DNA of 64,000 nucleotides. Source: Thermoplasmata archaeon (GTDB taxonomy: Archaea; Thermoplasmatota; Thermoplasmata; Thermoplasmatales; Thermoplasmataceae). The translations under genes were made by a program, and so were the position numbers. Shown one piece after another: positions 1-64,000 of this stretch. The stretch spans positions 1 through 64,000 of the forward strand of contig JAJZJR010000002.1 in the NCBI GenBank assembly GCA_021810045.1. The letters run 5' to 3'. Below the pieces are notes generated by a model that saw only the letters and a list, made by a program, of their open reading frames with translations, made no database searches and was not told the DNA's origin. Each line of letters begins with the position of its first letter. Position 1 is the first letter of the stretch.

Positions 1-211
1 ACCTAGATATGGTTTTTGCATATAAGGGCTTTAACTATCTTAATACCCTTAAGACCTTACCCGAATACTTTGCAGTATATATAGACTTTTTCAAGAATTA
101 AGGTTATTGAATTTAAGCAGTAATACGCGGCCGTGGCATGCAGAATAAATGAAAACTTTATTGCATGAACCATAACCAATTCAATATACCAGCGATACTT
201 ATGATCACAAG

Positions 212-982
212 TTGACGCTCGAAAATGTTTTCATAATCCCACATGGGGATGAAATAATTGATCACCCAAACAGAAATAGTAAAGAACTGTGGGAGAAAAT
301 TAGAAAAGTAACAGCAGACGATTCTTCCCATACTCTTATAATAATAAGCCCACATGGTCTGAAACTCAGCAATTCCATAGGCGTGATAAACACACAGTAT
401 CTCAAGGGACACCTAACCCTTAAAACCCGCACCATAAGGAAAAATTATGAAACCGACCGACCCCTTGCGTCAAAGATTGCGTCTTCCACAAAAATTACAC
501 AGGAAGTATCTTTTGTTACCAGTTCGGGACCACTGTCAGTGTTCCCACTGGATTTCGGTTCTATTATACCCCTTACCTTTTTTGGGAAAAGGGAGGTGGT
601 TTCAATTGGGCAACCCCGATTTTGGGACCTAAATGGATTAATGGAATTTGGGAAGACTTTAGCTGTTATTGCAGAGGATTACCATAAGAGGGTCTCAATA
701 ATTATAAGTGCAGACCAGGCGCACACTCACGCACCTGACGGGATATACGGTTACTCCCCTGAGTCGAAGACCTATGAAGAACTTATTGAGAAATGCATAA
801 TGTCTTCCGATCTGTCACCTCTACTGAATCTGAACCAGGAATTCATAGACAAAGCCAAACCGGACAGTTTTTGGAATATGGTGATTCTGAAAGGCATTAT
901 GGATTACACTGGAAAGAAGAGCATTCTTGACTACCATTACATAGAACACTATTTTGGCATGCTTCTGGCCCACCTTTACTGA
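212..982 (+). CDS. LigB-fold extradiol dioxygenase-like (MEMO/AMMECR1-partner-like) protein
   Basis: The 256-residue product has the LigB-type extradiol dioxygenase fold signature: an early PHGDE near residue 10, a second SPHG near residue 46, and ISADQAHTH near residue 167, which supply histidines typical of the metal site. The frame has no ATG near its start; an upstream stop lies at 173-175 and the first usable start is TTG at 212, so the start is a TTG. The family covers aromatic-ring cleavage enzymes and MEMO-like proteins of unknown reaction. No aromatic-degradation genes lie nearby, so a ring-cleavage role is not implied. The gene stands alone. Family call is sure, substrate unknown. 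Confidence 0.8.
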   Translation: MTLENVFIIPHGDEIIDHPNRNSKELWEKIRKVTADDSSHTLIIISPHGLKLSNSIGVINTQYLKGHLTLKTRTIRKNYETDRPLASKIASSTKITQEVSFVTSSGPLSVFPLDFGSIIPLTFFGKREVVSIGQPRFWDLNGLMEFGKTLAVIAEDYHKRVSIIISADQAHTHAPDGIYGYSPESKTYEELIEKCIMSSDLSPLLNLNQEFIDKAKPDSFWNMVILKGIMDYTGKKSILDYHYIEHYFGMLLAHLY

Positions 983-1079
983 TTATAAAGAGAAAATAGA
1001 GAGAGCAGGAGGTTAGATTTGGTGAGCGAGTTAAGTAGTTATGAAAAACAAATAAATATGCAACAAATATTTCATATCA

Positions 1080-1172
1080 ATGACTGGCGACAATAAAATT
1101 AAACTTAGTTTACTCATAACTGCAATACTAACCGCACTTTTTGGCTATTCTGTTGTTTTAAAACCATTTTAG
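1080..1172 (+). CDS. Possible 30-residue single-span membrane peptide
   Basis: An ATG at 1080 opens 30 codons. The product begins MTGDNKIKLS and then has a hydrophobic span (LLITAILTALFGYSVVL) ending in KPF. A TATA-like ATAAATAT lies about 25 bases upstream (1052-1059), the right distance for a leaderless archaeal transcript. It sits in the 254-base gap between the LigB-like gene and the sugar-phosphate isomerase. The short polar N-terminus plus one helix fits a small tail- or signal-anchored peptide. I recognise no family. The length makes chance possible. Confidence 0.4.
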   Translation: MTGDNKIKLSLLITAILTALFGYSVVLKPF

Positions 1173-1236
1173 TTCATTCTTTTTTTGTAGCATTTCATCT
1201 TGTGAATCATATTATACAGAGTTCTCATGGAAGTCC

Positions 1237-2157
1237 ATGAATTTTGAGGATCAGATCCGGGACTTCAGTAAACAGGTAAAATTTTCAGCTGATTTTGGCA
1301 AATTAGCCCCATTCAACAATATTATTATTTCCGGAATGGGTGGTTCCGGCATTTCAGGGAACATTTTTTCTGAGATCTATGACAAAGCTCCCGTGCAAGT
1401 GGTGAGCGATTACAATTTACCGTCGTATGCAGATGAGAACACCCTTTTTATCGGCATCAGTTACTCAGGGAATACTGAGGAAACTATCAGTGCTGCGAGA
1501 GAAGCCATAAAGAAAAATTGTCAAATCCGCCTGATAACATCGGGAGGTATATTATCTGAATTAGGGCAGGAAACTGTAATTGTTCCAAAGGGGTTCCAGC
1601 CAAGAGCTGCTCTTGGATACCTTTTGAAGCCATTTCTGAACACGTTCATTTCATCGGACGAATCCATATACGCGGATATTTCCAGATTGCTTTTGGAAAT
1701 GGAATCAGATAATTCCAAGGAAAAGGAAATCGCCAAATTGATTTTTCAAAAAAACAGTATACCTTATGTACTCGGGTTTCCGCCATTCAGGTGGGTTGCT
1801 TACCGCTGGAAGACCCAATTCAATGAGAATTCCAAAATTTTGGCTTTCTCTTCATATTTCCCTGAACTGGATCATAATGATGCAATACCCATGAAGCTCA
1901 CATATGGAAAGGACAACTTTTCTTTCCTTGTATTCGGAGGTTCCACGGGACAGATTGAGAAGAGAGTAAGATATACATCTGAGGTAACTTCCACAGATTT
2001 TATAACAGTTGAACCGAAGGGAAAAACACTCCTTGAAAAACTGTTTTACCTTATACATGCCGGGGATTACATATCCTATCATCTGGCAAAATTAAGGGAA
2101 ATAGATGCCGAGGACGTATCTGTAATAACAGAACTCAAGGATAGGTTAAAGTCCTGA
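1237..2157 (+). CDS. Bifunctional phosphoglucose/phosphomannose isomerase
   Basis: This enzyme interconverts glucose-6-phosphate or mannose-6-phosphate with fructose-6-phosphate in the cytoplasm. The 306-residue length is normal for the archaeal PGI/PMI family. The SIS fold is visible: GMGGSGISG at residues 33-41 and SYSGNTEE at 75-82 bind the sugar phosphate, and a conserved glutamate/histidine region lies in the second half (PELDHNDA). The ATG at 1237 is preceded by a TATA-like TTATACA. It converges on the NFACT gene and overlaps its 3' end by 12 bases. With the FBP aldolase/phosphatase at 13.7 kb it fits gluconeogenesis and glycan precursor supply. Confidence 0.92.
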   Translation: MNFEDQIRDFSKQVKFSADFGKLAPFNNIIISGMGGSGISGNIFSEIYDKAPVQVVSDYNLPSYADENTLFIGISYSGNTEETISAAREAIKKNCQIRLITSGGILSELGQETVIVPKGFQPRAALGYLLKPFLNTFISSDESIYADISRLLLEMESDNSKEKEIAKLIFQKNSIPYVLGFPPFRWVAYRWKTQFNENSKILAFSSYFPELDHNDAIPMKLTYGKDNFSFLVFGGSTGQIEKRVRYTSEVTSTDFITVEPKGKTLLEKLFYLIHAGDYISYHLAKLREIDAEDVSVITELKDRLKS

Positions 2158-3981
2158 AATTATGGAAGAATTGCCGGGAGGAAGAATTGGATCTATCTCC
2201 TCCATAGGTACCCCAAGCTTTCTTGATATTTTTTGAGATACCGAATTCCTCTTCTCATCACCGGGCGTGATAATAATAGAATTATCTGGCAGTTTTGATT
2301 CATCCGGGACCGGGCAGGCCATTGCCTTCTGTTCCCCTTTGTACTCCTTAATCAATATGGATAGTTTCATTGGAAGATCGAACAGATAATTTCTCTTTCC
2401 CCTAACGATCCAGGATCCAGTGGAAACATACTCTCCTGATTCCGGAGTTTTACTTACCTGAGAAGGATAAACCCAGTAAGCTGCCCCAGAATTCATGCCT
2501 GCCGGCCATGCACGTGAGAATGATATGGCAAAGGCACATGCCTCCCTGATTGTCTGCTCTGTTGGTTCCTGATTACCTTCAATCTTTATTATGGTGCTTG
2601 GAGCACCGTAAACATCAGCATGAACGTATAGATCCTTTTCCTTGAGGTGCTTTTTTACTATTCTTTCATTACTCTTTGCATCTCTGCCTGAAATTACGAG
2701 AAAACCTTCCGAGGATATAAACCAGTGATAGATCTCAAACCATTCCCGCTTCTTTTTCTTAGTTGTACTCTTCTTTTCAGTGACACGCTTGGCTTTGGTT
2801 TCTTCAATGGCTCTGTAAGCACCTTCTATTTTTGACTTGAAATCCTTTGACTTCTGGAAAAACCCATTGGCGTTCTGTCCTGCTGAAAGATTTAGATCAA
2901 TGGAGAGAATCTGACCACCCTCCTCAATAGAAATCTCCTTGCTGGCCGAATTATAGGAAGTAATTGCAAACCCGTCAAATTCCTTCACTTTAGACAGATC
3001 CTGAGTCTCTTTCGCCCTGGAGAGTTTTCTTATGAGGGTATCGAATCTGTTCAGTGATTGCATTATTATGTTCCCTTTCTGGAAGTTAATCTCACGCTGT
3101 TTCTGAAACTCCTCAATGCTCTTTTCCATGGATTCTATTCTTCTTGTTATTGGATCCTTTGCCTCGGCCGATGGATAGTGCTTCTGTAAATAATCAAGCA
3201 TTCCCTTGTTCAGGTCATCGTATGAGATGTCGGCCTCGTTTTTCAAGTGCAGCATTTTAACTGGAGAAAGGAGATTCTGATCCTGGTAGAAGTAAGCTTT
3301 GCATTCCTTCGTTTCCTCCAGAATCTCTGAGATACTCTTCCTAATTCTGCTTACCAGTTCCAGGGAAGTCTTAGCGGGTACATCTTTGTTCACCCCCAAC
3401 CTGAAAAGAACTTCTTCAGCCATGTCGCCTCCCAGATTCAGCCTGGTTGCAAGTGTCTGTACCAATGATGCTTTACTCTGCTGGAGCACCTCCCCAAAAA
3501 GTGCGTCATCGATTTCCAGAGGGTTGTTGGCAGACGGCGGAATATATGGTTCTCCTTTCAGGATCTTCCTGTTTTTCCATTCTCTCTGATCAGATGCAAA
3601 CTCAATCTTTTTCTCGTTTGTTATTATGAAATTACCATCCCTAAACAGTTCTAGGATTATTTCCTGTCCTGTGTGAAGGGTCAGTTTCACCACTCTGTCG
3701 AAGTTAATCTGCTCCACCGATACGATCCTCCTTTCAGAGAGGGATTTCCTCATCAGCATTGAGAGTGGAGTAGCGGCCTCGGGCCGTTCTGCTTCGTAAA
3801 ATACCAACCCCTTTTTGAGAGATATGAGAAGATAGTTCTTTCCAGATGATGAACTGTAGAGCTGGAACAGGAAATCAGTCTCTTCAACCTGATATACCTT
3901 CTTAATGAAAGAGCCAATGATTATACTGGAATAATTCTGTGTGAATGCGTAGAAATCTAGAGATGATGGTTTTGGGTTCAT
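2146..3981 (-). CDS. rqcH: NFACT family protein (RqcH / NEMF / Rqc2 homologue)
   Basis: The 611-residue protein has the NFACT order: an N-terminal NFACT-N domain beginning with SLDFYAF, a helical and coiled-coil middle (about 270-340), and a C-terminal NFACT-R (DUF814) domain with YVHADVYGAPSTIIK. Members bind obstructed 50S subunits carrying peptidyl-tRNA and recruit tRNA for C-terminal tailing in ribosome quality control; bacterial relatives were once named fibronectin-binding proteins. A lysine-rich patch (about residues 390-410) precedes the NFACT-R domain. Divergent from the CoxG-like gene with a short shared upstream region. Confidence 0.9.
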   Translation of the reverse strand: MNPKPSSLDFYAFTQNYSSIIIGSFIKKVYQVEETDFLFQLYSSSSGKNYLLISLKKGLVFYEAERPEAATPLSMLMRKSLSERRIVSVEQINFDRVVKLTLHTGQEIILELFRDGNFIITNEKKIEFASDQREWKNRKILKGEPYIPPSANNPLEIDDALFGEVLQQSKASLVQTLATRLNLGGDMAEEVLFRLGVNKDVPAKTSLELVSRIRKSISEILEETKECKAYFYQDQNLLSPVKMLHLKNEADISYDDLNKGMLDYLQKHYPSAEAKDPITRRIESMEKSIEEFQKQREINFQKGNIIMQSLNRFDTLIRKLSRAKETQDLSKVKEFDGFAITSYNSASKEISIEEGGQILSIDLNLSAGQNANGFFQKSKDFKSKIEGAYRAIEETKAKRVTEKKSTTKKKKREWFEIYHWFISSEGFLVISGRDAKSNERIVKKHLKEKDLYVHADVYGAPSTIIKIEGNQEPTEQTIREACAFAISFSRAWPAGMNSGAAYWVYPSQVSKTPESGEYVSTGSWIVRGKRNYLFDLPMKLSILIKEYKGEQKAMACPVPDESKLPDNSIIITPGDEKRNSVSQKISRKLGVPMEEIDPILPPGNSSIISGL

Positions 3982-4067
3982 TTTTCACCTTTTCCTTTTC
4001 AATTACGTAATTAAGCCATACTAAAATAGTTTTTAAGAAATGTATCTATCCATGAGGGGAGATAATT

Positions 4068-4505
4068 ATGAATTTTGATGGTACTTTTGAAGTAAATACA
4101 ACGAGCGAAAGAGTTTTTACTACTGTAATGGACCCTAATGAGATTTCATCCTGCATTCCAGGTTTCAAAAGCCTCAACATAGTGTCTCCGGATGAATATT
4201 CGGTTGTGGTGAAAGCTGGACTTGCTTTCATTAAAGGAGAATTCAACATTAAGTTCAGAGTTGTGGAAAAGGAGAACAACAAACACGCAAAGCTTACGGG
4301 AATTGGTCAGGGAATGGGCGGAACAGTGGATCTTGAAGCCGTAATGGATCTTTCTGAAACAGATGGAAAGACCAAGATGGACTGGAAGGCAGAGGCAAAA
4401 GTAGGCGGTAAGCTTGGTTCCATGGGTCAGAGACTCATCGGAGGACAGGCACAAAAGCTCATAAAGGAACTCTTCGAAAACTTAGAGAAGAAACTCTCTT
4501 CATGA
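4068..4505 (+). CDS. CoxG-like SRPBCC (START-fold) protein
   Basis: The 145-residue protein belongs to the SRPBCC superfamily, CoxG branch (carbon monoxide dehydrogenase subunit G-like). It opens with the typical FDGTFEVNTTSERVF and carries the GPNEISSCIPG-type segment (here DPNEISSCIPGF), then ends in a long amphipathic helix. CoxG of CO dehydrogenase helps anchor or mature that enzyme, but no CO dehydrogenase genes are nearby, so here it is a general ligand-binding fold of unknown ligand. A clear ribosome-binding site, GAGGGGAG, lies 6 bases before the ATG, which is stronger than most in this window. Confidence 0.82.
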   Translation: MNFDGTFEVNTTSERVFTTVMDPNEISSCIPGFKSLNIVSPDEYSVVVKAGLAFIKGEFNIKFRVVEKENNKHAKLTGIGQGMGGTVDLEAVMDLSETDGKTKMDWKAEAKVGGKLGSMGQRLIGGQAQKLIKELFENLEKKLSS

Positions 4506-4590
4506 AGTCAATAAGTTGAGATTGCACATGTTTGCAGAGAAAGATACTAAGGGCACAGGTTTCCGACTGTTGCACATGGCTGGAGATCCG

Positions 4591-5097
4591 ATGTCGAAAT
4601 ATTCCATTCTTATTCTTTGTGATGCCTTACCGACAGAACGGGAATTGAGACTTCTTAAAAATTTTCAGAAACTTGGTCGGGAAATAGTAATATTTATGCC
4701 TGATACCGAGGGTCCTTACAGGAATGATTTTAACTTTGCCCAGATCTTTTCGGTACTGAAATCCTTCCCGGAAAAATTATACATTGTATCGATGGGAATT
4801 TTTGCTCCCTACCTTGTTAACAATTATGATGAAATGGCCAGAAATGTTGAGAAAGTGGTTTTTATAAATCCTACCTACAGAAAAGACATTTCAACGAAAA
4901 TGTCAGGATTTGAACTTCCTGTTCTCGTAATTACATCTACGCCCGGCAATCTTGATCACGATCCGGATGCGGTGAAATATCATGATCTTATCTCAGGGTC
5001 TGTAATTTCCTATGTGAGAGGTGTCCAGGGCAACCCCCTGTTCAAGAGATTCACGCAATCATTTAATTCGATTCAGAGATTTCTCCAAAATGAATGA
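4591..5097 (+). CDS. Unknown protein, possibly degenerate alpha/beta hydrolase fold
   Basis: A frame open from TTG at 4516 encodes 193 residues, but I prefer the ATG at 4591 (168 residues): GGAG sits 5 bases upstream and the product then starts directly with a beta strand (KYSILILCDALP). The rest alternates strands and helices, with VLVITSTPGNLDHDPDA and a terminal FKRFTQSFNSIQRFL, reminiscent of the last strand and helix of alpha/beta hydrolases. There is no obvious GxSxG nucleophile elbow. The stop overlaps the start of the thioesterase gene, so the two are likely translated together and may act on related acyl substrates. Confidence 0.6.
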   Translation: MSKYSILILCDALPTERELRLLKNFQKLGREIVIFMPDTEGPYRNDFNFAQIFSVLKSFPEKLYIVSMGIFAPYLVNNYDEMARNVEKVVFINPTYRKDISTKMSGFELPVLVITSTPGNLDHDPDAVKYHDLISGSVISYVRGVQGNPLFKRFTQSFNSIQRFLQNE

Positions 5098-5482
5098 TTC
5101 TTTGCTGAAAACGGAGATACAGGTCAGATATGGGGACCTGGATACACTTGGTCATGTTAATAATGCATTATATCTGACATATTTTGAACTGGGAAGAGTT
5201 CTTTATTTCAGGAAATACCTGCCAGCTTTTGATACCACAGATGTGAAATTCGTTATTGCCAGGGCCGAGATAGATTTCAAGAAATCCATAACAATGGGAG
5301 ATGAAGTAATCCTGGAGACTTCCCTGGATACGGTAGGAAACACCAGTTTTACCTTCCTGCACAGAATCACAAATCGCGACGGAACTGTGATTTATGCCAC
5401 AGGAAAGATTGTTGCCGTATCCATAGACGAAAACAAGAAACCGTCAAAGGTTCCTGAAGAGCTTAGAAACCTCGTCGCCTGA
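5090..5482 (+). CDS. 4HBT / YbgC-type acyl-CoA thioesterase
   Basis: The hotdog-fold thioesterase signature is clear: VRYGDLDTLGHVNNALYLTYFELGR, with the catalytic aspartate and GHVNN loop near residues 15-25. It would hydrolyse an acyl-CoA thioester. The frame extends upstream to 5021, but the family starts just before the VRY strand, so the ATG at 5090 (130 residues) is the right start. It overlaps the 3' end of the preceding gene by 8 bases, which points to translational coupling. Chain-length preference cannot be read from sequence. Confidence 0.88.
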   Translation: MNDSLLKTEIQVRYGDLDTLGHVNNALYLTYFELGRVLYFRKYLPAFDTTDVKFVIARAEIDFKKSITMGDEVILETSLDTVGNTSFTFLHRITNRDGTVIYATGKIVAVSIDENKKPSKVPEELRNLVA

Positions 5483-5497
5483 AGATGTGCAGATTGT

Positions 5498-6112
5498 CTA
5501 AACCGGCGTGGTCACTTCCGGAATCCATCCAAGTGAGGCTGGAAGAAAAACCGAAATAAGGTAGAGGCTGAGGTGTAAAGTTGCGGCCAGGTAAAAATTC
5601 TTTCTAAAGTAGTATAACACACCGTAGACTATTGCCATGCTGAAGTTGTCTATGATGAAGAGTTCTAGAAAAGCTCCGGGATATCCAGTTGGATAGAAAA
5701 AGATATAGCTGGCATAGAAAATTGAGTAAAGTACGCCCTGGATTACTATGGACTGCCCAAAACTGAATCTTCTCCTAAGAAAAGTGATTATCAGGAATCT
5801 GAAGTTGAACTGTTCCAGAAACACTGGATAATAGGCCGTCTCAAAAACGTAAAGAGGGCCGTTATTCGTCGCTGCAAAGATAAAAAGCCAGATAAAAATG
5901 GCTGATATCAGGATTATTAGATCCTTATTGAGCAGTACTTTGTAAATAAGTCCTCTTACGTCCTTGAAGTAAACAGATGATAAAAGAAATAGAAGTGGAG
6001 TTAGCCCTATGTAAACATAATAATACAGTGTTCCAAGCTGGATGAGATAAAACATTGCAAAAATTGCGAACTCGAAAACAAATGGCAGAAGCTTCTCCAA
6101 CCTGGGACTCAT
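5498..6112 (-). CDS. CPBP-like polytopic membrane protein, last gene of the oxidase operon
   Basis: The 204-residue protein has about six hydrophobic spans. FLEQFNFRF at 99-107 resembles the EExxxR motif of CPBP (CAAX protease / bacteriocin-processing) intramembrane proteins, but the second glutamate is Gln101; a lone His180 sits in the last span. The usual FxxxH histidine is not evident. It may therefore be an inactive or altered member. Its ATG abuts the stop of the upstream 488-residue gene with no gap, so it belongs to the seven-gene terminal-oxidase operon, where it could help assembly. Confidence 0.6.
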   Translation of the reverse strand: MSPRLEKLLPFVFEFAIFAMFYLIQLGTLYYYVYIGLTPLLFLLSSVYFKDVRGLIYKVLLNKDLIILISAIFIWLFIFAATNNGPLYVFETAYYPVFLEQFNFRFLIITFLRRRFSFGQSIVIQGVLYSIFYASYIFFYPTGYPGAFLELFIIDNFSMAIVYGVLYYFRKNFYLAATLHLSLYLISVFLPASLGWIPEVTTPV

Positions 6113-7579
6113 CTAAGCTGGAACCCCCTCAACCACGGAATGATTCAAGGCAATGTTAGTAGCGAACCACATGAAAGGCAGAGAAATAACCCATATGGCG
6201 ATGCTGAAAATCACCTGTTCTGTTATCCCAAAGAATGGCCAGATAGAATAACCTGTTAGGATAGAGATGTAGAAAATCACTATGGAAAACATTGTGAACA
6301 TCATGGCCAGGAATTCCAGGAAAAGTTTTCTTCCTTCAAATCCTATGCCTATGTAAACAAGGCCGGCAATTATTCCGCCTGCAAAGCTTATGATGCTCAT
6401 TATTGCAAATGCTGTACCATTGCTGACTGTATACAAAGTCAGTGGAGTATAAAACCAGACGAACATTGAGACCGTGGAAAAGGACAAGAGTAAAATGATC
6501 ACAACTCTGCTCCTTATACTTATGTGAAATGCACCTGCTTTCTCAATAAGTATAGCGACAAAAATACCCGCCAGTAACATGAGAAAATCCAGACTTCCGA
6601 AGAAATAGAGACTTGTCTGAAGGTTGTAATATACACCCACTGTTTCTATCAATGGCAGTGACACGATGAGTGCTGATGACAAAACCAGAAACAGGTATGG
6701 TTTCTTGACAGGATATAAGCGATCCAGAAATTTTGACCTTTTACCTTTAAGATATTTCCTTCTAAGGAAAAAGTTTGTTAGAAAAACAAGTACGATGCTT
6801 TCCAGAATAAGTGGAACGATAGCGGCGGTAAGCACCAATGAAAGAATGGATGGAAATGCAGCGGTTATGCTTTCACACTGACAACTGAGAACTGTAAGTG
6901 CCCCGGATACCTGGCCTCCGATAACACTTTTTGAGTTTCGCCTCACAAAAGAAATAATCAGGAAGTAATTCTCAACAAGAAGGAATGAAAGTACAGTGAA
7001 CATAAGAAGGGCCTGTACACTAATGGAAAAGACCACGTACTGTGTAAAGAAGACCAGACCCCCTTTGAACAACAGCGGTGTCCCTCCCGCAGTTACATCA
7101 TCTGATATAGATGCTACAAGCATTCCTATACCCTGGGCCGATGGCAGGACCCTCAGTAAACCTGATAAGAAGATCATAGCCATCAATGCTGCAATTATGG
7201 AAAATAACCAGATTCCTGCTGATGTTTTGAACCCAAAAAGTTTGTGAAATTCGCGTATTTCAATGAATAGTGGTATAATCAGTACCACAGTAATGTTTAG
7301 ATATGGAACGGAAAAGATCACAAGAAGACTGTAATACAGGATAGCAAGAGCCGAAAACAGGATCTTCGCCTTATTCCATGGTACCAGCCAGATAGAAAAA
7401 ATTAGTATGGCAAGCATTGCGAACATCATCAGGAATTGAACTTTTACATCATAATCAATAATAATTATTCCAGATAGAAGACCAATTTCCAATGCCAGCA
7501 AAGTTGCAGCTAAACCTATTAAATGAAAAAAAATGGCTGATGGTGACCTATGTCCTAATGAATGAAATTCACTAAACAT
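6113..7579 (-). CDS. Large polytopic membrane protein of unknown function in the oxidase operon
   Basis: The 488-residue protein is almost wholly hydrophobic, with about 13-14 predicted spans. I recognise no family. The most distinctive element is SCQCESITAAFPSI around residue 230, a Cys-x-Cys pair at the start of a membrane span, which could bind copper or form a disulfide. It also has a charged SDDVTAGGTP loop near residue 160. Its start overlaps the heme farnesyltransferase gene by 25 bases and its stop abuts the CPBP-like gene, so it is embedded in the respiratory operon. A role in copper or heme handling, or as an accessory redox subunit, is inference. Confidence 0.7.
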   Translation of the reverse strand: MFSEFHSLGHRSPSAIFFHLIGLAATLLALEIGLLSGIIIIDYDVKVQFLMMFAMLAILIFSIWLVPWNKAKILFSALAILYYSLLVIFSVPYLNITVVLIIPLFIEIREFHKLFGFKTSAGIWLFSIIAALMAMIFLSGLLRVLPSAQGIGMLVASISDDVTAGGTPLLFKGGLVFFTQYVVFSISVQALLMFTVLSFLLVENYFLIISFVRRNSKSVIGGQVSGALTVLSCQCESITAAFPSILSLVLTAAIVPLILESIVLVFLTNFFLRRKYLKGKRSKFLDRLYPVKKPYLFLVLSSALIVSLPLIETVGVYYNLQTSLYFFGSLDFLMLLAGIFVAILIEKAGAFHISIRSRVVIILLLSFSTVSMFVWFYTPLTLYTVSNGTAFAIMSIISFAGGIIAGLVYIGIGFEGRKLFLEFLAMMFTMFSIVIFYISILTGYSIWPFFGITEQVIFSIAIWVISLPFMWFATNIALNHSVVEGVPA

Positions 7580-8421
7580 ATGGCAATCAACAGTATCATA
7601 AGGTAGTAATTAGAGAAATGGAAAGCTTTCTTGTAGGATTGTTTTGTGAATCCAGATCTCAAAGGCAATACCGAATAATAAACCATGATAACACCCAATA
7701 TAACGGCCATTACATAGTAGGCAGGACCAACATGTATCTCACTGAAGAATAAAGGCAGTATTGAATAAACAAACAGAACGACTGTGTTGGCGATAATGTA
7801 TGTTGAACTTTTCTGCATTCCAACTACTGCGGGAAGCATTGGAACATTTGCTTTCTTGTAGTCTTCTGTATTTCCCGTTGCAAGAGACCAGAAATGTGTT
7901 GGTGTCCAAAGGAATACCAGGAATGCAATAAATGCAGCAGTAATTGAAACTGAATTGCTGACTGCAGCCCAGCCTGCAAATGCCGGGAAGCTCCCTGCAA
8001 TGCCGCCAATCACAATATTCCAGGTCGTACGCCTCTTAAGGAATACTGTATAAAGAAAAACATAGCTCAGGAAACCCAGAAAGATGAAGATCGCTGTCAG
8101 GAGGTTTATCAGAAGATATGAAATCAGCATTGAAGCAACCAGCATTGCCAATCCATAAGCAAAGAGCCGCCCATACGAATTCTTGTTTACGATACCTGTC
8201 CTGTAGCTGGTTCTTTTCATTGAACCATCTATATCCATATCATACAGATTATTGAAAAATGCAGATGACATCGAACCAAGGCTGCCAGCCACAAGCAATG
8301 GAATTAATAAAATCAGTTTATTGTAAAAATATGGATTGGACAGGAACCCGGCTACTGCAACGAGATCAACAAGGAAAGTTATCTCTAATTTTGATATTTT
8401 AACGAATTCCTTTCCGTTCAA
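7555..8421 (-). CDS. ctaB: Protoheme IX farnesyltransferase (heme O synthase)
   Basis: A UbiA-family prenyltransferase of 288 residues. The first prenyl-diphosphate/Mg motif is NNLYDMDID at 57-65 (N57, D61, D65) and the second region has EDYKKANVPMLP, typical of CtaB/COX10. It transfers a farnesyl group to protoheme to make heme O for the heme-copper oxidase, and it lies one base after the cupredoxin gene in the same operon as subunits I and II, which settles the substrate better than sequence alone. About seven to nine membrane spans. Length is normal. Confidence 0.92.
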   Translation of the reverse strand: MNGKEFVKISKLEITFLVDLVAVAGFLSNPYFYNKLILLIPLLVAGSLGSMSSAFFNNLYDMDIDGSMKRTSYRTGIVNKNSYGRLFAYGLAMLVASMLISYLLINLLTAIFIFLGFLSYVFLYTVFLKRRTTWNIVIGGIAGSFPAFAGWAAVSNSVSITAAFIAFLVFLWTPTHFWSLATGNTEDYKKANVPMLPAVVGMQKSSTYIIANTVVLFVYSILPLFFSEIHVGPAYYVMAVILGVIMVYYSVLPLRSGFTKQSYKKAFHFSNYYLMILLIAICLVNFIH

Positions 8422-8422
8422 A

Positions 8423-9079
8423 TTACTCGACCGTCTTAATAGCTCTCTCCAATGTCACGAGTACATTGGAAATGTGTGTCGAATATGTGGATTGATTATA
8501 TACGTGTGACGGTCCCTCACCATGATAAGCATGCAATGCCACAAAAGAGGTGGAAGTTGAAGATGTGGAATTTACAATCAACAACCCCACCATTGTTGCA
8601 TAGTGAATGGAGCACCAGTATGTATATATTCCATCCTTGAAGAACGGATAATTGCCCTGCGTCTTATGACCTATGGTCTGAGTTATTTGCGCTGTGCTCA
8701 AAATCTGGTAGTTTGTGGACCCCTCAATTTTTTTGGGAGAGGATTTCTGATCAACTACTAGTTGTTGAAACAGCGATGAAGTATATTTCCCGTCATAGGC
8801 AATATACAGATTATGCGGGGCACCATCCATTTCCGTGATGTTGAAGACTACTTTGGTTCCTGAAACCACATTCAACACAGGGTTTCTCAGGCTCGTGTTA
8901 TAATTGTATTCCCATCCGGCTGCATCTGCTCCTAAATTTACATATTGTGTGTATTTGGTGGGGTTTTTTGAAGGTTGTAATCCCCCACCAGTTGGACTGG
9001 TCAGGATGTAGCCAAATGCTACTGAGACCAGAAGCACAATAATGAGGGCAAATGTTACTCCGCCTTTATTTGAAGCCAT
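8423..9079 (-). CDS. Membrane-anchored cupredoxin (type I blue copper protein)
   Basis: The 218-residue protein starts with a hydrophobic anchor (about residues 9-26) and then an extracytoplasmic cupredoxin domain. The type I copper ligands are visible: His89 (APHNLYI), Cys156, His159 and Met163 (YWCSIHYATMVG). This resembles sulfocyanin/plastocyanin-like donors of acidophilic archaea that take the place of cytochrome c. It lies one base after oxidase subunit I, so it is probably the direct electron donor of that oxidase. The last 50 residues, rich in Ser/Thr, follow the copper domain and are unusual for a plain cupredoxin. Confidence 0.88.
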   Translation of the reverse strand: MASNKGGVTFALIIVLLVSVAFGYILTSPTGGGLQPSKNPTKYTQYVNLGADAAGWEYNYNTSLRNPVLNVVSGTKVVFNITEMDGAPHNLYIAYDGKYTSSLFQQLVVDQKSSPKKIEGSTNYQILSTAQITQTIGHKTQGNYPFFKDGIYTYWCSIHYATMVGLLIVNSTSSTSTSFVALHAYHGEGPSHVYNQSTYSTHISNVLVTLERAIKTVE

Positions 9080-9080
9080 T

Positions 9081-10754
9081 TTACTCTCCTCCTCCTATTT
9101 CCTGATTAGTTTCTGTTCTGTATTCAAGTATATTGTACGGATCAGTTGTTGGGTGTGCCAACCAGCTCTTAGCTATGTTATACAGGAATACCAACTGGCC
9201 GATACCGATGATAACTCCACCGATAATTGCACTATCCTGGTAAACCTGAAATTGTGCAAAGTATCCTGCCACTGCCCTGGGCATACCAAGATATCCTCCA
9301 ATAGCCCATGAAACCGACATTAGCATTGAACCGAATGCAGTTATGTAGAAATGCCATTTTGCCAGTCTTTCATCATACACCCTACCATTTGAAAATGTCG
9401 GGTAGAGGAGATAAAAGGTAGCCATTGTAACACCCAGGGTCAAACCCACGAAGATGAAATGGAAGTGTCCAGTTACAAAGTAAGTACCATGTGCAACTTC
9501 ATTAACAGACTGGTTTGCAAGCATAACTCCCAGAACACCACCTACGATGAAATCCAGTATTGCGTTTATAACGAACAGCATCGGAGTAGTGAGTCTGATT
9601 TTCTCGGCCTTCCACAACGTACCAATCATGTTGAAAACAGTCAGAGCCGAAGGTATGACCACAATAAATGATGCAGTTGTGAAGAAAAGTACCCAATCTA
9701 TACCAAGACCTGAGTTAAGCAGGTGGTGTCCCCATACAAGTTCACTCAAAATCATAAGGAGACCCAATGAAAATACTCCAGAGAAATAACTGTACACAGG
9801 TGTTTTGGAAAACCTGGTAATTATATCATACATCAATCCGAAGTATGGGATAACCGCGATGTACACAATTGGGTGTCCCCAGAACCAGAAGAGAACTGCG
9901 AAAGTGAGTGGTGTACTTGTAGATGTTGTAAAGAACACCGGGTTGAAGAAATCGTAGAAGAGCATCCCGAGTCCAACCATCAATGGTTCATCTGATGAAA
10001 GCAGCATTATGAGGGTAAACACAATGGCCCAGGCGAAAACAGGCATTTTTGAAAGAGGAATGTCGTCTGCCCTGTCTATGAAGATAACCTTCAAGACGAT
10101 TACAGCTGCCATTGTAACTCCTATGAAAATGAGCTCCATGGCAATTATTGCAAGCCAATTGTATGTACCGGCACCGGTTGGAAGGAGCTGAAGTGATAAA
10201 GGCGGGTAAAGATACCACCTCATACTGGATCTGGAAATAACAAAGAGTGTGCCTCCCAGTACCCAAAGCCAGTATGCAACAGATGACCAGTGACCCATGT
10301 TATCTCTTTTGAGTCTCAGCTGAGTGGGGAGTAGGTAATACCCAAATCCCAGTGCAGCCCCGATGGCGAACATATAGATCATCAGGGTTGCGTGCTGAGT
10401 CATAAGAATGTTGTAAATTATTGGCTGTATTATAACTGGGTTAGGATCAAAAAGGCTGACCCTCATCATTACACCGAATGCACCTGCTATGAACAGGAAA
10501 AGTATCGATGTGAAAATGTATCTCAGTCCTATGCTTTTGGCGTCATCATAACTAAAGATAGACCATGAAAGAGGCCTTGGTTTGCCATAGAGCTGTTCTC
10601 TCCAATACGCGTTTGAATCAGTATAGCCTTCTTCCTTGGCTGTAAGACTCATAGATTCAGACTTTGAAACTGCCAGGTAATAAATGGCAAAGACCAGTAT
10701 TGCTACCAGAGAGCCAATTACAGACGCCAGTATCAGAAGCTCAGTTGTCGACAT
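9081..10754 (-). CDS. coxA: Heme-copper terminal oxidase subunit I
   Basis: This is the catalytic subunit that reduces O2 to water and pumps protons. Twelve or more spans are present. Ligands are visible: the low-spin heme His in QHATLMIYMFAIG, CuB ligands in WGHPIVYIAVIP and WGHHLLNSG, and the two heme histidines in TGHFHFIFVG. The motif GHPIVY has Ile where A1-type oxidases have Glu (HPEVY), so the D-channel glutamate is absent, as in B-type enzymes. The frame extends to 10805, but the ATG at 10752-10754 forms a TAATG overlap with the subunit II stop and is preferred. Confidence 0.95.
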   Translation of the reverse strand: MSTTELLILASVIGSLVAILVFAIYYLAVSKSESMSLTAKEEGYTDSNAYWREQLYGKPRPLSWSIFSYDDAKSIGLRYIFTSILFLFIAGAFGVMMRVSLFDPNPVIIQPIIYNILMTQHATLMIYMFAIGAALGFGYYLLPTQLRLKRDNMGHWSSVAYWLWVLGGTLFVISRSSMRWYLYPPLSLQLLPTGAGTYNWLAIIAMELIFIGVTMAAVIVLKVIFIDRADDIPLSKMPVFAWAIVFTLIMLLSSDEPLMVGLGMLFYDFFNPVFFTTSTSTPLTFAVLFWFWGHPIVYIAVIPYFGLMYDIITRFSKTPVYSYFSGVFSLGLLMILSELVWGHHLLNSGLGIDWVLFFTTASFIVVIPSALTVFNMIGTLWKAEKIRLTTPMLFVINAILDFIVGGVLGVMLANQSVNEVAHGTYFVTGHFHFIFVGLTLGVTMATFYLLYPTFSNGRVYDERLAKWHFYITAFGSMLMSVSWAIGGYLGMPRAVAGYFAQFQVYQDSAIIGGVIIGIGQLVFLYNIAKSWLAHPTTDPYNILEYRTETNQEIGGGE

Positions 10755-11203
10755 TAAGAAGAAACCTCCATGTATCCCCTCATCAGGTAGTGGTCTTGTC
10801 CACAATATTCAACACACTCAAAGATGTAGCTTCCTTTTTTCATTGGTTCAAAAGAAACCTGATTTGGGTGTCCCGGAACTGCATAAACCTGAAGTCCAAG
10901 GCTTGGTATCAACAAGTCATGTATTACATCCTTTGACTGTACCTGCAGGGTGTAATTGTGGCCAGCCTGCACATAAAGCTTATCTGTTGAAGTTGTGCCA
11001 TTTGCATATGTGAATGACCAGGCCCATTGATATCCCGTTACGTGAATGATTGTGGAATTTGCAGGCACTGTACTGTTATTTTCCGGTTGTGCTATATTGG
11101 CTTTGTGGCCATCTATGTAATTAATATTTACCACTGCAACAGCCAGAAGAATAGCTATCACCACCAATGAATAAATCAACTCATGTTTCACTTTGCTATT
11201 CAC
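10754..11203 (-). CDS. coxB: Heme-copper oxidase subunit II (CuA)
   Basis: The 149-residue subunit has one N-terminal membrane helix (about 10-28) and a CuA cupredoxin domain. All CuA ligands are present: His95, Cys130, Glu132, Cys134, His138 and Met141 (FECVEYCGQDHYLMRG). The aromatic patch YQWAWSF (58-64) is the usual electron entry path. A single helix and short length are typical of small archaeal and ba3-like subunit II. It overlaps the upstream 82-residue gene by ATGA and subunit I by one base, so the three are translationally coupled. Confidence 0.94.
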   Translation of the reverse strand: MNSKVKHELIYSLVVIAILLAVAVVNINYIDGHKANIAQPENNSTVPANSTIIHVTGYQWAWSFTYANGTTSTDKLYVQAGHNYTLQVQSKDVIHDLLIPSLGLQVYAVPGHPNQVSFEPMKKGSYIFECVEYCGQDHYLMRGYMEVSS

Positions 11204-11448
11204 CTGAAATCATCTCCTGTGGAAGTTCGGTCGCCATATTTGTAAACTGGATACATCAAAAACATGATTGCGAATGCTCCAGAAGCGATTCCCGTTGATA
11301 GTGCTGGGTCAGATGCCTGGCCTTCCGCAATACCTGGGTATCCAAAAAAGAACATTGAAAACAGATATTGCAGGATGAAGTATGCAACTACCCCAATCAC
11401 CACAGAGATCACTAAAAAGGTGACGATCAGTCTACCCTTTTTTTCCAT
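11200..11448 (-). CDS. Small two-span membrane protein heading the oxidase operon
   Basis: The 82-residue protein has two hydrophobic spans (about 8-32 and 52-68) joined by a loop with FFGYPGIAEG, and a charged C-terminus. It is the first gene of the respiratory operon and shares an ATGA overlap with subunit II. Position, size and topology suggest a small structural oxidase subunit, comparable to the tiny accessory subunits of other archaeal and bacterial oxidases, but I see no family motif. Confidence 0.75.
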   Translation of the reverse strand: MEKKGRLIVTFLVISVVIGVVAYFILQYLFSMFFFGYPGIAEGQASDPALSTGIASGAFAIMFLMYPVYKYGDRTSTGDDFR

Positions 11449-11499
11449 GCTTATAGATTGATAATAATTATTTAAAACTTTTTTTTAAATTTGATGGGG

Positions 11500-11521
11500 G
11501 GAACCTGAAAATAAAGGTTCC
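11500..11521. promoter_or_regulatory. Inverted repeat between the oxidase operon and the Fe-S membrane gene
   Basis: GGAACCT, an 8-base spacer, and AGGTTCC form a perfect 7+7 inverted repeat in the 222-base divergent gap. It lies 52 bases before the oxidase operon start and 150 bases before the Fe-S protein start. It could be a regulator site or a hairpin. A TATA-like TTATAAATTT lies at 11609-11618 for the rightward gene. Confidence 0.4.
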
Positions 11522-11670
11522 ATAATAATTCCAATATCAAAAACTATTCACTATTGGCTACTTTCCCAAAGCTTTGAAAATTTGATTCTCTGTTCTATCT
11601 TTAAACCATTATAAATTTAAACTGAGTACTGATAATTCAAGGATTTTATATGATGCATCTATCCTGAACT

Positions 11671-13668
11671 ATGCAGAATGTGTTCATAGTCATCGCTGTT
11701 ATATTGATTATGACCACCTTCATTGGTTATTCACTTAATTATCTGCGTAAAAATACCAATGATTTCAATGTCAGAAAGTTGGCTTACATGGTGATACTTC
11801 TCACCATGATGGGGAGTATGCTGAATGCCCTGAATTATTATTTTGCAACCCCGTCAGGGTTCTTCAACACAATACTCTCTGTAAATGTTGCTATGTTCAT
11901 AATGACCATTGCAATTGTGTATCTCCTATGGATATCCACACAAAAGAAAATTGAGAAGATAACCGGAAAAATGGCAATGGCTTTTTCACTGCTCTTCGCG
12001 TGGAATGAAGTTTCAATGGGAGCTTTTCTCTTTACAATTGCATATGGCTCTGACACTAGAGTTCTGATGGCTGGAACAGCAGGCATGATTGGTTACTTTA
12101 CTTCCGGTCTAAACAGCTTTCTCTTTGTCATTCCCATGATTTCTGAGATGATCTTCATATTATTTATCTTCAAGGAGTCGAAGATTGTGAAGCTCATTTT
12201 CGGCTCCATTGTTGCCATGTCTGCTGCAACCCCTTCTATGATTGACAACAGACTTTTCACCAGGGATTTTACCGTCGCCTTTACCGCCATAATGGTAGTT
12301 TTCATGATTTTACTGTTTGAATGGATAGCAAACAGACGCAACACAATAACCAGGAGAGATATGAACAGACTCACCTGGCTCTTCATAATTTATGGAGTAA
12401 TGTCATTGGGCGTATTCATTGGCGTTGTTTATTCCAGGCCGTTTTACCTTGCATGGTTTGTTTATGGCATTGGAATGCTTTTAGGAATGATTTATTACTT
12501 CTATGTTGCACTGGATACGGCACCGGATGGCAGAAAAATCGGTTGGGTCAAGCACCCTTCTTTCATGTTCTGGGTTCTCCTTGCTTCATTCGCTTCTGAA
12601 CTGTTTGTGTCAGGTGCAATCCTTTATTTTGCACATAATGGAGGACAAACTGGACTTTCAGGATTTGCTGCATTTTCAGCTTTTCTTGGAGGTGTGAACA
12701 GTAATTCCCTTCCAGCAATTGGCATTGATATACCATACATAATAGGGGCCATTACAAATTCATACGTTTTCCTGACAGTCATGGGCATTGAAATGGGTGC
12801 ATTAGTAGTATTCAGGATGAGAAAGCTCCAGTGGAAGGAAAAAAGAGTAAATCTTAGCCTTGCATTGGTAGCTTTCGCCCTATATACTGTATTCTGGCCC
12901 AACTTCGGCCCCGATAGCTTTTACAGAATACTCCCGATTTGGGCAAACGCAGGATCGCTTGGACCTATGTATCCGTTCATCCTAGCTGCCCTTGTTGGAA
13001 GCTATGCACTTTATGCAGTTCTTGCCCTTCTATTCGGAAGGAGAAGCTATTGCAGCACCCTCTGTCCTTCTGCAGTTATGTATGGAGGTACTCTTGGACA
13101 GCAGATGATTGGCTTCAATTATCAGTCGAATATTAGCAAGAAGAACATAGGCAGTAAATTCCGAGCAGCGATTTACCCTTACATATCCATGTCCTGGATA
13201 TTCATGATAGTCCTGTCATACTTATCTTTTGAGAATTCCAGCGGTTTTGGGAGTTACACACTCTATGGAATAGATCCAATTGTTTTCTTCTCATTTTTCA
13301 TATGGAATTTCCTTTGGTACGCCTTCTTTATCTCTATTCCATTTGTTGGAATGAGTCCCTGCAGAAGATACGGGTGGTGCACGACCGGGACTTTTGTAGG
13401 GTTCTTCAGCAAAATAGGGTTATTCAAACTTAAGGTGAGAAGCCCTGATACGTGCGTAACTTGCCCAACAAAAGATTGTGTAAGTGCCTGTGAGGTTGGA
13501 TTGGGTGACCTGCCGGGGCAATTTATTAAACAGGGTTTCTTCAAGAGTTCCAAATGTGTAGGGGCAGGTTCATGTCTTGAAGCGTGTCCTTATGACAATA
13601 TTTATTTTTATGATATCAGGAATTTTTTAAAGGAAAGAAAAGAAAAAAAGATTAGTCAACGTCCTTAG
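11671..13668 (+). CDS. Polytopic membrane iron-sulfur protein (NapH/NosR/CcoG-like)
   Basis: The 665-residue protein has a long N-terminal region of about 12 spans and then a NapH/CcoG-like module: CSTLCP at 461-466 and SPCRRYGWC with C564 and C570. A C-terminal soluble ferredoxin-like part follows: C595, C598, C603, C607 (CX2CX4CX3C) and C629, C635, C639 followed by Pro. These could hold one or two 4Fe-4S clusters. NapH-type proteins pass electrons between quinol and periplasmic or cytoplasmic partners. It is divergent from the oxidase operon and ends 17 bases inside the FBP aldolase/phosphatase gene. Partner and direction of electron flow are unknown. Confidence 0.8.
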   Translation: MQNVFIVIAVILIMTTFIGYSLNYLRKNTNDFNVRKLAYMVILLTMMGSMLNALNYYFATPSGFFNTILSVNVAMFIMTIAIVYLLWISTQKKIEKITGKMAMAFSLLFAWNEVSMGAFLFTIAYGSDTRVLMAGTAGMIGYFTSGLNSFLFVIPMISEMIFILFIFKESKIVKLIFGSIVAMSAATPSMIDNRLFTRDFTVAFTAIMVVFMILLFEWIANRRNTITRRDMNRLTWLFIIYGVMSLGVFIGVVYSRPFYLAWFVYGIGMLLGMIYYFYVALDTAPDGRKIGWVKHPSFMFWVLLASFASELFVSGAILYFAHNGGQTGLSGFAAFSAFLGGVNSNSLPAIGIDIPYIIGAITNSYVFLTVMGIEMGALVVFRMRKLQWKEKRVNLSLALVAFALYTVFWPNFGPDSFYRILPIWANAGSLGPMYPFILAALVGSYALYAVLALLFGRRSYCSTLCPSAVMYGGTLGQQMIGFNYQSNISKKNIGSKFRAAIYPYISMSWIFMIVLSYLSFENSSGFGSYTLYGIDPIVFFSFFIWNFLWYAFFISIPFVGMSPCRRYGWCTTGTFVGFFSKIGLFKLKVRSPDTCVTCPTKDCVSACEVGLGDLPGQFIKQGFFKSSKCVGAGSCLEACPYDNIYFYDIRNFLKERKEKKISQRP

Positions 13669-14812
13669 TTGACACTTTGATTTCCTTCTTTTTCTTCTGA
13701 GCGTCCTGAATGGTTTCAAACTGACCTTTATACTTTTCAAGCACTCTTGGAAGTGTGGTATATTCCATGTCTTCCTCCGGTACCCGATGTGGTTCGAACG
13801 GACCCATTCTTCTAAGATAGTCCACGACTTTTACAGCTGTTTTTCTTGCACCGTCGAATGCAGGATCATCAAACATGTCTACAGGTCCAGCAAGTTTACC
13901 ATCTTTCATAACAAAACCCAGACCAACAACTCTTGGTGGGCCATCAAATCTCGTCATCTTTGCATCTTTCATACCAACAGGCATCAATGGTCCATTGAAT
14001 GATCCTCTCATCCATCCTGATACGAGGTAGGGGTGGGAGAATGCTTCGAGAGATTCGCCAGAAGCTGGAAGACCTGACTGTATTCTGACTATTCCGGCAG
14101 GATCATCTTTGCCCACATATTCTCCGGCAATGAATGAAAGCTTGTCTGTGGTGATAACAGCTACGTTTTCATCTGGTAGTTTTTCATGGTTAGCTTTTGT
14201 GTGGACTCTCTTTATGACATATCTGCCCTTGGAGCCGATCATTCCCAGTATGTCATACATGTGTTCTGGCGTTGATAAGAATATTCTCTTTGCCTCAACT
14301 ATGTCCCATATTTCAAAAATAAATCCATCGTGCATGTTCGAATCGATAACTAGACCGGGCGTGTTATAAGGGTCTGCAAACATCTTGAAGATAGGGTAGT
14401 TGAATGCACCTGGTTCAGTTTTGTCCATCATGTAAATGATGAATGGTTCAGATTTCCTGGGAGTGATCTCCATCTCAGCTACTCCTGGACCCATGCCCTT
14501 AATATTGCCTGAGAAGGAATCCTTTAGTAGATCCTGCCCGGCACCGTAAAGTCCAACCTTTCTTGCGGTGTCGGTTCCAGCCTTGAATGCATTCCAGGCA
14601 AGTTCGTGAATTTCAGGATTGTCAATTCCATTGTTATGTACCATTGTTATCTGGATATCATCTCCTACAAAGGATATGTGAAAATCTGACAGCAGAGATT
14701 CTCCATGGTCTTTAACATACTTTCTGACCGTTTCAACCACAGGTTCATAAACTGTGGTATGTCCGGGTAAACTTCCAATATCGGCTTTAATGTGAGATAT
14801 TGTTGCCTTCAT
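13652..14812 (-). CDS. fbp: Fructose-1,6-bisphosphate aldolase/phosphatase (class V FBPase)
   Basis: This archaeal bifunctional enzyme condenses DHAP and glyceraldehyde-3-phosphate and then dephosphorylates the product, making gluconeogenesis one-way. The 386-residue length and the opening KADIGSLPGHTTVYEP, the metal-binding DFHISFVGDDIQITM and HNNGIDNPEIHELAW, and KDSFSGNIKGMGPGVAEME all match the family closely. It converges on and overlaps the membrane Fe-S gene by 17 bases. Transcribed alone from the 174-base gap it shares with the site-2 protease gene. Confidence 0.95.
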   Translation of the reverse strand: MKATISHIKADIGSLPGHTTVYEPVVETVRKYVKDHGESLLSDFHISFVGDDIQITMVHNNGIDNPEIHELAWNAFKAGTDTARKVGLYGAGQDLLKDSFSGNIKGMGPGVAEMEITPRKSEPFIIYMMDKTEPGAFNYPIFKMFADPYNTPGLVIDSNMHDGFIFEIWDIVEAKRIFLSTPEHMYDILGMIGSKGRYVIKRVHTKANHEKLPDENVAVITTDKLSFIAGEYVGKDDPAGIVRIQSGLPASGESLEAFSHPYLVSGWMRGSFNGPLMPVGMKDAKMTRFDGPPRVVGLGFVMKDGKLAGPVDMFDDPAFDGARKTAVKVVDYLRRMGPFEPHRVPEEDMEYTTLPRVLEKYKGQFETIQDAQKKKKEIKVSTKDVD

Positions 14813-14986
14813 AAGTCACTATTTGCAAAATCATTATTAAAGACTTTCGTCCCATTAATTTTTACTTAGTCGATGAGTAATATTTTTGCACTATTCCTTA
14901 GTCATTTGCCGAACTTTTTTTTCATATTTTAAATATATTTATTTTGTACCTGTAAATTATTAGTATATCATGGACTTACCCCATAA

Positions 14987-16558
14987 ATGAGCCTGACGCT
15001 GGAGCTTGTTATTTTAGTGATTTTCTTCTGGATCATTTTACTGCTTTACCTTGCTCCAAGAATGGCTAAAACTAAACATTTTCAGGCCTATGGCCCATTG
15101 CTTCTGGTTAAAATTGTCAAGAACCGGAAGATACTGGACCGTATTGCAAATAGATTTCCTGCAATTATTTTCAGCAGGGTTTCCGTAATAATTGTGTTTA
15201 TTTCCGCCATAGCTGCTATGATTCTGCTGGTTTATGGCGCTTACCTTTCCCTGTTCATTCCTCCCTCAAGTGCACCCTCCCTTGCACTTGAAATTGGGCT
15301 CCCCGGACTTAATCCTGCTATCCCCATAGGATATGGAGTGGCAGCACTGGCTATTTCAGTTGTTATACATGAAATGTTTCACGGGATTGTCGCCAGAAAA
15401 CACGGAATTAAGGTATCTTCCGTTGGTGTACTTTTCCTTGTTGTTCCAATGGGGGCGTTCGTGGAACCCGATGAGGAGGAGATCCAGAAAGTTGATCCTG
15501 TAAAACGTAGAAGACTGATTGCTGCTGGTCCTGGAATCAATATTGTACTTGCTGCAATAACATTTCTTGTCCTTGCAATTCTCCTAATGCCTGCTGCAAC
15601 TCCGGTTCACAATGGTGTGTACCTGCAGGACATGACCAAAGGAGCACCCGCAACCCAATATGTTTCACCAGGGGCAGAACTCATCTCCTTTGGAAATTAC
15701 TCCGGGAATGACCTCAGCAATCTTGTCATTCTTTCCCAACTTAATCCTGGAACCTTATACAATGCATCTTTTTTCAATGGGAAATCCATACAGACTTACC
15801 AGTTACCTGCTGGTATTGTAATTGATTCGGTTTCACCCGGCACTCCCGCGTACAATTCCAGTTTGCAGATTGGGCAGACCATTATTTCTGTGGATGGCCA
15901 AAAGATCTATAACGACACTACCCTTACGAACCTATTAGATTCAATACACCCACATTCCAATATCACGATGGTCCTTAGAAGCTATTCTGTTTCTTCTGGA
16001 GTAACAATACCTGGCCCGATTATTACAAAGAATATTACAACAATGTCCAAGTACCTATATTACCAACAATATGACCCTTCAGCAAATTCTCCAGCTTATG
16101 CAAACCAAAGTTTTGTTGGGATCACAATAAGTTATGCAGGAATACTTGGCTACAATATGTCTTTCCTTAAACAGACTCTTTCCGGACAGGAGGTGTTTTC
16201 CAACCCGTGGACTGGTGGACTTACCTTTATAACTCTGCCATTTGTTTATCTTTACCCAATATCAGGAGGCCTGGCTTCCCTATTTACAGTACCGTTCTAT
16301 GCACCAGTGTTCTGGGGATTGGTAAACCTGTTTTATTGGCTTTTCTGGTTCAATTTCCTCTTGGGAATTACAAATGCATTACCCATATTGATATTCGATG
16401 GAGCACAATTCTTCAGAGATACACTCCTGATTGCAGGGAGAAGGGAGAGGCTTAAATTCCTCAGTGATGAAAAAGTTGTTAGTAGAATCCTGAACATTTC
16501 CAGCCTGGTTCTAATCGTCCTTTTGCTCTGGCAGATTATCGTTCCAAGAATTATATGA
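14987..16558 (+). CDS. Site-2 protease family M50 membrane metallopeptidase with PDZ-like domain
   Basis: The 523-residue protein has the M50 zinc motif HEMFH (128-132) inside a membrane span and a second motif, NALPILIFDGAQ near residues 463-474, whose Asp is the third zinc ligand. Between them is an extracytoplasmic part with PDZ-like features (VDGQKI, SPGTPAYNSSLQIGQ) and many Asn-x-Ser/Thr sequons. Such proteases cut transmembrane substrates to release regulators or mature proteins. It stands alone upstream of L40e. An AT-rich TTTTAAATATATTTATTTT stretch at about 14928-14946 is the likely promoter. Confidence 0.9.
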   Translation: MSLTLELVILVIFFWIILLLYLAPRMAKTKHFQAYGPLLLVKIVKNRKILDRIANRFPAIIFSRVSVIIVFISAIAAMILLVYGAYLSLFIPPSSAPSLALEIGLPGLNPAIPIGYGVAALAISVVIHEMFHGIVARKHGIKVSSVGVLFLVVPMGAFVEPDEEEIQKVDPVKRRRLIAAGPGINIVLAAITFLVLAILLMPAATPVHNGVYLQDMTKGAPATQYVSPGAELISFGNYSGNDLSNLVILSQLNPGTLYNASFFNGKSIQTYQLPAGIVIDSVSPGTPAYNSSLQIGQTIISVDGQKIYNDTTLTNLLDSIHPHSNITMVLRSYSVSSGVTIPGPIITKNITTMSKYLYYQQYDPSANSPAYANQSFVGITISYAGILGYNMSFLKQTLSGQEVFSNPWTGGLTFITLPFVYLYPISGGLASLFTVPFYAPVFWGLVNLFYWLFWFNFLLGITNALPILIFDGAQFFRDTLLIAGRRERLKFLSDEKVVSRILNISSLVLIVLLLWQIIVPRII

Positions 16559-16683
16559 AAAATAAATCCCTGTGTGGTTGGAAATTGAGAACTGATTAAG
16601 CATAAACCTGCTGCCACAATTACATTCTTATAGTCATTTCCAATACTCGCAACGTTATTAATTAGGATAATGGTAGATTTAAT

Positions 16684-16833
16684 ATGGCATTTCCGGAAGC
16701 AGTTGAAAGAAGACTTAACAAAAAAATTTGCATGAGATGCGATGCCAGAAATTCACCCAGGGCAACCACATGCAGAAGATGTGGATATACTGGTCTGAGA
16801 ATGAAGGCAAAGGAGAGAAGAGGCGGACAGTAA
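16684..16833 (+). CDS. rpl40e: Ribosomal protein L40e
   Basis: The 49-residue protein reads [20 protein letters not shown] and continues with a second CRRCG pair at residues 30-33 and a basic tail. The two CxxC pairs form the zinc ribbon of archaeal L40e, which in eukaryotes is fused to ubiquitin. Length is right for the family. The stop TAA is followed in the same frame, with no further stop, by codons leading into purQ. Confidence 0.93.
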
Positions 16834-17634
16834 ACGGATAGCGAGAACTCTTCGAAAGTTGCTATCATTCGGATGGAGGGAACCAATAATGAATATGAGG
16901 CCTTCCAGTCTTTTAAGAGGGTTGGGTTAGACCCTAGGTACGTTCACGTAAACGAACTCAGGAGAAAAACCGTCTCTCTTGAAGAGTTCTCATCAATATT
17001 CCTACCCGGTGGGTTTTCAGCAGGCGATTATATCAGGGCAGGAGTTATTCTTGCCAACAGAATAGCGAGTTCTTCACTTAACGAATTGAGAGAGTTCATT
17101 GACACAGGTAAACCTGTAATTGGTGTCTGCAATGGATTCCAGGTATTGTGTGAACTTGGATTTCTCCCAGGCTGGAGTTATGAAAACCAGAGAGAAATAG
17201 TTCTTGGCCAGAACACGTCCAATAGATACGAATGCAGAAACACTTACATCAGGCTGACATCCGACAACATGATATTCAAGGATTTTTTCAATAGGGAGCA
17301 ACCCTATCTTGTTCCAGTTGCACACGCGGAAGGAAAGATCCAGATACAGAATAAGAGCGTAAACTTGGAAAAACTTGTGGATATGGGGCAGGTACTCTTC
17401 AGATATTCAGACCCGGAAGGTAATTTTGGCTCTTACCCTTGGAACCCAAACGGGTCAGATCATGATATTGCAGCAATTTCCAATGAAAATGGCAATGTAA
17501 TAGGTCTCATGCCTCATCCTGAAAGAATGTTCTACAGATACAGGAATGCAGAAAAGAAAATTTTTGGAGAAACAGCCATCGGCGAGGTTTTCTTTAAGGC
17601 CATTAAACAGTATATCTCTAAAATTGGTTACTGA
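16834..17634 (+). CDS. purQ: Phosphoribosylformylglycinamidine synthase glutaminase subunit PurQ (start unclear)
   Basis: PurQ supplies ammonia from glutamine for FGAM synthesis in purine biosynthesis. The class I glutaminase motifs are present: LPGGFSAGDYIRAG, nucleophile Cys in GVCNGFQ, and PHPERM near the C-terminus. The first ATG in frame is 16873 (253 residues), but codons just before it read SENSSKVAIIR, which matches the conserved first beta strand that precedes the EGTN loop. No ATG, GTG or TTG in frame exists between the rpl40e stop (16831-16833) and 16873. Either a non-standard start (ATC 16864 or ATT 16867), readthrough, or a shortened protein applies; 16834 is the outer limit of the frame. 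Confidence 0.85.
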   Translation, partial: TDSENSSKVAIIRMEGTNNEYEAFQSFKRVGLDPRYVHVNELRRKTVSLEEFSSIFLPGGFSAGDYIRAGVILANRIASSSLNELREFIDTGKPVIGVCNGFQVLCELGFLPGWSYENQREIVLGQNTSNRYECRNTYIRLTSDNMIFKDFFNREQPYLVPVAHAEGKIQIQNKSVNLEKLVDMGQVLFRYSDPEGNFGSYPWNPNGSDHDIAAISNENGNVIGLMPHPERMFYRYRNAEKKIFGETAIGEVFFKAIKQYISKIGY

Positions 17635-18152
17635 GTAAGGAGGAATGCCCTGGCTTTTTCGCGAAACTCCTCAAGAGTTCCGTCGTTGACTATCATATGA
17701 TCTGCAAGAGAAATTGTTCTTCCGATACCCCAACCTAGTTCCCGGTTATCCCTCTGCTCAAGCTCTGTTTCACTTTTTACATCATCAATTCTGTTTCTTC
17801 TTAGTATTCTCTTAAGCCTTTCATCACGGTTAGTGTATATGGCAACAACCACAGCCTCCGGAAAGTGGGACCTGAAAAATGTTAGTTCCTCCATGTTTCT
17901 GAGTCCATCTACAATGGTTTTTTCAGGCTTACTAATGCCTTCAGCAGTTCTCTTCGCCCATATGTCCATACCATTTTCCTTCCTTTCTCTTGTTGCAAAG
18001 GCACCAATGTCCTTGTCTACAAGTGGAACACCTGATTTTTTGGCGTAAGACTTAACTGTATCGCCCATGTGTACATCTGTGAAACCAAGTGACTTTGCAA
18101 CTTTCACAAATTCGTCCTTACCTGCCCCAGGCATTCCTGTAACGATTATCAA
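17628..18152 (-). CDS. UPF0200 family nucleoside-monophosphate-kinase-like / dephospho-CoA kinase-like P-loop protein
   Basis: The protein has a Walker A loop GMPGAGKDEF right at its N-terminus and then MGDTV, IVDGLRN and the lid-like LKRILRRNRIDD, the pattern of archaeal UPF0200 proteins. These resemble dephospho-CoA and adenylate kinases; the substrate is not settled. The frame extends to an ATG at 18182, but a GGTGA ribosome-binding site 5 bases before TTG at 18152 and the family start (IIVTGMPG) favour 18152. It converges with purQ, overlapping its end by 7 bases, and lies directly downstream of the small unknown gene. Confidence 0.8.
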   Translation of the reverse strand: MIIVTGMPGAGKDEFVKVAKSLGFTDVHMGDTVKSYAKKSGVPLVDKDIGAFATRERKENGMDIWAKRTAEGISKPEKTIVDGLRNMEELTFFRSHFPEAVVVAIYTNRDERLKRILRRNRIDDVKSETELEQRDNRELGWGIGRTISLADHMIVNDGTLEEFREKARAFLLTQ

Positions 18153-18156
18153 GAAT

Positions 18157-18480
18157 TCACCCAAAGAGGAAACCCATGCCACCTTCGGCCTTAGACTCTT
18201 CTTCCTTTATCAGATTATACACTTCTTCAGCTTTTGCACTATCTAGTGGGGTTATATTGTCCTTGAAAAGATCGAGTAACCTCTTGTTTCCCTCTTCACT
18301 GCCTTCGTAAATAAGAAGTATTTTGTCATTGTCGAGACCAAAGGATGATGCTTCCTTCTCCTTTAAAGCCTGTCTGCCAATTATATCGTCAGATAGCATT
18401 TGTCCAATTAATGGTTTGTCGCTCTTCCTGAGCAAATACAAAGCGTACACAATGGGTAAATATGCTGCCATTAAAAACAT
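18157..18480 (-). CDS. Small unknown protein
   Basis: A 107-residue protein, or 104 if the ATG at 18471 is used. The N-terminus (MAAYLPIVYALYLLRK) is hydrophobic enough for a membrane-associated helix; the rest is soluble and charged, with LLIYEGSEEGNKRLLDLF, and ends in GGMGFLFG. I recognise no family. It lies 4 bases upstream of the UPF0200 gene and probably shares its transcript. Confidence 0.6.
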   Translation of the reverse strand: MFLMAAYLPIVYALYLLRKSDKPLIGQMLSDDIIGRQALKEKEASSFGLDNDKILLIYEGSEEGNKRLLDLFKDNITPLDSAKAEEVYNLIKEEESKAEGGMGFLFG

Positions 18481-18519
18481 TAGTGGTTATACTTCCATCC
18501 ATTTGGAGTCATCTAAGTA

Positions 18520-18537
18520 GTTGCAATTCTTTGCAAC
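18520..18537. promoter_or_regulatory. Inverted repeat in the divergent promoter of the 2-oxoacid oxidoreductase
   Basis: GTTGCAA-TTCT-TTGCAAC is a perfect 7+4+7 inverted repeat, 39 bases upstream of the leftward small gene and next to the TATA-like TTTTAAAAAAA (18539-18549). A second TATA-like ATATTTTAAT (18650-18659) precedes the rightward oxidoreductase. Its position fits a regulator-binding site. Confidence 0.4.
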
Positions 18538-18687
18538 ATTTTAAAAAAATAGGTAATTCAGAAAAAACAATAAAACTGGAAATATTCAAACAGACAGTTT
18601 TAATAACTTTGATCTTAATTTTAATGCTTCTAAACAAGATTCCAATAAAATATTTTAATTGGTTGAGCATCCTAAAGCGATAACCCT

Positions 18688-21502
<2,815 letters not shown>

Positions 21503-21541
21503 AACATTTTTAATATATTTTACCAATATTTTCTTTTTTAA
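21503..21541 (+). terminator. T-rich terminator after the oxidoreductase operon
   Basis: After the beta-subunit stop the + strand reads AACATTTTTAATATATTTT and then CTTTTTTAACG, several runs of T without a GC hairpin, the usual archaeal terminator form. It separates the operon from the convergent LysE-type gene. Confidence 0.45.
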
Positions 21542-21544
21542 CGC

Positions 21545-22141
21545 TTAGAAAACAGAGGTTATTCCTGTTAAAGAAAGATATATGAAAAGAATCCCGAAAA
21601 AACCCAAAGACAGAACACTGAACATTTTTATGGCATATTTTACCCTATTACCGTACTTTGCAGATGCTTTGAATATGAGGCCCGATATAAAGAATACCCA
21701 GATGAGAATGCCAATAAACAGGAATATCATCGTAGTTGGACCGAACTTCTGGAATACGCTTAGGCCTGCTGTAAACCACCATCCTATCTGCATCGGGTTA
21801 ATCAGTCCTATAGTGAGACCGGCCACATACCCGGAACCGTTGAAATTTCCTGATTGTTCAGTGTCATGTGACCTGTATATGGCAAAAGCCAGATAGAAGA
21901 AGAAAATTGAACCTAAAATGTATATATAATTGTCAAACCTTGAAATATTGGTTACATGCCCGAATACAAGGATAACAACCATGAGAATGAAATCTGCTGA
22001 CATTGCACCGAACCCGACAAAAATTCCCTTCCATACTGACCTTGTTGCCCTTTCTACGAGTATAGCTGTTACAGGTCCAGGTGGTCCAGCCAGAGATATT
22101 CCCAGAAGCATCCCAAGTGCCGCGAGCAGATAAATAATCAA
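21545..22141 (-). CDS. LysE family amino-acid/metabolite exporter
   Basis: The 198-residue protein has about six spans and the LysE hallmarks: GPPGPVTAI near residue 19-27 and NPMQIGWWF near residue 115. LysE-type carriers export amino acids or related metabolites. The charged stretch YRSHDTEQSGNFNG lies in a loop. It is divergent from the methyltransferase gene across a 47-base gap holding a perfect palindrome. Confidence 0.82.
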   Translation of the reverse strand: MIIYLLAALGMLLGISLAGPPGPVTAILVERATRSVWKGIFVGFGAMSADFILMVVILVFGHVTNISRFDNYIYILGSIFFFYLAFAIYRSHDTEQSGNFNGSGYVAGLTIGLINPMQIGWWFTAGLSVFQKFGPTTMIFLFIGILIWVFFISGLIFKASAKYGNRVKYAIKMFSVLSLGFFGILFIYLSLTGITSVF

Positions 22142-22169
22142 TGATTTTCCATCCCGGATGTCGTATTAT

Positions 22170-22185
22170 GCATTAAATTTAATGC
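22170..22185. promoter_or_regulatory. Palindromic operator / bidirectional TATA site
   Basis: GCATTAAATTTAATGC is a perfect 16-base palindrome in the middle of the gap between the divergent LysE-type exporter and the methyltransferase. Its AT core (ATTAAATTTAAT) could act as a TATA box in both directions. It is flanked by near-identical direct repeats, GGATGTCGTATT (22156-22167) and GGATGTTGTATT (22187-22198). Confidence 0.55.
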
Positions 22186-22221
22186 GGGATGTTGTATTTA
22201 CCAGATGGAGATACGGTTATA

Positions 22222-22866
22222 ATGGTTAAGCCAGATTTCACTGGGAAAGAAAGAATTCTCGAATTCCTTGAATGCACAAAGGAGGATGTTGAGAAATCCT
22301 TTGAGAACGCGTCCAAGGTTGTTGATTATATTAATTCCAGGATAGGAGGAAAGGATCTCTGGCAAGTTTCTGACACTGAGTTGTGCTGGTTATATACTGG
22401 GGTCCGGTTGATGAGGGCACCTTTGGTGGCTGAAACCGGCGTAGGCCCTGGAAGCACCTCAACCGGCATCCTTGATGCATCAGCCCCTTTCAGAGGAAGA
22501 TTGTTCAGTTTTGACCTAGGCAAGAAATATGGAAATGAGGAGGAGGAAATGCCAGTAGGATTTCTTGTTCCTGACAAATTCAGGGATCGCTGGTCACTGG
22601 TGCTTGGAGATACCAATGAGACGCTTGAGGGAAAGTTAAGCTACTTTGGTCCTTTTGATGTATTCTTCCATGACTCCAACCACACCTACGAGCATGTGAC
22701 AATGGAACTTGAAACAGCTTTAAGGAACCTGAGAAAAAAATTCCTGATTGTTGTGGATAATTATGACTGGACAGAAGCCCCAGTTGAATTTGCAGAGAAG
22801 CATGGCCTGACTCTTGTCAAGGTTGCGGACGACATGTGCTTTATCTTCAGAGAAGAATATGCCTGA
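22222..22866 (+). CDS. Class I SAM-dependent methyltransferase (Methyltransf_24-like)
   Basis: The SAM-binding motif I is AETGVGPGSTSTGIL, and motif-IV-like FFHDSNHTYEHV and VVDNYDW follow, the pattern of Methyltransf_24 / cephalosporin-hydroxylase-like enzymes. The frame opens at an ATG at 22189, but the AT-rich core at 22172-22183 is the likely TATA box, which would place the transcript start downstream of 22189; the ATG at 22222 (215 residues) is therefore preferred. Substrate unknown. Its neighbour is a divergent metabolite exporter. Confidence 0.75.
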   Translation: MVKPDFTGKERILEFLECTKEDVEKSFENASKVVDYINSRIGGKDLWQVSDTELCWLYTGVRLMRAPLVAETGVGPGSTSTGILDASAPFRGRLFSFDLGKKYGNEEEEMPVGFLVPDKFRDRWSLVLGDTNETLEGKLSYFGPFDVFFHDSNHTYEHVTMELETALRNLRKKFLIVVDNYDWTEAPVEFAEKHGLTLVKVADDMCFIFREEYA

Positions 22867-22868
22867 TT

Positions 22869-24179
22869 TCACTGAATATCTGCATCTGCGAAATTAGAGA
22901 GCTGGTTTTCCAGTTCTCTTTCGCTCAAGGTTTTTTCTTCCTTATTTCCAAAAACATTCTCAAATCGAGATTGCCTTATTATTTTTGAACCCTGAAACAG
23001 GGATAGATTCTCATCCTCCAGAAGATGTTTCTTGAACAGGTCCAGCTGACCCATGACTCTTATAAATCTAGTTCTGCCATATCTACCCATACTTTTGGTG
23101 GTTGCGGAGAGAAGGCCAAAATCCTCCAACTCGGAAAGGATGTCGCTCACTCTTCGGCTGGTGAGAGACATGAAGCCAAGCTCATTACATATATTTCTGT
23201 AATTGTCATAGATCTCTCCGGTTATCATTAGTTTGCTGCTGAGTTCCTGTGTTACCACAGCACTCAGCAGGACAATCTTGCTCTGGAGTGGAAGTGTCTT
23301 TATTGCCTCTTTAACCACATCCATTTCAAACCTGTCCCTGGCTTCATAAATTTCCTTGTCTGTGATACTCTTTCTGTTCTCACGCATAGCTATCTCGATT
23401 GAGATCCTCATTAGATCCAGAGCCTTTCTTGCATCGCCATGTTCCTGTGCACCAAGAGCTGCACACAGATTAATGGCAGAATCCTGTACTATTCCATCCT
23501 TGACGACTCCTCTGAGTCTGAACGAAATAATATCTCTCAGATCAGATGCATTATAGGGTGAAAAGAGAATGCTTTCCTGATTCATCCTGCTTCTTATCCT
23601 GGGTTCCAGCCCGTCAAGAATGTTGGCATCATTGGTTATGCCGATCAGTGAAGTTCTGGAATCGATTGAATCATCAATTACTTTCAGAAGAACATATAGG
23701 GAATCTCCCCCATTTTTCTGTATAAGCCTGTCTATTTCATCGAGGACTAACAGATAGTATCCCCCTCTCCTGTTGATACGTGAGATCAATTCGCTGTAGA
23801 TTCTGTCTAAAGGCCATCCCATGGGTGGTATCTGATCATCTTTGCCCTCGGAAAGTTCATTGACGAGGGTTGTCAGGATAGAGTACGGAGAGTCATGCAC
23901 CTGGCAGTTTACAAAGCATATCCTGACTTTATCACCAGCTGCCTCGGAAAGCATCTTTGTTACATATTGTGTGGTTGAAGTTTTTCCTGTTCCAGTTTTT
24001 CCGTATATGAGTATATTTGATGGTCTGGAATTACGCATAATACTGCTCAGTATGCGAACAATGTGATCGATTTCTGTTTCCCTGTGAGGAAATGACTCTG
24101 GTACATATGATCCACTCAAACGCCCAAGATCACCTGCCAGCAGATCAGAAGAACCTGAATATTTTGAGAATAAATTCAT
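22869..24179 (-). CDS. cdc6: Cdc6/Orc1 replication initiator
   Basis: The 436-residue AAA+ ATPase recognises replication origins and loads MCM helicase. Walker A is GKTGTGKT (60-67), Walker B LLVLDEID (143-150), sensor 1 is GITNDAN and sensor 2 lies in GDARKALDLMR. A winged-helix domain forms the last 100 or so residues (LTSRRVSDILSELEDFGLL), used for origin DNA binding. In many archaea the gene adjoins an origin; the 91-base gap upstream holds repeats but is short. It follows folC on the same strand. Confidence 0.94.
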   Translation of the reverse strand: MNLFSKYSGSSDLLAGDLGRLSGSYVPESFPHRETEIDHIVRILSSIMRNSRPSNILIYGKTGTGKTSTTQYVTKMLSEAAGDKVRICFVNCQVHDSPYSILTTLVNELSEGKDDQIPPMGWPLDRIYSELISRINRRGGYYLLVLDEIDRLIQKNGGDSLYVLLKVIDDSIDSRTSLIGITNDANILDGLEPRIRSRMNQESILFSPYNASDLRDIISFRLRGVVKDGIVQDSAINLCAALGAQEHGDARKALDLMRISIEIAMRENRKSITDKEIYEARDRFEMDVVKEAIKTLPLQSKIVLLSAVVTQELSSKLMITGEIYDNYRNICNELGFMSLTSRRVSDILSELEDFGLLSATTKSMGRYGRTRFIRVMGQLDLFKKHLLEDENLSLFQGSKIIRQSRFENVFGNKEEKTLSERELENQLSNFADADIQ

Positions 24180-24224
24180 ACAATTACCGGTAAATTACGC
24201 ATAGTGGTTAGGAGTACTAAAAGC

Positions 24225-24264
24225 TTTTTTGACCAGAAACGGATACGATTTTTTGATCAAAAGT
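24225..24264. repeat. Repeated AT-rich motif upstream of cdc6
   Basis: Two copies of a TTTTTTGAYCARAA motif (24225-24238 and 24249-24262) lie 24 bases apart in the short gap upstream of cdc6. The second forms a perfect palindrome TTTTGATCAAAA (24251-24262). This could be an initiator self-binding site or simply promoter DNA; it does not match the long ORB sequence of other archaea closely. Confidence 0.35.
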
Positions 24265-24270
24265 TTAAAG

Positions 24271-25572
24271 TCAAGCATATGGCATTACAGATGAGTTTTC
24301 ATACTGCATTATTGCACCCACCAGGTACAAAGAGCCTGCTACAAGAACAAATTCAGATTTGCTTAGAGCCTTCTCATATGCGTCTATGGGGTTATCGATA
24401 ACTTCCGGATCTGTGAATAATCCCTCAGCCATACTTGCCATCTTGCTTGCAGAAATTGCTCGTACTGGCTCGTCCGGTGTTGTAAAAATTACCTTGTCCG
24501 ATATTTTTCTCATAATCCTCAGAAAAGAGAAAGCATCCTTGTCGGAAAGCATTCCGAGTAGTAGAGTTGGAGATTTTATCTTCAATTCCTCCATTGATAT
24601 TCGCAGTGCATTGGCTGCAGGTGGATTGTGAGCTCCGTCAACCATAACAAATGGATCTCTGCGAATTACATCCATTCTCCCAGGCCATCTCGTTTTTGCG
24701 ATGCCCCGTTCAATTTCAGTCCTGCCAATGGATTCCAGATTGGAATTTTCTATGGCCAGAACTGCCGTAGATATGTTTCCTGGCTGGAATCTTCCAATCA
24801 TGCTGCTTTCTATCCGGTATTCATTTACCGGCGTAGTAAGGGTAAACCTGTTTCCATCTATTCCATTTTCCAATTCGGTTATGCTGGTAACTGATGGTGC
24901 GTGAATAAATTTTGAACCTCTTGCATCAGCGAATTTTTTAACTGTTTCCACAACTTCTTTCTTATAATCTCCCAACACAACAGGGCGACCGGGCTTCACA
25001 ATGCCGGCCTTTTCTCCCGCTATTGATGTGAGGGAACAGCCAAGCTTGTCTGCGTGTTCATACCCAACCTGTGTTATGATGCTTACTTCGGGGTCAATGA
25101 TATTTGTTGAATCCAGTCTGCCACCCAAACCAACCTCTATACTGGCGTACTTAATATTCTCCCTTGAAAAATGCTTGAAGGCTAGAACAGTCGTTGCCTC
25201 AAAGAAAGTTGGATTTCTGTTGTTTTCTGCAAGTTCCTCTATAATTTTCTTGTTTTCACTGATAAAATTTATGATTTCCTCATCTGTTATTTGATCCTTT
25301 CCTGCTATGATCCTCTCATTGAATTTTGTAAGGTGTGGGGATGTATAAAGACCGGTTTTCTCTTTCTCCATCAGAATATTGTAAATGTACGCGGAAGTAG
25401 ATCCTTTTCCGTTGGTACCGGCAATGTGGAATGAACGGAAATCATTCTGAGGATTTCCCAGCAGATTTGCAAATTCCCTAGTAGCTGAAAGGTCAAGTTT
25501 TATACCTTCCCTGTAGAGGCCATAGAGATATTTCAGTTCTGGAGAAAACACCAGAGCCAATAGCGCCCTCAA
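24271..25572 (-). CDS. folC: FolC-type bifunctional folylpolyglutamate/dihydrofolate synthase
   Basis: A Mur-ligase-family enzyme of 433 residues that adds glutamate to dihydropteroate or folate. The P-loop is GTNGKGSTS (52-60) and the downstream SPHLTKFNERI matches FolC. The central ATPase has EVGLGGRLDSTNI and the C-terminal domain holds DGAHNPPAA. In archaea some members act on other pterin cofactors, so the glutamylated substrate is uncertain. It lies upstream of cdc6 with a 91-base gap. Confidence 0.9.
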   Translation of the reverse strand: MRALLALVFSPELKYLYGLYREGIKLDLSATREFANLLGNPQNDFRSFHIAGTNGKGSTSAYIYNILMEKEKTGLYTSPHLTKFNERIIAGKDQITDEEIINFISENKKIIEELAENNRNPTFFEATTVLAFKHFSRENIKYASIEVGLGGRLDSTNIIDPEVSIITQVGYEHADKLGCSLTSIAGEKAGIVKPGRPVVLGDYKKEVVETVKKFADARGSKFIHAPSVTSITELENGIDGNRFTLTTPVNEYRIESSMIGRFQPGNISTAVLAIENSNLESIGRTEIERGIAKTRWPGRMDVIRRDPFVMVDGAHNPPAANALRISMEELKIKSPTLLLGMLSDKDAFSFLRIMRKISDKVIFTTPDEPVRAISASKMASMAEGLFTDPEVIDNPIDAYEKALSKSEFVLVAGSLYLVGAIMQYENSSVMPYA

Positions 25573-25694
25573 TCATATACTTATTTCTTTCAAATAGAAC
25601 TATACCCAAAAATGAACAAATGAATCCATAAGAAATGAGAAAGTTGGTGAAGGTGAAGCAATCAAAATAAATATCCCAGAGTATTTAAGAATCA

Positions 25695-26408
25695 ATGGAC
25701 ACCAAATTACTCTATTTTGAAGATCAGTATCAAAAGGAAGCCACAGGAAAGGCAGTGTGGCATGAATTCACCGATTTGATAGTTGATCAGACAATTTTCT
25801 TTCCCACCAGTGAAGGACAGCCCAACGACCGAGGACATGTATATATTGATGGAACAGAGTATATTATTGTGGATACCTGGTCTGATGGCGATAGTATCCA
25901 TCTGATGTCCCACGACACTTTCCCGGACGATGTGAATGGAAAAGAAGTAAAGCAGGTACTGGACTGGGATGTGAGATATATCCACATGAGATTCAGGACT
26001 GCACTTAAGATACTCAGTGGTCTTGCATATAAGCTATATGGTGCAACAATGAGGATAAATCAGACCTATGACGATACTGCCTGGGTAGATCTGGAACTGG
26101 ATGAGATTTCCCAGGAACAGGTGGATCAACTCTTCGCTGAAGCCAACAAGGTTGTTAAAACCAATGTCGATACAGGATTTTCGTACATTGCCAGAGAGGA
26201 TTTCCTGAAGAATGATGAACTGATGAAGATCTGCAAGGGAAGAGTGCCGGATTATGACAAAATAAGGATACTCCACCTAAATGGAATACCCGACCAGATG
26301 GAATTCGGCACCAATGTTAAAAATACAAGTGAAATTGGCGAGATAGAATTTAAGACCAATCTTGTTAAGGGAAAGATCAGCAGAAGGATAAACATAACCT
26401 TGAAGTGA
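25695..26408 (+). CDS. AlaX-like alanyl-tRNA editing homologue lacking all zinc ligands
   Basis: The 237-residue protein aligns along its length with AlaX / AlaRS editing domains: PTSEGQPNDRGHV (37-49), HMRFRTALKIL (97-107) and FGTNVKNTSEIGEIEF (204-219). Active AlaX binds zinc through HxxxH and CxxxH. Here those positions are Arg101, Lys105, Glu203 and Asn207, so every zinc ligand is replaced while the surrounding sequence is kept. It may be an inactive tRNA-binding paralogue or have another mechanism. The start is a clear ATG with a TATA-like TATTTAAG some 15-20 bases upstream, fitting a near-leaderless message. A membrane protein follows 12 bases downstream. Confidence 0.82.
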   Translation: MDTKLLYFEDQYQKEATGKAVWHEFTDLIVDQTIFFPTSEGQPNDRGHVYIDGTEYIIVDTWSDGDSIHLMSHDTFPDDVNGKEVKQVLDWDVRYIHMRFRTALKILSGLAYKLYGATMRINQTYDDTAWVDLELDEISQEQVDQLFAEANKVVKTNVDTGFSYIAREDFLKNDELMKICKGRVPDYDKIRILHLNGIPDQMEFGTNVKNTSEIGEIEFKTNLVKGKISRRINITLK

Positions 26409-26420
26409 GGTGAATTTTTA

Positions 26421-27509
26421 ATGCCCGGAAAGGATGAAAGAAGGACACCTGGAGAGTATATTCTGATCTACTCCGGATTAGCTCTCATTTTTATCTCCTT
26501 CATCACCTTCCTATATCTTATAATACCAGACATTACCAACCCTGACAGGATAACTGCACTTGGGGATCAGGTTTCCGGTTTTTCAGGGATATTTTTCAAT
26601 ACATTTGCAATTTACGCAATAATCTTTTTCATACTTTTCTTTTCCACATTCGCTATATTTTCATTGTTCTACAGAAATGAGAAACTCTCAATGGGTTTCT
26701 CTGAGGAAAGAAACAGGAAATTTTTCGGATGTCTTATGATCTATATACTTGTGCAGCTGATACTTTCTGAAGTCGTATCTTATTTCGCTCCGCAGTATTC
26801 CAGCGAATTTCCATTCAATCAGCCTGTGCCAATACAGAACTTTATTCTTTCATATCAATCCTTGCTGGAGGCTGCACTTTACGAGCTTCTTCCGATTACC
26901 ATTGCCGCCGTAATTCTAAGCAAGATTCACGGTACGCCTTTACTTGAGGGACTTAGATTCTATAAGATGAATGCTGCTGAAAAGCACGTTGTCTCAGTAG
27001 TAATCTCAGCAATAGCATCTGCTCTTGTTTCTACAACGCCTATGGAATTTATTACTGCATTCTTCTCTCTTCTTGTACTGAATGAGATTTTTTTGAATTT
27101 TGGTTTTTTAAAAGCTTTTCTGGCAAACTTTTCAGTTGAACTTCTGAATATTGCACTCATAGTAACAAAAAACAATGAAGTAAGTATAGTACTTGCCTTT
27201 TTCCTGTTTTTCCTGGGATTTCTTGGCGTATATTCTCTTGTCCAGATGGGCGTGAGAATCCCTGGTGAACGACCTGATGCTTCTATTCCGGATTCTGCTG
27301 ATAACACTCATCAACCACCAAATGCAAGAAAGGCAATCCAGATAGAGCCCTTTATAAGGAGCAGATGCCCAGAATGCGGCCAGGCAACTTACCACATAAT
27401 TCTTCCAAATATGGACATGCAGTGTGCTAAATGTGGTCATGAGCTTGACAGAAACGCCATCGGTGAAACAAATATAGTCATCGATATGAGATCTCCTTCC
27501 AAATTTTGA
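26421..27509 (+). CDS. CPBP-like membrane protein with C-terminal zinc ribbon
   Basis: The 362-residue protein has about eight spans in the first 270 residues. YQSLLEAALYELLPITIAAVI resembles the CPBP region in position but lacks the full EExxxR motif. The cytoplasmic tail carries a zinc ribbon, CPECG ... CAKCG (about 315-340). The fusion is unusual. It follows the AlaX-like gene by 12 bases, with a GAGGTGA ribosome-binding site across the gap, and ends one base before the convergent MFS gene. Function unknown. Confidence 0.65.
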   Translation: MPGKDERRTPGEYILIYSGLALIFISFITFLYLIIPDITNPDRITALGDQVSGFSGIFFNTFAIYAIIFFILFFSTFAIFSLFYRNEKLSMGFSEERNRKFFGCLMIYILVQLILSEVVSYFAPQYSSEFPFNQPVPIQNFILSYQSLLEAALYELLPITIAAVILSKIHGTPLLEGLRFYKMNAAEKHVVSVVISAIASALVSTTPMEFITAFFSLLVLNEIFLNFGFLKAFLANFSVELLNIALIVTKNNEVSIVLAFFLFFLGFLGVYSLVQMGVRIPGERPDASIPDSADNTHQPPNARKAIQIEPFIRSRCPECGQATYHIILPNMDMQCAKCGHELDRNAIGETNIVIDMRSPSKF

Positions 27510-28601
27510 TTAACGAGGTCTAATAATCAGGAGAGAAATGGCATAAGCCAGTGGAGTGAGGAACAGAATGAAAATAGTAACCTTTCCAACATACTGATAC
27601 AGCACATCCTGAAGCAGGGAACCGACCATAAAACCCGTCCCGAAGAAAGTCTCATAAAAGAACACGCCCCTCTTTACATCTGAAGATGAGGCAATGTAGG
27701 AAAGAACTTTTGACATGCTGACTGACACCCCGAAGCCTGCCAGAATAACTGCTATTATGACGGTATAAATATTCAGCATTATTCCAATAAGAGCTGTAGG
27801 AACGATAAGAATCGCAGAAATTGCACTATATGTTGATATTTTCCAGTCTTTTGTGTAATTTAACAGGATATAACCAATTGCGGCAACTACACCGTAAAGT
27901 GATATGATGCCCCCTATTAGGATATAGCTGATCCCATGTGCCCTTAGAACAGGTTCTATCACAAAATAAATGAAACCTGAAAATAGCCCTGCGAAGAACA
28001 AAGACAGCAGGAATATCCTTTTCACAGGTTTTTGTTCTGAGTACGTGTCAAGTTTTCCTGGTCTAGGGGAGGTCAATGCACCTATAATGAAAGCCACCAT
28101 TGATATCAGAAAAACGATTTCATACCCACTTATCTGGAGAATTACTCCCATTAATATTGGGGCAAGTGCGTTTGGAATACCCCAACCTGCAGAGTATTTC
28201 TCAGCGTTTCTGCTCCCATCAAAAGTACCCAATGATATTTCGGTAGCGATCCACCATGGGGCCTGAATAACGCTTGCAATTATTGTAAGTGGAATGAAAT
28301 AGGTTCTGTAAAAGAAATAGAAAAACAGTGATAACACTGTCAAGGACAATAGTGGGATGATTGTACCATACCTCAGCATTCTGTAACCTGATTTCAGGTA
28401 TATCAGTGCAACAACCGGGAAAGGGAGAGATGCGACAAAACCAAGAATACCTATGACAACGTAGGAGTATCCTATATTCTGGGCAAGTAGAGGAATCGCA
28501 AAACTTAGACTAAACCAACCTGAACCGAATGCAAGGGTGCTTATGAAAAGATATAACGAAACTCTCGGAGCCGATTTTGCCCGCACAACCGGTAAACACA
28601 A
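27510..28601 (-). CDS. MFS transporter
   Basis: A 363-residue major facilitator with about 11-12 spans, two six-helix halves joined by a charged loop (TSPRPGKLDTYSEQKPVKR) near the middle. The frame begins with TTG at 28601; a GTG five codons later is also possible. The substrate cannot be read. It ends next to the stop of the convergent zinc-ribbon membrane gene, with no space for separate terminators. Confidence 0.75.
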   Translation of the reverse strand: MCLPVVRAKSAPRVSLYLFISTLAFGSGWFSLSFAIPLLAQNIGYSYVVIGILGFVASLPFPVVALIYLKSGYRMLRYGTIIPLLSLTVLSLFFYFFYRTYFIPLTIIASVIQAPWWIATEISLGTFDGSRNAEKYSAGWGIPNALAPILMGVILQISGYEIVFLISMVAFIIGALTSPRPGKLDTYSEQKPVKRIFLLSLFFAGLFSGFIYFVIEPVLRAHGISYILIGGIISLYGVVAAIGYILLNYTKDWKISTYSAISAILIVPTALIGIMLNIYTVIIAVILAGFGVSVSMSKVLSYIASSSDVKRGVFFYETFFGTGFMVGSLLQDVLYQYVGKVTIFILFLTPLAYAISLLIIRPR

Positions 28602-28631
28602 GGATTAAGATAAATTTGACCTGTAAGCTAT

Positions 28632-28793
28632 TTATTGTATCTTATCTATTTTGACTCCGTCATCTTCATAAAAAGCGATAATGTCATCATCTTTTAGATT
28701 GAGTCTGCTGATAACTCTCTTTGGAAGAGTGATCCTGTATGATGAACCTCTGGAAGATATATGGGTAACATCAATTAGTTTCTTTTTTTCCAT
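28632..28793 (-). CDS. AbrB/SpoVT-type DNA-binding protein
   Basis: A 53-residue protein: MEKKKLIDVTHISSRGSSYR, then ITLPKRVISRLNLKDDDIIAFYEDD. This is the swapped-hairpin AbrB fold, with the RITLPKRV strand and the DDDIIAFYE second half. Such proteins dimerise and bind DNA, as general regulators or as antitoxins. No toxin gene lies next to it. It is 30 bases upstream of the MFS gene on the same strand and may regulate or share its message. Confidence 0.85.
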   Translation of the reverse strand: MEKKKLIDVTHISSRGSSYRITLPKRVISRLNLKDDDIIAFYEDDGVKIDKIQ

Positions 28794-28918
28794 AGTAGGA
28801 AATAGTTTTCATAAATATAATGTTTATACTTAGTGCTGTTATGTTCAATATATTAAATGGGGTCATAAAGGTAAAATATCTACAATGACACGGCCAATTA
28901 AATCAGATAATCGTTTAG

Positions 28919-28928
28919 TTTTTATATT
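28919..28928 (+). promoter_or_regulatory. TATA box of the L10e gene
   Basis: TTTTTATATT lies 27-36 bases before the L10e ATG, the expected place for a TATA box of a message with a very short leader. Confidence 0.5.
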
Positions 28929-28954
28929 CTGACCAGCTTTCGGATAGAATCTCC

Positions 28955-29485
28955 ATGGTAACTAAACCAGCAAGAATGTACACTAAAATTTCAGGTCCCG
29001 CTTATACTAGGAAGGAGTTCATGGGAGGCGTGCCATACCCAAAAATCACTACCTTCATCCAGGGAAATCAGAAAAGAGATTTCGAGATCGAACTCAGACT
29101 GGTTGCCAAGGAAGCCTGCCAAATAAGACATATTGCCCTGGAAGCGGCAAGAATTTCAGTTAACAGAAAAATGCTTGAAGGATCAACAGCAGATAACTAT
29201 TTCCTCCAGATTAGACCATATCCACACCACGTTATAAGAGAACACAAAATGGCTACAGGAGCTGGAGCAGATAGGATCTCATCAGGAATGAGGGCAGCTT
29301 TTGGAAGACCTGTTGGTACCGCAGCAAGAGTTGCAGTTGGCGACGTGATAATGGTTGGCAGAACAACACCTGATAGAGCACTGAAACTCAGAGATGCGCT
29401 ACACAAGGCATCATTTAAACTTCCTACACCCTGTAAAATAGAAATTTTTAAGGGAAAGGAACTGGCCGGGAAACTTGGCCTCTAA
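28955..29485 (+). CDS. rpl10e: Ribosomal protein L10e (uL16)
   Basis: The 176-residue protein of the large subunit, equivalent to bacterial L16, sits near the peptidyl transferase centre and the 5S RNA. The sequence is very conserved: ARMYTKISGPAYTRKEF, LVAKEACQIRHIALEAAR and IRPYPHHVIREHKMATGAGADR. Length is normal. It stands alone, and a T-rich stretch follows its stop. Confidence 0.97.
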   Translation: MVTKPARMYTKISGPAYTRKEFMGGVPYPKITTFIQGNQKRDFEIELRLVAKEACQIRHIALEAARISVNRKMLEGSTADNYFLQIRPYPHHVIREHKMATGAGADRISSGMRAAFGRPVGTAARVAVGDVIMVGRTTPDRALKLRDALHKASFKLPTPCKIEIFKGKELAGKLGL

Positions 29486-29571
29486 ATTTATTTTTCTTTA
29501 TTACTTATTTTACCTTAAACGTATAGAAAATTATTATTCATCTTACATGATTGCTTGTACTTTGAGGAATT

Positions 29572-29772
29572 TCATATGAATTCAAATAATGCTGCAACCC
29601 CAATACAAATTATTGCCACTAGATAAGGGATCCAGTATTTCTTGAGATATTTGATTTCAGTTTCAAATATTGAATCTCCTTTTGATTCATAATTGAAGTA
29701 AAGATTAATTCTCAGTGGGACCAGTATCATGCCTGCTATCACAAGAAATGTAACAGCAATAGCAAAATTCAT
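29572..29772 (-). CDS. Small two-span membrane protein
   Basis: The 66-residue protein has two hydrophobic helices (about 3-24 and 48-65) with a charged loop between, containing YESKGDSIFETEIKYLKKYW. Codon use and topology look real, but I recognise no family. It is convergent with L10e. Confidence 0.5.
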   Translation of the reverse strand: MNFAIAVTFLVIAGMILVPLRINLYFNYESKGDSIFETEIKYLKKYWIPYLVAIICIGVAALFEFI

Positions 29773-30034
29773 GATTAATCAACATTTTTCTCTATTTTAT
29801 TCTTCTGTTCAGTTCCAATTCTATTTTTCTTTTGTTTCCCTTGAAGACAGTTCGAAACTTTGTGGCAAACCTTGGAACGCTAAACCTAACTCCCCCTATC
29901 ATCAGACAGAAGTCCCTAACGTGATAACAATTTATTCGATAACCAGAAACGTGGTTGCTATGAGCGATAAGTTGCAGATCGATACTTTCTATAACAATTT
30001 ATTAAATGGAAAAATTATAGTCCAGTAAACTGGA

Positions 30035-30886
30035 TCAGGAATGTGTTTCTCTGCTACCAATGAAATCCTGGATAAATTTGGCTGCAAGCATTGATGTGTT
30101 TCCGTTGTCGTAAACGGGAGTGAATTCTACAATATCAAAACCCACAATTTTCTTTGCAAAGTGGTTGATCAAAGCCCGGACATCAGTTGATGATATTCCA
30201 TAAGGCTCAGGAGTACCCACGCCAGGTGCTTCTGACGGATCTATACCATCCATATCTATGGAGAAGTATATCCGATCTCCTGCTTTCTTTTTAATTTCGT
30301 CTATAACGGCTTCAATTCCGGTTTTTCTCACTTCGTTTGCACTGAAATACCTTACTTTGGAAAAATCTGGATCTTCATATTCCTCTTTGGAAACAGATCT
30401 TGTGCCTACTGAGAAGATTTTTCCCGGTCCAAGAATTTCAAGTGATCTTCTTGTAACACAGGCATGGTTGTAGATATTGCCCATATACTCATTTCTGAAA
30501 TCACTGTGTGCGTCAATTACAATCATTGATGCATCGGGAAAATTTCTAACAAGCCCTGTTGATAGTGAATGTTCGCCTCCAAGCATAATTGGAATTTTTC
30601 CATCATCCACGATGTGTTTCACGGACCTTTCGATATCATCCACTACCTCTTTAGGATCCTCTTCCACATACAGGTCCCCAATATCGCATATTGGAAGATC
30701 GGGATAGTTTACCCCATACTGGAAGTCGAACGACTCCAGATTATCATATGCCACACGAACTGAATCCGGGGCAAGCCTTGAACCTCTCCTGAAGCTCGAC
30801 GTCTGGTCGAATGGAACCCCAAAAATTACATACCTTGCATCCTCGTAGGTAGCCTGTGCATCGGCTATTTTCCTATGGGAAAACAT
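30035..30886 (-). CDS. speB: Agmatinase / ureohydrolase family enzyme
   Basis: The enzyme hydrolyses agmatine to putrescine and urea. Manganese ligands are visible: GGEHS (103-107), DAHSD (125-129) and SIDMDGIDPSEAPG. The frame opens at 30934, inside the aIF5A gene, but the ATG at 30886, five bases after the aIF5A stop, gives a normal 284-residue family length and is preferred. The pairing with aIF5A is meaningful: putrescine leads to spermidine, the donor for the hypusine modification of aIF5A, and agmatinase-like proteins have been tied to this step in haloarchaea. Confidence 0.92.
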   Translation of the reverse strand: MFSHRKIADAQATYEDARYVIFGVPFDQTSSFRRGSRLAPDSVRVAYDNLESFDFQYGVNYPDLPICDIGDLYVEEDPKEVVDDIERSVKHIVDDGKIPIMLGGEHSLSTGLVRNFPDASMIVIDAHSDFRNEYMGNIYNHACVTRRSLEILGPGKIFSVGTRSVSKEEYEDPDFSKVRYFSANEVRKTGIEAVIDEIKKKAGDRIYFSIDMDGIDPSEAPGVGTPEPYGISSTDVRALINHFAKKIVGFDIVEFTPVYDNGNTSMLAAKFIQDFIGSRETHS

Positions 30887-30891
30887 CACGC

Positions 30892-31281
30892 TCAATTCTG
30901 CAGCATGATCTTTCTGACGCCCATTGTTTCCCAATACGATACCTCCGTTCCAGGTTCTATTTTATCTACTTCTTCAGGGTCTACCTGGACAAGGAATGTT
31001 TCAAAGGTTTCTGAATCCATCAACTGAATCTCGTTATTTGCCTTTGAAAGTACCTGTGCCTTCTTCTTCTCTATAATAGGCACTTTTACTTTGTGCTTTA
31101 CTGGGAAAACGACACTTCTTTTCTGGTTGTCGAACACTCCGATTGCAACGATCCTTGCTTTTGCTTCACCATGCTTTCCTGGTTTTGACATGGTAATTTC
31201 TGCTATTTTACAGGTTGCATCGTCAATAAGCATGTATCTTCCAACTTTTAATTCTCTAACTTCGGCTTCCTGCCAACTCAT
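30892..31281 (-). CDS. eif5a: Translation initiation factor aIF5A
   Basis: A 129-residue factor that helps ribosomes form difficult peptide bonds. The hypusine loop is [13 protein letters not shown], with the modified lysine at Lys36. The frame extends to 31359, but the family starts at [20 protein letters not shown], so the ATG at 31281 is right. It is translated just before agmatinase. The IS605 remnant lies about 105 bases upstream, outside the likely promoter TATATA-type stretch (31312-31345). Confidence 0.95.
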
Positions 31282-31405
31282 ATGTGTTCTTTTCCTTATT
31301 GTATTGGCATTTATATATCTTCTATTTGCAGATAGATTTAAGTATATACTTTCGAACAATCGGGTATTTTCAATTGCACCTATCTAATGTGACATCCTCC
31401 CCGCC

Positions 31406-31680
31406 CTATCGGACGGGGCTTCCTGCTTCGCCGATCAGGGTTGCCCTTGCGGGTAGTGCACCGATCTCCACAGGCGTAACTTCGGGAGTGCCCCTCCCTA
31501 CTTTCTTCAATCCTATATTGTGGATGTTGATTGCGGCATTGAGATCCCGATCGATATCAAGACCGCAGGAATCACAGAGGAATGTCCTTTCAGACAGTTC
31601 CAGTGATTCCTTCCTATATCCACACCTTGAGCATGTACGTGATGTGTATCCTGGATCCACCAGTACCACTTCTCTGCAGG
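31406..31680 (-). pseudogene. tnpB: TnpB 3' fragment (RuvC III and zinc ribbon)
   Basis: This frame encodes the last part of TnpB: LVDPGYTSRTCSRCGYRKE with the CxxC ... CDSCG zinc ribbon, then DIDRDLNAAINI, where Asp is the last RuvC catalytic residue, and a variable tail. Everything before it is missing. The stop lies in the right-end hairpin, the region that in intact elements forms the 3' part of the omega RNA. Confidence 0.85.
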
Positions 31681-31920
31681 AAATTCCGCCCTGAGCAGCC
31701 TATTGGTTGTACCTTTTGTCCTCCCAATTATGTTATTGGGTGCCACCGTGGGAGGGGTCTTGATGAACATGTGGACATGATCGGGCATCGTCTCCAGAGC
31801 TATGATTTCCCATCCATTTTCCCTCGAAATAGATGTTATCAGCTCTTTGGGTCTCAGTTCCACCTTCTCTGTGATGACTTTTCTTCTATACTTCGGGCAC
31901 CATACAAAATGGTAGTTCAT
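31675..31920 (-). pseudogene. tnpA: TnpA (Y1/HUH transposase) 5' fragment
   Basis: The first 80 or so residues match IS200 TnpA: MNYHFVWCPKYRRKV and PDHVHMF with the HUH pair His48 and His50. Homology stops at EFPAEKW, after which the frame runs out of phase through the tnpB fragment to 31513. The helix with the catalytic tyrosine is lost, so the protein cannot transpose DNA. Confidence 0.85.
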
Positions 31921-32138
31921 GAAATGAACCGATGTCTCCTAAGCAATATATCCCTTTGAGATTATAAGTATAGTTGGATGCCAGAATTATATAGAATGTT
32001 TGGTTCGCTTTCATCCCACCCATAAATGGTGTGGGATTTCCCGCTCACAGTGTTAAAATGCATTCTGGGTCGATTTGAAATTGGAAACCTCGATGATTCA
32101 TGACTCTTGAGAGAAGTGAAATCTGCCGGTTAAAGAAT

Positions 32139-33689
32139 TCAAGTATTGAGTAAAGAGAGAGATTTTCTGTTGTCTTTATAAAATCTGATAAACGCCTCAT
32201 AATTCTGCTTGTGAATGTTTGAGGCATCAGAATCAGGTTTGTAAACAGTTCTTTGGGAATCCTTTTGCCTTATCACTTCGAATGGATTCATGCCCTTGGC
32301 CATAAGTGCAAGAATCGCAGCACCACGTGAGTTGACAAAAAATGGATTATCCATAGTCCTAATCTCTCGATTCAGGATATCTGCCATGGTTTGTGCCCAG
32401 AATTCTGAAGATGCACCTCCTCCGGACATGACAAGGTATGGGAGTTCTTTCCCCACGAACTTTTCCACAGAGCCGAGCAGCCAACGTGTGTTGTATCCTA
32501 CCCCCTCCATGACAGCCCTCACAAAATGAGGTTTTTTGTGCATTAGAGAGATGTTGAAAAACGAGGACCTCAATGATTTTGATTCCACAGGTGCCCTTTC
32601 GCCATACAGCCATGGAAGGAAAATCAGACCATCTGATCCTGGTGGTGCCATTCTTGCTACTTCGTCAAGTTCGGAATAAGATATGGGAATCCCGTTTTGA
32701 AAAAGATCTTTCACATATGTTAAGGCTGAACCTGCATTTTCCTGTTCTGCTGCCACAAAATACTTTCCAGGAAGAGCAGACGGCAGTGAAGCAATATTGT
32801 GCATCAAATCTGTTTTCTTATAAGGGACATGACAGGAAACCCATGATGATGAACCGATGTACAGTATAGGTTCCAGGTTATCGAGACAACCACTTCCTAT
32901 TATTGCCGACTGGATGTCTCCGGAACCGCCTGCAACAACAGTCTTATTTCGTATACCAAGTTCCTTTGCCGCTATGTCGGATAGGTGCCCGATTGCTTCC
33001 CATGATCCTACCAGGGAAGGAAAAAGGGATTGATCCAGGCCCACCATTTTCAGGAGTGATTTGCTATAATGGATATTGTCTGGATCTCTGTTGTCGGTGA
33101 TCCAGTGAAGCACCATGTTGTCAAAAGTTGAAACAAATTTACCGGTTAACCTGTAATTGATGTAATCTTTTGGTTCCATGAACATCCTTGTTTTCATGAA
33201 TATCTCAGGATATTCCTTTTTTAAAAACAGTATGTGGGAAATAGAGTCTTTTCCTGATCTTGTTGGAGCCCCTCCTGTCAGATGAATCCATGAATAAAGC
33301 TTGTCGATGCGGTATCCACCCATTCCGGGAAAACCGGAAATGAGTTTTCTCGTCTCTACCTCACCTCTTGAATCGAGCCAGATTATGGCATCCATCAGTG
33401 GATTTCCACTTGCGTCTAAGGGAATTGTTCCTGAGAATTGGCCGGTGACAGCCACCCCCGTGATTCCGTTCCAGTGTTCAGGAAACTGGGATGAGAGCAT
33501 ACCACAAGCCTTGACAAGTGCCTTCCACCATTCTGATGGCGATTGTTCTGCGCCCCCTCCTTCAAGGTATTTGATTCCATATCTCTCACTTGTACCACAT
33601 AAAAACTCCAGATTATCACTGAAGACTGCTGCTTTTACAGATGAGGTGCCCAGATCGATTCCCAGGTAGTTGTTCACGTGTACATCCAC
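32139..33689 (-). CDS. FGGY family carbohydrate kinase (xylulokinase-like)
   Basis: The 516-residue ATP-dependent sugar kinase has the ASKHA fold: LGIDLGTSSVKAAVF at the N-terminus, VAVTGQFSGTIPLD, IIWLDSRG, and MSGGGASSEFWAQTMADIL near residue 425 for ATP binding. Overall closest to xylulokinases, but the substrate is not certain. The start overlaps the PLP enzyme gene by 16 bases, and an MFS carrier is upstream again, so uptake, cleavage and phosphorylation genes form one operon. The IS605 remnant lies about 100 bases beyond its stop. Confidence 0.85.
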   Translation of the reverse strand: MDVHVNNYLGIDLGTSSVKAAVFSDNLEFLCGTSERYGIKYLEGGGAEQSPSEWWKALVKACGMLSSQFPEHWNGITGVAVTGQFSGTIPLDASGNPLMDAIIWLDSRGEVETRKLISGFPGMGGYRIDKLYSWIHLTGGAPTRSGKDSISHILFLKKEYPEIFMKTRMFMEPKDYINYRLTGKFVSTFDNMVLHWITDNRDPDNIHYSKSLLKMVGLDQSLFPSLVGSWEAIGHLSDIAAKELGIRNKTVVAGGSGDIQSAIIGSGCLDNLEPILYIGSSSWVSCHVPYKKTDLMHNIASLPSALPGKYFVAAEQENAGSALTYVKDLFQNGIPISYSELDEVARMAPPGSDGLIFLPWLYGERAPVESKSLRSSFFNISLMHKKPHFVRAVMEGVGYNTRWLLGSVEKFVGKELPYLVMSGGGASSEFWAQTMADILNREIRTMDNPFFVNSRGAAILALMAKGMNPFEVIRQKDSQRTVYKPDSDASNIHKQNYEAFIRFYKDNRKSLSLLNT

Positions 33690-35065
33690 TCTACGATTGA
33701 CCTCATAAAGTCCTTCACCGCTTCCTCCGGGAATGTGGCTGCCATACCGTAAACAGGAGACATGCCTGATTCCTCCCCTGGGTTGGCCCTAACCTCGTCC
33801 ATTACCTCTGAAAGGTCCTTCAGGAACATGTCTGTAACACCTTCCTCAGTGTGCCTTAAGGTAAGTGCGAGATGAACACCTGCAGGGCGGTGCAAACCAT
33901 TCAGAATCCATCCTCTCCGTGACATGCCCTCCATAACCTGGTATATGTTTACTTCATCAGAGGTGAAGGCGATTACAAATGGGCTCTGTCCCATTTCCCT
34001 GATTCCTTTTATCTTTCTTATTCCAGCCCTGGTTTTATCTGAAGCTTCCAGTATTTTTCTTGTTGCGTTTATGTACCCTATTTTTCCCTGTTCCAGTAAT
34101 GCAGCCCAAGTTCCTGCAATTACTCCGCCTGATCTGCTGCCGGCCATGGTTGGTGAAAAGTAAATGCCCCCTGACCAGCTGCCATTAACATAAAACTGGT
34201 GCTGTATCAGATCAGAATTCCTGTAGAGTATCACTGATGTTCCCTTTGGGGCATAACCATACTTATGGGTATCGATAGATATTGAAGTAACTCCGGGAAG
34301 TGAAAAATCAAAATCCGGAATATTCCTTCCAAGTTTCTTTGCCCAGGGAAGAATAAACCCGCCAAGACAAGCATCGACATGCATGCCTACTTCATTCTTC
34401 CTTGCAAGTTCAGATATTTCAGGTATGGGATCTATAACCCCATAAGGAAAACACGGTGTAGAACCAACAATAGCAATTGTATTTTCATTAATGTGCTCTC
34501 TGATGTCTTTAACATCAGCAGCATAATTTTCATCCAGCTCTGTCCATACAGCTTTAATGTCAAAATAGTGACAGGCCTTGTCGAAAGCCGCATGTGCTGA
34601 TTTTGGAAGGATTATTTCAGGCTCGGCAATTCCTTTCTTGTCTTTTGCATAATCCCTGTAGGTTTTAACTGCCAGCAGTATGCTTTCCGTACCACCTGAG
34701 GTAACAGAACCTCTTACAGAGGAATCGCCATTAAGCATGTTCCTGACCATGGAAACAATCTCTGATTCAAACTTCAGAGAACTGGGCCAGACATCGGGGT
34801 GAAGGGGGTTGTTCTGCGAGGCTATGGAATATGCTTTATTTGTAAATTCTACATGTTCCGTCTGTCCATTATAAACTGCTCCGGAAACATGACCTGTTTC
34901 CCATGCCTTGTTTTCAATTTCTATAATTGAACTCATGGCCTCAAGGATGTGCTTCCTGTCCACGCCTTCTTCAGGCATAGTCTTGTAATCTCCTTCCTTT
35001 TCTGTATATGGCTTGAACCTTTTCTGCATTTCTGCAATCATTTCATCCATTTCCATCTTATTCAC
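33674..35065 (-). CDS. PLP-dependent lyase/decarboxylase, sphingosine-1-phosphate-lyase-like
   Basis: A 463-residue group II decarboxylase-fold protein. SVTSGGTESILLAVKTYRD binds the cofactor phosphate, VDACLGGFILPW holds the ring-binding Asp, and SIDTHKYGYAPKG contains the Schiff-base lysine. VSGAVYNG and the spacing are closest to the sphingosine-1-phosphate lyase branch rather than glutamate decarboxylase. Archaea are not expected to make sphingolipids, so the real substrate is probably another phosphorylated amino alcohol or an amino acid. It lies between a kinase and a carrier in one operon. Confidence 0.82.
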   Translation of the reverse strand: MNKMEMDEMIAEMQKRFKPYTEKEGDYKTMPEEGVDRKHILEAMSSIIEIENKAWETGHVSGAVYNGQTEHVEFTNKAYSIASQNNPLHPDVWPSSLKFESEIVSMVRNMLNGDSSVRGSVTSGGTESILLAVKTYRDYAKDKKGIAEPEIILPKSAHAAFDKACHYFDIKAVWTELDENYAADVKDIREHINENTIAIVGSTPCFPYGVIDPIPEISELARKNEVGMHVDACLGGFILPWAKKLGRNIPDFDFSLPGVTSISIDTHKYGYAPKGTSVILYRNSDLIQHQFYVNGSWSGGIYFSPTMAGSRSGGVIAGTWAALLEQGKIGYINATRKILEASDKTRAGIRKIKGIREMGQSPFVIAFTSDEVNIYQVMEGMSRRGWILNGLHRPAGVHLALTLRHTEEGVTDMFLKDLSEVMDEVRANPGEESGMSPVYGMAATFPEEAVKDFMRSIVEWMYT

Positions 35066-36230
35066 CTGTAGTTACTGTTTCCGGGATCTGGACACTTACG
35101 TTGGTTGGTGTGATCAGAAGAACCGGAATTAGCACGATCACAAATGCAATTAATGACAGGGCCGTGATCGGATTGCCCATGCCAAATGTGAACTCACCCA
35201 TGGCGATCATAACGATCCCTCCTAAATTCCCGAATAGCATGAGCAGACTTGTAACTCTTCCCTGGTACCTGACAGGAGTGGCCTTTTCACCCCACTCAAG
35301 GATAATTGGCAGACCGGCAAGCAGGAAGAAACCTTCAATTGCAATTGTAGCAGTTATCAGAGAAAGATTCCCCACGAATCCTAGAACTCCTATGGAAAGA
35401 AAGCTTGCCCCAATGATAACTGAAACCGCCAATCTGCGCTTATGCCTTTCAACAACCGGTTTGGGAAGCACTGCAGCACCGACGATTCCCATAAAGGTCA
35501 TCAGTGCAATGAGGTTCCCGGCAGATCCAGCAAGACCGTAATTGGAAAGCATTGGCTCCAGCCATGTGTCCAAGGCATCAAAAATACCCATTCCCACAAA
35601 GAGCATGGCGGCAAGCTTGAAATGCAAACCACTGTAACTGAATTTCTCATGATGTACTTCCGGGACGCTGACAACCTGGGCATTTTTAAGAAAGAATGGT
35701 AATGTGACGAGGGCAACTATCCCGGGAACTGCTTCTATAAGAAGCATGTAATAGTATCCAATTGTGTTGAATATGAAAAGGCCGCCAGCAGTTGCTGCAA
35801 TAACACCAATAAACATGGCCAGTGAACCGACTGAAATTGCCATGGGCCTGTCTTTTTCCTCAAAGTAATACACCGCGACAATGGAAAGGCTACCGAGTAT
35901 GAGAGGTTGCCCAATGGATATGAGTGTCTGGATTCCCAGCTGAAACATGAAACTGTAGGGGAGCACTATTCTCAGGAGACCACCCAGCCCCGTAAAAAGA
36001 GTACCGAAGAATATGGCCTGTTTGAAGTTTCTGTCCAGCCACCTAGACATTGGTATTGCGAGAATTATATAGGTGAGAGGAAACAGTAGTGAGAGAATTG
36101 TAACATTGTTGACGGATGTTCCCATTAATGAAGCGGACTGTGTAGTCACTGGTGAGAAAGTCAGCCAGAGCATCTGTGAAGATGCAACAATTACCGCGTA
36201 TGAAAAAAGAACAGATGAGTTCCTGCTCAT
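35058..36230 (-). CDS. MFS transporter, first gene of the kinase/PLP-lyase operon
   Basis: A 390-residue major facilitator with 12 spans. The loop-2/3 motif appears as MSRWLDRNFKQ after span 2. Its stop overlaps the PLP enzyme start by 8 bases, which ties it to the import or export of that pathway's substrate or product. A TTTAAA-type promoter stretch lies upstream around 36262-36275 on the minus strand. Confidence 0.82.
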   Translation of the reverse strand: MSRNSSVLFSYAVIVASSQMLWLTFSPVTTQSASLMGTSVNNVTILSLLFPLTYIILAIPMSRWLDRNFKQAIFFGTLFTGLGGLLRIVLPYSFMFQLGIQTLISIGQPLILGSLSIVAVYYFEEKDRPMAISVGSLAMFIGVIAATAGGLFIFNTIGYYYMLLIEAVPGIVALVTLPFFLKNAQVVSVPEVHHEKFSYSGLHFKLAAMLFVGMGIFDALDTWLEPMLSNYGLAGSAGNLIALMTFMGIVGAAVLPKPVVERHKRRLAVSVIIGASFLSIGVLGFVGNLSLITATIAIEGFFLLAGLPIILEWGEKATPVRYQGRVTSLLMLFGNLGGIVMIAMGEFTFGMGNPITALSLIAFVIVLIPVLLITPTNVSVQIPETVTTGE

Positions 36231-36337
36231 GATACACCACTGCTGATCAAAATTAAAGAGAGTTAATTTAAAAACCTTTCTTTCTCGTTATTTTTGACAA
36301 TATACCATAAAAATTTAACTGAAAGAAGTATTGAAAT

Positions 36338-37510
36338 TCATGTGGTTACCGGTTCTCCATTAGACAGGAGTGCCGTCCGCAGCATTCCTGACCTGATAGC
36401 CAGTGCAACTGTGGAGACTGCAAGAATTCCGGCACTTATATAAAATGGGATGGAAAGACCATAGATATCGCCGATAAAACCTGACAATATTGGTGCAACA
36501 GCCGCTCCTGACCATCTGAGGAAATTGTATGCTCCGGATGAAATAGACCTGGAAAATGGCGATACCTCCATGGCAAGGGTAGTAAAGAGTGCGTTTGCGA
36601 TCCCACAGAAGAATCCTGACGCGATAACAATGAAGAGTCTGTATGATGCTGGGAAAAATGCGAGTGAGAAGAATATCAGAACCATGAATGAAAGATTCAA
36701 TACCAAAAGGTGCAATGTGTCCATTCTTTTCCGCAGCTTGTTTACCACTATCACAGAAGATATGGCCACAAGTATGCCCCAGAGGAAATATGTTATGCCA
36801 AGCTGAATTGTAGTGAGTCCTACCAGTGTTAGTGGCGTGTATGCGAGGATGGTGAAAAAACCATAACTGTACCCTAGGCCAATAAGGGCATTTGTATGCA
36901 CAACCCTGTTCCTAAGGGCCTTGAATATGTCTCTTCCAGTCCGTCCATCGTGTTTCTGTGGAGGCATATTGATCGTGACATAGGTGAAGACCAAACCTAT
37001 GGCCATAAGTGATGCGGTACCAAAGAAGGGAAATCTCCAGCTGAATGTACCCAGGAAACCACCAAGCAATGGTCCTGAAGCTATACCAAGGCCAAGTGCG
37101 GCCTCGTACAGTGTTATTGAGCGATTGATTCCACGTGTTGAGATGCCAACGATTATAGTAAGGGCAGTTGAGGTGAAGAGTGCGTTACCAAATCCCCATC
37201 CTCCCCTGAAGAATGCAAATACCAGAATATCTGGAGAAAGGCCGGAAAGCGTAGCAAAAACAATAACTATCCCTAAACCAAGCATGAGAGTTTTCTTACT
37301 GCCCAGCCTTGATGTTATCCATGCAGTAATTAGCATACAAACAGCCATTACGGCTATATAGCTGGTAAACAGCCATTCCACCTGAAAATGGCTGGCACCC
37401 ATTGCAGTGCCTATGAGCGGCAGCAGGGGATCTACAACACCTATTCCCATAAACGCTATGAATGTTGCAAAAGCTGTAGCAATGACCCCTTTGTTGGAAC
37501 CTTTCTCCAT
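36338..37510 (-). CDS. MFS transporter, drug/metabolite efflux type
   Basis: The 390-residue protein has 12 spans and the DHA-type signature: GIGVVDPLLPLIG in span 1, ITSRLGSKKTLMLG between spans 2 and 3, and the antiporter motif C-like LGIASGPLLGGFLG in span 5, typical of proton-driven efflux pumps. Separate transcription from the preceding MFS gene; the 107-base gap is AT-rich. The exported compound is unknown. Confidence 0.82.
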   Translation of the reverse strand: MEKGSNKGVIATAFATFIAFMGIGVVDPLLPLIGTAMGASHFQVEWLFTSYIAVMAVCMLITAWITSRLGSKKTLMLGLGIVIVFATLSGLSPDILVFAFFRGGWGFGNALFTSTALTIIVGISTRGINRSITLYEAALGLGIASGPLLGGFLGTFSWRFPFFGTASLMAIGLVFTYVTINMPPQKHDGRTGRDIFKALRNRVVHTNALIGLGYSYGFFTILAYTPLTLVGLTTIQLGITYFLWGILVAISSVIVVNKLRKRMDTLHLLVLNLSFMVLIFFSLAFFPASYRLFIVIASGFFCGIANALFTTLAMEVSPFSRSISSGAYNFLRWSGAAVAPILSGFIGDIYGLSIPFYISAGILAVSTVALAIRSGMLRTALLSNGEPVTT

Positions 37511-37634
37511 CTGTAGGTGCAGTTATCTTTAGTTATTACATTCATTTTGTGATATTTTGGTGAAAGAATCATTCTCATAATATTGGAAAATGGCTGCCAA
37601 ATTATAGTATACGAGCAATGTCTCCACCATTTAG

Positions 37635-38132
37635 ATGAATTGGATATTGTTCCTCGACCTGGACGGTACTTTCTGGGACCATTTGGATGTTTCAGAAACC
37701 ACTCCTCCCTTTGAAAGGATTTCACAATATGCTATTCGGGACAGGAATGGTGAAACACTTACTATCCAACCTGGCGTGCTGGACTTTCTGAACTGGATCA
37801 AAAAGAACGGAGGCTTAACTTCTACCTGCAGCTGGAACAAACCTGAGATGGCTTTATCAGCACTGAGAAAGCTTGGTGTTGAGAACATGTTCGACTACCA
37901 GAGAATAAGCCCGGAACCCAGAAAAGACCTGCTTATCCAAGACCTTATGGATAAGCTCGAGGAAAAGGGAGTTATGATCCCTCAGAAAAATGTCTTTTAC
38001 CTTGACGACAGGGATCTTCATATGCCAGATATACGTCGTACACTTCCAGATATTAATTTCCTGCATATGTGGAAAGTCGTCAGTGATTATTCTGAGGCCA
38101 GAGATATTATTAAAAGAACACTGAAATTATGA
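37635..38132 (+). CDS. HAD phosphatase, magnesium-dependent phosphatase-1 (MDP-1)-like
   Basis: The 165-residue protein has HAD motif I FLDLDGTFWDH (nucleophile Asp8 and Asp10), motif II SWNKPE region (SW after a Thr/Ser-rich loop), and motif III/IV KNVFYLDDRD. The TFWD after the nucleophile motif and the small size are typical of MDP-1, which acts on protein tyrosine phosphate or removes phosphate from glycated or sugar metabolites. It is divergent from the efflux carrier and convergent with the deaminase gene. Confidence 0.82.
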   Translation: MNWILFLDLDGTFWDHLDVSETTPPFERISQYAIRDRNGETLTIQPGVLDFLNWIKKNGGLTSTCSWNKPEMALSALRKLGVENMFDYQRISPEPRKDLLIQDLMDKLEEKGVMIPQKNVFYLDDRDLHMPDIRRTLPDINFLHMWKVVSDYSEARDIIKRTLKL

Positions 38133-38152
38133 ATAAAGTGATTTTTCCTCGA

Positions 38153-39418
38153 TCAGACAAAGACTTCGTCTCTGAAATTTTTCGATTCATACCCTATAAT
38201 TTTTCTGTCTCTCTTGACAACTTTACCGTTTATGACTACGTCAGAAACGCATGAACTGTCTGCAGAGTAAATGATATTGGAAACTGCGTTTTCACTGTTT
38301 GTAAGCATGAGCCTTGGTGTTCTGAGATCCAGTATGGCAAAATCCGCTTTTTTACCTGTTTCGATTGAGCCAAGGTCCGGCCTGTTCAGAGCTTCTGCCC
38401 CGTTTACCGTTCCCATATCAAGTATTTCCTGAGCTGTAGTCAGGGCAGGATCCCATCGTTCATTCTTAACCCAGATTGAGCCGAATTTCATGCTCTGGAA
38501 AAGTTCCTGATTGTTGTTGCTGCCTGAACTGTCAGATCCCACAGTTACCAATACGCCGTTTTGCCTGTATTCAGATACAGGTGCAATTCCCCCCACTCCA
38601 AGTTTTGCATTGCTAACCGGATTCCATGATATTCTGCACTTGTTCTTCCCCATTAGTTTGACCTCGCGAAGGGTGTTCCATACACCGTGGGCTGCAAGGA
38701 ACCTTGGATTGAGGAAGCCGATACTGTCAAGGTGTTCAGTTGGCCGTTCACCGTTATGCTCATCCATGAAATTGTAAACCTCTTCCCTGGTTTCACTCAG
38801 ATGACCATGGATGATTGTGTCTTTCCTTTCAGCAAGTTCCTTGGCCTTAAGATATACTTCGTCGGAAGCGACATACACACCCTGGACACCCACTGAAGGT
38901 GTTATGAGTTCATCCTTCTGGAAACTGCCAATGAAATGTTCCGCATTGCTTGTGGTATCTCCCTTCTGAGTTGTTTTGTCCTGGTCCAGTGTTACCCAGG
39001 AAAGAAATGCCCTCATGCCAACATCTTTGGCTGCCCTGGCAATAACATCCTCTGAATAGTAAAGGTCTACAAAGGAAGTAACACCTGCATCAATCATCTC
39101 ATAAATTCCTAGAAGGGCCGAATTGTAAATTCCTTTCTCAGTCCTTTCAGAATCAAGTTTGAAAGTGAGTTCCAGAAATCGGCTAAGTGGCATATCATCA
39201 AGTTTTCCCCTGAGGTGAGACATTGCCACATGACAGTGAGTATTTATGAGGCCGGGCATTACAAGTTTGTTGGTGCCGTCTATGATATCTGTTGCTTCAT
39301 GTGTTTCTGGACCGATATATGAGATTGTATTTCCTTCAGCGTAAATATTGCCCTTTATTACCTCGCGGCTATTGTTTTGTGTCACAATAAGGGCATTTCT
39401 GATTTCGAGAGTGTTCAC
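38153..39418 (-). CDS. mtaD: 5-methylthioadenosine/S-adenosylhomocysteine deaminase-like amidohydrolase
   Basis: A metal-dependent amidohydrolase of 421 residues: NTHCHVAMSHLRG gives the HxH pair, IIHGHLSET the third His, LAAHGVW the fourth, and TVGSDSSGSNN the catalytic Asp. The MtaD/SsnA branch deaminates methylthioadenosine, adenosylhomocysteine or related purines, feeding salvage. The usual Cys after the fourth-site His is Gly here (AHG). Substrate is probable, not proven. It is monocistronic. Confidence 0.85.
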   Translation of the reverse strand: MNTLEIRNALIVTQNNSREVIKGNIYAEGNTISYIGPETHEATDIIDGTNKLVMPGLINTHCHVAMSHLRGKLDDMPLSRFLELTFKLDSERTEKGIYNSALLGIYEMIDAGVTSFVDLYYSEDVIARAAKDVGMRAFLSWVTLDQDKTTQKGDTTSNAEHFIGSFQKDELITPSVGVQGVYVASDEVYLKAKELAERKDTIIHGHLSETREEVYNFMDEHNGERPTEHLDSIGFLNPRFLAAHGVWNTLREVKLMGKNKCRISWNPVSNAKLGVGGIAPVSEYRQNGVLVTVGSDSSGSNNNQELFQSMKFGSIWVKNERWDPALTTAQEILDMGTVNGAEALNRPDLGSIETGKKADFAILDLRTPRLMLTNSENAVSNIIYSADSSCVSDVVINGKVVKRDRKIIGYESKNFRDEVFV

Positions 39419-39447
39419 CTTAAGGTATTGACATATTAATAAAAAAA

Positions 39448-40332
39448 TTACAGGTCATTCTTTGCCCTGTGTGCACTGTTTTTTCTGGCCTTCCTTTCGG
39501 GAGAGGACCTGGCTGCGTAAATGAGTGTTGCAACAAGTGCTACTGCGGCAACAAACAGCTCATAACCATATCCGGTGGTGATCTGCACAAGGTAAAAAAC
39601 AATCATGCCCAATACCCCTCCAAGAACTAGTGCGGAAGCTATACCTCCAAGTACCTCCCCTTTCAGTTTATTTTCCTTTATAATAACAAAATAGGCCATA
39701 ATGGCTATAAGCGAAATTATGAGGGCAGCTAGCATTAAAGGATCAATAGGGAAACTGTATTCTGATAGTGGCGGGGGGAACTTCTGCCCGAATATGTTGG
39801 TGGAACCTGTAACTACAAGGGCAATCAGGGATATTATCTGTTGCGAATAGGCCTCATAATATGCCTGGAGGTAGGTATACGAGTATTGCTGCATGAGGTA
39901 AAGTACAAACACCTGATCAAGCAGAGGCAGTAAGGAGAAAGTCTGAAAACCTATGGATCTGGCCAGGCTGCTTGAGAAAATACCTTCCAGTACAGAGGCA
40001 ACACTGAGTGCCATTGTAAGGGTTATTGCCGTTTCGATGTTCAGGGGAATAATTAAAAGATTGAAGAACCAGTTCGTGGCAACGAGATTTGCCGCAAGAA
40101 CCAGGTTGAGCAGAATCAATAGGAGCACTACAACCGCAACAAGCGGGTAGAAATTTCTTCCAAATGGCTCCGGGATTATTTTTCTTACGAGGGGCAGAAT
40201 GCTGAGAATGATGAATGGGGCAAGGTATACTACACCTATGATGTTTGGAATAACATAAATTGCAAGAACTATGGAAGGAAGCATTATTGCGAAATTTATT
40301 GGTATCATCTTCAGGTTTTCTTCCATATTCAT
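39448..40332 (-). CDS. Polytopic membrane protein, last gene of the MoxR/DUF58 operon
   Basis: The 294-residue protein has about eight or nine spans, including one long loop with YYEAYSQQ and FPPPLSEYSFP, and a basic C-terminus (ERKARKNSAHRAK). I recognise no family. Its ATG shares one base with the DUF58 stop (TGATG), so translation is coupled. By position it may be the membrane component that works with MoxR and DUF58 proteins. Confidence 0.7.
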   Translation of the reverse strand: MNMEENLKMIPINFAIMLPSIVLAIYVIPNIIGVVYLAPFIILSILPLVRKIIPEPFGRNFYPLVAVVVLLLILLNLVLAANLVATNWFFNLLIIPLNIETAITLTMALSVASVLEGIFSSSLARSIGFQTFSLLPLLDQVFVLYLMQQYSYTYLQAYYEAYSQQIISLIALVVTGSTNIFGQKFPPPLSEYSFPIDPLMLAALIISLIAIMAYFVIIKENKLKGEVLGGIASALVLGGVLGMIVFYLVQITTGYGYELFVAAVALVATLIYAARSSPERKARKNSAHRAKNDL

Positions 40333-41645
40333 CAGCTCCCCAGGTTTTGCATCCTTGCATACCTGTATTCTGCAAGGAACCTTGCAAGGAGATCTTTGTC
40401 TCTTGATATTACTGCTTTAACACCTATTCCATTGAAGAATCCTGTTACAGTCTTCAAATATCTGCGCTCTTTTATGCCGGCACTCATGAGGAGTTTTTTA
40501 TATACTGGATCGTCACGTTTTTCTGCAAAATCATAGGAATCCAGAACAAACATGTATGTTGGCTTGCCCGTATGAATATTCCTGGCATTCAGTCTAGCAA
40601 AGGCTTCGGGGTATGAGAAAGGTGTTACTATAAACACCACGGCATTTTTCTTTATCCTTTTCTTTACAATGTCAAAAATTTTCTCAATGTGGAATTCTCC
40701 GGATGGCCTGAGTTCAGCAACAAGTTTCTCAAGTTTCTTTATTGGTTCTTGGGATTTCTGGGCAGGAATGAACTCATCTATGTCGCTTGAAATAACCTGG
40801 AATCCCACCCCATCACGATTTTTTGCAATGGAATATGATGCGTTGAGGACACTGGAAATAACAGAGTCATACATTCTCCTGTCACCGTGACCCTGGTTCA
40901 TCCCAGCACTGTAATCTATAAAGAAATAGACGTCTATCTGGCGTTCTTCCTCCATCTGTTTTATATAAAGATCTTCACCGTCTATCATCCCATATTTGTT
41001 CCATGCAATGTACCTGAAATCGTCGGATTCCACATACTGTCTGATTCCGTAGAAATCGTAGCCCTGTCCACTTTTTCTGGAATAATGAATGCCCATAGTG
41101 AAAAGGAAGTTGCTGAGCCTCTCACTCCTCTGTGTGTGGATGTCAGAATATGCTGGTCCAATCTTTACCTCGTCCACTTTGGGAACAACAGCCCTTGTAA
41201 TGCACAACTTCATCGGATCCTGTATGTAAAGTATCAATGGTCCAATCTGGTATTTTCCAATTGCATAAGCTGATATTTCGTAAGTAAGTCTCCTGACCTC
41301 GCCAGGTGCAAGAACCAGATCACCATCGAAATCACCACTGGCATGAAATATGTCGGAAAGTGTGTCATAATAATGGAAAGTTATAACCCTCTTTGTCGGG
41401 TTTTTGAAAATTACCTCCACAGTCTTTCCCTGATATTTTCTCCCATAATTATCTGCCATCTTTCTTTCCACGTCTACCTTGAAAAGATCGCTTGCAGCCC
41501 CATTGTTGAAGATGATAATGTCTGAGACCAAAATGAAGAACAGAATCAGCGAAAAAATGATGTAATAATCATATCCGAATATGATGGACTCTAAAACGGA
41601 GGCTGAAACTGCCGCTAGAATACCATATCCGGACTTCTTTATCAT
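40332..41645 (-). CDS. DUF58 / VWA-like domain protein
   Basis: The 437-residue protein has two N-terminal membrane spans (about 7-48), a beta-rich region, and a DUF58 domain with the signature GQGYDFYGIRQYVESDDFRYIAWNKYG (split by the limit here: GQGYDFYGIRQYVESDD then FRYIAWNKYG). A VWA-type fold follows, IDVYFFIDYSAGM, whose Asp-x-Ser-like loop may bind a metal. DUF58 proteins nearly always pair with MoxR AAA ATPases and are thought to act in protein maturation or envelope assembly. It overlaps the MoxR gene by ATGA. Confidence 0.88.
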   Translation of the reverse strand: MIKKSGYGILAAVSASVLESIIFGYDYYIIFSLILFFILVSDIIIFNNGAASDLFKVDVERKMADNYGRKYQGKTVEVIFKNPTKRVITFHYYDTLSDIFHASGDFDGDLVLAPGEVRRLTYEISAYAIGKYQIGPLILYIQDPMKLCITRAVVPKVDEVKIGPAYSDIHTQRSERLSNFLFTMGIHYSRKSGQGYDFYGIRQYVESDDFRYIAWNKYGMIDGEDLYIKQMEEERQIDVYFFIDYSAGMNQGHGDRRMYDSVISSVLNASYSIAKNRDGVGFQVISSDIDEFIPAQKSQEPIKKLEKLVAELRPSGEFHIEKIFDIVKKRIKKNAVVFIVTPFSYPEAFARLNARNIHTGKPTYMFVLDSYDFAEKRDDPVYKKLLMSAGIKERRYLKTVTGFFNGIGVKAVISRDKDLLARFLAEYRYARMQNLGS

Positions 41646-42610
41646 CTGGGTGTCGCAACCTGTGATATGAGTCTGTCAATAACTCTGTTTACAGTGGAAT
41701 AACCATCCCCACCGCTTTCAAGAAGTGCTTCAGGCCTGAGGATAAGCCTGTGATTAAGGAGTTCTCTTGAGATATACCTCACATCCTCCGGGATTACGTA
41801 ATCCCGTCCGTTCAGCATGGCGTTTGCCCTTGCAGCAGTCAGGTACTTTGCTGCAGTTCTTGGACTGGCACCTACCATGATGAGTTCATGCTCCCTGGTT
41901 TTCCTTATTATATCAACAATATAGGTCATGATTTCATCACTGGCGTAGACCTTGGATACTTCTTTCCTAAGACTGATGATCTTGGTTGCATCGATGTCAT
42001 TGTCGACATCCTCATCAGGTATTGTTATGGATTTCAGGATGTTCAGTTCCTCTTCCCTGGAGGGATAACTCAGAATATACCTGAACAGGAACCTGTCCAT
42101 GAGTGCCTCTGCAAGAGGGAAGGTCCCCTCCTGCTCAATTGGATTCTGTGTGGCAATTACGAGGAAGGGTGAGGGTAAATCATGATCATCTCCTCCAACG
42201 GATACTTTCTTCTCCTCCATCCCCTCAAGCAGGGCGGACTGAACCTTGGCTGGAGTCCTGTTAATTTCATCAGCCAGGAGAACATTGGCAAAAATAGGTC
42301 CTTTCCTGAATTGAAGATGCCTCTCTTCCAGGTTGAAAACCATTGTTCCTGTAATATCTGTAGGAAGCATATCTGGAGTGAACTGTATTCTCTTGAAGTC
42401 CATGCACAGATGCCTTGAAAATTCACTTGCAAGCATGGTTTTTGCAAGTCCTGGAACTCCTTCAAGCAGCACATGATTGTTGCTTAGGAGTGCAATGAAC
42501 ATGAAACGGACAATGCGCTCAGATCCGATCACCTTCTTCCCGATTCTTCCTTCTATTCTTCTGACGCTGTCCCTTAAATTTCCAACATCAACATATTCAT
42601 TCTCTGTCAT
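41642..42610 (-). CDS. MoxR family AAA+ ATPase
   Basis: The 322-residue ATPase has Walker A LLEGVPGLAKTML, Walker B LLADEINR, sensor 1 ATQNPIEQEGTF and an arginine-finger/sensor 2 region (SPRTAAKYL). MoxR proteins act as chaperones that activate or insert cofactors into VWA-domain partners. Here the partner is the coupled DUF58 protein. It overlaps both neighbours by four bases, so the cluster is strictly coordinated. Confidence 0.93.
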   Translation of the reverse strand: MTENEYVDVGNLRDSVRRIEGRIGKKVIGSERIVRFMFIALLSNNHVLLEGVPGLAKTMLASEFSRHLCMDFKRIQFTPDMLPTDITGTMVFNLEERHLQFRKGPIFANVLLADEINRTPAKVQSALLEGMEEKKVSVGGDDHDLPSPFLVIATQNPIEQEGTFPLAEALMDRFLFRYILSYPSREEELNILKSITIPDEDVDNDIDATKIISLRKEVSKVYASDEIMTYIVDIIRKTREHELIMVGASPRTAAKYLTAARANAMLNGRDYVIPEDVRYISRELLNHRLILRPEALLESGGDGYSTVNRVIDRLISQVATPR

Positions 42611-43104
42611 AAGATCCTTTCCTCATCCTGCTCAAATTCTATTCTGTCAAACTTGTTGCTCCTGAACTGATTGTAAAGCTTCAAAATGTCGTCAAACGTC
42701 TTCTTTTTGCCTTCAAGGCCACGTTCTCTTTTCTTTTTTCTCCCGGACAAGCTCATGGCACTATATTTCCTGTACTGTTTCTGAAGGCTCTTGAAATACT
42801 CATGAAAATCCATCAAGGATTCAAATTCCGAAGTAAGTGGCCGCAGGAAATATTCATAATCATCAACTTTTATCTTGGCTGCCTCACGGTTGAAAAAATC
42901 CGTTGGAACCACAAATTTCTCCCTCTTCTGTTCCAGGGTGGGTGGCCCGTCTACCTTGGTCTTTCTGGAATAATGGCGTATTGCCACGGATGTCCCGAAC
43001 AGCATTACTACAGGCACCACGAAACTCAGAAGGAATAATGGGTTGTGTGTAATGTTGTTCAAGAAACTGGAAGCCATCTGAGCAATTAGTGATGCGCCTG
43101 CCAT
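42607..43104 (-). CDS. Unknown single-span membrane protein of the MoxR/DUF58 operon
   Basis: The 165-residue protein has a hydrophobic segment at about 20-42 and a soluble, charged C-terminal part rich in Lys/Arg (LSGRKKKRERGLEGKKK) with helices likely to pair with another protein. I find no known motif. The stop overlaps the MoxR start by ATGA, and its ATG abuts the stop of the upstream 189-residue gene. Confidence 0.7.
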   Translation of the reverse strand: MAGASLIAQMASSFLNNITHNPLFLLSFVVPVVMLFGTSVAIRHYSRKTKVDGPPTLEQKREKFVVPTDFFNREAAKIKVDDYEYFLRPLTSEFESLMDFHEYFKSLQKQYRKYSAMSLSGRKKKRERGLEGKKKTFDDILKLYNQFRSNKFDRIEFEQDEERIL

Positions 43105-43674
43105 TTACCTTATCCCTTCATCATGCCTTGAAAAGTAGAGCTGCATTATATCCATGTAATTGTAGATTTCAGAAAATCGTGATACAAGCTCTTCACCATC
43201 AAACTGATAATCACTGGAAAACCTTGCCTTTTCGTAGTAATTAAGATAGAAAGAAGTAAGTTTCTTCAGAGCATTGATCCTGTTCGCAAGATTTTCATCT
43301 TCGGCATTGACCTGATTTATGGCTTCCAGGATGGTTGAACTGTCCACATATCCGATCTCCTGAACTTTTACCTTGAATGAAGCAAGCTCGTTGATGAAAA
43401 AATGCCTGTTTCCATCGCCATTGTTATTTCCTGTTCTGAAATACTTTGAATAATCATCTCTGGCTGCCTTGAACAGTGTCTGAGCAGCTTTGTTTAGATC
43501 ATTTTCACCTATTAGCTTTCTAGCTTCAAGAACTGGTGGAATGTCGCCGACAGTCTTCACTTCTACGACAGTTTCAACACCCTCACTGCTGAACTTGCTT
43601 CTTCTTTTGGCAACCTTCGGCTCCTTGACCTTTTTTGTTTTTACTTTCTTTGTGTTATTTGCAAATAATGCCAC
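43105..43674 (-). CDS. Unknown soluble helical protein of the MoxR/DUF58 operon
   Basis: The 189-residue protein begins with a lysine-rich tail (KKVKTKKVKEPKVAKRR) followed by a mostly helical region (LEARKLIGENDLNKAAQTLFKAARDD) that resembles a TPR-like or MIT-like helical bundle in pattern, not in a recognised signature. No membrane span. It is 7 bases downstream of the large secreted protein gene and abuts the next gene, so the same message encodes both. Confidence 0.7.
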   Translation of the reverse strand: MALFANNTKKVKTKKVKEPKVAKRRSKFSSEGVETVVEVKTVGDIPPVLEARKLIGENDLNKAAQTLFKAARDDYSKYFRTGNNNGDGNRHFFINELASFKVKVQEIGYVDSSTILEAINQVNAEDENLANRINALKKLTSFYLNYYEKARFSSDYQFDGEELVSRFSEIYNYMDIMQLYFSRHDEGIR

Positions 43675-43681
43675 TTTTAAA

Positions 43682-46561
43682 TCACCCTGTCAGACTGGTT
43701 GTATAATATGCAATTGTAACGTTGACCCCATATTGCGCGTATCCTGAAAGCGCATTGTAATCCTTGAAACCATTGGACACTATGGATAAGGATGTTTGCC
43801 CGGTTTTAGATGTGGCGAAATAGTTCGCAATGGCGAAACTTGAGAACGTTGTCTGGTTAAGACTGCCTGTTTCTTTTGAAGCGATATACAGGAATGAGTT
43901 CTTAGACAGATTCGCGTTGATGTCCACTTGTGAAATGTAATAAACCTCGTTGTGGCCAATTGACGTGTTGACCTGTAATTCATCCTTTGTGCCATTGAAA
44001 TTCCAAGTTGTTACATTGCTGTTTGTTTGAACACCAAATTCAGTAATGAATTGCAATGACTTGTTTGGAGCATTTGCTGTTAAACTGAAAGAAGTGGTGT
44101 TTGACTGGTTGTTTCCCAGGTATGTGTTAAAACTGTAAGTTCCAGACTCAAGTGAGATGTATGTACTGGAATTCACCAATTTGCTTGTATTTGTAAGAGA
44201 AATACCTGGCCCGTTGAGTGTATAGTACCACGATGCGTTTGTGTTCCAGGATAATTTGAGCACATAAGGCTGGAGTACAACCCTTGAGTAATTAGAGGAG
44301 CCATTCACGTTAATGCTGAATTTTTTGGGCACATAATGGATATTTGAATACTGGAAACTATAGGTACCATTTGGTAGGCTGTAATTGAATATGGTGTAAT
44401 TACCACCCATGTATGGAGTGCTGTCAGGTGTAATAGGAAGTATGTAGCCGGTCACTGTTAAACCACCAACAGGCACAGAGGATCCATTGTAAACAGGAAG
44501 AGGATTTGTAAGATTTGCAGTAACATTGTAAACAAGAAGCGGGTTAAGATAAAGATCCAGTGTCTGGTTATTCTGATATTCTGATGTATTTACAAGCTCT
44601 GCGATTCCACTGTAATCCACCATTTCAGGAAGCAGGATGTATGAGCCACCATAGGCCAGGTTCAACAACGAGTATCCAGTCTTATTGGTGTTTCCAGTGA
44701 GATTAAGCGTCAGGCCATTTACCCTTACAAACATTTCATATGTCGTATTATTTACGGATAACGATGTCCCGTTAATCATCATCCTAATATGAAGTGTAAC
44801 AGGAGTTGATGAATTTGTACCTGGAGATATTCCTGTTAAGTTTTGAGTGTTGTTAAGCTGGGCGGAGATGCTTGAACCATTAACCCCAGGCAAGCCAGAT
44901 CCTGATGAGGAGTTCCACTGGCTGGATCCAGGTGAAATGGATGTGGTCGGAGTTATATTCACCGTTGGAAGGGTCGTATTTCCGGAGATGGTTAATGTCT
45001 GGTTTGTCGTGCTGTAACCGGGTGATGAAACGCTTATTTTATATGATCCCCCAAGAAGGCTGGTGTTGAAATACCCGGTGGCGTTGGTCTGCACAGATGT
45101 GAGGTACCCTCCACTGCTTGAGTAAATCTTTATTGTGGCATTTGAGAGAGGTTTTCCAGTTACCCCGTTAATGACACCTCCCGAAAGATGATATACCTTG
45201 TTTGGAGACGTTGTTACATAAATAGGAACATTGCCCTGAGAGGAGACCAGGCTTTCGTTAAGCCATGTATCGTAAAACTGGGCAGAAGTCACATTTAAAT
45301 GATAATCTCCAGTGAACAGTAGATTGACCTTGTAATATCCTGTTGAATTTGACACTATGGTGTCATTGAAGTAGGTTCCATTTACGCTTGTAAACAAATC
45401 GAATGACTGGTTCGGTACAGGGTTTCCTGTTTGGGTAGATATTACCTGGCCAGAAATGAATATGTTAGTTGGAGTGGGTGTATATCCTGGCTTTGAAATA
45501 TTATTTGCCAGTCCAGCTGGTTCTCCCTTTGTTATGCCTGTCACCCCATTTGGTGCATTGAATGGATCCAGGGCCTCCAGATTGTAGAAATCCTTAGTCA
45601 TGTTCTGGAGTACTTCCACGTTCTGTGAAAATGGAGTATAACCTGTTGCACCTATCTGTATCTGATTCATGTAATAAGCCACAGAAATATTATAGAATCC
45701 ATAGGAATTGGAAATATCACTGCCATTTGCCACATGTGGCGAACTGTCAAAGACAAGAGCGTTAGGTACTTTCTGGCCCAACTGATTGAAAAGAGAACCA
45801 TTCATGTAGTAAATGCCCTGGTTTGTTGCATTGAGATTTAAGTTGAGGTTGGAAATTGGCGAACTTGAGACGGCTACAGTTGAAGGATCGGGTAAAGGTT
45901 CGAAACCACTTTTTAATGCCGTTATGGTGTAGTTCCCATTGACCATGTTAAGAGAATACGCCCCTGTGTTGTCTGATGTAGGCGTATAATTTCCCCAGAA
46001 ATTCTTGAAGGTCAGAGAAACCCCGGGAATGTTATTGCCATGGGACAGGGTGATACCAGAAACGCTCTCCTTTGGCTGAGGCGTTAAAGATATGGTTTTA
46101 TTGAGAACAGTGAGGCCCTGGCCAATGTATAGTGCTTGGTAATCAGTGATATACTGGAACATTTTGAATGCGAAAGTGCCCTGACCAGAAGCAAGGATCC
46201 TTACCTGATAGAATCCTTCTGAGTTAGTTTGTACACGGGTGAGAGCTTGCATTACGGCAACCCCCAGAATTGTATTTGCAATTGGTTGTTTACCCCCCGG
46301 GCTTGAGGCATTATAGACATAACCTTGCAGGATCATGGATGTATTGCCTGACGGTGTAAATGAAGTCTGATTCAGACCAAGTTTTGGCAGATTGTATGAC
46401 TGGTTCTGGAAAATATGTATATTTTGAGGGTTAACATTCTTAGGAACGTGATTGATTTTTATGGTTGCCGGGTTAGATGGATATGATACATGAAATATGA
46501 AGAAAACACTTGATACGAGCACCATTCCCACTACGAGAAGGGCTATACTTTTTGGTGACAC
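43682..46561 (-). CDS. Large secreted protein with carboxypeptidase-regulatory-like Ig repeats
   Basis: The 959-residue protein begins with GTG and an N-terminal signal or anchor (IALLVVGMVLVSSVFFIF). Behind it are at least five beta-sandwich repeats of the carboxypeptidase regulatory (CarboxypepD_reg / Cna-B-like) kind, seen as GxVxNxxTGxPLxNATI ... TNxTGYFxxxLxxGxYxIxVSxxGY. It is rich in Asn, Ser, Thr and Gly with a very large number of Asn-x-Ser/Thr sequons, so heavy N-glycosylation outside the cell is likely. No C-terminal anchor or sorting motif is seen. It heads the operon with MoxR and DUF58, and is the likely client of that system. Confidence 0.85.
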   Translation of the reverse strand: MSPKSIALLVVGMVLVSSVFFIFHVSYPSNPATIKINHVPKNVNPQNIHIFQNQSYNLPKLGLNQTSFTPSGNTSMILQGYVYNASSPGGKQPIANTILGVAVMQALTRVQTNSEGFYQVRILASGQGTFAFKMFQYITDYQALYIGQGLTVLNKTISLTPQPKESVSGITLSHGNNIPGVSLTFKNFWGNYTPTSDNTGAYSLNMVNGNYTITALKSGFEPLPDPSTVAVSSSPISNLNLNLNATNQGIYYMNGSLFNQLGQKVPNALVFDSSPHVANGSDISNSYGFYNISVAYYMNQIQIGATGYTPFSQNVEVLQNMTKDFYNLEALDPFNAPNGVTGITKGEPAGLANNISKPGYTPTPTNIFISGQVISTQTGNPVPNQSFDLFTSVNGTYFNDTIVSNSTGYYKVNLLFTGDYHLNVTSAQFYDTWLNESLVSSQGNVPIYVTTSPNKVYHLSGGVINGVTGKPLSNATIKIYSSSGGYLTSVQTNATGYFNTSLLGGSYKISVSSPGYSTTNQTLTISGNTTLPTVNITPTTSISPGSSQWNSSSGSGLPGVNGSSISAQLNNTQNLTGISPGTNSSTPVTLHIRMMINGTSLSVNNTTYEMFVRVNGLTLNLTGNTNKTGYSLLNLAYGGSYILLPEMVDYSGIAELVNTSEYQNNQTLDLYLNPLLVYNVTANLTNPLPVYNGSSVPVGGLTVTGYILPITPDSTPYMGGNYTIFNYSLPNGTYSFQYSNIHYVPKKFSINVNGSSNYSRVVLQPYVLKLSWNTNASWYYTLNGPGISLTNTSKLVNSSTYISLESGTYSFNTYLGNNQSNTTSFSLTANAPNKSLQFITEFGVQTNSNVTTWNFNGTKDELQVNTSIGHNEVYYISQVDINANLSKNSFLYIASKETGSLNQTTFSSFAIANYFATSKTGQTSLSIVSNGFKDYNALSGYAQYGVNVTIAYYTTSLTG

Positions 46562-46636
46562 TTATCTATTGAAGAAATTGTAATATTTATTAATTTGCTA
46601 TGTGAAGCATCAACTGGAGAGCCAAGAAATATGAGG

Positions 46637-48220
46637 TTAGTTGCGTACCTTCACTGCAACGCCTTTTTTAAGATCAATCATTGCCCTGGAAGGCATTTTC
46701 GCAATTCCAACTCCCTTCAATTCTCCTTTATGATGCAGGACAACCTCGTCCTCCTGCCTCACATCGGGAGTAGTTGACAAAACACCAACGGCATATATAT
46801 TGGCTGTCGGCTTGAAATCGTCAATCTCCACAAGGAATTTGCCGTTTTCAATAAACCAGGGTGCAGACTGCTTGTTTATGGTGAACTTGCCTAACATTTC
46901 GTTGAAAATCAGAACCGGTTTTCCGTCCTTCACTACCATTTCACTATTGTAATTCCTCACAATCTTGCAACCCTCGAGATATTTAGCAATCCATTCCCCA
47001 AACTGATATTCTGCAATTTTGGTGTATCGTTCCATTTTGTAGTTTGTCTTCACAGATGAAGGATGTTCGGATATGATTGAGGAAACTGTTTCCCTGAGCC
47101 TTGAAAGTGATTCATCACTCCTGTCCCAGCTTACAAGTATTGAACCTTCTGGCAGGCTATCCATTATGAATTCGAGATCCTTGTCCACAAAAGCGACAAC
47201 CTTATCATAGGAGTTGTTTTTGAAAAAGGCACCAATAATGTTGCTTATCATTGACTTTTCATCATCATACCATTCTCCAATAACAGGTATATCATATGAT
47301 GATGCAGGATAGGTCTGTTCAAGCTCCCTTGGAACTAGACCCACCGGTGATGTCACTATGAGTTCATGAACCTGATTTCTCATTTTCCCTATAGCTTCTA
47401 TTATTCTCTTATGTGATTTTGAGGTTGAATAAGGCTTCCTGGCTGAACAGGGCATTAGAACAGCAACATTCTTGCCAGACGGTTTTTTATATTGATTTGA
47501 TACATATTCCCGGTATCTCGTTAGATCGGGCCTTCTCAGTGATTCCAGAGAATTCGCTTTAATGTAGGGTGTTCTTCTGGGAAAGAATTTCTCGCATTCC
47601 TCTTCATAATCTTTGTCCAGAAGTCTCATAATTTCCAATGCTTTTGAGGAAATCTGGTATTTTTCAACAATCTCCCTTATGGAACCTGAATGGATTGACC
47701 GTGAAACAGCCTTTATGAGTTTCCTTATAAAATCAATATTATCGGTTATCTCAGCTGAATCTGCTTTCGAACGCCCAAAGATTGTATACTTGATACCTTT
47801 TATACTCTCCATTCTGATGGTGCTGTCGTCGAAAATAGAAACCCCTGCATATACAAGAATGGGAATCAGGTATGGATCTGCGATACCCTGGAGATAAATC
47901 AGCTTACTCATTCCGTGTTTATTTCTGACATATGACAATTTTTCTATGAGCTTCCTTGGTCTCTGAATCAGCTGTGCCCCGTCTGGTATTATAACAATGT
48001 CTTCAGAAAGCCATTCTACAGGGTTCCTAAAATCAGCCGTTTCATCGGTTTCTTTCTCTCTGAAAGGTCGTGCTTTCTGACCTAGTATTACCAATGATCC
48101 ATCAGTTAATTTCAACTGTTCTGGATCTGTAGTATCAAGTATGCAAGGATACGGGGTGTTCCCGTCCATGGTTCCTGCTCTGGCAAAGCCAAAGAAAGCT
48201 TCGTCAATGATCATAATCAT
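46637..48220 (-). CDS. arcS: Archaeosine synthase ArcS (TgtA2-type)
   Basis: ArcS modifies preQ0 at position 15 of archaeal tRNA to make archaeosine. The 527-residue protein has a TGT-like N-terminal region, the core segment MPCSARKPYSTSKSHKRI that defines the ArcS catalytic part, and a C-terminal PUA RNA-binding domain (VGVLSTTPDVRQEDEVVLHH ... GVGIAKMPSRAM). The N-terminal start is close to a divergent Csl4 operon. It shares no operon with neighbours. Confidence 0.9.
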   Translation of the reverse strand: MIMIIDEAFFGFARAGTMDGNTPYPCILDTTDPEQLKLTDGSLVILGQKARPFREKETDETADFRNPVEWLSEDIVIIPDGAQLIQRPRKLIEKLSYVRNKHGMSKLIYLQGIADPYLIPILVYAGVSIFDDSTIRMESIKGIKYTIFGRSKADSAEITDNIDFIRKLIKAVSRSIHSGSIREIVEKYQISSKALEIMRLLDKDYEEECEKFFPRRTPYIKANSLESLRRPDLTRYREYVSNQYKKPSGKNVAVLMPCSARKPYSTSKSHKRIIEAIGKMRNQVHELIVTSPVGLVPRELEQTYPASSYDIPVIGEWYDDEKSMISNIIGAFFKNNSYDKVVAFVDKDLEFIMDSLPEGSILVSWDRSDESLSRLRETVSSIISEHPSSVKTNYKMERYTKIAEYQFGEWIAKYLEGCKIVRNYNSEMVVKDGKPVLIFNEMLGKFTINKQSAPWFIENGKFLVEIDDFKPTANIYAVGVLSTTPDVRQEDEVVLHHKGELKGVGIAKMPSRAMIDLKKGVAVKVRN

Positions 48221-48342
48221 TCCGGTATTACGTCCTACCTAAATTCAATTGCTTATCATGGTTTTAAATTGTGACAAATATTCTATTTCAAAGGAAAATT
48301 TCACGGTTTTGTGAGAGAGGATTGAAAATTGAACGGGGAAAG

Positions 48343-48362
48343 GTTAATTAAATACAATTAAC
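48343..48362. promoter_or_regulatory. Inverted repeat and TATA-like site upstream of csl4
   Basis: GTTAATT, 6 bases, AATTAAC form a perfect 7+6+7 inverted repeat, 47 bases before the csl4 ATG. The left arm and spacer (TTAATTAAATA) are AT-rich enough to include the TATA box, so a protein bound here could control the RNA-processing operon. Confidence 0.35.
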
Positions 48363-48409
48363 TGTTGAGACTGAAAACGTTGGTTCATTTATCTGACAAG
48401 CTGATACAT

Positions 48410-48997
48410 ATGCAGAATACACAAAATGAAAAAGAAAACCTTGTTTTGCCTGGCGATGTAATTGCCACTGCTGAGGAATACGTTCCGGGCAGGAATACCA
48501 TGGAAGAAAATGGCGACGTAATCTCACTTGCCTATGGTCGCCTGAAAAAAGATGAGAAAAACCTTACTATTTCGGTGCAGACTCCCAGACGCAAAATTTC
48601 CCTCCATAGCGGACAGATTGTTTACGGTCAGATTATGAAAATGGATCAGCGTAGAGCAACAGTCAAGGTTGGAGCGGTCTTTGACCGAGAACAGGGACTT
48701 ATCGAATATGTTGCCGACGGAAGCATAGGCATGTCCTCACAATATGGGAGAAACAATGAGCCCAGCATGCACATAGGGGACTTCATAAGGGCAAAGATTC
48801 TCAGAATAGGGGACAGAGGTCTGGACCTTGGAATATTCGGGAAAAACCTTGGAGTACTTAGAACTCTGTGCACTAAATGCAGGTTACCCATGGTAAAAAA
48901 GAATGCCGCACTTTACTGCGACAATTGTGAGAGAACCGAGATAAGAAAAGTTGCAGATGATTACGGAATGATAAATATCATGGAGGATATGGCATGA
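48410..48997 (+). CDS. csl4: Exosome RNA-binding cap subunit Csl4
   Basis: Csl4 caps the archaeal RNA exosome and binds substrate RNA. It has the N-terminal LPGDVIATAEEYVPGRNT strand set, an S1 domain in the middle (GQIVYGQIMKMDQRRATVKV) and a C-terminal zinc ribbon CTKCRLPM ... CDNCER. A TTG at 48365 would add 15 residues, but the ATG at 48410 gives the normal 195-residue family start. It overlaps the next small gene by ATGA, which starts an operon ending with LSm. Confidence 0.93.
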   Translation: MQNTQNEKENLVLPGDVIATAEEYVPGRNTMEENGDVISLAYGRLKKDEKNLTISVQTPRRKISLHSGQIVYGQIMKMDQRRATVKVGAVFDREQGLIEYVADGSIGMSSQYGRNNEPSMHIGDFIRAKILRIGDRGLDLGIFGKNLGVLRTLCTKCRLPMVKKNAALYCDNCERTEIRKVADDYGMINIMEDMA

Positions 48998-49155
48998 AAG
49001 GTGATACTGCTAGCAAGGTAAAGGATGTTGAAACACTTTCAAATGAAGTGGTAACAATGAGAAAAGAACTTGAGGATGTTAAAGAAGTTCTCAAGGGACT
49101 AATCCAGGTAATAATGAGTCGCGAAGAAGGACTAGACGAAGACGAATACAACTAA
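48994..49155 (+). CDS. Coiled-coil peptide between Csl4 and LSm
   Basis: A 53-residue protein with a single strongly heptad-patterned helix: VKDVETLSNEVVTMRKELED then VKEVLKGLIQVIMS and an acidic tail LDEDEY. The ATG overlaps the csl4 stop as ATGA and the LSm gene follows 10 bases after its stop, so all three are made together. The size, coiled coil and context suggest a small partner of the exosome or LSm ring. I recognise no named family. Confidence 0.82.
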   Translation: MKGDTASKVKDVETLSNEVVTMRKELEDVKEVLKGLIQVIMSREEGLDEDEYN

Positions 49156-49165
49156 GGTGTAAAAA

Positions 49166-49381
49166 ATGATAATGCCTATGAAAATGTTGGAAGAAAATCT
49201 GAACAAAAAAGTTGCATTGCTGCTTAAAGATAACAGGATACTCGAAGGGACACTTTCCGGGTATGATGAATATATGAACATGGTGCTGGATGAAGTTGAG
49301 GAAAATACTGAAAACCTTAACAGAAAACTCGGCACTGTTATCATAAGAGGAAGCAACGTAGTCAGAATTTCTCCCAGGTAA
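49166..49381 (+). CDS. LSm / Sm-like archaeal protein
   Basis: The 71-residue protein has Sm motif 1, LLKDNRILEGTLSGYDEYMNMVL (positions split: LLKDNRILEGTLSGYDE and YMNMVLDEVEE), and Sm motif 2, LGTVIIRGSNVVRI. Archaeal LSm proteins form heptameric rings that bind U-rich RNA. Last gene of the csl4 operon. A long T-rich stretch follows. Confidence 0.94.
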   Translation: MIMPMKMLEENLNKKVALLLKDNRILEGTLSGYDEYMNMVLDEVEENTENLNRKLGTVIIRGSNVVRISPR

Positions 49382-49736
49382 TTCTAATTTAACTGTTAAA
49401 TCCCATCCAATTTATTTTTAATTTTGTTGTACCCCCATTCTTATTTACCTTTCTTTTATTTTTTCTTTTTAACCCTATATAGCAGCAATAATACATTTTG
49501 AGACACAGAGGAACTGAAATATTTCAGGTGGACTCTTTACAATCTTCAAACGGCTTAAAATAATCATTTTCCCAATTGGAAAATTTCCTGCCAGAATTAA
49601 ACTAATAGAAGTAATTTAAACACAGGATTATTTGGAAGAATAGTCTAAAGATATAGACAGGGAGTACAACTTTTACAAAATAAAAACAAGTCAAAAAATT
49701 GCCGTCATAAATTCTTAAACCGAACGATATAAGAAG
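49382..49736. other. Gene-free gap between LSm and tRNA-His
   Basis: A 355-base AT-rich gap between the + strand LSm gene and the 3' end of the minus-strand tRNA-His. The first 90 bases have repeated T runs (TTCTTTTATTTTTTCTTTTT at 49451-49470), the probable terminator of the LSm operon. I see no protein gene, no clear box C/D pair and no tRNA in the remainder. Confidence 0.6.
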
Positions 49737-49810
49737 GGCCGGGACCGGGAATTGAACCCGGGTCCGGGGATCCACAGTCCCCAAGGATAGCCCTCTACCC
49801 CATCCCGGCC
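49737..49810 (-). tRNA. tRNA-His: tRNA-His (GTG)
   Basis: A full cloverleaf on the minus strand: acceptor GCCGGGA/TCCCGGC with the extra 5' G paired to C73 that marks tRNA-His, anticodon loop CTGTGGA (anticodon GTG), and T loop GGTTCAATTCCC-like. CCA is not encoded. An upstream TTAAAAAT on the minus strand (near 49828) is the likely TATA box. Confidence 0.95.
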
Positions 49811-49870
49811 ATGGGAGTGCATAGGAGATTTTTAACCACTTAATATTGATTTGCCTGATGCAGGCTTCAT

Positions 49871-50482
49871 TTACTTATTCTGTAGTTCACAGTGGAAGAA
49901 AATACCCGGAATACTTTTCTGATCCATGGTGTGGTGAGCATACAACCTTGGAACCATAATAACCATCCTCTGTTCCCGCATTATGGTGAATTTCTTTGAA
50001 TAATAACTGCGTATGAAATCAGCTGACTTAAGATTGTGAATAGAGTAAATGTGCTTGCCAAATTTCATGGCAGAATCCAGGAATTTCCTGTCTGATCCTT
50101 CAATCACGGAACCAAAAGGCGGATTCATGAATACTGTATCCACATTTTCTCTGAAAGTGAGGACATCCCCCTGAATAATTTCCAGCTCAAGATCCTCTGA
50201 ATTCTGTCGCAGGACTTTCACCATGTTTTCATCCAGTTCCACAGCATAAACCTTATTCGCACCCAGAAGTGCTGCACCCACAGAAAATATCCCGTTTCCC
50301 GCACCAAGATCCGCAACGGTTTTGTCCAGTATATTCCCATCGAGTAAAGCGAGAAAAAGAATTTCTGCAGCTACCGCAGCGCTCGTAGGGTATTGCTCAA
50401 GCTGATTCTTGTAAAATTCTGGTTTCTGAAGTTTTTGTAAATAAATTTCAAGATCCTTTTTGGATCTTACTTGTTTTTGCAT
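49871..50482 (-). CDS. METTL5-like RNA N6-adenine methyltransferase
   Basis: The 203-residue class I methyltransferase has LEQYPTSAAVAAEIL at the start, SAM motif VADLGAGNGIFSVGAALLGA, ELDENM, and the N6-adenine type catalytic motif NPPFGS. This is the METTL5/archaeal homologue pattern; METTL5 makes m6A in the small-subunit rRNA. It lies just downstream of a small unknown gene with no gap in the message. Confidence 0.85.
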   Translation of the reverse strand: MQKQVRSKKDLEIYLQKLQKPEFYKNQLEQYPTSAAVAAEILFLALLDGNILDKTVADLGAGNGIFSVGAALLGANKVYAVELDENMVKVLRQNSEDLELEIIQGDVLTFRENVDTVFMNPPFGSVIEGSDRKFLDSAMKFGKHIYSIHNLKSADFIRSYYSKKFTIMREQRMVIMVPRLYAHHTMDQKSIPGIFFHCELQNK

Positions 50483-50821
50483 CTATTTTTCTACGGTGCC
50501 AACGGCAAGATCGACGACCTGCCTGGCTTTTCTCATGGAATCTTCTATAGTATCTCCTCTGCTGAGGAAAAGTTTCTCAATTTTCCTCATGGCACGCTGT
50601 TTTCTCCATGTGCCTCTTTCATGTGCTGCTAGTACAATGTATTCAGCCACTTCTCTGTCAACACTGATTCCAAATCTTTCCCTGATCTTGATTTGCCAGA
50701 CAGGGACAAGTACAGATGGTATTTCCCTGAGGTTATTGCCCGCTCTCTTTTCTTCGATTAACCTGTTAAGGTTATCTGATCTCCTGAATCGGGAGGGTCC
50801 ACTCATTGGGTTATGAATCAC
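50483..50821 (-). CDS. Unknown small basic protein upstream of the METTL5-like gene
   Basis: The 112-residue protein is helical and basic, with KIRERFGISVDREVAEYIVLAA and RKQRAMRKIEKLFLSRGD. No named family or zinc motif is visible. Its stop adjoins the METTL5-like start, which suggests a shared message and perhaps a role in RNA binding, since METTL5 in eukaryotes requires a small partner. That is inference only. Confidence 0.6.
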   Translation of the reverse strand: MIHNPMSGPSRFRRSDNLNRLIEEKRAGNNLREIPSVLVPVWQIKIRERFGISVDREVAEYIVLAAHERGTWRKQRAMRKIEKLFLSRGDTIEDSMRKARQVVDLAVGTVEK

Positions 50822-50925
50822 TAATTTTAAATAAACTTTTTTGCTGGTCGGAATGAAAATTTTCAGTGTTATTATACAAAAGCAATTGAAAAATAATGAT
50901 TCTGGTTAAACCAGAATCTGAGGAA

Positions 50926-51837
50926 TCAATAAAGTACTGTGCTAAGAATACCCTTAGCTGTGTGAAGCCTGTTTTCCGCCTCGTCGAAAACAACGCTGTG
51001 GAAGCTTTCAATCACTTCCTCTGAAACTTCCAGACCCCTGTGTGCAGGTAAACAGTGCAGGAAGAGATAGTCTTTGCTGGCATGTGAAACAAGATCGCCG
51101 TTTACCTGGTATTTTCCAAACAGTTTCTCTTTCTCAGCTTTTTCCTTCTCTTCACCCATTGATACCCAGACATCAGTGTAAACCACATCAGCTGATTCGA
51201 CTGCTTTCACAGGATCTTCGAGTATTTCAACAGTGCTTCCGGTGTCTTTTGCTATTTCCCTTGCTATTTCCACAATATCCTTATTGGGCTCACGACCCTT
51301 GGGACAGCCTATTGAAATATCAGAACCAAGAACGACTGATCCAAGGATAAGTGAATTGGCCATATTGTTTCCATCGCCGACATAACTGACTTTCAGGTTG
51401 TTTACTCTTCCTTTCTTTTCCTTAATGGTCATGAAATCTGCAACTATCTGTACGGGATGTTCCAAGTCATCAAGGGCATTAATCACTGGAACCGACGCAT
51501 TCTTCGCGAGTTCCACAACATTTTCATGCCTGAAAGCCCGGTAGGATATTACATCCACAAAACGTGAAAGGACCTTGGCAGTGTCAGCTATTGTTTCGCC
51601 GCGGCCAATCTGCATGTCGTTGGGGTTCAGATAGATGGCATGGCCACCTAGTTGAGTCATCGCTGTCTCAAGGGAAACCCTGGTTCTTGTGCTCGGCTTT
51701 TCAAATATCATACCGAGAACATGATTAGTGAACTGTGGAAACTGTTCATATCTCTGTCTTTTCAGTTTTATGGAAAGGTCAATGATATCTTCTAGATCAT
51801 TGGCCATATCCAGTACTGATATGATATCTCTCTTCAT
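50926..51837 (-). CDS. argF: Ornithine carbamoyltransferase
   Basis: It makes citrulline from ornithine and carbamoyl phosphate in arginine synthesis or in arginine breakdown. Motifs: FEKPSTRTRVSLE for carbamoyl phosphate, HPVQIVADFMTI, and FLHCLPAHRG for ornithine. The 303-residue length is normal. It lies four bases after sucD on the same strand; no other arg gene is in the window. Confidence 0.95.
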   Translation of the reverse strand: MKRDIISVLDMANDLEDIIDLSIKLKRQRYEQFPQFTNHVLGMIFEKPSTRTRVSLETAMTQLGGHAIYLNPNDMQIGRGETIADTAKVLSRFVDVISYRAFRHENVVELAKNASVPVINALDDLEHPVQIVADFMTIKEKKGRVNNLKVSYVGDGNNMANSLILGSVVLGSDISIGCPKGREPNKDIVEIAREIAKDTGSTVEILEDPVKAVESADVVYTDVWVSMGEEKEKAEKEKLFGKYQVNGDLVSHASKDYLFLHCLPAHRGLEVSEEVIESFHSVVFDEAENRLHTAKGILSTVLY

Positions 51838-51841
51838 GGTA

Positions 51842-52699
51842 TCACTTCAGAAGACCTGGTACATCATCGGGGAATTCGGCAACCTTGACACCTGCTTCCT
51901 CAAATGCTTTAATCTTTGATTCTGCAGTTCCAACGCCTTTCTCGATGATTGCGCCGGCATGTCCCATTCTTTTTCCTGGTGGGGCACTTCTTCCGGTTAT
52001 GTAGGCAACTACAGGTTTCTTCACATGTTCCTTGATGTATTTTGCTGCAAGTTCCTCATTGTTGCCTCCGATTTCACCTACAAGAACGATTCTTTTGGTT
52101 CTCTCGTCAGCTTCAAACAGCTTTAGAACATCAATATATGTGAGACCTACCACTGGATCGCCGCCAAGACCAATTACTGCACTTTCCCCAAGTCCGCTTC
52201 TTGTGATATGATCCACAATTTCATAGGTTAACGTACCGCTCCTCGAGGCCACGGCAACGTCTCCCTGCCTGAATATCTGGTTTGGCATGATTCCAATCTT
52301 GCACTCGCCTGGAACTGTAATTCCCGGACCATTGGGGCCCATTACCGTGATTCCCCTGAGTTTTGCTTCATGAACTATTTCCATTGAGTCATGAAATGGA
52401 ACTTTCTCGGTGAGAATATAAACGAGCTTGATGCCACTGTCTATGGCTTCAAAGGCTGCGTCCTTCACAAATGGTGCGGCCACAGAAATCATTGTTGCAT
52501 CCGGCTCATAAGCCATTGCTTCTGCAACACTGTCCACAACAGGGACTTTTTCCTGGAACTTTGATCCGCCCTTTCCGGGGGAGGTTCCTGCAACTATATT
52601 TGTACCGAATTTCAGCATTTCACCGGCATGGAATGAACCCTGATGTCCGGTGATTCCCTGAACTATTACTCTTGTATTCTTATCTACTAATACTGTCAC
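51842..52699 (-). CDS. sucD: Succinyl-CoA synthetase alpha subunit
   Basis: The 285-residue alpha subunit binds CoA (VQGITGHQGSFHAGEML at the N-terminus) and contains the phosphohistidine in GHAGAIIEKG near the C-terminus. With SucC it makes ATP or GTP from succinyl-CoA, coupling the 2-oxoacid oxidoreductase products to substrate-level phosphorylation. The ATG overlaps sucC by four bases. Confidence 0.96.
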   Translation of the reverse strand: MTVLVDKNTRVIVQGITGHQGSFHAGEMLKFGTNIVAGTSPGKGGSKFQEKVPVVDSVAEAMAYEPDATMISVAAPFVKDAAFEAIDSGIKLVYILTEKVPFHDSMEIVHEAKLRGITVMGPNGPGITVPGECKIGIMPNQIFRQGDVAVASRSGTLTYEIVDHITRSGLGESAVIGLGGDPVVGLTYIDVLKLFEADERTKRIVLVGEIGGNNEELAAKYIKEHVKKPVVAYITGRSAPPGKRMGHAGAIIEKGVGTAESKIKAFEEAGVKVAEFPDDVPGLLK

Positions 52700-53823
52700 T
52701 GTGCTTCACCTGCCTCTTTAACAACAGTCTTAATTGCCTCCATCATTGTGGGGAATGCTTCTATCCCTGCATCGCTAAGGATTTTCCTTCCCTCTTCCTC
52801 ATGGACTCCACTAAGCCTAACAACAATTGGCTTGGTAATGTTGAATCTCTTTTTGGCCTCCACGATACCATTGGCAACTGTGTCTCCCTTTGTGACACCT
52901 CCAAAGATGTTCACCAGGATTACTTTCGGATTTGCCTTCAGAACAAGGTCGAATGCCTGTGCAACAATTTCAACATTATCCGTTCCGCCAAGGTCCAGGA
53001 AGTTCCTGGGCTTACCCTTATGCAAAGTAAGTGCATCCAGAGTCGCCATTGTTAAACCCGCTCCGTTGGCAATTACACCGATATTTCCATCCAGTTCAAC
53101 AAATGCATATCCCTTTGATTGAGCTTCAAGTTCCAGTGGAGTTTTTTCCGGATCAGTGACATTGATATCCTTGTGCCTGAAGAAAGAGTCGCTGTCCATT
53201 ACAACCTTTGCATCTGCGGCTATAATCTTTCCCTCGGCAGTCTCCATAAGCGGGTTTATTTCCACCAGTTCACAATCTTCTTCTGAAAAGACCTTATACA
53301 GTTTAGCCAGAATGTCCCTGAACTGAGCTGAAAGATTCTTGTCGAGGTTCATGAATTTGGCAGCTTCCCTTCCGATATAATCTGAGTAACCCAAAAGCGG
53401 GTCAATTTTTCTTGTGAAAATTTCTGAATGCGGTACTGCTTCGATTTCAACACCTCCGGATGCGCTTGCTATGAGCATTGGAGATCTTTCTGACCTGTTC
53501 AGAGCTATGCTAACATAGTACTCCTTCTTGACATTGACCATTTCCTCAACCAGAACCTTGGTAACTGTAAGGCCCCTAATCTTGGCACCGAGAAGTTCTT
53601 CAGCAGCACTTTTGAGTTCTGCCTGACTCTTTGCAAATTTAATTCCTCCTGATTTGCCTCTTCCACCAAGTAAAATTTGGGATTTGACAACAACAGGCTT
53701 TTTGTATTCCTTAAGATCGGCTGGTTTTTCCACTACGTACCCTTCGGGAACAGGTATTCCGTGTTTCCTGAATATCTCCTTTCCCATGTATTCGTAAAGA
53801 TTCAAAGACTCACCGTCCTGCAA
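52696..53823 (-). CDS. sucC: Succinyl-CoA synthetase beta subunit
   Basis: The 375-residue ATP-grasp subunit starts with LNLYEYMGKEIFRKHGIPVPEGY and has the grip loop QILLGGRGKSGGIKFA and NIFGGVTKGDTVANGI. First gene of sucC-sucD-argF. An AT-rich promoter stretch with TTTTTTAAAAAA lies about 30 bases upstream of the start (53850-53862). Confidence 0.96.
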   Translation of the reverse strand: MQDGESLNLYEYMGKEIFRKHGIPVPEGYVVEKPADLKEYKKPVVVKSQILLGGRGKSGGIKFAKSQAELKSAAEELLGAKIRGLTVTKVLVEEMVNVKKEYYVSIALNRSERSPMLIASASGGVEIEAVPHSEIFTRKIDPLLGYSDYIGREAAKFMNLDKNLSAQFRDILAKLYKVFSEEDCELVEINPLMETAEGKIIAADAKVVMDSDSFFRHKDINVTDPEKTPLELEAQSKGYAFVELDGNIGVIANGAGLTMATLDALTLHKGKPRNFLDLGGTDNVEIVAQAFDLVLKANPKVILVNIFGGVTKGDTVANGIVEAKKRFNITKPIVVRLSGVHEEEGRKILSDAGIEAFPTMMEAIKTVVKEAGEAQ

Positions 53824-54023
53824 TCACAGGAAAATTAATAAATTTGGTTCTTTTTTAAAAAACCTGGCATCATTTAACAGATAACAATTCTAAATTTCCT
53901 TTGACTTTTGCATTATAAGCCAAAATTTCGTTGCAAAGCCCAGTAGAGTGTTCATAAAGAATTACGAAAATATTCAGAAAAAGAAAATTGGGTTGGGTTA
54001 AAAATGAAAAAAAACTGATTTGT

Positions 54024-55670
54024 CTACATCGGGGGCATTCCGCCCATGCCGCCCATTCCACCCATGCCACCCATACCGCCTGGTCCTTCGGAGGCACTGG
54101 ATTTCCTGCTGGCAATGACGTCATCTATTCTTAGGATCATGGTTGAAACTTCAACTGCACTTTCCAGAGCATGTTTTTTTACCCTAAGTGGGTCAACGAC
54201 ACCAATTTTGGTCATGTCGCCAAGATCGTTTGTCTCAAAGTTGATACCATATGTGACGTGACCTTTCTCGTGTTCAGCCTTAAGCTGGATCAGGGTGTTG
54301 ATTGGATCCATACCGGCATTTTCTGAAAGTGTTCTCGGGATGATCTCGAGAGCTTTGGCAAAAGCTTCTATGGCCAGCTGTTCCCTTCCGCCCACTGTGT
54401 TTGCAAAAGATCTTATCTTCATGGCGAGTTCAGCCTCGATGGCACCTCCACCTGGAAGATACTTTCCGTCTTCTTTTGTGAGTGCTACTACTCTTATTGC
54501 ATCATTGAGGGATCTCTCTATTTCTGATATAACGTGCTCTGTTCCACCCCTTATGAGCAGGCTTACTGCTTTGGGGTTTGCGGCATCTGTTATGAAGGTC
54601 ATTCTGTCATCGCTGATCTTCTTTTCTTCAACTTTTCCTGCTTTTCCCAATGATTCGGCAGTAAGGTCATCTAGGTTTGTGATCATTTTGGCCCCTGTAG
54701 CCTTTGCAAGCTTTTCCATATCGCTTTTCTTGACCCTTCTTACTGCATAAATTCCTTCTTTTGCAAGATAGTGCTGTGCGATATCGTCTATGCCCTTCTG
54801 GCAGAGTACGACATTTGCTCCGCTTTTCTTAATCTTTTCAACCATATTCTTGAATGTGTCAGATTCCTGGTTGAGGAAATCCTGAATCTTTGTTGGATCG
54901 GAAATCTGGACTTTGGCCTCAATTTCTGTTTTCTTTATTTCAAGAGCTGAGTCAATAAGAGCTATCTTGGCATCCTTCACTGAAGATGGCATTTTGGCAT
55001 GAACTTTTTCCTTGTCAATAACAAGACCGTTTATAAACTGGGTATCGGAAACACTTCCTCCGTTCTTCTTGTCTACCTTTATGTTTGCGGTATCAACAAC
55101 AATTCTTCCATTTCTGTCTTCTGCAACAGCATCAACAGCTTTTACAACAAGGTCAGACAGAAAATCGCTTGAAAGGCTTGTGTTCTTGCCGGAAAGGGCA
55201 GTCATTGCAATCTTCTTCAGGGTCTTGTCATCCGTTGCCTTGAGTGCAATCTTTTCAAGGTGGTTTTTTGCTTCGTTCACGGCAAGTCTGTATCCGTTTG
55301 TGATCACGGTAGAGTGAACACCCTGTTCCAGAAGTGTTTCTGCCTGTTTGAGAAGTTCTCCTGCCATGATAACGGCTGAAGTTGTTCCATCGCCTACAGC
55401 GGTGTCCTGTGACTTTGCAACCTCGACAATCATCTTTGCAGTTGGGTGCTCAACATCCATTTCCTTTAAGATGGTGGCTCCGTCGTTGGAGATAATAATG
55501 TCCCCAATAGAATCAACCAGCATCTTGTCCATACCCTTCGGACCAAGTGTTGTCCTGATAGCGTCAGCGATTGTCTTAGCAGCTTCAATATTGTTCTTCT
55601 GTGCGTTTTTTCCCTGTTCGCGGGACGTGCCTTCTTTCAGCACTAGTATCGGCATGTTTCCTGATAACAT
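54024..55670 (-). CDS. ths: Thermosome subunit (group II chaperonin)
   Basis: A 548-residue ATP-driven chaperonin. [19 protein letters not shown] and [15 protein letters not shown] bind [14 protein letters not shown] follows and the tail is a GGM repeat as in Thermoplasma alpha subunits. The ATG at 55670 matches the length of related proteins that begin two to five residues before PILVLKEGT. Only one thermosome gene lies here, so a partner subunit must be elsewhere. A TATA-like AGTTTATATTG is 45-50 bases upstream. Confidence 0.96.
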
Positions 55671-55779
55671 TTAGAGTTACACCTCGAGTTGACGGATTAA
55701 TATGTTCTTCAATATAAACTTTTTGAGAATTACTTGGTAAAGAAATCGGCTAAAATAAAGAGGTTTTAATAGATCTTCA

Positions 55780-57354
55780 TTAAGTGCTGGAGTCGAGACC
55801 TTTCAGCTTGCGCTCCTTACTCTGTTCTGATTTGAGACGCCCCAGAGAATATTCTCCCTGATCCACGAATTTCATCAGTTGGCCCAGAGATGGATTGATT
55901 CTGCATATCTCACTATATATGTCAATCGCAATCTTTCTAAGATCGGGATGAGCCTGTGGTGTTGACCTCAACTCACAGAAAAATGTTGCCTCCCTGAGAT
56001 TCATCATAGCAGAAACCGGATATCTGTAAGCATATGGTATGACGTATTGGGCATGAGATCTTGAACTTGACTTCTCAATCTTTCTGAACACTTCTGATGC
56101 GTTTGACATTAAGGAGGTGTATTCATCTTTAAGATCTGTTTCCTCAAAAAATGGAGGCATATCGAAGCCAAATCTATCTGACAGGGGTTGCCTGTTTATG
56201 CTTATGAACCTGTGTCTCTGGAGATCCCTGAATGCCCCATAATTAGTTGTTATCTGGAACAGATAAGTCACCGATTCAAAGGCTCTGTGGAGCTTGTGTC
56301 TTCTGTTTTGCCTCAAGGCAGCCAATTTTTCAACAATTGCGTTCAACTCATCATTGCTTTTTGAGGAGATTCCTTTAAAGGCAGAAGCCAGATCAACGTT
56401 TCCATTTGAGAATGCAAAGACTGAAAGTGATTTTTTCAGTGCCTGCTGATCATCGTCGAATTGCATAAGTTCTACTTCAGGAAGTTTTCTCGTCTCCTGA
56501 CCAAGAAGATCAACCTGCAAGGTGGAAAGATCCTTCCTGTATCTGATGAGCTCCATTCCATGCTTTGAGACGGCAGAATTGATGAGTTCCGGAAGTTCCT
56601 GTTCCAGTTCCCCATATATTGAATCAGCAATTTTCAGGGCTTCTGGTAATCCCGTTGATTTGAGCTTCTGTATAAGGTTTATGAATGCCCTTCCATTGCC
56701 GGAAATTCCAAGATTTGTCAGTGTGGATGCAGGGAGAACATATCTGAGGTCGTCGAGAGCCCTTGCCCTGATTGAGCTTGTATAGGATTTTTCAGCTGAT
56801 TTTCTTTCTTCAGTATCAAAATCATCTATATGTTGCGGTCCCACCCCTGATTCATTGAAAATGATTGAATCAATAGGATATTTTTCCCCGTAGAACTTTA
56901 ATGCCTTCTCATAATTGTCAGCATAGAAATCAAAAAGTGAATCGCATGATGAAATGTAATCTTCTCTGCAGTTTTCTGGAATTCCAGCTTTTTCAGGATC
57001 AAGGTAAAGATATCGCCCATTGACTTTCCGATCGTATCTTACGTAACGGGATGACTTCTCCAGATACGATAAGCCCACTCTAAGATCCTCAATGGCTTTG
57101 GTCTGGATATTGCTGATATTCTGGACCGCCATCTGTGCTGTCACGAGTTCTGCTATTGACTCGTCCCCGTATTCAAGAAAAACTCTTTTGTAGAAATCCT
57201 TGCCTCTTGCAGTATTTCCCTCAAATTCTTTCCTGTAGACCTCTCTGATGTCCAGGCTTGCTGCTCTGCTGTACCTTGACAGAAGTGCTCCTCTGTCAAT
57301 CATGCTGTCAATCTTTACCAGGAAAACATCCTTGTCTCCGTTGGAAAACTGCAT
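55780..57354 (-). CDS. thyX: Double-length ThyX-like flavin-dependent thymidylate synthase
   Basis: ThyX makes dTMP with FAD. The usual protein has about 220 residues; this one has 524 and appears to be two ThyX-like halves. The second half has the motif RHRFISINRQPLS near 377-390 (RHRxxSxN-type) and downstream QYVIPYAYRYPVSAMMNLREATFF. The first half keeps EKSSRYVRYD but lacks a full RHR motif, so it is probably non-catalytic. The family of tandem ThyX-like proteins is known in some archaea. Normal thymidylate synthase activity needs demonstrating. Confidence 0.8.
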   Translation of the reverse strand: MQFSNGDKDVFLVKIDSMIDRGALLSRYSRAASLDIREVYRKEFEGNTARGKDFYKRVFLEYGDESIAELVTAQMAVQNISNIQTKAIEDLRVGLSYLEKSSRYVRYDRKVNGRYLYLDPEKAGIPENCREDYISSCDSLFDFYADNYEKALKFYGEKYPIDSIIFNESGVGPQHIDDFDTEERKSAEKSYTSSIRARALDDLRYVLPASTLTNLGISGNGRAFINLIQKLKSTGLPEALKIADSIYGELEQELPELINSAVSKHGMELIRYRKDLSTLQVDLLGQETRKLPEVELMQFDDDQQALKKSLSVFAFSNGNVDLASAFKGISSKSNDELNAIVEKLAALRQNRRHKLHRAFESVTYLFQITTNYGAFRDLQRHRFISINRQPLSDRFGFDMPPFFEETDLKDEYTSLMSNASEVFRKIEKSSSRSHAQYVIPYAYRYPVSAMMNLREATFFCELRSTPQAHPDLRKIAIDIYSEICRINPSLGQLMKFVDQGEYSLGRLKSEQSKERKLKGLDSST

Positions 57355-57395
57355 AATAAAAAATAGGATTTTAGTTAAGAAAAAAATGTTTGCTT

Positions 57396-57887
57396 TTATT
57401 CCTTGACAGGAACAAAGTAAACGTCTGTAGCGCTGAATTTCTGGTTCCGCTTGAATTTGGCCTTTACTTTCATGCCAATCATGAGGTCCTCTGCGGAAAC
57501 ACCTACTAACCTTGCCATAAACAGGGAATCAACCCCGTCAAACTCCACCATTATAAGATGGAATGGAGTGTCCTTGAGAAATTCCTCACTGCCGAAGTAG
57601 CAGGTTGTAAAAGTGTGTACCATACCCTCATTTGGAAGCTGGAACCATTCTGTTTCAGAACCGCAGAACATGCAGTGAGCCCTTGGAGTGGCGTACTTGT
57701 AACCGCATTTCTTGCATTTGCTGCCCATTATTTTCTTCTGACCGAGAGCCCTGAAGAATTCAGAATCCTGGGCATAGCTGTGCATGTAATCGATCTCGTA
57801 ATGTGATCTTATTATGAGCGGATCGGTACTGTAGACTGTTGTTCCCTCTAGCGTTTCAGGTATCTTTGCATTAGGATTTACTGTCAT
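57396..57887 (-). CDS. DUF35 OB-fold/zinc-ribbon acyl-CoA-associated protein
   Basis: The 163-residue protein has a rubredoxin-like zinc ribbon, CKKCGYKYATPRAHCMFCG, and an OB fold in the C-terminal half. DUF35 proteins pass acyl-CoA between acetoacetyl-CoA thiolase and HMG-CoA synthase in many archaea. The gene overlaps its thiolase-like partner by ATGA, but no HMG-CoA synthase gene is adjacent. Confidence 0.88.
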   Translation of the reverse strand: MTVNPNAKIPETLEGTTVYSTDPLIIRSHYEIDYMHSYAQDSEFFRALGQKKIMGSKCKKCGYKYATPRAHCMFCGSETEWFQLPNEGMVHTFTTCYFGSEEFLKDTPFHLIMVEFDGVDSLFMARLVGVSAEDLMIGMKVKAKFKRNQKFSATDVYFVPVKE

Positions 57888-59146
57888 TTTGTCGCCTCCA
57901 TCACTGTTACTGCAACAGTTGTACCGGTTCCTGCATGGCAGTGAGTAAGGCCGAGTTTGGCATTGGGAACCTGGAGTGCATCATCTTTAAGATGCTTCTT
58001 GATTGAATGCTGTAGCTGCCAGAAGGTAAAAACCGCCTGCATTATCCCCGACGCACCTATTGCATGACCGGAAGCAAGAAGGCCACCGGATGTATTTACC
58101 GGAACTATTCCGTGGACATCTGCCTTGCCTTCTTCAACATATAACCCTCCTTCTCCATATTTAGCCAGGCCAAGATCTTCATAGGTCTGAATTTCAGAAG
58201 AAGTGAATGAATCGTGAAGTTCCACAACATCCAGTTCTTCCAGTGGGTCCATTATTCCTGCAGCCTTGTAGGCTTCAATAGCTGCAACCCTTCCAGCCCG
58301 GAATGAGTGTACCCCAGGATACTTGAGATTTGCATAGTCGGATTCCTTCTCGTTTGGAAGAAGTGGAACTTTGCTGAAAGGCCTGTCCGAAAGCCTCATT
58401 GAATCTGTTCCTCCACCAACACCTTTGATCAGAACAGGGTGATCACTGAGCTCAAATGCCTTTTTTTCATTTGCAAGTATTGCCACAGCTGCACCGTCTG
58501 ACATAGTGCATGAATCCAGTCTGGTAAGAGGGTATGAAACCATTGGGGAATTTCTTACATCTTCTACAGTAAGTCTCATTGGACTCTGCGAATAAGAGTT
58601 ATGAATAGCATTTCCATGATTTTTCACAGAAACTTTAGCAAACTGTTCAACAGTTGTTCCAAATTCATACATGTGCCTCACTGCCATCATGGCATAATAT
58701 CCGGTATAGAAGCCACCAACTGGGTAATCAAAGTTCATATCGCTTGCAAGGGCAATGAATTCATTTCCCTTCCAGGTTTCAACGTGAGACATTGTTTCAA
58801 AACCCATTACAGCACACGAATCCATTCTTCCAGATGCGACTTCCTCAATTCCGGTCTGAAATCCCATTCCACCTGTAGATCCGCCAGCCTCTATTCTCTT
58901 GCTCGGCTTGGGAGAGAGACCGACATATTCATGTGCCATTATTCCCGCCATTGCCTGTCTCTGGAAATGATCAGAAAAATATGCAGTCACTGACCCGTCG
59001 ATATCGGCGGTTGTCATGTGGACATCATTAAGGGCATAATCAAAAGCTTCCTTGACCAGATAGCGGAAATCTTTCCTGGTATTCGCCTTAGAAAATTTGG
59101 TAACTCCTCCAGTTACCATGTAAACATCCTGTCCCTTGGAGCTCAT
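57884..59146 (-). CDS. Thiolase-fold protein without the nucleophilic cysteine
   Basis: The 420-residue protein is an SCP-x/archaeal type thiolase by overall pattern: GGLLASGHAIGASG keeps the catalytic histidine and LTHCHAGTGTTVAV the C-terminal cysteine. But the nucleophile region, normally (E)xACAS/TG, reads IEAGGSTGG (85-93), so Cys is replaced by Gly89. It can probably not do the standard ping-pong thiolysis. It is coupled to the DUF35 protein, so it may bind acyl-CoA in a complex or use another reaction. Confidence 0.83.
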   Translation of the reverse strand: MSSKGQDVYMVTGGVTKFSKANTRKDFRYLVKEAFDYALNDVHMTTADIDGSVTAYFSDHFQRQAMAGIMAHEYVGLSPKPSKRIEAGGSTGGMGFQTGIEEVASGRMDSCAVMGFETMSHVETWKGNEFIALASDMNFDYPVGGFYTGYYAMMAVRHMYEFGTTVEQFAKVSVKNHGNAIHNSYSQSPMRLTVEDVRNSPMVSYPLTRLDSCTMSDGAAVAILANEKKAFELSDHPVLIKGVGGGTDSMRLSDRPFSKVPLLPNEKESDYANLKYPGVHSFRAGRVAAIEAYKAAGIMDPLEELDVVELHDSFTSSEIQTYEDLGLAKYGEGGLYVEEGKADVHGIVPVNTSGGLLASGHAIGASGIMQAVFTFWQLQHSIKKHLKDDALQVPNAKLGLTHCHAGTGTTVAVTVMEATK

Positions 59147-59357
59147 TAAAATCCAATTGGCTATGGAGATTAAATTTATTAAATTTGGCTGAAATAGGTT
59201 TAGTCCTTACCAATAGATAATTCTAAAAAAGGTCCCCGGTATTTCAGAATTTTGCCTATACCTTAACAATAGTTCAAAATTGATATTCTATCAAAAATAA
59301 AAATCTCATTTGCATAAAACCTTTTTAGGTCATAAATACTTGAGGTTTCGCAAAATC

Positions 59358-60197
59358 ATGAAAGTCATAGTTATTGGAGGATCAGGGTATATAGGCAGAA
59401 ACATTGCGCAGCACGTGTCTGCCGATAAGGTATCCTATTATTCCAGAAGCAACAGTGAGGAACTTGACAAGGCAGGTATCGAATGGATCAAGGGAGACAT
59501 TCTTGACGCGGAAAAAGTCATGGAATCTGTTAAGGATTATGACATGGTTGTAGATGCTGCCGGCATAGATACTGAATCGGAACAGAAATTCTTTGATGTC
59601 AACGTGAATGGCGTGAAAAATATCGTTGCTGCCTTGAACAAGTACGATACAGACCAGAGACTTGTCTATCTGTCATCAATTAATGTTCATTATGGCACAA
59701 CTGAATTTTTCAGAACCAAAAGAACTGGTGAAGATAATGCAGCACTTGTAAAGAATCACCTTAATGTTAGACCATCTGTGGTCTTTGGCAATGGCGATAA
59801 ATTTACACAGAAACTGTTCCAGTTGACTGGACAGAAAATATCAAAACTTCCGTCAGGAGGGTCCATATCTCCTGTTCATGTTGAGGATCTGGTTAGTGTC
59901 ATAGAAAGAGCCAAGGATCTCAGAGGTGCAGTTGATGTATGTTCCAGGGACAAGATATCCTTTGCCGATGCCATAAATTTAGCTTATGAGAAAACAGGAC
60001 AAAGCCCCAGAAAAGTTGTAGAAGGAAAATTTGGATACAAAGGGGCAGTTGAATCACTGAAAGCCGCCAACGTTTTCACCCCGGATGAGGTTGATAAGTA
60101 TCTTCTAAATTTCTACAGGGAAAACACTTACCTGGACAGGTTTGTTAAGGAACCCGTTTCGTTCAGGGAATACGTAAAGAACTATTCCCTCTCTTAA
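59358..60197 (+). CDS. NAD(P)-dependent epimerase/dehydratase-type SDR (NDUFA9-like)
   Basis: An extended SDR with the Rossmann motif VIGGSGYIG (5-13) at the very N-terminus. The catalytic Tyr-x-x-x-Lys is weak: YLSSINVHYG is followed by FFRTKRTGE, as in the atypical SDRs related to NDUFA9. The frame is open to TTG at 59310; the ATG at 59358 gives the family start. Substrate unknown. It lies alone in + orientation before two minus-strand tRNAs. Confidence 0.82.
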   Translation: MKVIVIGGSGYIGRNIAQHVSADKVSYYSRSNSEELDKAGIEWIKGDILDAEKVMESVKDYDMVVDAAGIDTESEQKFFDVNVNGVKNIVAALNKYDTDQRLVYLSSINVHYGTTEFFRTKRTGEDNAALVKNHLNVRPSVVFGNGDKFTQKLFQLTGQKISKLPSGGSISPVHVEDLVSVIERAKDLRGAVDVCSRDKISFADAINLAYEKTGQSPRKVVEGKFGYKGAVESLKAANVFTPDEVDKYLLNFYRENTYLDRFVKEPVSFREYVKNYSLS

Positions 60198-60337
60198 TTT
60201 TTCCATTAAGCATTTAGAAACCAACCTTGGCCCATGATACACCTACTCCATACTTTTTAAAAATAGGACTAACTGGCGAATGAGCTGAGAACGCAGTAAC
60301 AATAATGACCAATCTCATTTGTGAAGAAAAGGTATAA

Positions 60338-60411
60338 TGGGGCTGACCGGGTTCGAACCGATGACAACCTGGTTATGAGCCAGGCGCTCTACCTAGCTAA
60401 GCTACAGCCCC
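60338..60411 (-). tRNA. tRNA-Met: tRNA-Met (CAT)
   Basis: A minus-strand cloverleaf with acceptor GGGGCTG/CAGCCCC, discriminator A, anticodon loop CTCATAA (CAT) and T loop GGTTCGAACC. The sequence does not start with the AGCGGG form usual for the archaeal initiator, so an elongator Met is likely; a lysidine-like Ile2 role is possible. It is 3 bases from tRNA-Asn. Confidence 0.9.
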
Positions 60412-60414
60412 ATA

Positions 60415-60486
60415 CGCCGTTGGTCGGATTTGAACCGACGACCGCTCGATTAACAGTCGAGTGCTCTACCGCTAAGCTACAACGGC
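60415..60486 (-). tRNA. tRNA-Asn: tRNA-Asn (GTT)
   Basis: A 72-base minus-strand cloverleaf with acceptor GCCGTTG/CAACGGC, discriminator G, anticodon loop CTGTTAA (GTT) in a CTCGA/TCGAG stem, and T loop GGTTCAAATCC. It lies directly upstream of tRNA-Met on the same strand, so both probably share one transcript. Confidence 0.95.
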
Positions 60487-60558
60487 ACTGTAGCTACGGT
60501 AATTTTTCTAAGCGTTTAATTCTTTCGCCACAAAATTCTCTATTTTGATCCGTTAAAA

Positions 60559-62105
<1,547 letters not shown>

Positions 62106-62176
62106 CTATAGGACATGGCACGATAAGATTTAATCATTGTTGGTAAAAAAAATTATTGTCAGGGGTAGGTCTGGTT

Positions 62177-62563
62177 TTACTTCCTTCTTTTTCTAATCTC
62201 GTACAGAATCATTTTGTCATATTCCACACGATGCTTTATTTTCTTGTTTTTAAGAATCTTGGAGATAGATTCAGTAATTTCTCTGATTTCTTCAGAAAGA
62301 GAGCCCCTATAAACCACAATTTCTTTAGTATCAGATGGAAAAACCATCTTGTATTTTACTCCCTCTTTTATGTAACCGATGGGTTTTTTGTTTTTCTTGA
62401 TTTCATTGAGATTCAGTTCAAGTGAGATTTCATCGTATTGTGCTTCTTCGGCATTCTGCTTTGTTTCACTCTCAATGAGCTGCCACATTTCTGGGAACGC
62501 CTTTTCAAGGTCCTTCCACTGGAAATCATCGTTGAAGTAAATGTGTCCACTCCAGTTCTTCAC
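62177..62563 (-). CDS. Unknown small charged protein
   Basis: The 128-residue soluble protein starts MKNWSGHIYFNDDFQWKDLE, with beta strands followed by amphipathic helices (EEIREITESISKILKNKKIK) and a basic tail. No named motif. It is divergent from the small four-span membrane gene and separated from the winged-helix gene by 71 bases. Confidence 0.55.
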   Translation of the reverse strand: MKNWSGHIYFNDDFQWKDLEKAFPEMWQLIESETKQNAEEAQYDEISLELNLNEIKKNKKPIGYIKEGVKYKMVFPSDTKEIVVYRGSLSEEIREITESISKILKNKKIKHRVEYDKMILYEIRKRRK

Positions 62564-62621
62564 CTTTCTTTATCCTCATGAATCTATTTAAGGTTGTGTA
62601 ACCTAACCAAGAGATATAGAA

Positions 62622-63038
62622 ATGGACAAGTACAGCAGACTCTCAATGTCTTTAGGCATTTTATCAATGCTTCTGGGAATTCAGTTTCTCTTGGGCATGT
62701 ATATCAATTTATATGTTTCACTCCCCACAGGAACAAACTCATTTGCAGGATACATAACTGAAAATGGAGTTGTTGCAGCCCATATTTTCCTGGCCTTTCT
62801 GATTGTAATTATGGATTTCTTTGCATTCTTTATGGCGATACACGCTAGGATAGGAAACAAATACATCCTGTCAGTATTACTCTCTCTGATTTCCATTGTA
62901 ATAGCTGGTGTAAGCGGTATGCTGTTCATAATGGGAGGACAGAATGATGCGTATTCATTCATTATGGCACTCTTCTTCCTCCTTGCCTACGGTTTTATCG
63001 GATTCGGAATGACAGGGATAAGGAAAGCAAAGAGTTAA
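62622..63038 (+). CDS. Four-span membrane protein
   Basis: The 138-residue protein has four hydrophobic spans (about 9-30, 45-68, 78-102, 108-132) with short loops and basic ends. No motif beyond topology. A TATA-like TATTTAAG (62582-62589) lies about 35 bases before the ATG, and a short hairpin GGTT-GTGT-AACC (62590-62601) between them. It is 25 bases upstream of tRNA-Gln. Confidence 0.6.
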   Translation: MDKYSRLSMSLGILSMLLGIQFLLGMYINLYVSLPTGTNSFAGYITENGVVAAHIFLAFLIVIMDFFAFFMAIHARIGNKYILSVLLSLISIVIAGVSGMLFIMGGQNDAYSFIMALFFLLAYGFIGFGMTGIRKAKS

Positions 63039-63063
63039 AAATACCAATACTATCGCATTTGGA

Positions 63064-63136
63064 AGCCCCGTGGTGTAGTGGCCAAGCATAACGGGCTCTG
63101 GACCCGTCGACGGCAGTTCGAATCTGCCCGGGGCTA
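63064..63136 (+). tRNA. tRNA-Gln: tRNA-Gln (CTG)
   Basis: A + strand cloverleaf with acceptor AGCCCCG/CGGGGCT and discriminator A, anticodon stem ACGGG/CCCGT with loop CTCTGGA (anticodon CTG), and T arm GGCAG-TTCGAAT-CTGCC. CCA is not encoded. It lies between the four-span membrane gene and the helical protein gene. Confidence 0.94.
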
Positions 63137-63159
63137 TTTAATGGGCTCGGTGAAATATA

Positions 63160-63639
63160 GTGCCAGATTTTAAGGAAGAAGACTACACGAAAACGATTTG
63201 CGAATTTACTGGAGATGAGCTCCCGAGGGAACACCCTATTTTCTCTTATCAGGCAGAAATGAAACTGGCACAGGCTGAAATGGGCCTTGCCATAGCCGAA
63301 GGTGTTAGACTGCAGGCTACAAGAGAGCTGCTGGACATGCTCGATACCTTGTATCAGATCCTTATCGATTCGGAATCTAAACTGCCTGATGCCCAGAGAA
63401 AAATGCTTAATCATGCAGATGATGTTTGGCTTGATCTAAAGGAAAAAATGAGCCAGGGAGATAAAAGGGCAGCACACCTGCTTAGCAGTCATGCCCATAT
63501 GGATATGGCTCTTGCCCATCTTTTGCAAGCTAAAAAGGATGAAAAATTTGCCGATATTGTCACGGATTACCTGGTAAAATACCTTGGTAAACTGAGTGTT
63601 TTCACCTACAGAGAAGCCATAGGTCACGTAATGCTCTGA
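63160..63639 (+). CDS. Unknown helical protein
   Basis: The 159-residue protein starts with GTG at 63160; an in-frame stop lies just upstream and there is no better start. It is nearly all alpha helix, with regular Gln/Glu/Ala patterns (AEMKLAQAEMGLAIAEGVRL) and a His-containing segment HAHMDMALAHLL, which recalls ferritin-like or four-helix bundles without a full metal-binding set. It follows tRNA-Gln by 23 bases. Confidence 0.65.
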   Translation: MPDFKEEDYTKTICEFTGDELPREHPIFSYQAEMKLAQAEMGLAIAEGVRLQATRELLDMLDTLYQILIDSESKLPDAQRKMLNHADDVWLDLKEKMSQGDKRAAHLLSSHAHMDMALAHLLQAKKDEKFADIVTDYLVKYLGKLSVFTYREAIGHVML

Positions 63640-63659
63640 ATTAACATCACTGGAGGAAG

Positions 63660-63680
63660 TATACCTCTAATGCAGGTATA
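63660..63680. terminator. Hairpin after the helical protein gene
   Basis: TATACCT, 7-base loop, AGGTATA form a perfect 7+7 hairpin 21 bases after the stop codon. It may end the transcript, though the T run that would normally follow is weak. Confidence 0.35.
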
Positions 63681-63726
63681 TATTGGGATTCAATTTTCAC
63701 ATTAATGCCAAATCCTCGCCAATATT

Positions 63727-63745
63727 AGACGTTTATAAAACGTCT
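63727..63745. promoter_or_regulatory. Perfect inverted repeat centred on a TATA-like box
   Basis: AGACGTTT-ATA-AAACGTCT is a perfect 8+3+8 inverted repeat whose middle reads TTTATAAA. Bound protein here would block the TATA box directly. What it controls is unclear, as no protein gene starts in the next 200 bases in either direction. Confidence 0.5.
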
Positions 63746-63973
63746 TTGTGAACTTAAAGCCAGTTATATCAAAAGAATCTGTAAGGCATTTCAGATCGGG
63801 CAGTTATTTTTCCAATATTTTAAACAGGTTTTTCAATTCAGTTACTTCTCCTGTCCCGTGACTGACACTATCTGTTTAGCCAAACATGTTAACTAATTGC
63901 CTTTATCAGAAATAATGCATTATGTATTTATTATTCAGAAAAACGTATTTATGACTTTTAATATTGAAGCCAA

Positions 63974-64000
63974 ATGGAACAGGCAAAAAAGGTCATTATT
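63974..64000 (+). CDS. Possible start of a gene cut by the window edge
   Basis: An ATG at 63974 opens MEQAKKVII up to the last base, which resembles the first beta strand of a nucleotide-binding protein. A TATA-like TATTTATGAC lies about 26 bases upstream (63946-63955), so a leaderless message is plausible. Only nine codons are visible. Confidence 0.35.

Follow-up and report, generated by a model that had tools for sequence, protein, structure and literature searches.

The window, as the whole 64,000-nucleotide stretch that was analysed is called here, carries a gene for a homologue of the editing protein AlaX-M whose zinc site is lost. A second gene, c1, encodes a putative membrane protein; its start codon lies 12 bases past the alaX stop codon. 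The features of the two genes are collected in Table 1.

Table 1. Features of the alaX and c1 genes, with positions in the window
Feature	Position	Strand	Description
Zinc-less AlaX-M homologue	25695..26408	+	237 aa; ORF, NCBIfam AlaXM, AF2, Foldseek
R101 codon (AGG)	25995..25997	+	Column of first zinc His (AlaX-S His9); Arg in 36/36 orthologues
K105 codon (AAG)	26007..26009	+	Column of second zinc His (AlaX-S His13); K/F/R/Y in orthologues
R120 codon	26052..26054	+	AlaX-S Thr30 column; Arg in 36/36 orthologues, Thr in 53/55 zinc AlaX-M
E203 codon (GAA)	26301..26303	+	Third-ligand column; Glu/Asp in all orthologues
N207 codon (AAT)	26313..26315	+	Fourth-ligand column; N/Q/H/D/Y/L and others in orthologues
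Partner gene c1	26421..27509	+	Predicted 8-TM protein with C-terminal Cys4 zinc ribbon; degenerate CPBP (Rce1-like) homologue
c1 zinc ribbon CPEC...CAKC (C316, C319, C335, C338)	27366..27434	+	Four Cys invariant in 21 homologues

An earlier sequence-only reading of this DNA described an intact gene that keeps the AlaX framework. The 237-residue frame is indeed open, and its product matches the NCBIfam AlaXM profile with 176 bits (E 1e-51), short of the equivalog cut-off of 300 bits. This shortfall is a weak sign on its own because the zinc-bearing AlaX-M proteins of the order mostly also fall below the cut-off (~230-324 bits). The Pfam tRNA_SAD cut-off is not reached either (12.4 vs 24 bits). 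Structure prediction, which the reading had proposed as a check, gives a confident AF2 model from 12 sequences (mean pLDDT 92.5, pTM 0.89). In Foldseek searches the top match of this model is the AlaRS editing region 2zzg (E 7e-21); the AlaX-M structures 9iuw (E 8e-18, TM 0.77/0.86) and 2e1b (E 2e-16, TM 0.76/0.83) are also matched. The fold is thus that of a full-length AlaX-M, and model and profile match together bear out the AlaX framework.

Alignment with AlaX-M, AlaRS and orthologues places R101, K105, E203 and N207 at the four zinc-ligand columns, as first proposed from the sequence. The columns can be tied to a solved structure: residues 97 and 101 of L078 (G000:C53:14377-15084), the zinc AlaX-M of the window's genome, correspond to query columns 101 and 105 and align with residues 9 and 13 of 1v4p (AlaX-S), which are zinc histidines (PMC3680381). 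The protein has no HxxxH plus C(or D)xxxH zinc site, and the full ligand set is absent from every one of the 36 orthologues. Histidine is found at position 207 in four of the 36, and at 101 or 105 in none. All 28 zinc AlaX-M proteins from genomes that also carry the zinc-less protein have H/H/D/H at these columns.

The suggestion that all four ligands have been replaced holds for the three histidines but not for the third site, where an acid is retained. This column contains Asp rather than Cys in 55/55 zinc AlaX-M proteins of the order examined, and likewise Asp in L078 (ADGGTH or similar); consequently, the third position has changed only from Asp to Glu/Asp. We infer that both zinc and editing activity are absent from the AlaX-like protein. 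Among Thermoplasmata AlaX-M proteins generally (L038-L092, L133-L152) there are two types, with Asp (DGGTH) or Cys (PCAGTH) at the third ligand; the former does not fit the textbook motif CxxxH.

Metal might still be bound by other residues, for example H97 together with D/E203 or with N-domain acids and H69. H97, which sits one helical turn before R101, is present in 35/36 orthologues and H69 in 36/36, and position 203 is always acidic. However, among the 55 zinc AlaX-M proteins 53 also have H69 and 33 have H97, so these are not replacement ligands, and R101 would occupy the middle of such a site. Both histidines were rejected as candidates because they are not clade-specific, and an alternative metal site is very improbable.

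The gene is widespread in the family of the window's genome, which is probably Thermoplasmataceae. An orthologue is found in 35/35 family genomes that are at least 90% complete, and in 69 of the 77 family genomes overall, together with one 60-residue fragment; the remainder are incomplete genomes. No such protein was found in the other 256 genomes of a 300-genome draw from the class; the highest score among them is 186 bits, and complete family members reach at least 313 bits. The zinc-less clade is monophyletic (support 100/100), and the tree gives no supported placement of a sister group within AlaX-M. Since the gene is present in all 35 of the near-complete genomes, loss of the zinc site predates the diversification of the family.

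The stem branch of the clade is long, at 1.22 changes per column, and other pocket residues have changed as well; the earlier impression of little other decay was therefore mistaken. The long stem and the loss of three histidines could be read as signs of a decaying, functionless duplicate. This has next to no likelihood and is refuted by a frame that is open in all complete family genomes, by dN/dS of 0.014-0.091 where dS is measurable, indicating strong purifying selection, and by 35 columns that are invariant among orthologues of down to ~50% identity. A recent lesion or sequencing error is ruled out by dN/dS and by the orthologues, none of which regains the ligands (R101 in 36/36, no His at 105). 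Neither recovered ligands nor substitute ones having been found, family-wide retention and low dN/dS mean that selection for a new role, as the sequence-only reading suggested, is well supported.

In the zinc-less clade, the N-domain has taken over from the editing domain as the more constrained part. Across the 28 genomes that carry both proteins, mean pairwise identity of the zinc-less protein is 0.59 in the N-domain and 0.49 in the editing domain, whereas the values for zinc AlaX-M are 0.45 and 0.56. Columns conserved at 95% or more number 27 in the N-domain and 22 in the editing domain of the zinc-less protein, vs 10 and 35 in zinc AlaX-M. The N-domain forms the most conserved surface (EFTD27, N44-D45, W62, D64-G65, H69, S72, D74-T75), and its clade-specific invariants include E24-F25-T26-D27, W62 (34/36), D64, S72, D74 and T75. 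This swap is the strongest sign that function has moved to a new surface.

The pocket itself has also been rewired. Residues invariant in the clade, with the zinc-clade state in brackets, include R101 (His), R120 (Thr), T124 (Ile/Leu), W130 (Arg) and P199 (Asp). R120 stands at the column of AlaX-S Thr30, the residue that reads the serine side chain; as a result, the pocket should now accommodate either an anionic group or a second protein. Binding of an anionic ligand in particular is rather unlikely. Judging by the fold, R101 would face D/E203, and there is about as much reason to accept as to doubt that the two form a salt bridge joining helix and strand in place of zinc. L078 also has Arg at query column 120, where 53/55 AlaX-M proteins have Thr, and its editing specificity may be unusual for this reason.

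Such a pocket might belong to a metal-independent enzyme that runs another reaction through Arg101, Arg120, Thr124, Tyr125 and D/E203, such as the hydrolysis of an aminoacyl or anionic substrate or a transfer reaction on it. A number of the invariant residues surrounding the former catalytic site are polar and specific to the clade, and if R101 and R120 did no more than fill space in the structure, they would not need to be identical in all 36 sequences. However, columns 105 and 207 drift freely, and the editing domain is both less conserved than the N-domain and poorer in columns of at least 95% conservation than in zinc AlaX-M, which is the opposite of what is expected if a new active site lay there. 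An enzyme of this kind is consequently unlikely.

The genome of the window also encodes the other editing proteins sought as a check on the earlier reading: a zinc AlaX-M and an AlaRS with an HHSSTH plus CGGTH editing site; ThrRS is present too. In two genomes of the window's genus (G002, G004) the AlaX-M copies, L088 and L092, differ from the rest of the family's copies and do not group with them in the tree, perhaps due to replacement by transfer. No zinc AlaX-M was detected in genus g3 (G007, which is 96% complete, G025 and G310) or in G328; in these genomes the AlaRS editing site is intact, and they appear to depend solely on cis-editing by AlaRS.

These four genomes bear on the possibility that the protein is a tRNA-Ala-binding decoy or a regulator of AlaRS or zinc AlaX-M, which protects or presents Ala-tRNA. 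Its AlaX-M fold comes from a tRNA-binding lineage, and the ligand-less AlaX domain of Plasmodium TrpRS has been proposed to aid tRNA binding (PMC3680381). Against this, all four genomes keep the zinc-less gene, so a role that depends on zinc AlaX-M is disfavoured and was rejected as the main reading. In addition, there is no conserved link to alaS, the neighbour being c1 instead, and the protein is acidic (net charge ~-9 on average, pI ~5), which does not favour general RNA binding. A decoy or regulator is thus quite unlikely.

The pairing with c1 is new here, as the earlier reading mentioned no partner gene. c1 adjoins alaX in 21/21 neighbourhoods, 20 of them found by clustering and one divergent copy by eye, and the pairing persists where the other flanks (folC-like, Orc1/Cdc6, MFS, L10e) differ. 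By coordinates, the two genes lie within ~1.4 kb of each other in 43 of 44 genomes. The exception is G025, in which they are on different contigs and transposase-like fragments lie 3' of alaX. In two Thermoplasma-like genomes c1 is adjacent to alaX yet on the opposite strand. The membrane part of c1 evolves fast: once the closest genomes are set aside, identity is 22-38%, looser conservation than a tight partner would lead one to expect. Direct contact between the two proteins is still somewhat favoured.

c1 has eight predicted TM helices, read from AF2 helices of low confidence, and its ribbon is predicted to be cytosolic from the distribution of loop charges as judged by eye. Pfam and NCBIfam searches with c1 returned zinc-ribbon noise alone, and Foldseek gave no significant match. 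Since the c1 model (pLDDT 61) is too weak for Foldseek, homology was shown by profile comparison. With the TM part only, without the ribbon, comparison to CPBP gives a probability of 97.5 (E 7.9e-12, 148 columns), and 150 block-shuffled controls gave zero matches.

A profile search with c1 also finds distant homologues in other Thermoplasmata. Two of these, from sister families, were tested and match Pfam PF02517 (Rce1-like) with E 4e-12 and 2e-11. The EExxxR motif, the FxxxH-type His, HxxxD/N and the C-terminal ribbon are kept in 15 aligned homologues from other families or orders. All aligned c1 proteins of the family have lost EExxxR, FxxxH and HxxxN/D as a set while keeping the ribbon cysteines. 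Homology of the TM part and loss of the motifs together show c1 to be a pseudo-CPBP protein, a protease homologue without protease motifs. A c1 confined to the family was rejected, as distant CPBP homologues occur elsewhere in Thermoplasmata, away from any AlaX; none was found near them in the neighbourhoods read.

Many Thermoplasmata have CPBP (Rce1-like) proteins that end in a zinc ribbon (L168-L182), and some of these (L174, L181) carry an extra N-terminal ribbon. In family f5, most ribbon CPBP genes share a set of three neighbouring genes on the opposite strand. The window contains another small CPBP-type membrane protein at 5498-6112 on the minus strand (PF02517, 24.6 bits).

The explanation that is preferred, with modest confidence, is that the protein is an ancient and functional pseudo-editing paralogue of AlaX-M, rebuilt for binding and most likely working with c1. 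In such a scheme an AlaX-M paralogue would have lost its catalytic zinc at the base of the family. R101 and the retained acid D/E203 would replace the metal, probably through a salt bridge between the helix and strand that the zinc once joined. R120 would change the substrate-reading site, so that the pocket might now take an anionic group or a protein, and the N-domain would become the newly conserved binding face. c1 would anchor the soluble AlaX-like subunit at the membrane or read it out there, as a sensor or adaptor. It is a tentative extension of this explanation that the two pseudoenzymes constitute a membrane-bound sensor or adaptor, co-inherited in the family, which may connect aminoacyl-tRNA or ribosomes with the membrane; any tie of the AlaX-like protein to tRNA or ribosomes is slightly more doubtful.

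No published report of the zinc-less clade was found in the open-access literature. If the explanation is true, this is a free-standing pseudo-AlaX fixed in a lineage, in which the path from an editing enzyme to another role can be read. The pseudo-CPBP neighbour provides a concrete, testable partner and may point to a new membrane-linked function in archaea. The automatic label 'alanyl-tRNA editing protein' is probably wrong for the zinc-less clade.

The protein shares with AlaX-M (P. horikoshii 2e1b, P. furiosus 9iuw; NF040865) the fold, the domain order, GQPND and the helix of the HxxxH column. It differs in that three His ligands are gone, Arg stands at the Thr30 column and GGGQP is one Gly short.

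Foldseek also weakly matches the AlaX-like model to mitoribosome chains (E ~1e-4). These chains are mL39 (MRPL39; PDB 4v1a, 3j7y and others). The likeness is that a pseudo-editing-domain fold is kept for a structural role; in contrast to the AlaX-like protein, mL39 is derived from ThrRS and built into the mitoribosome. MRPL39 faces the membrane and is located close to the polypeptide exit (PMC4099522); as an analogy for the soluble half of the pair it is only suggestive.

For the membrane half, SpdC of S. aureus is an 8-TM regulator of the Abi/CPBP fold that acts by partner binding (PMC5854430). The fold match of c1 (model pLDDT 61) to SpdC in Foldseek is not significant (E 0.2). Both proteins are of the 8-TM CPBP type, c1 as a CPBP homologue with its motifs lost; a zinc ribbon at the C-terminus and an adjacent AlaX-like gene set c1 apart.

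In the AlaX-like domain of apicomplexan TrpRS (Pf-WRS AXD), the four ligands are replaced by Asp, Ser, Asn and Val (PMC3680381). Like the protein described here, it is a degenerate AlaX for which binding rather than editing has been proposed (PMC3680381). It differs in being fused to TrpRS, in its short AlaX-S type and in its replacements. In contrast, the zinc-less protein is a free-standing AlaX-M with its own set of invariant arginines and a membrane partner gene.
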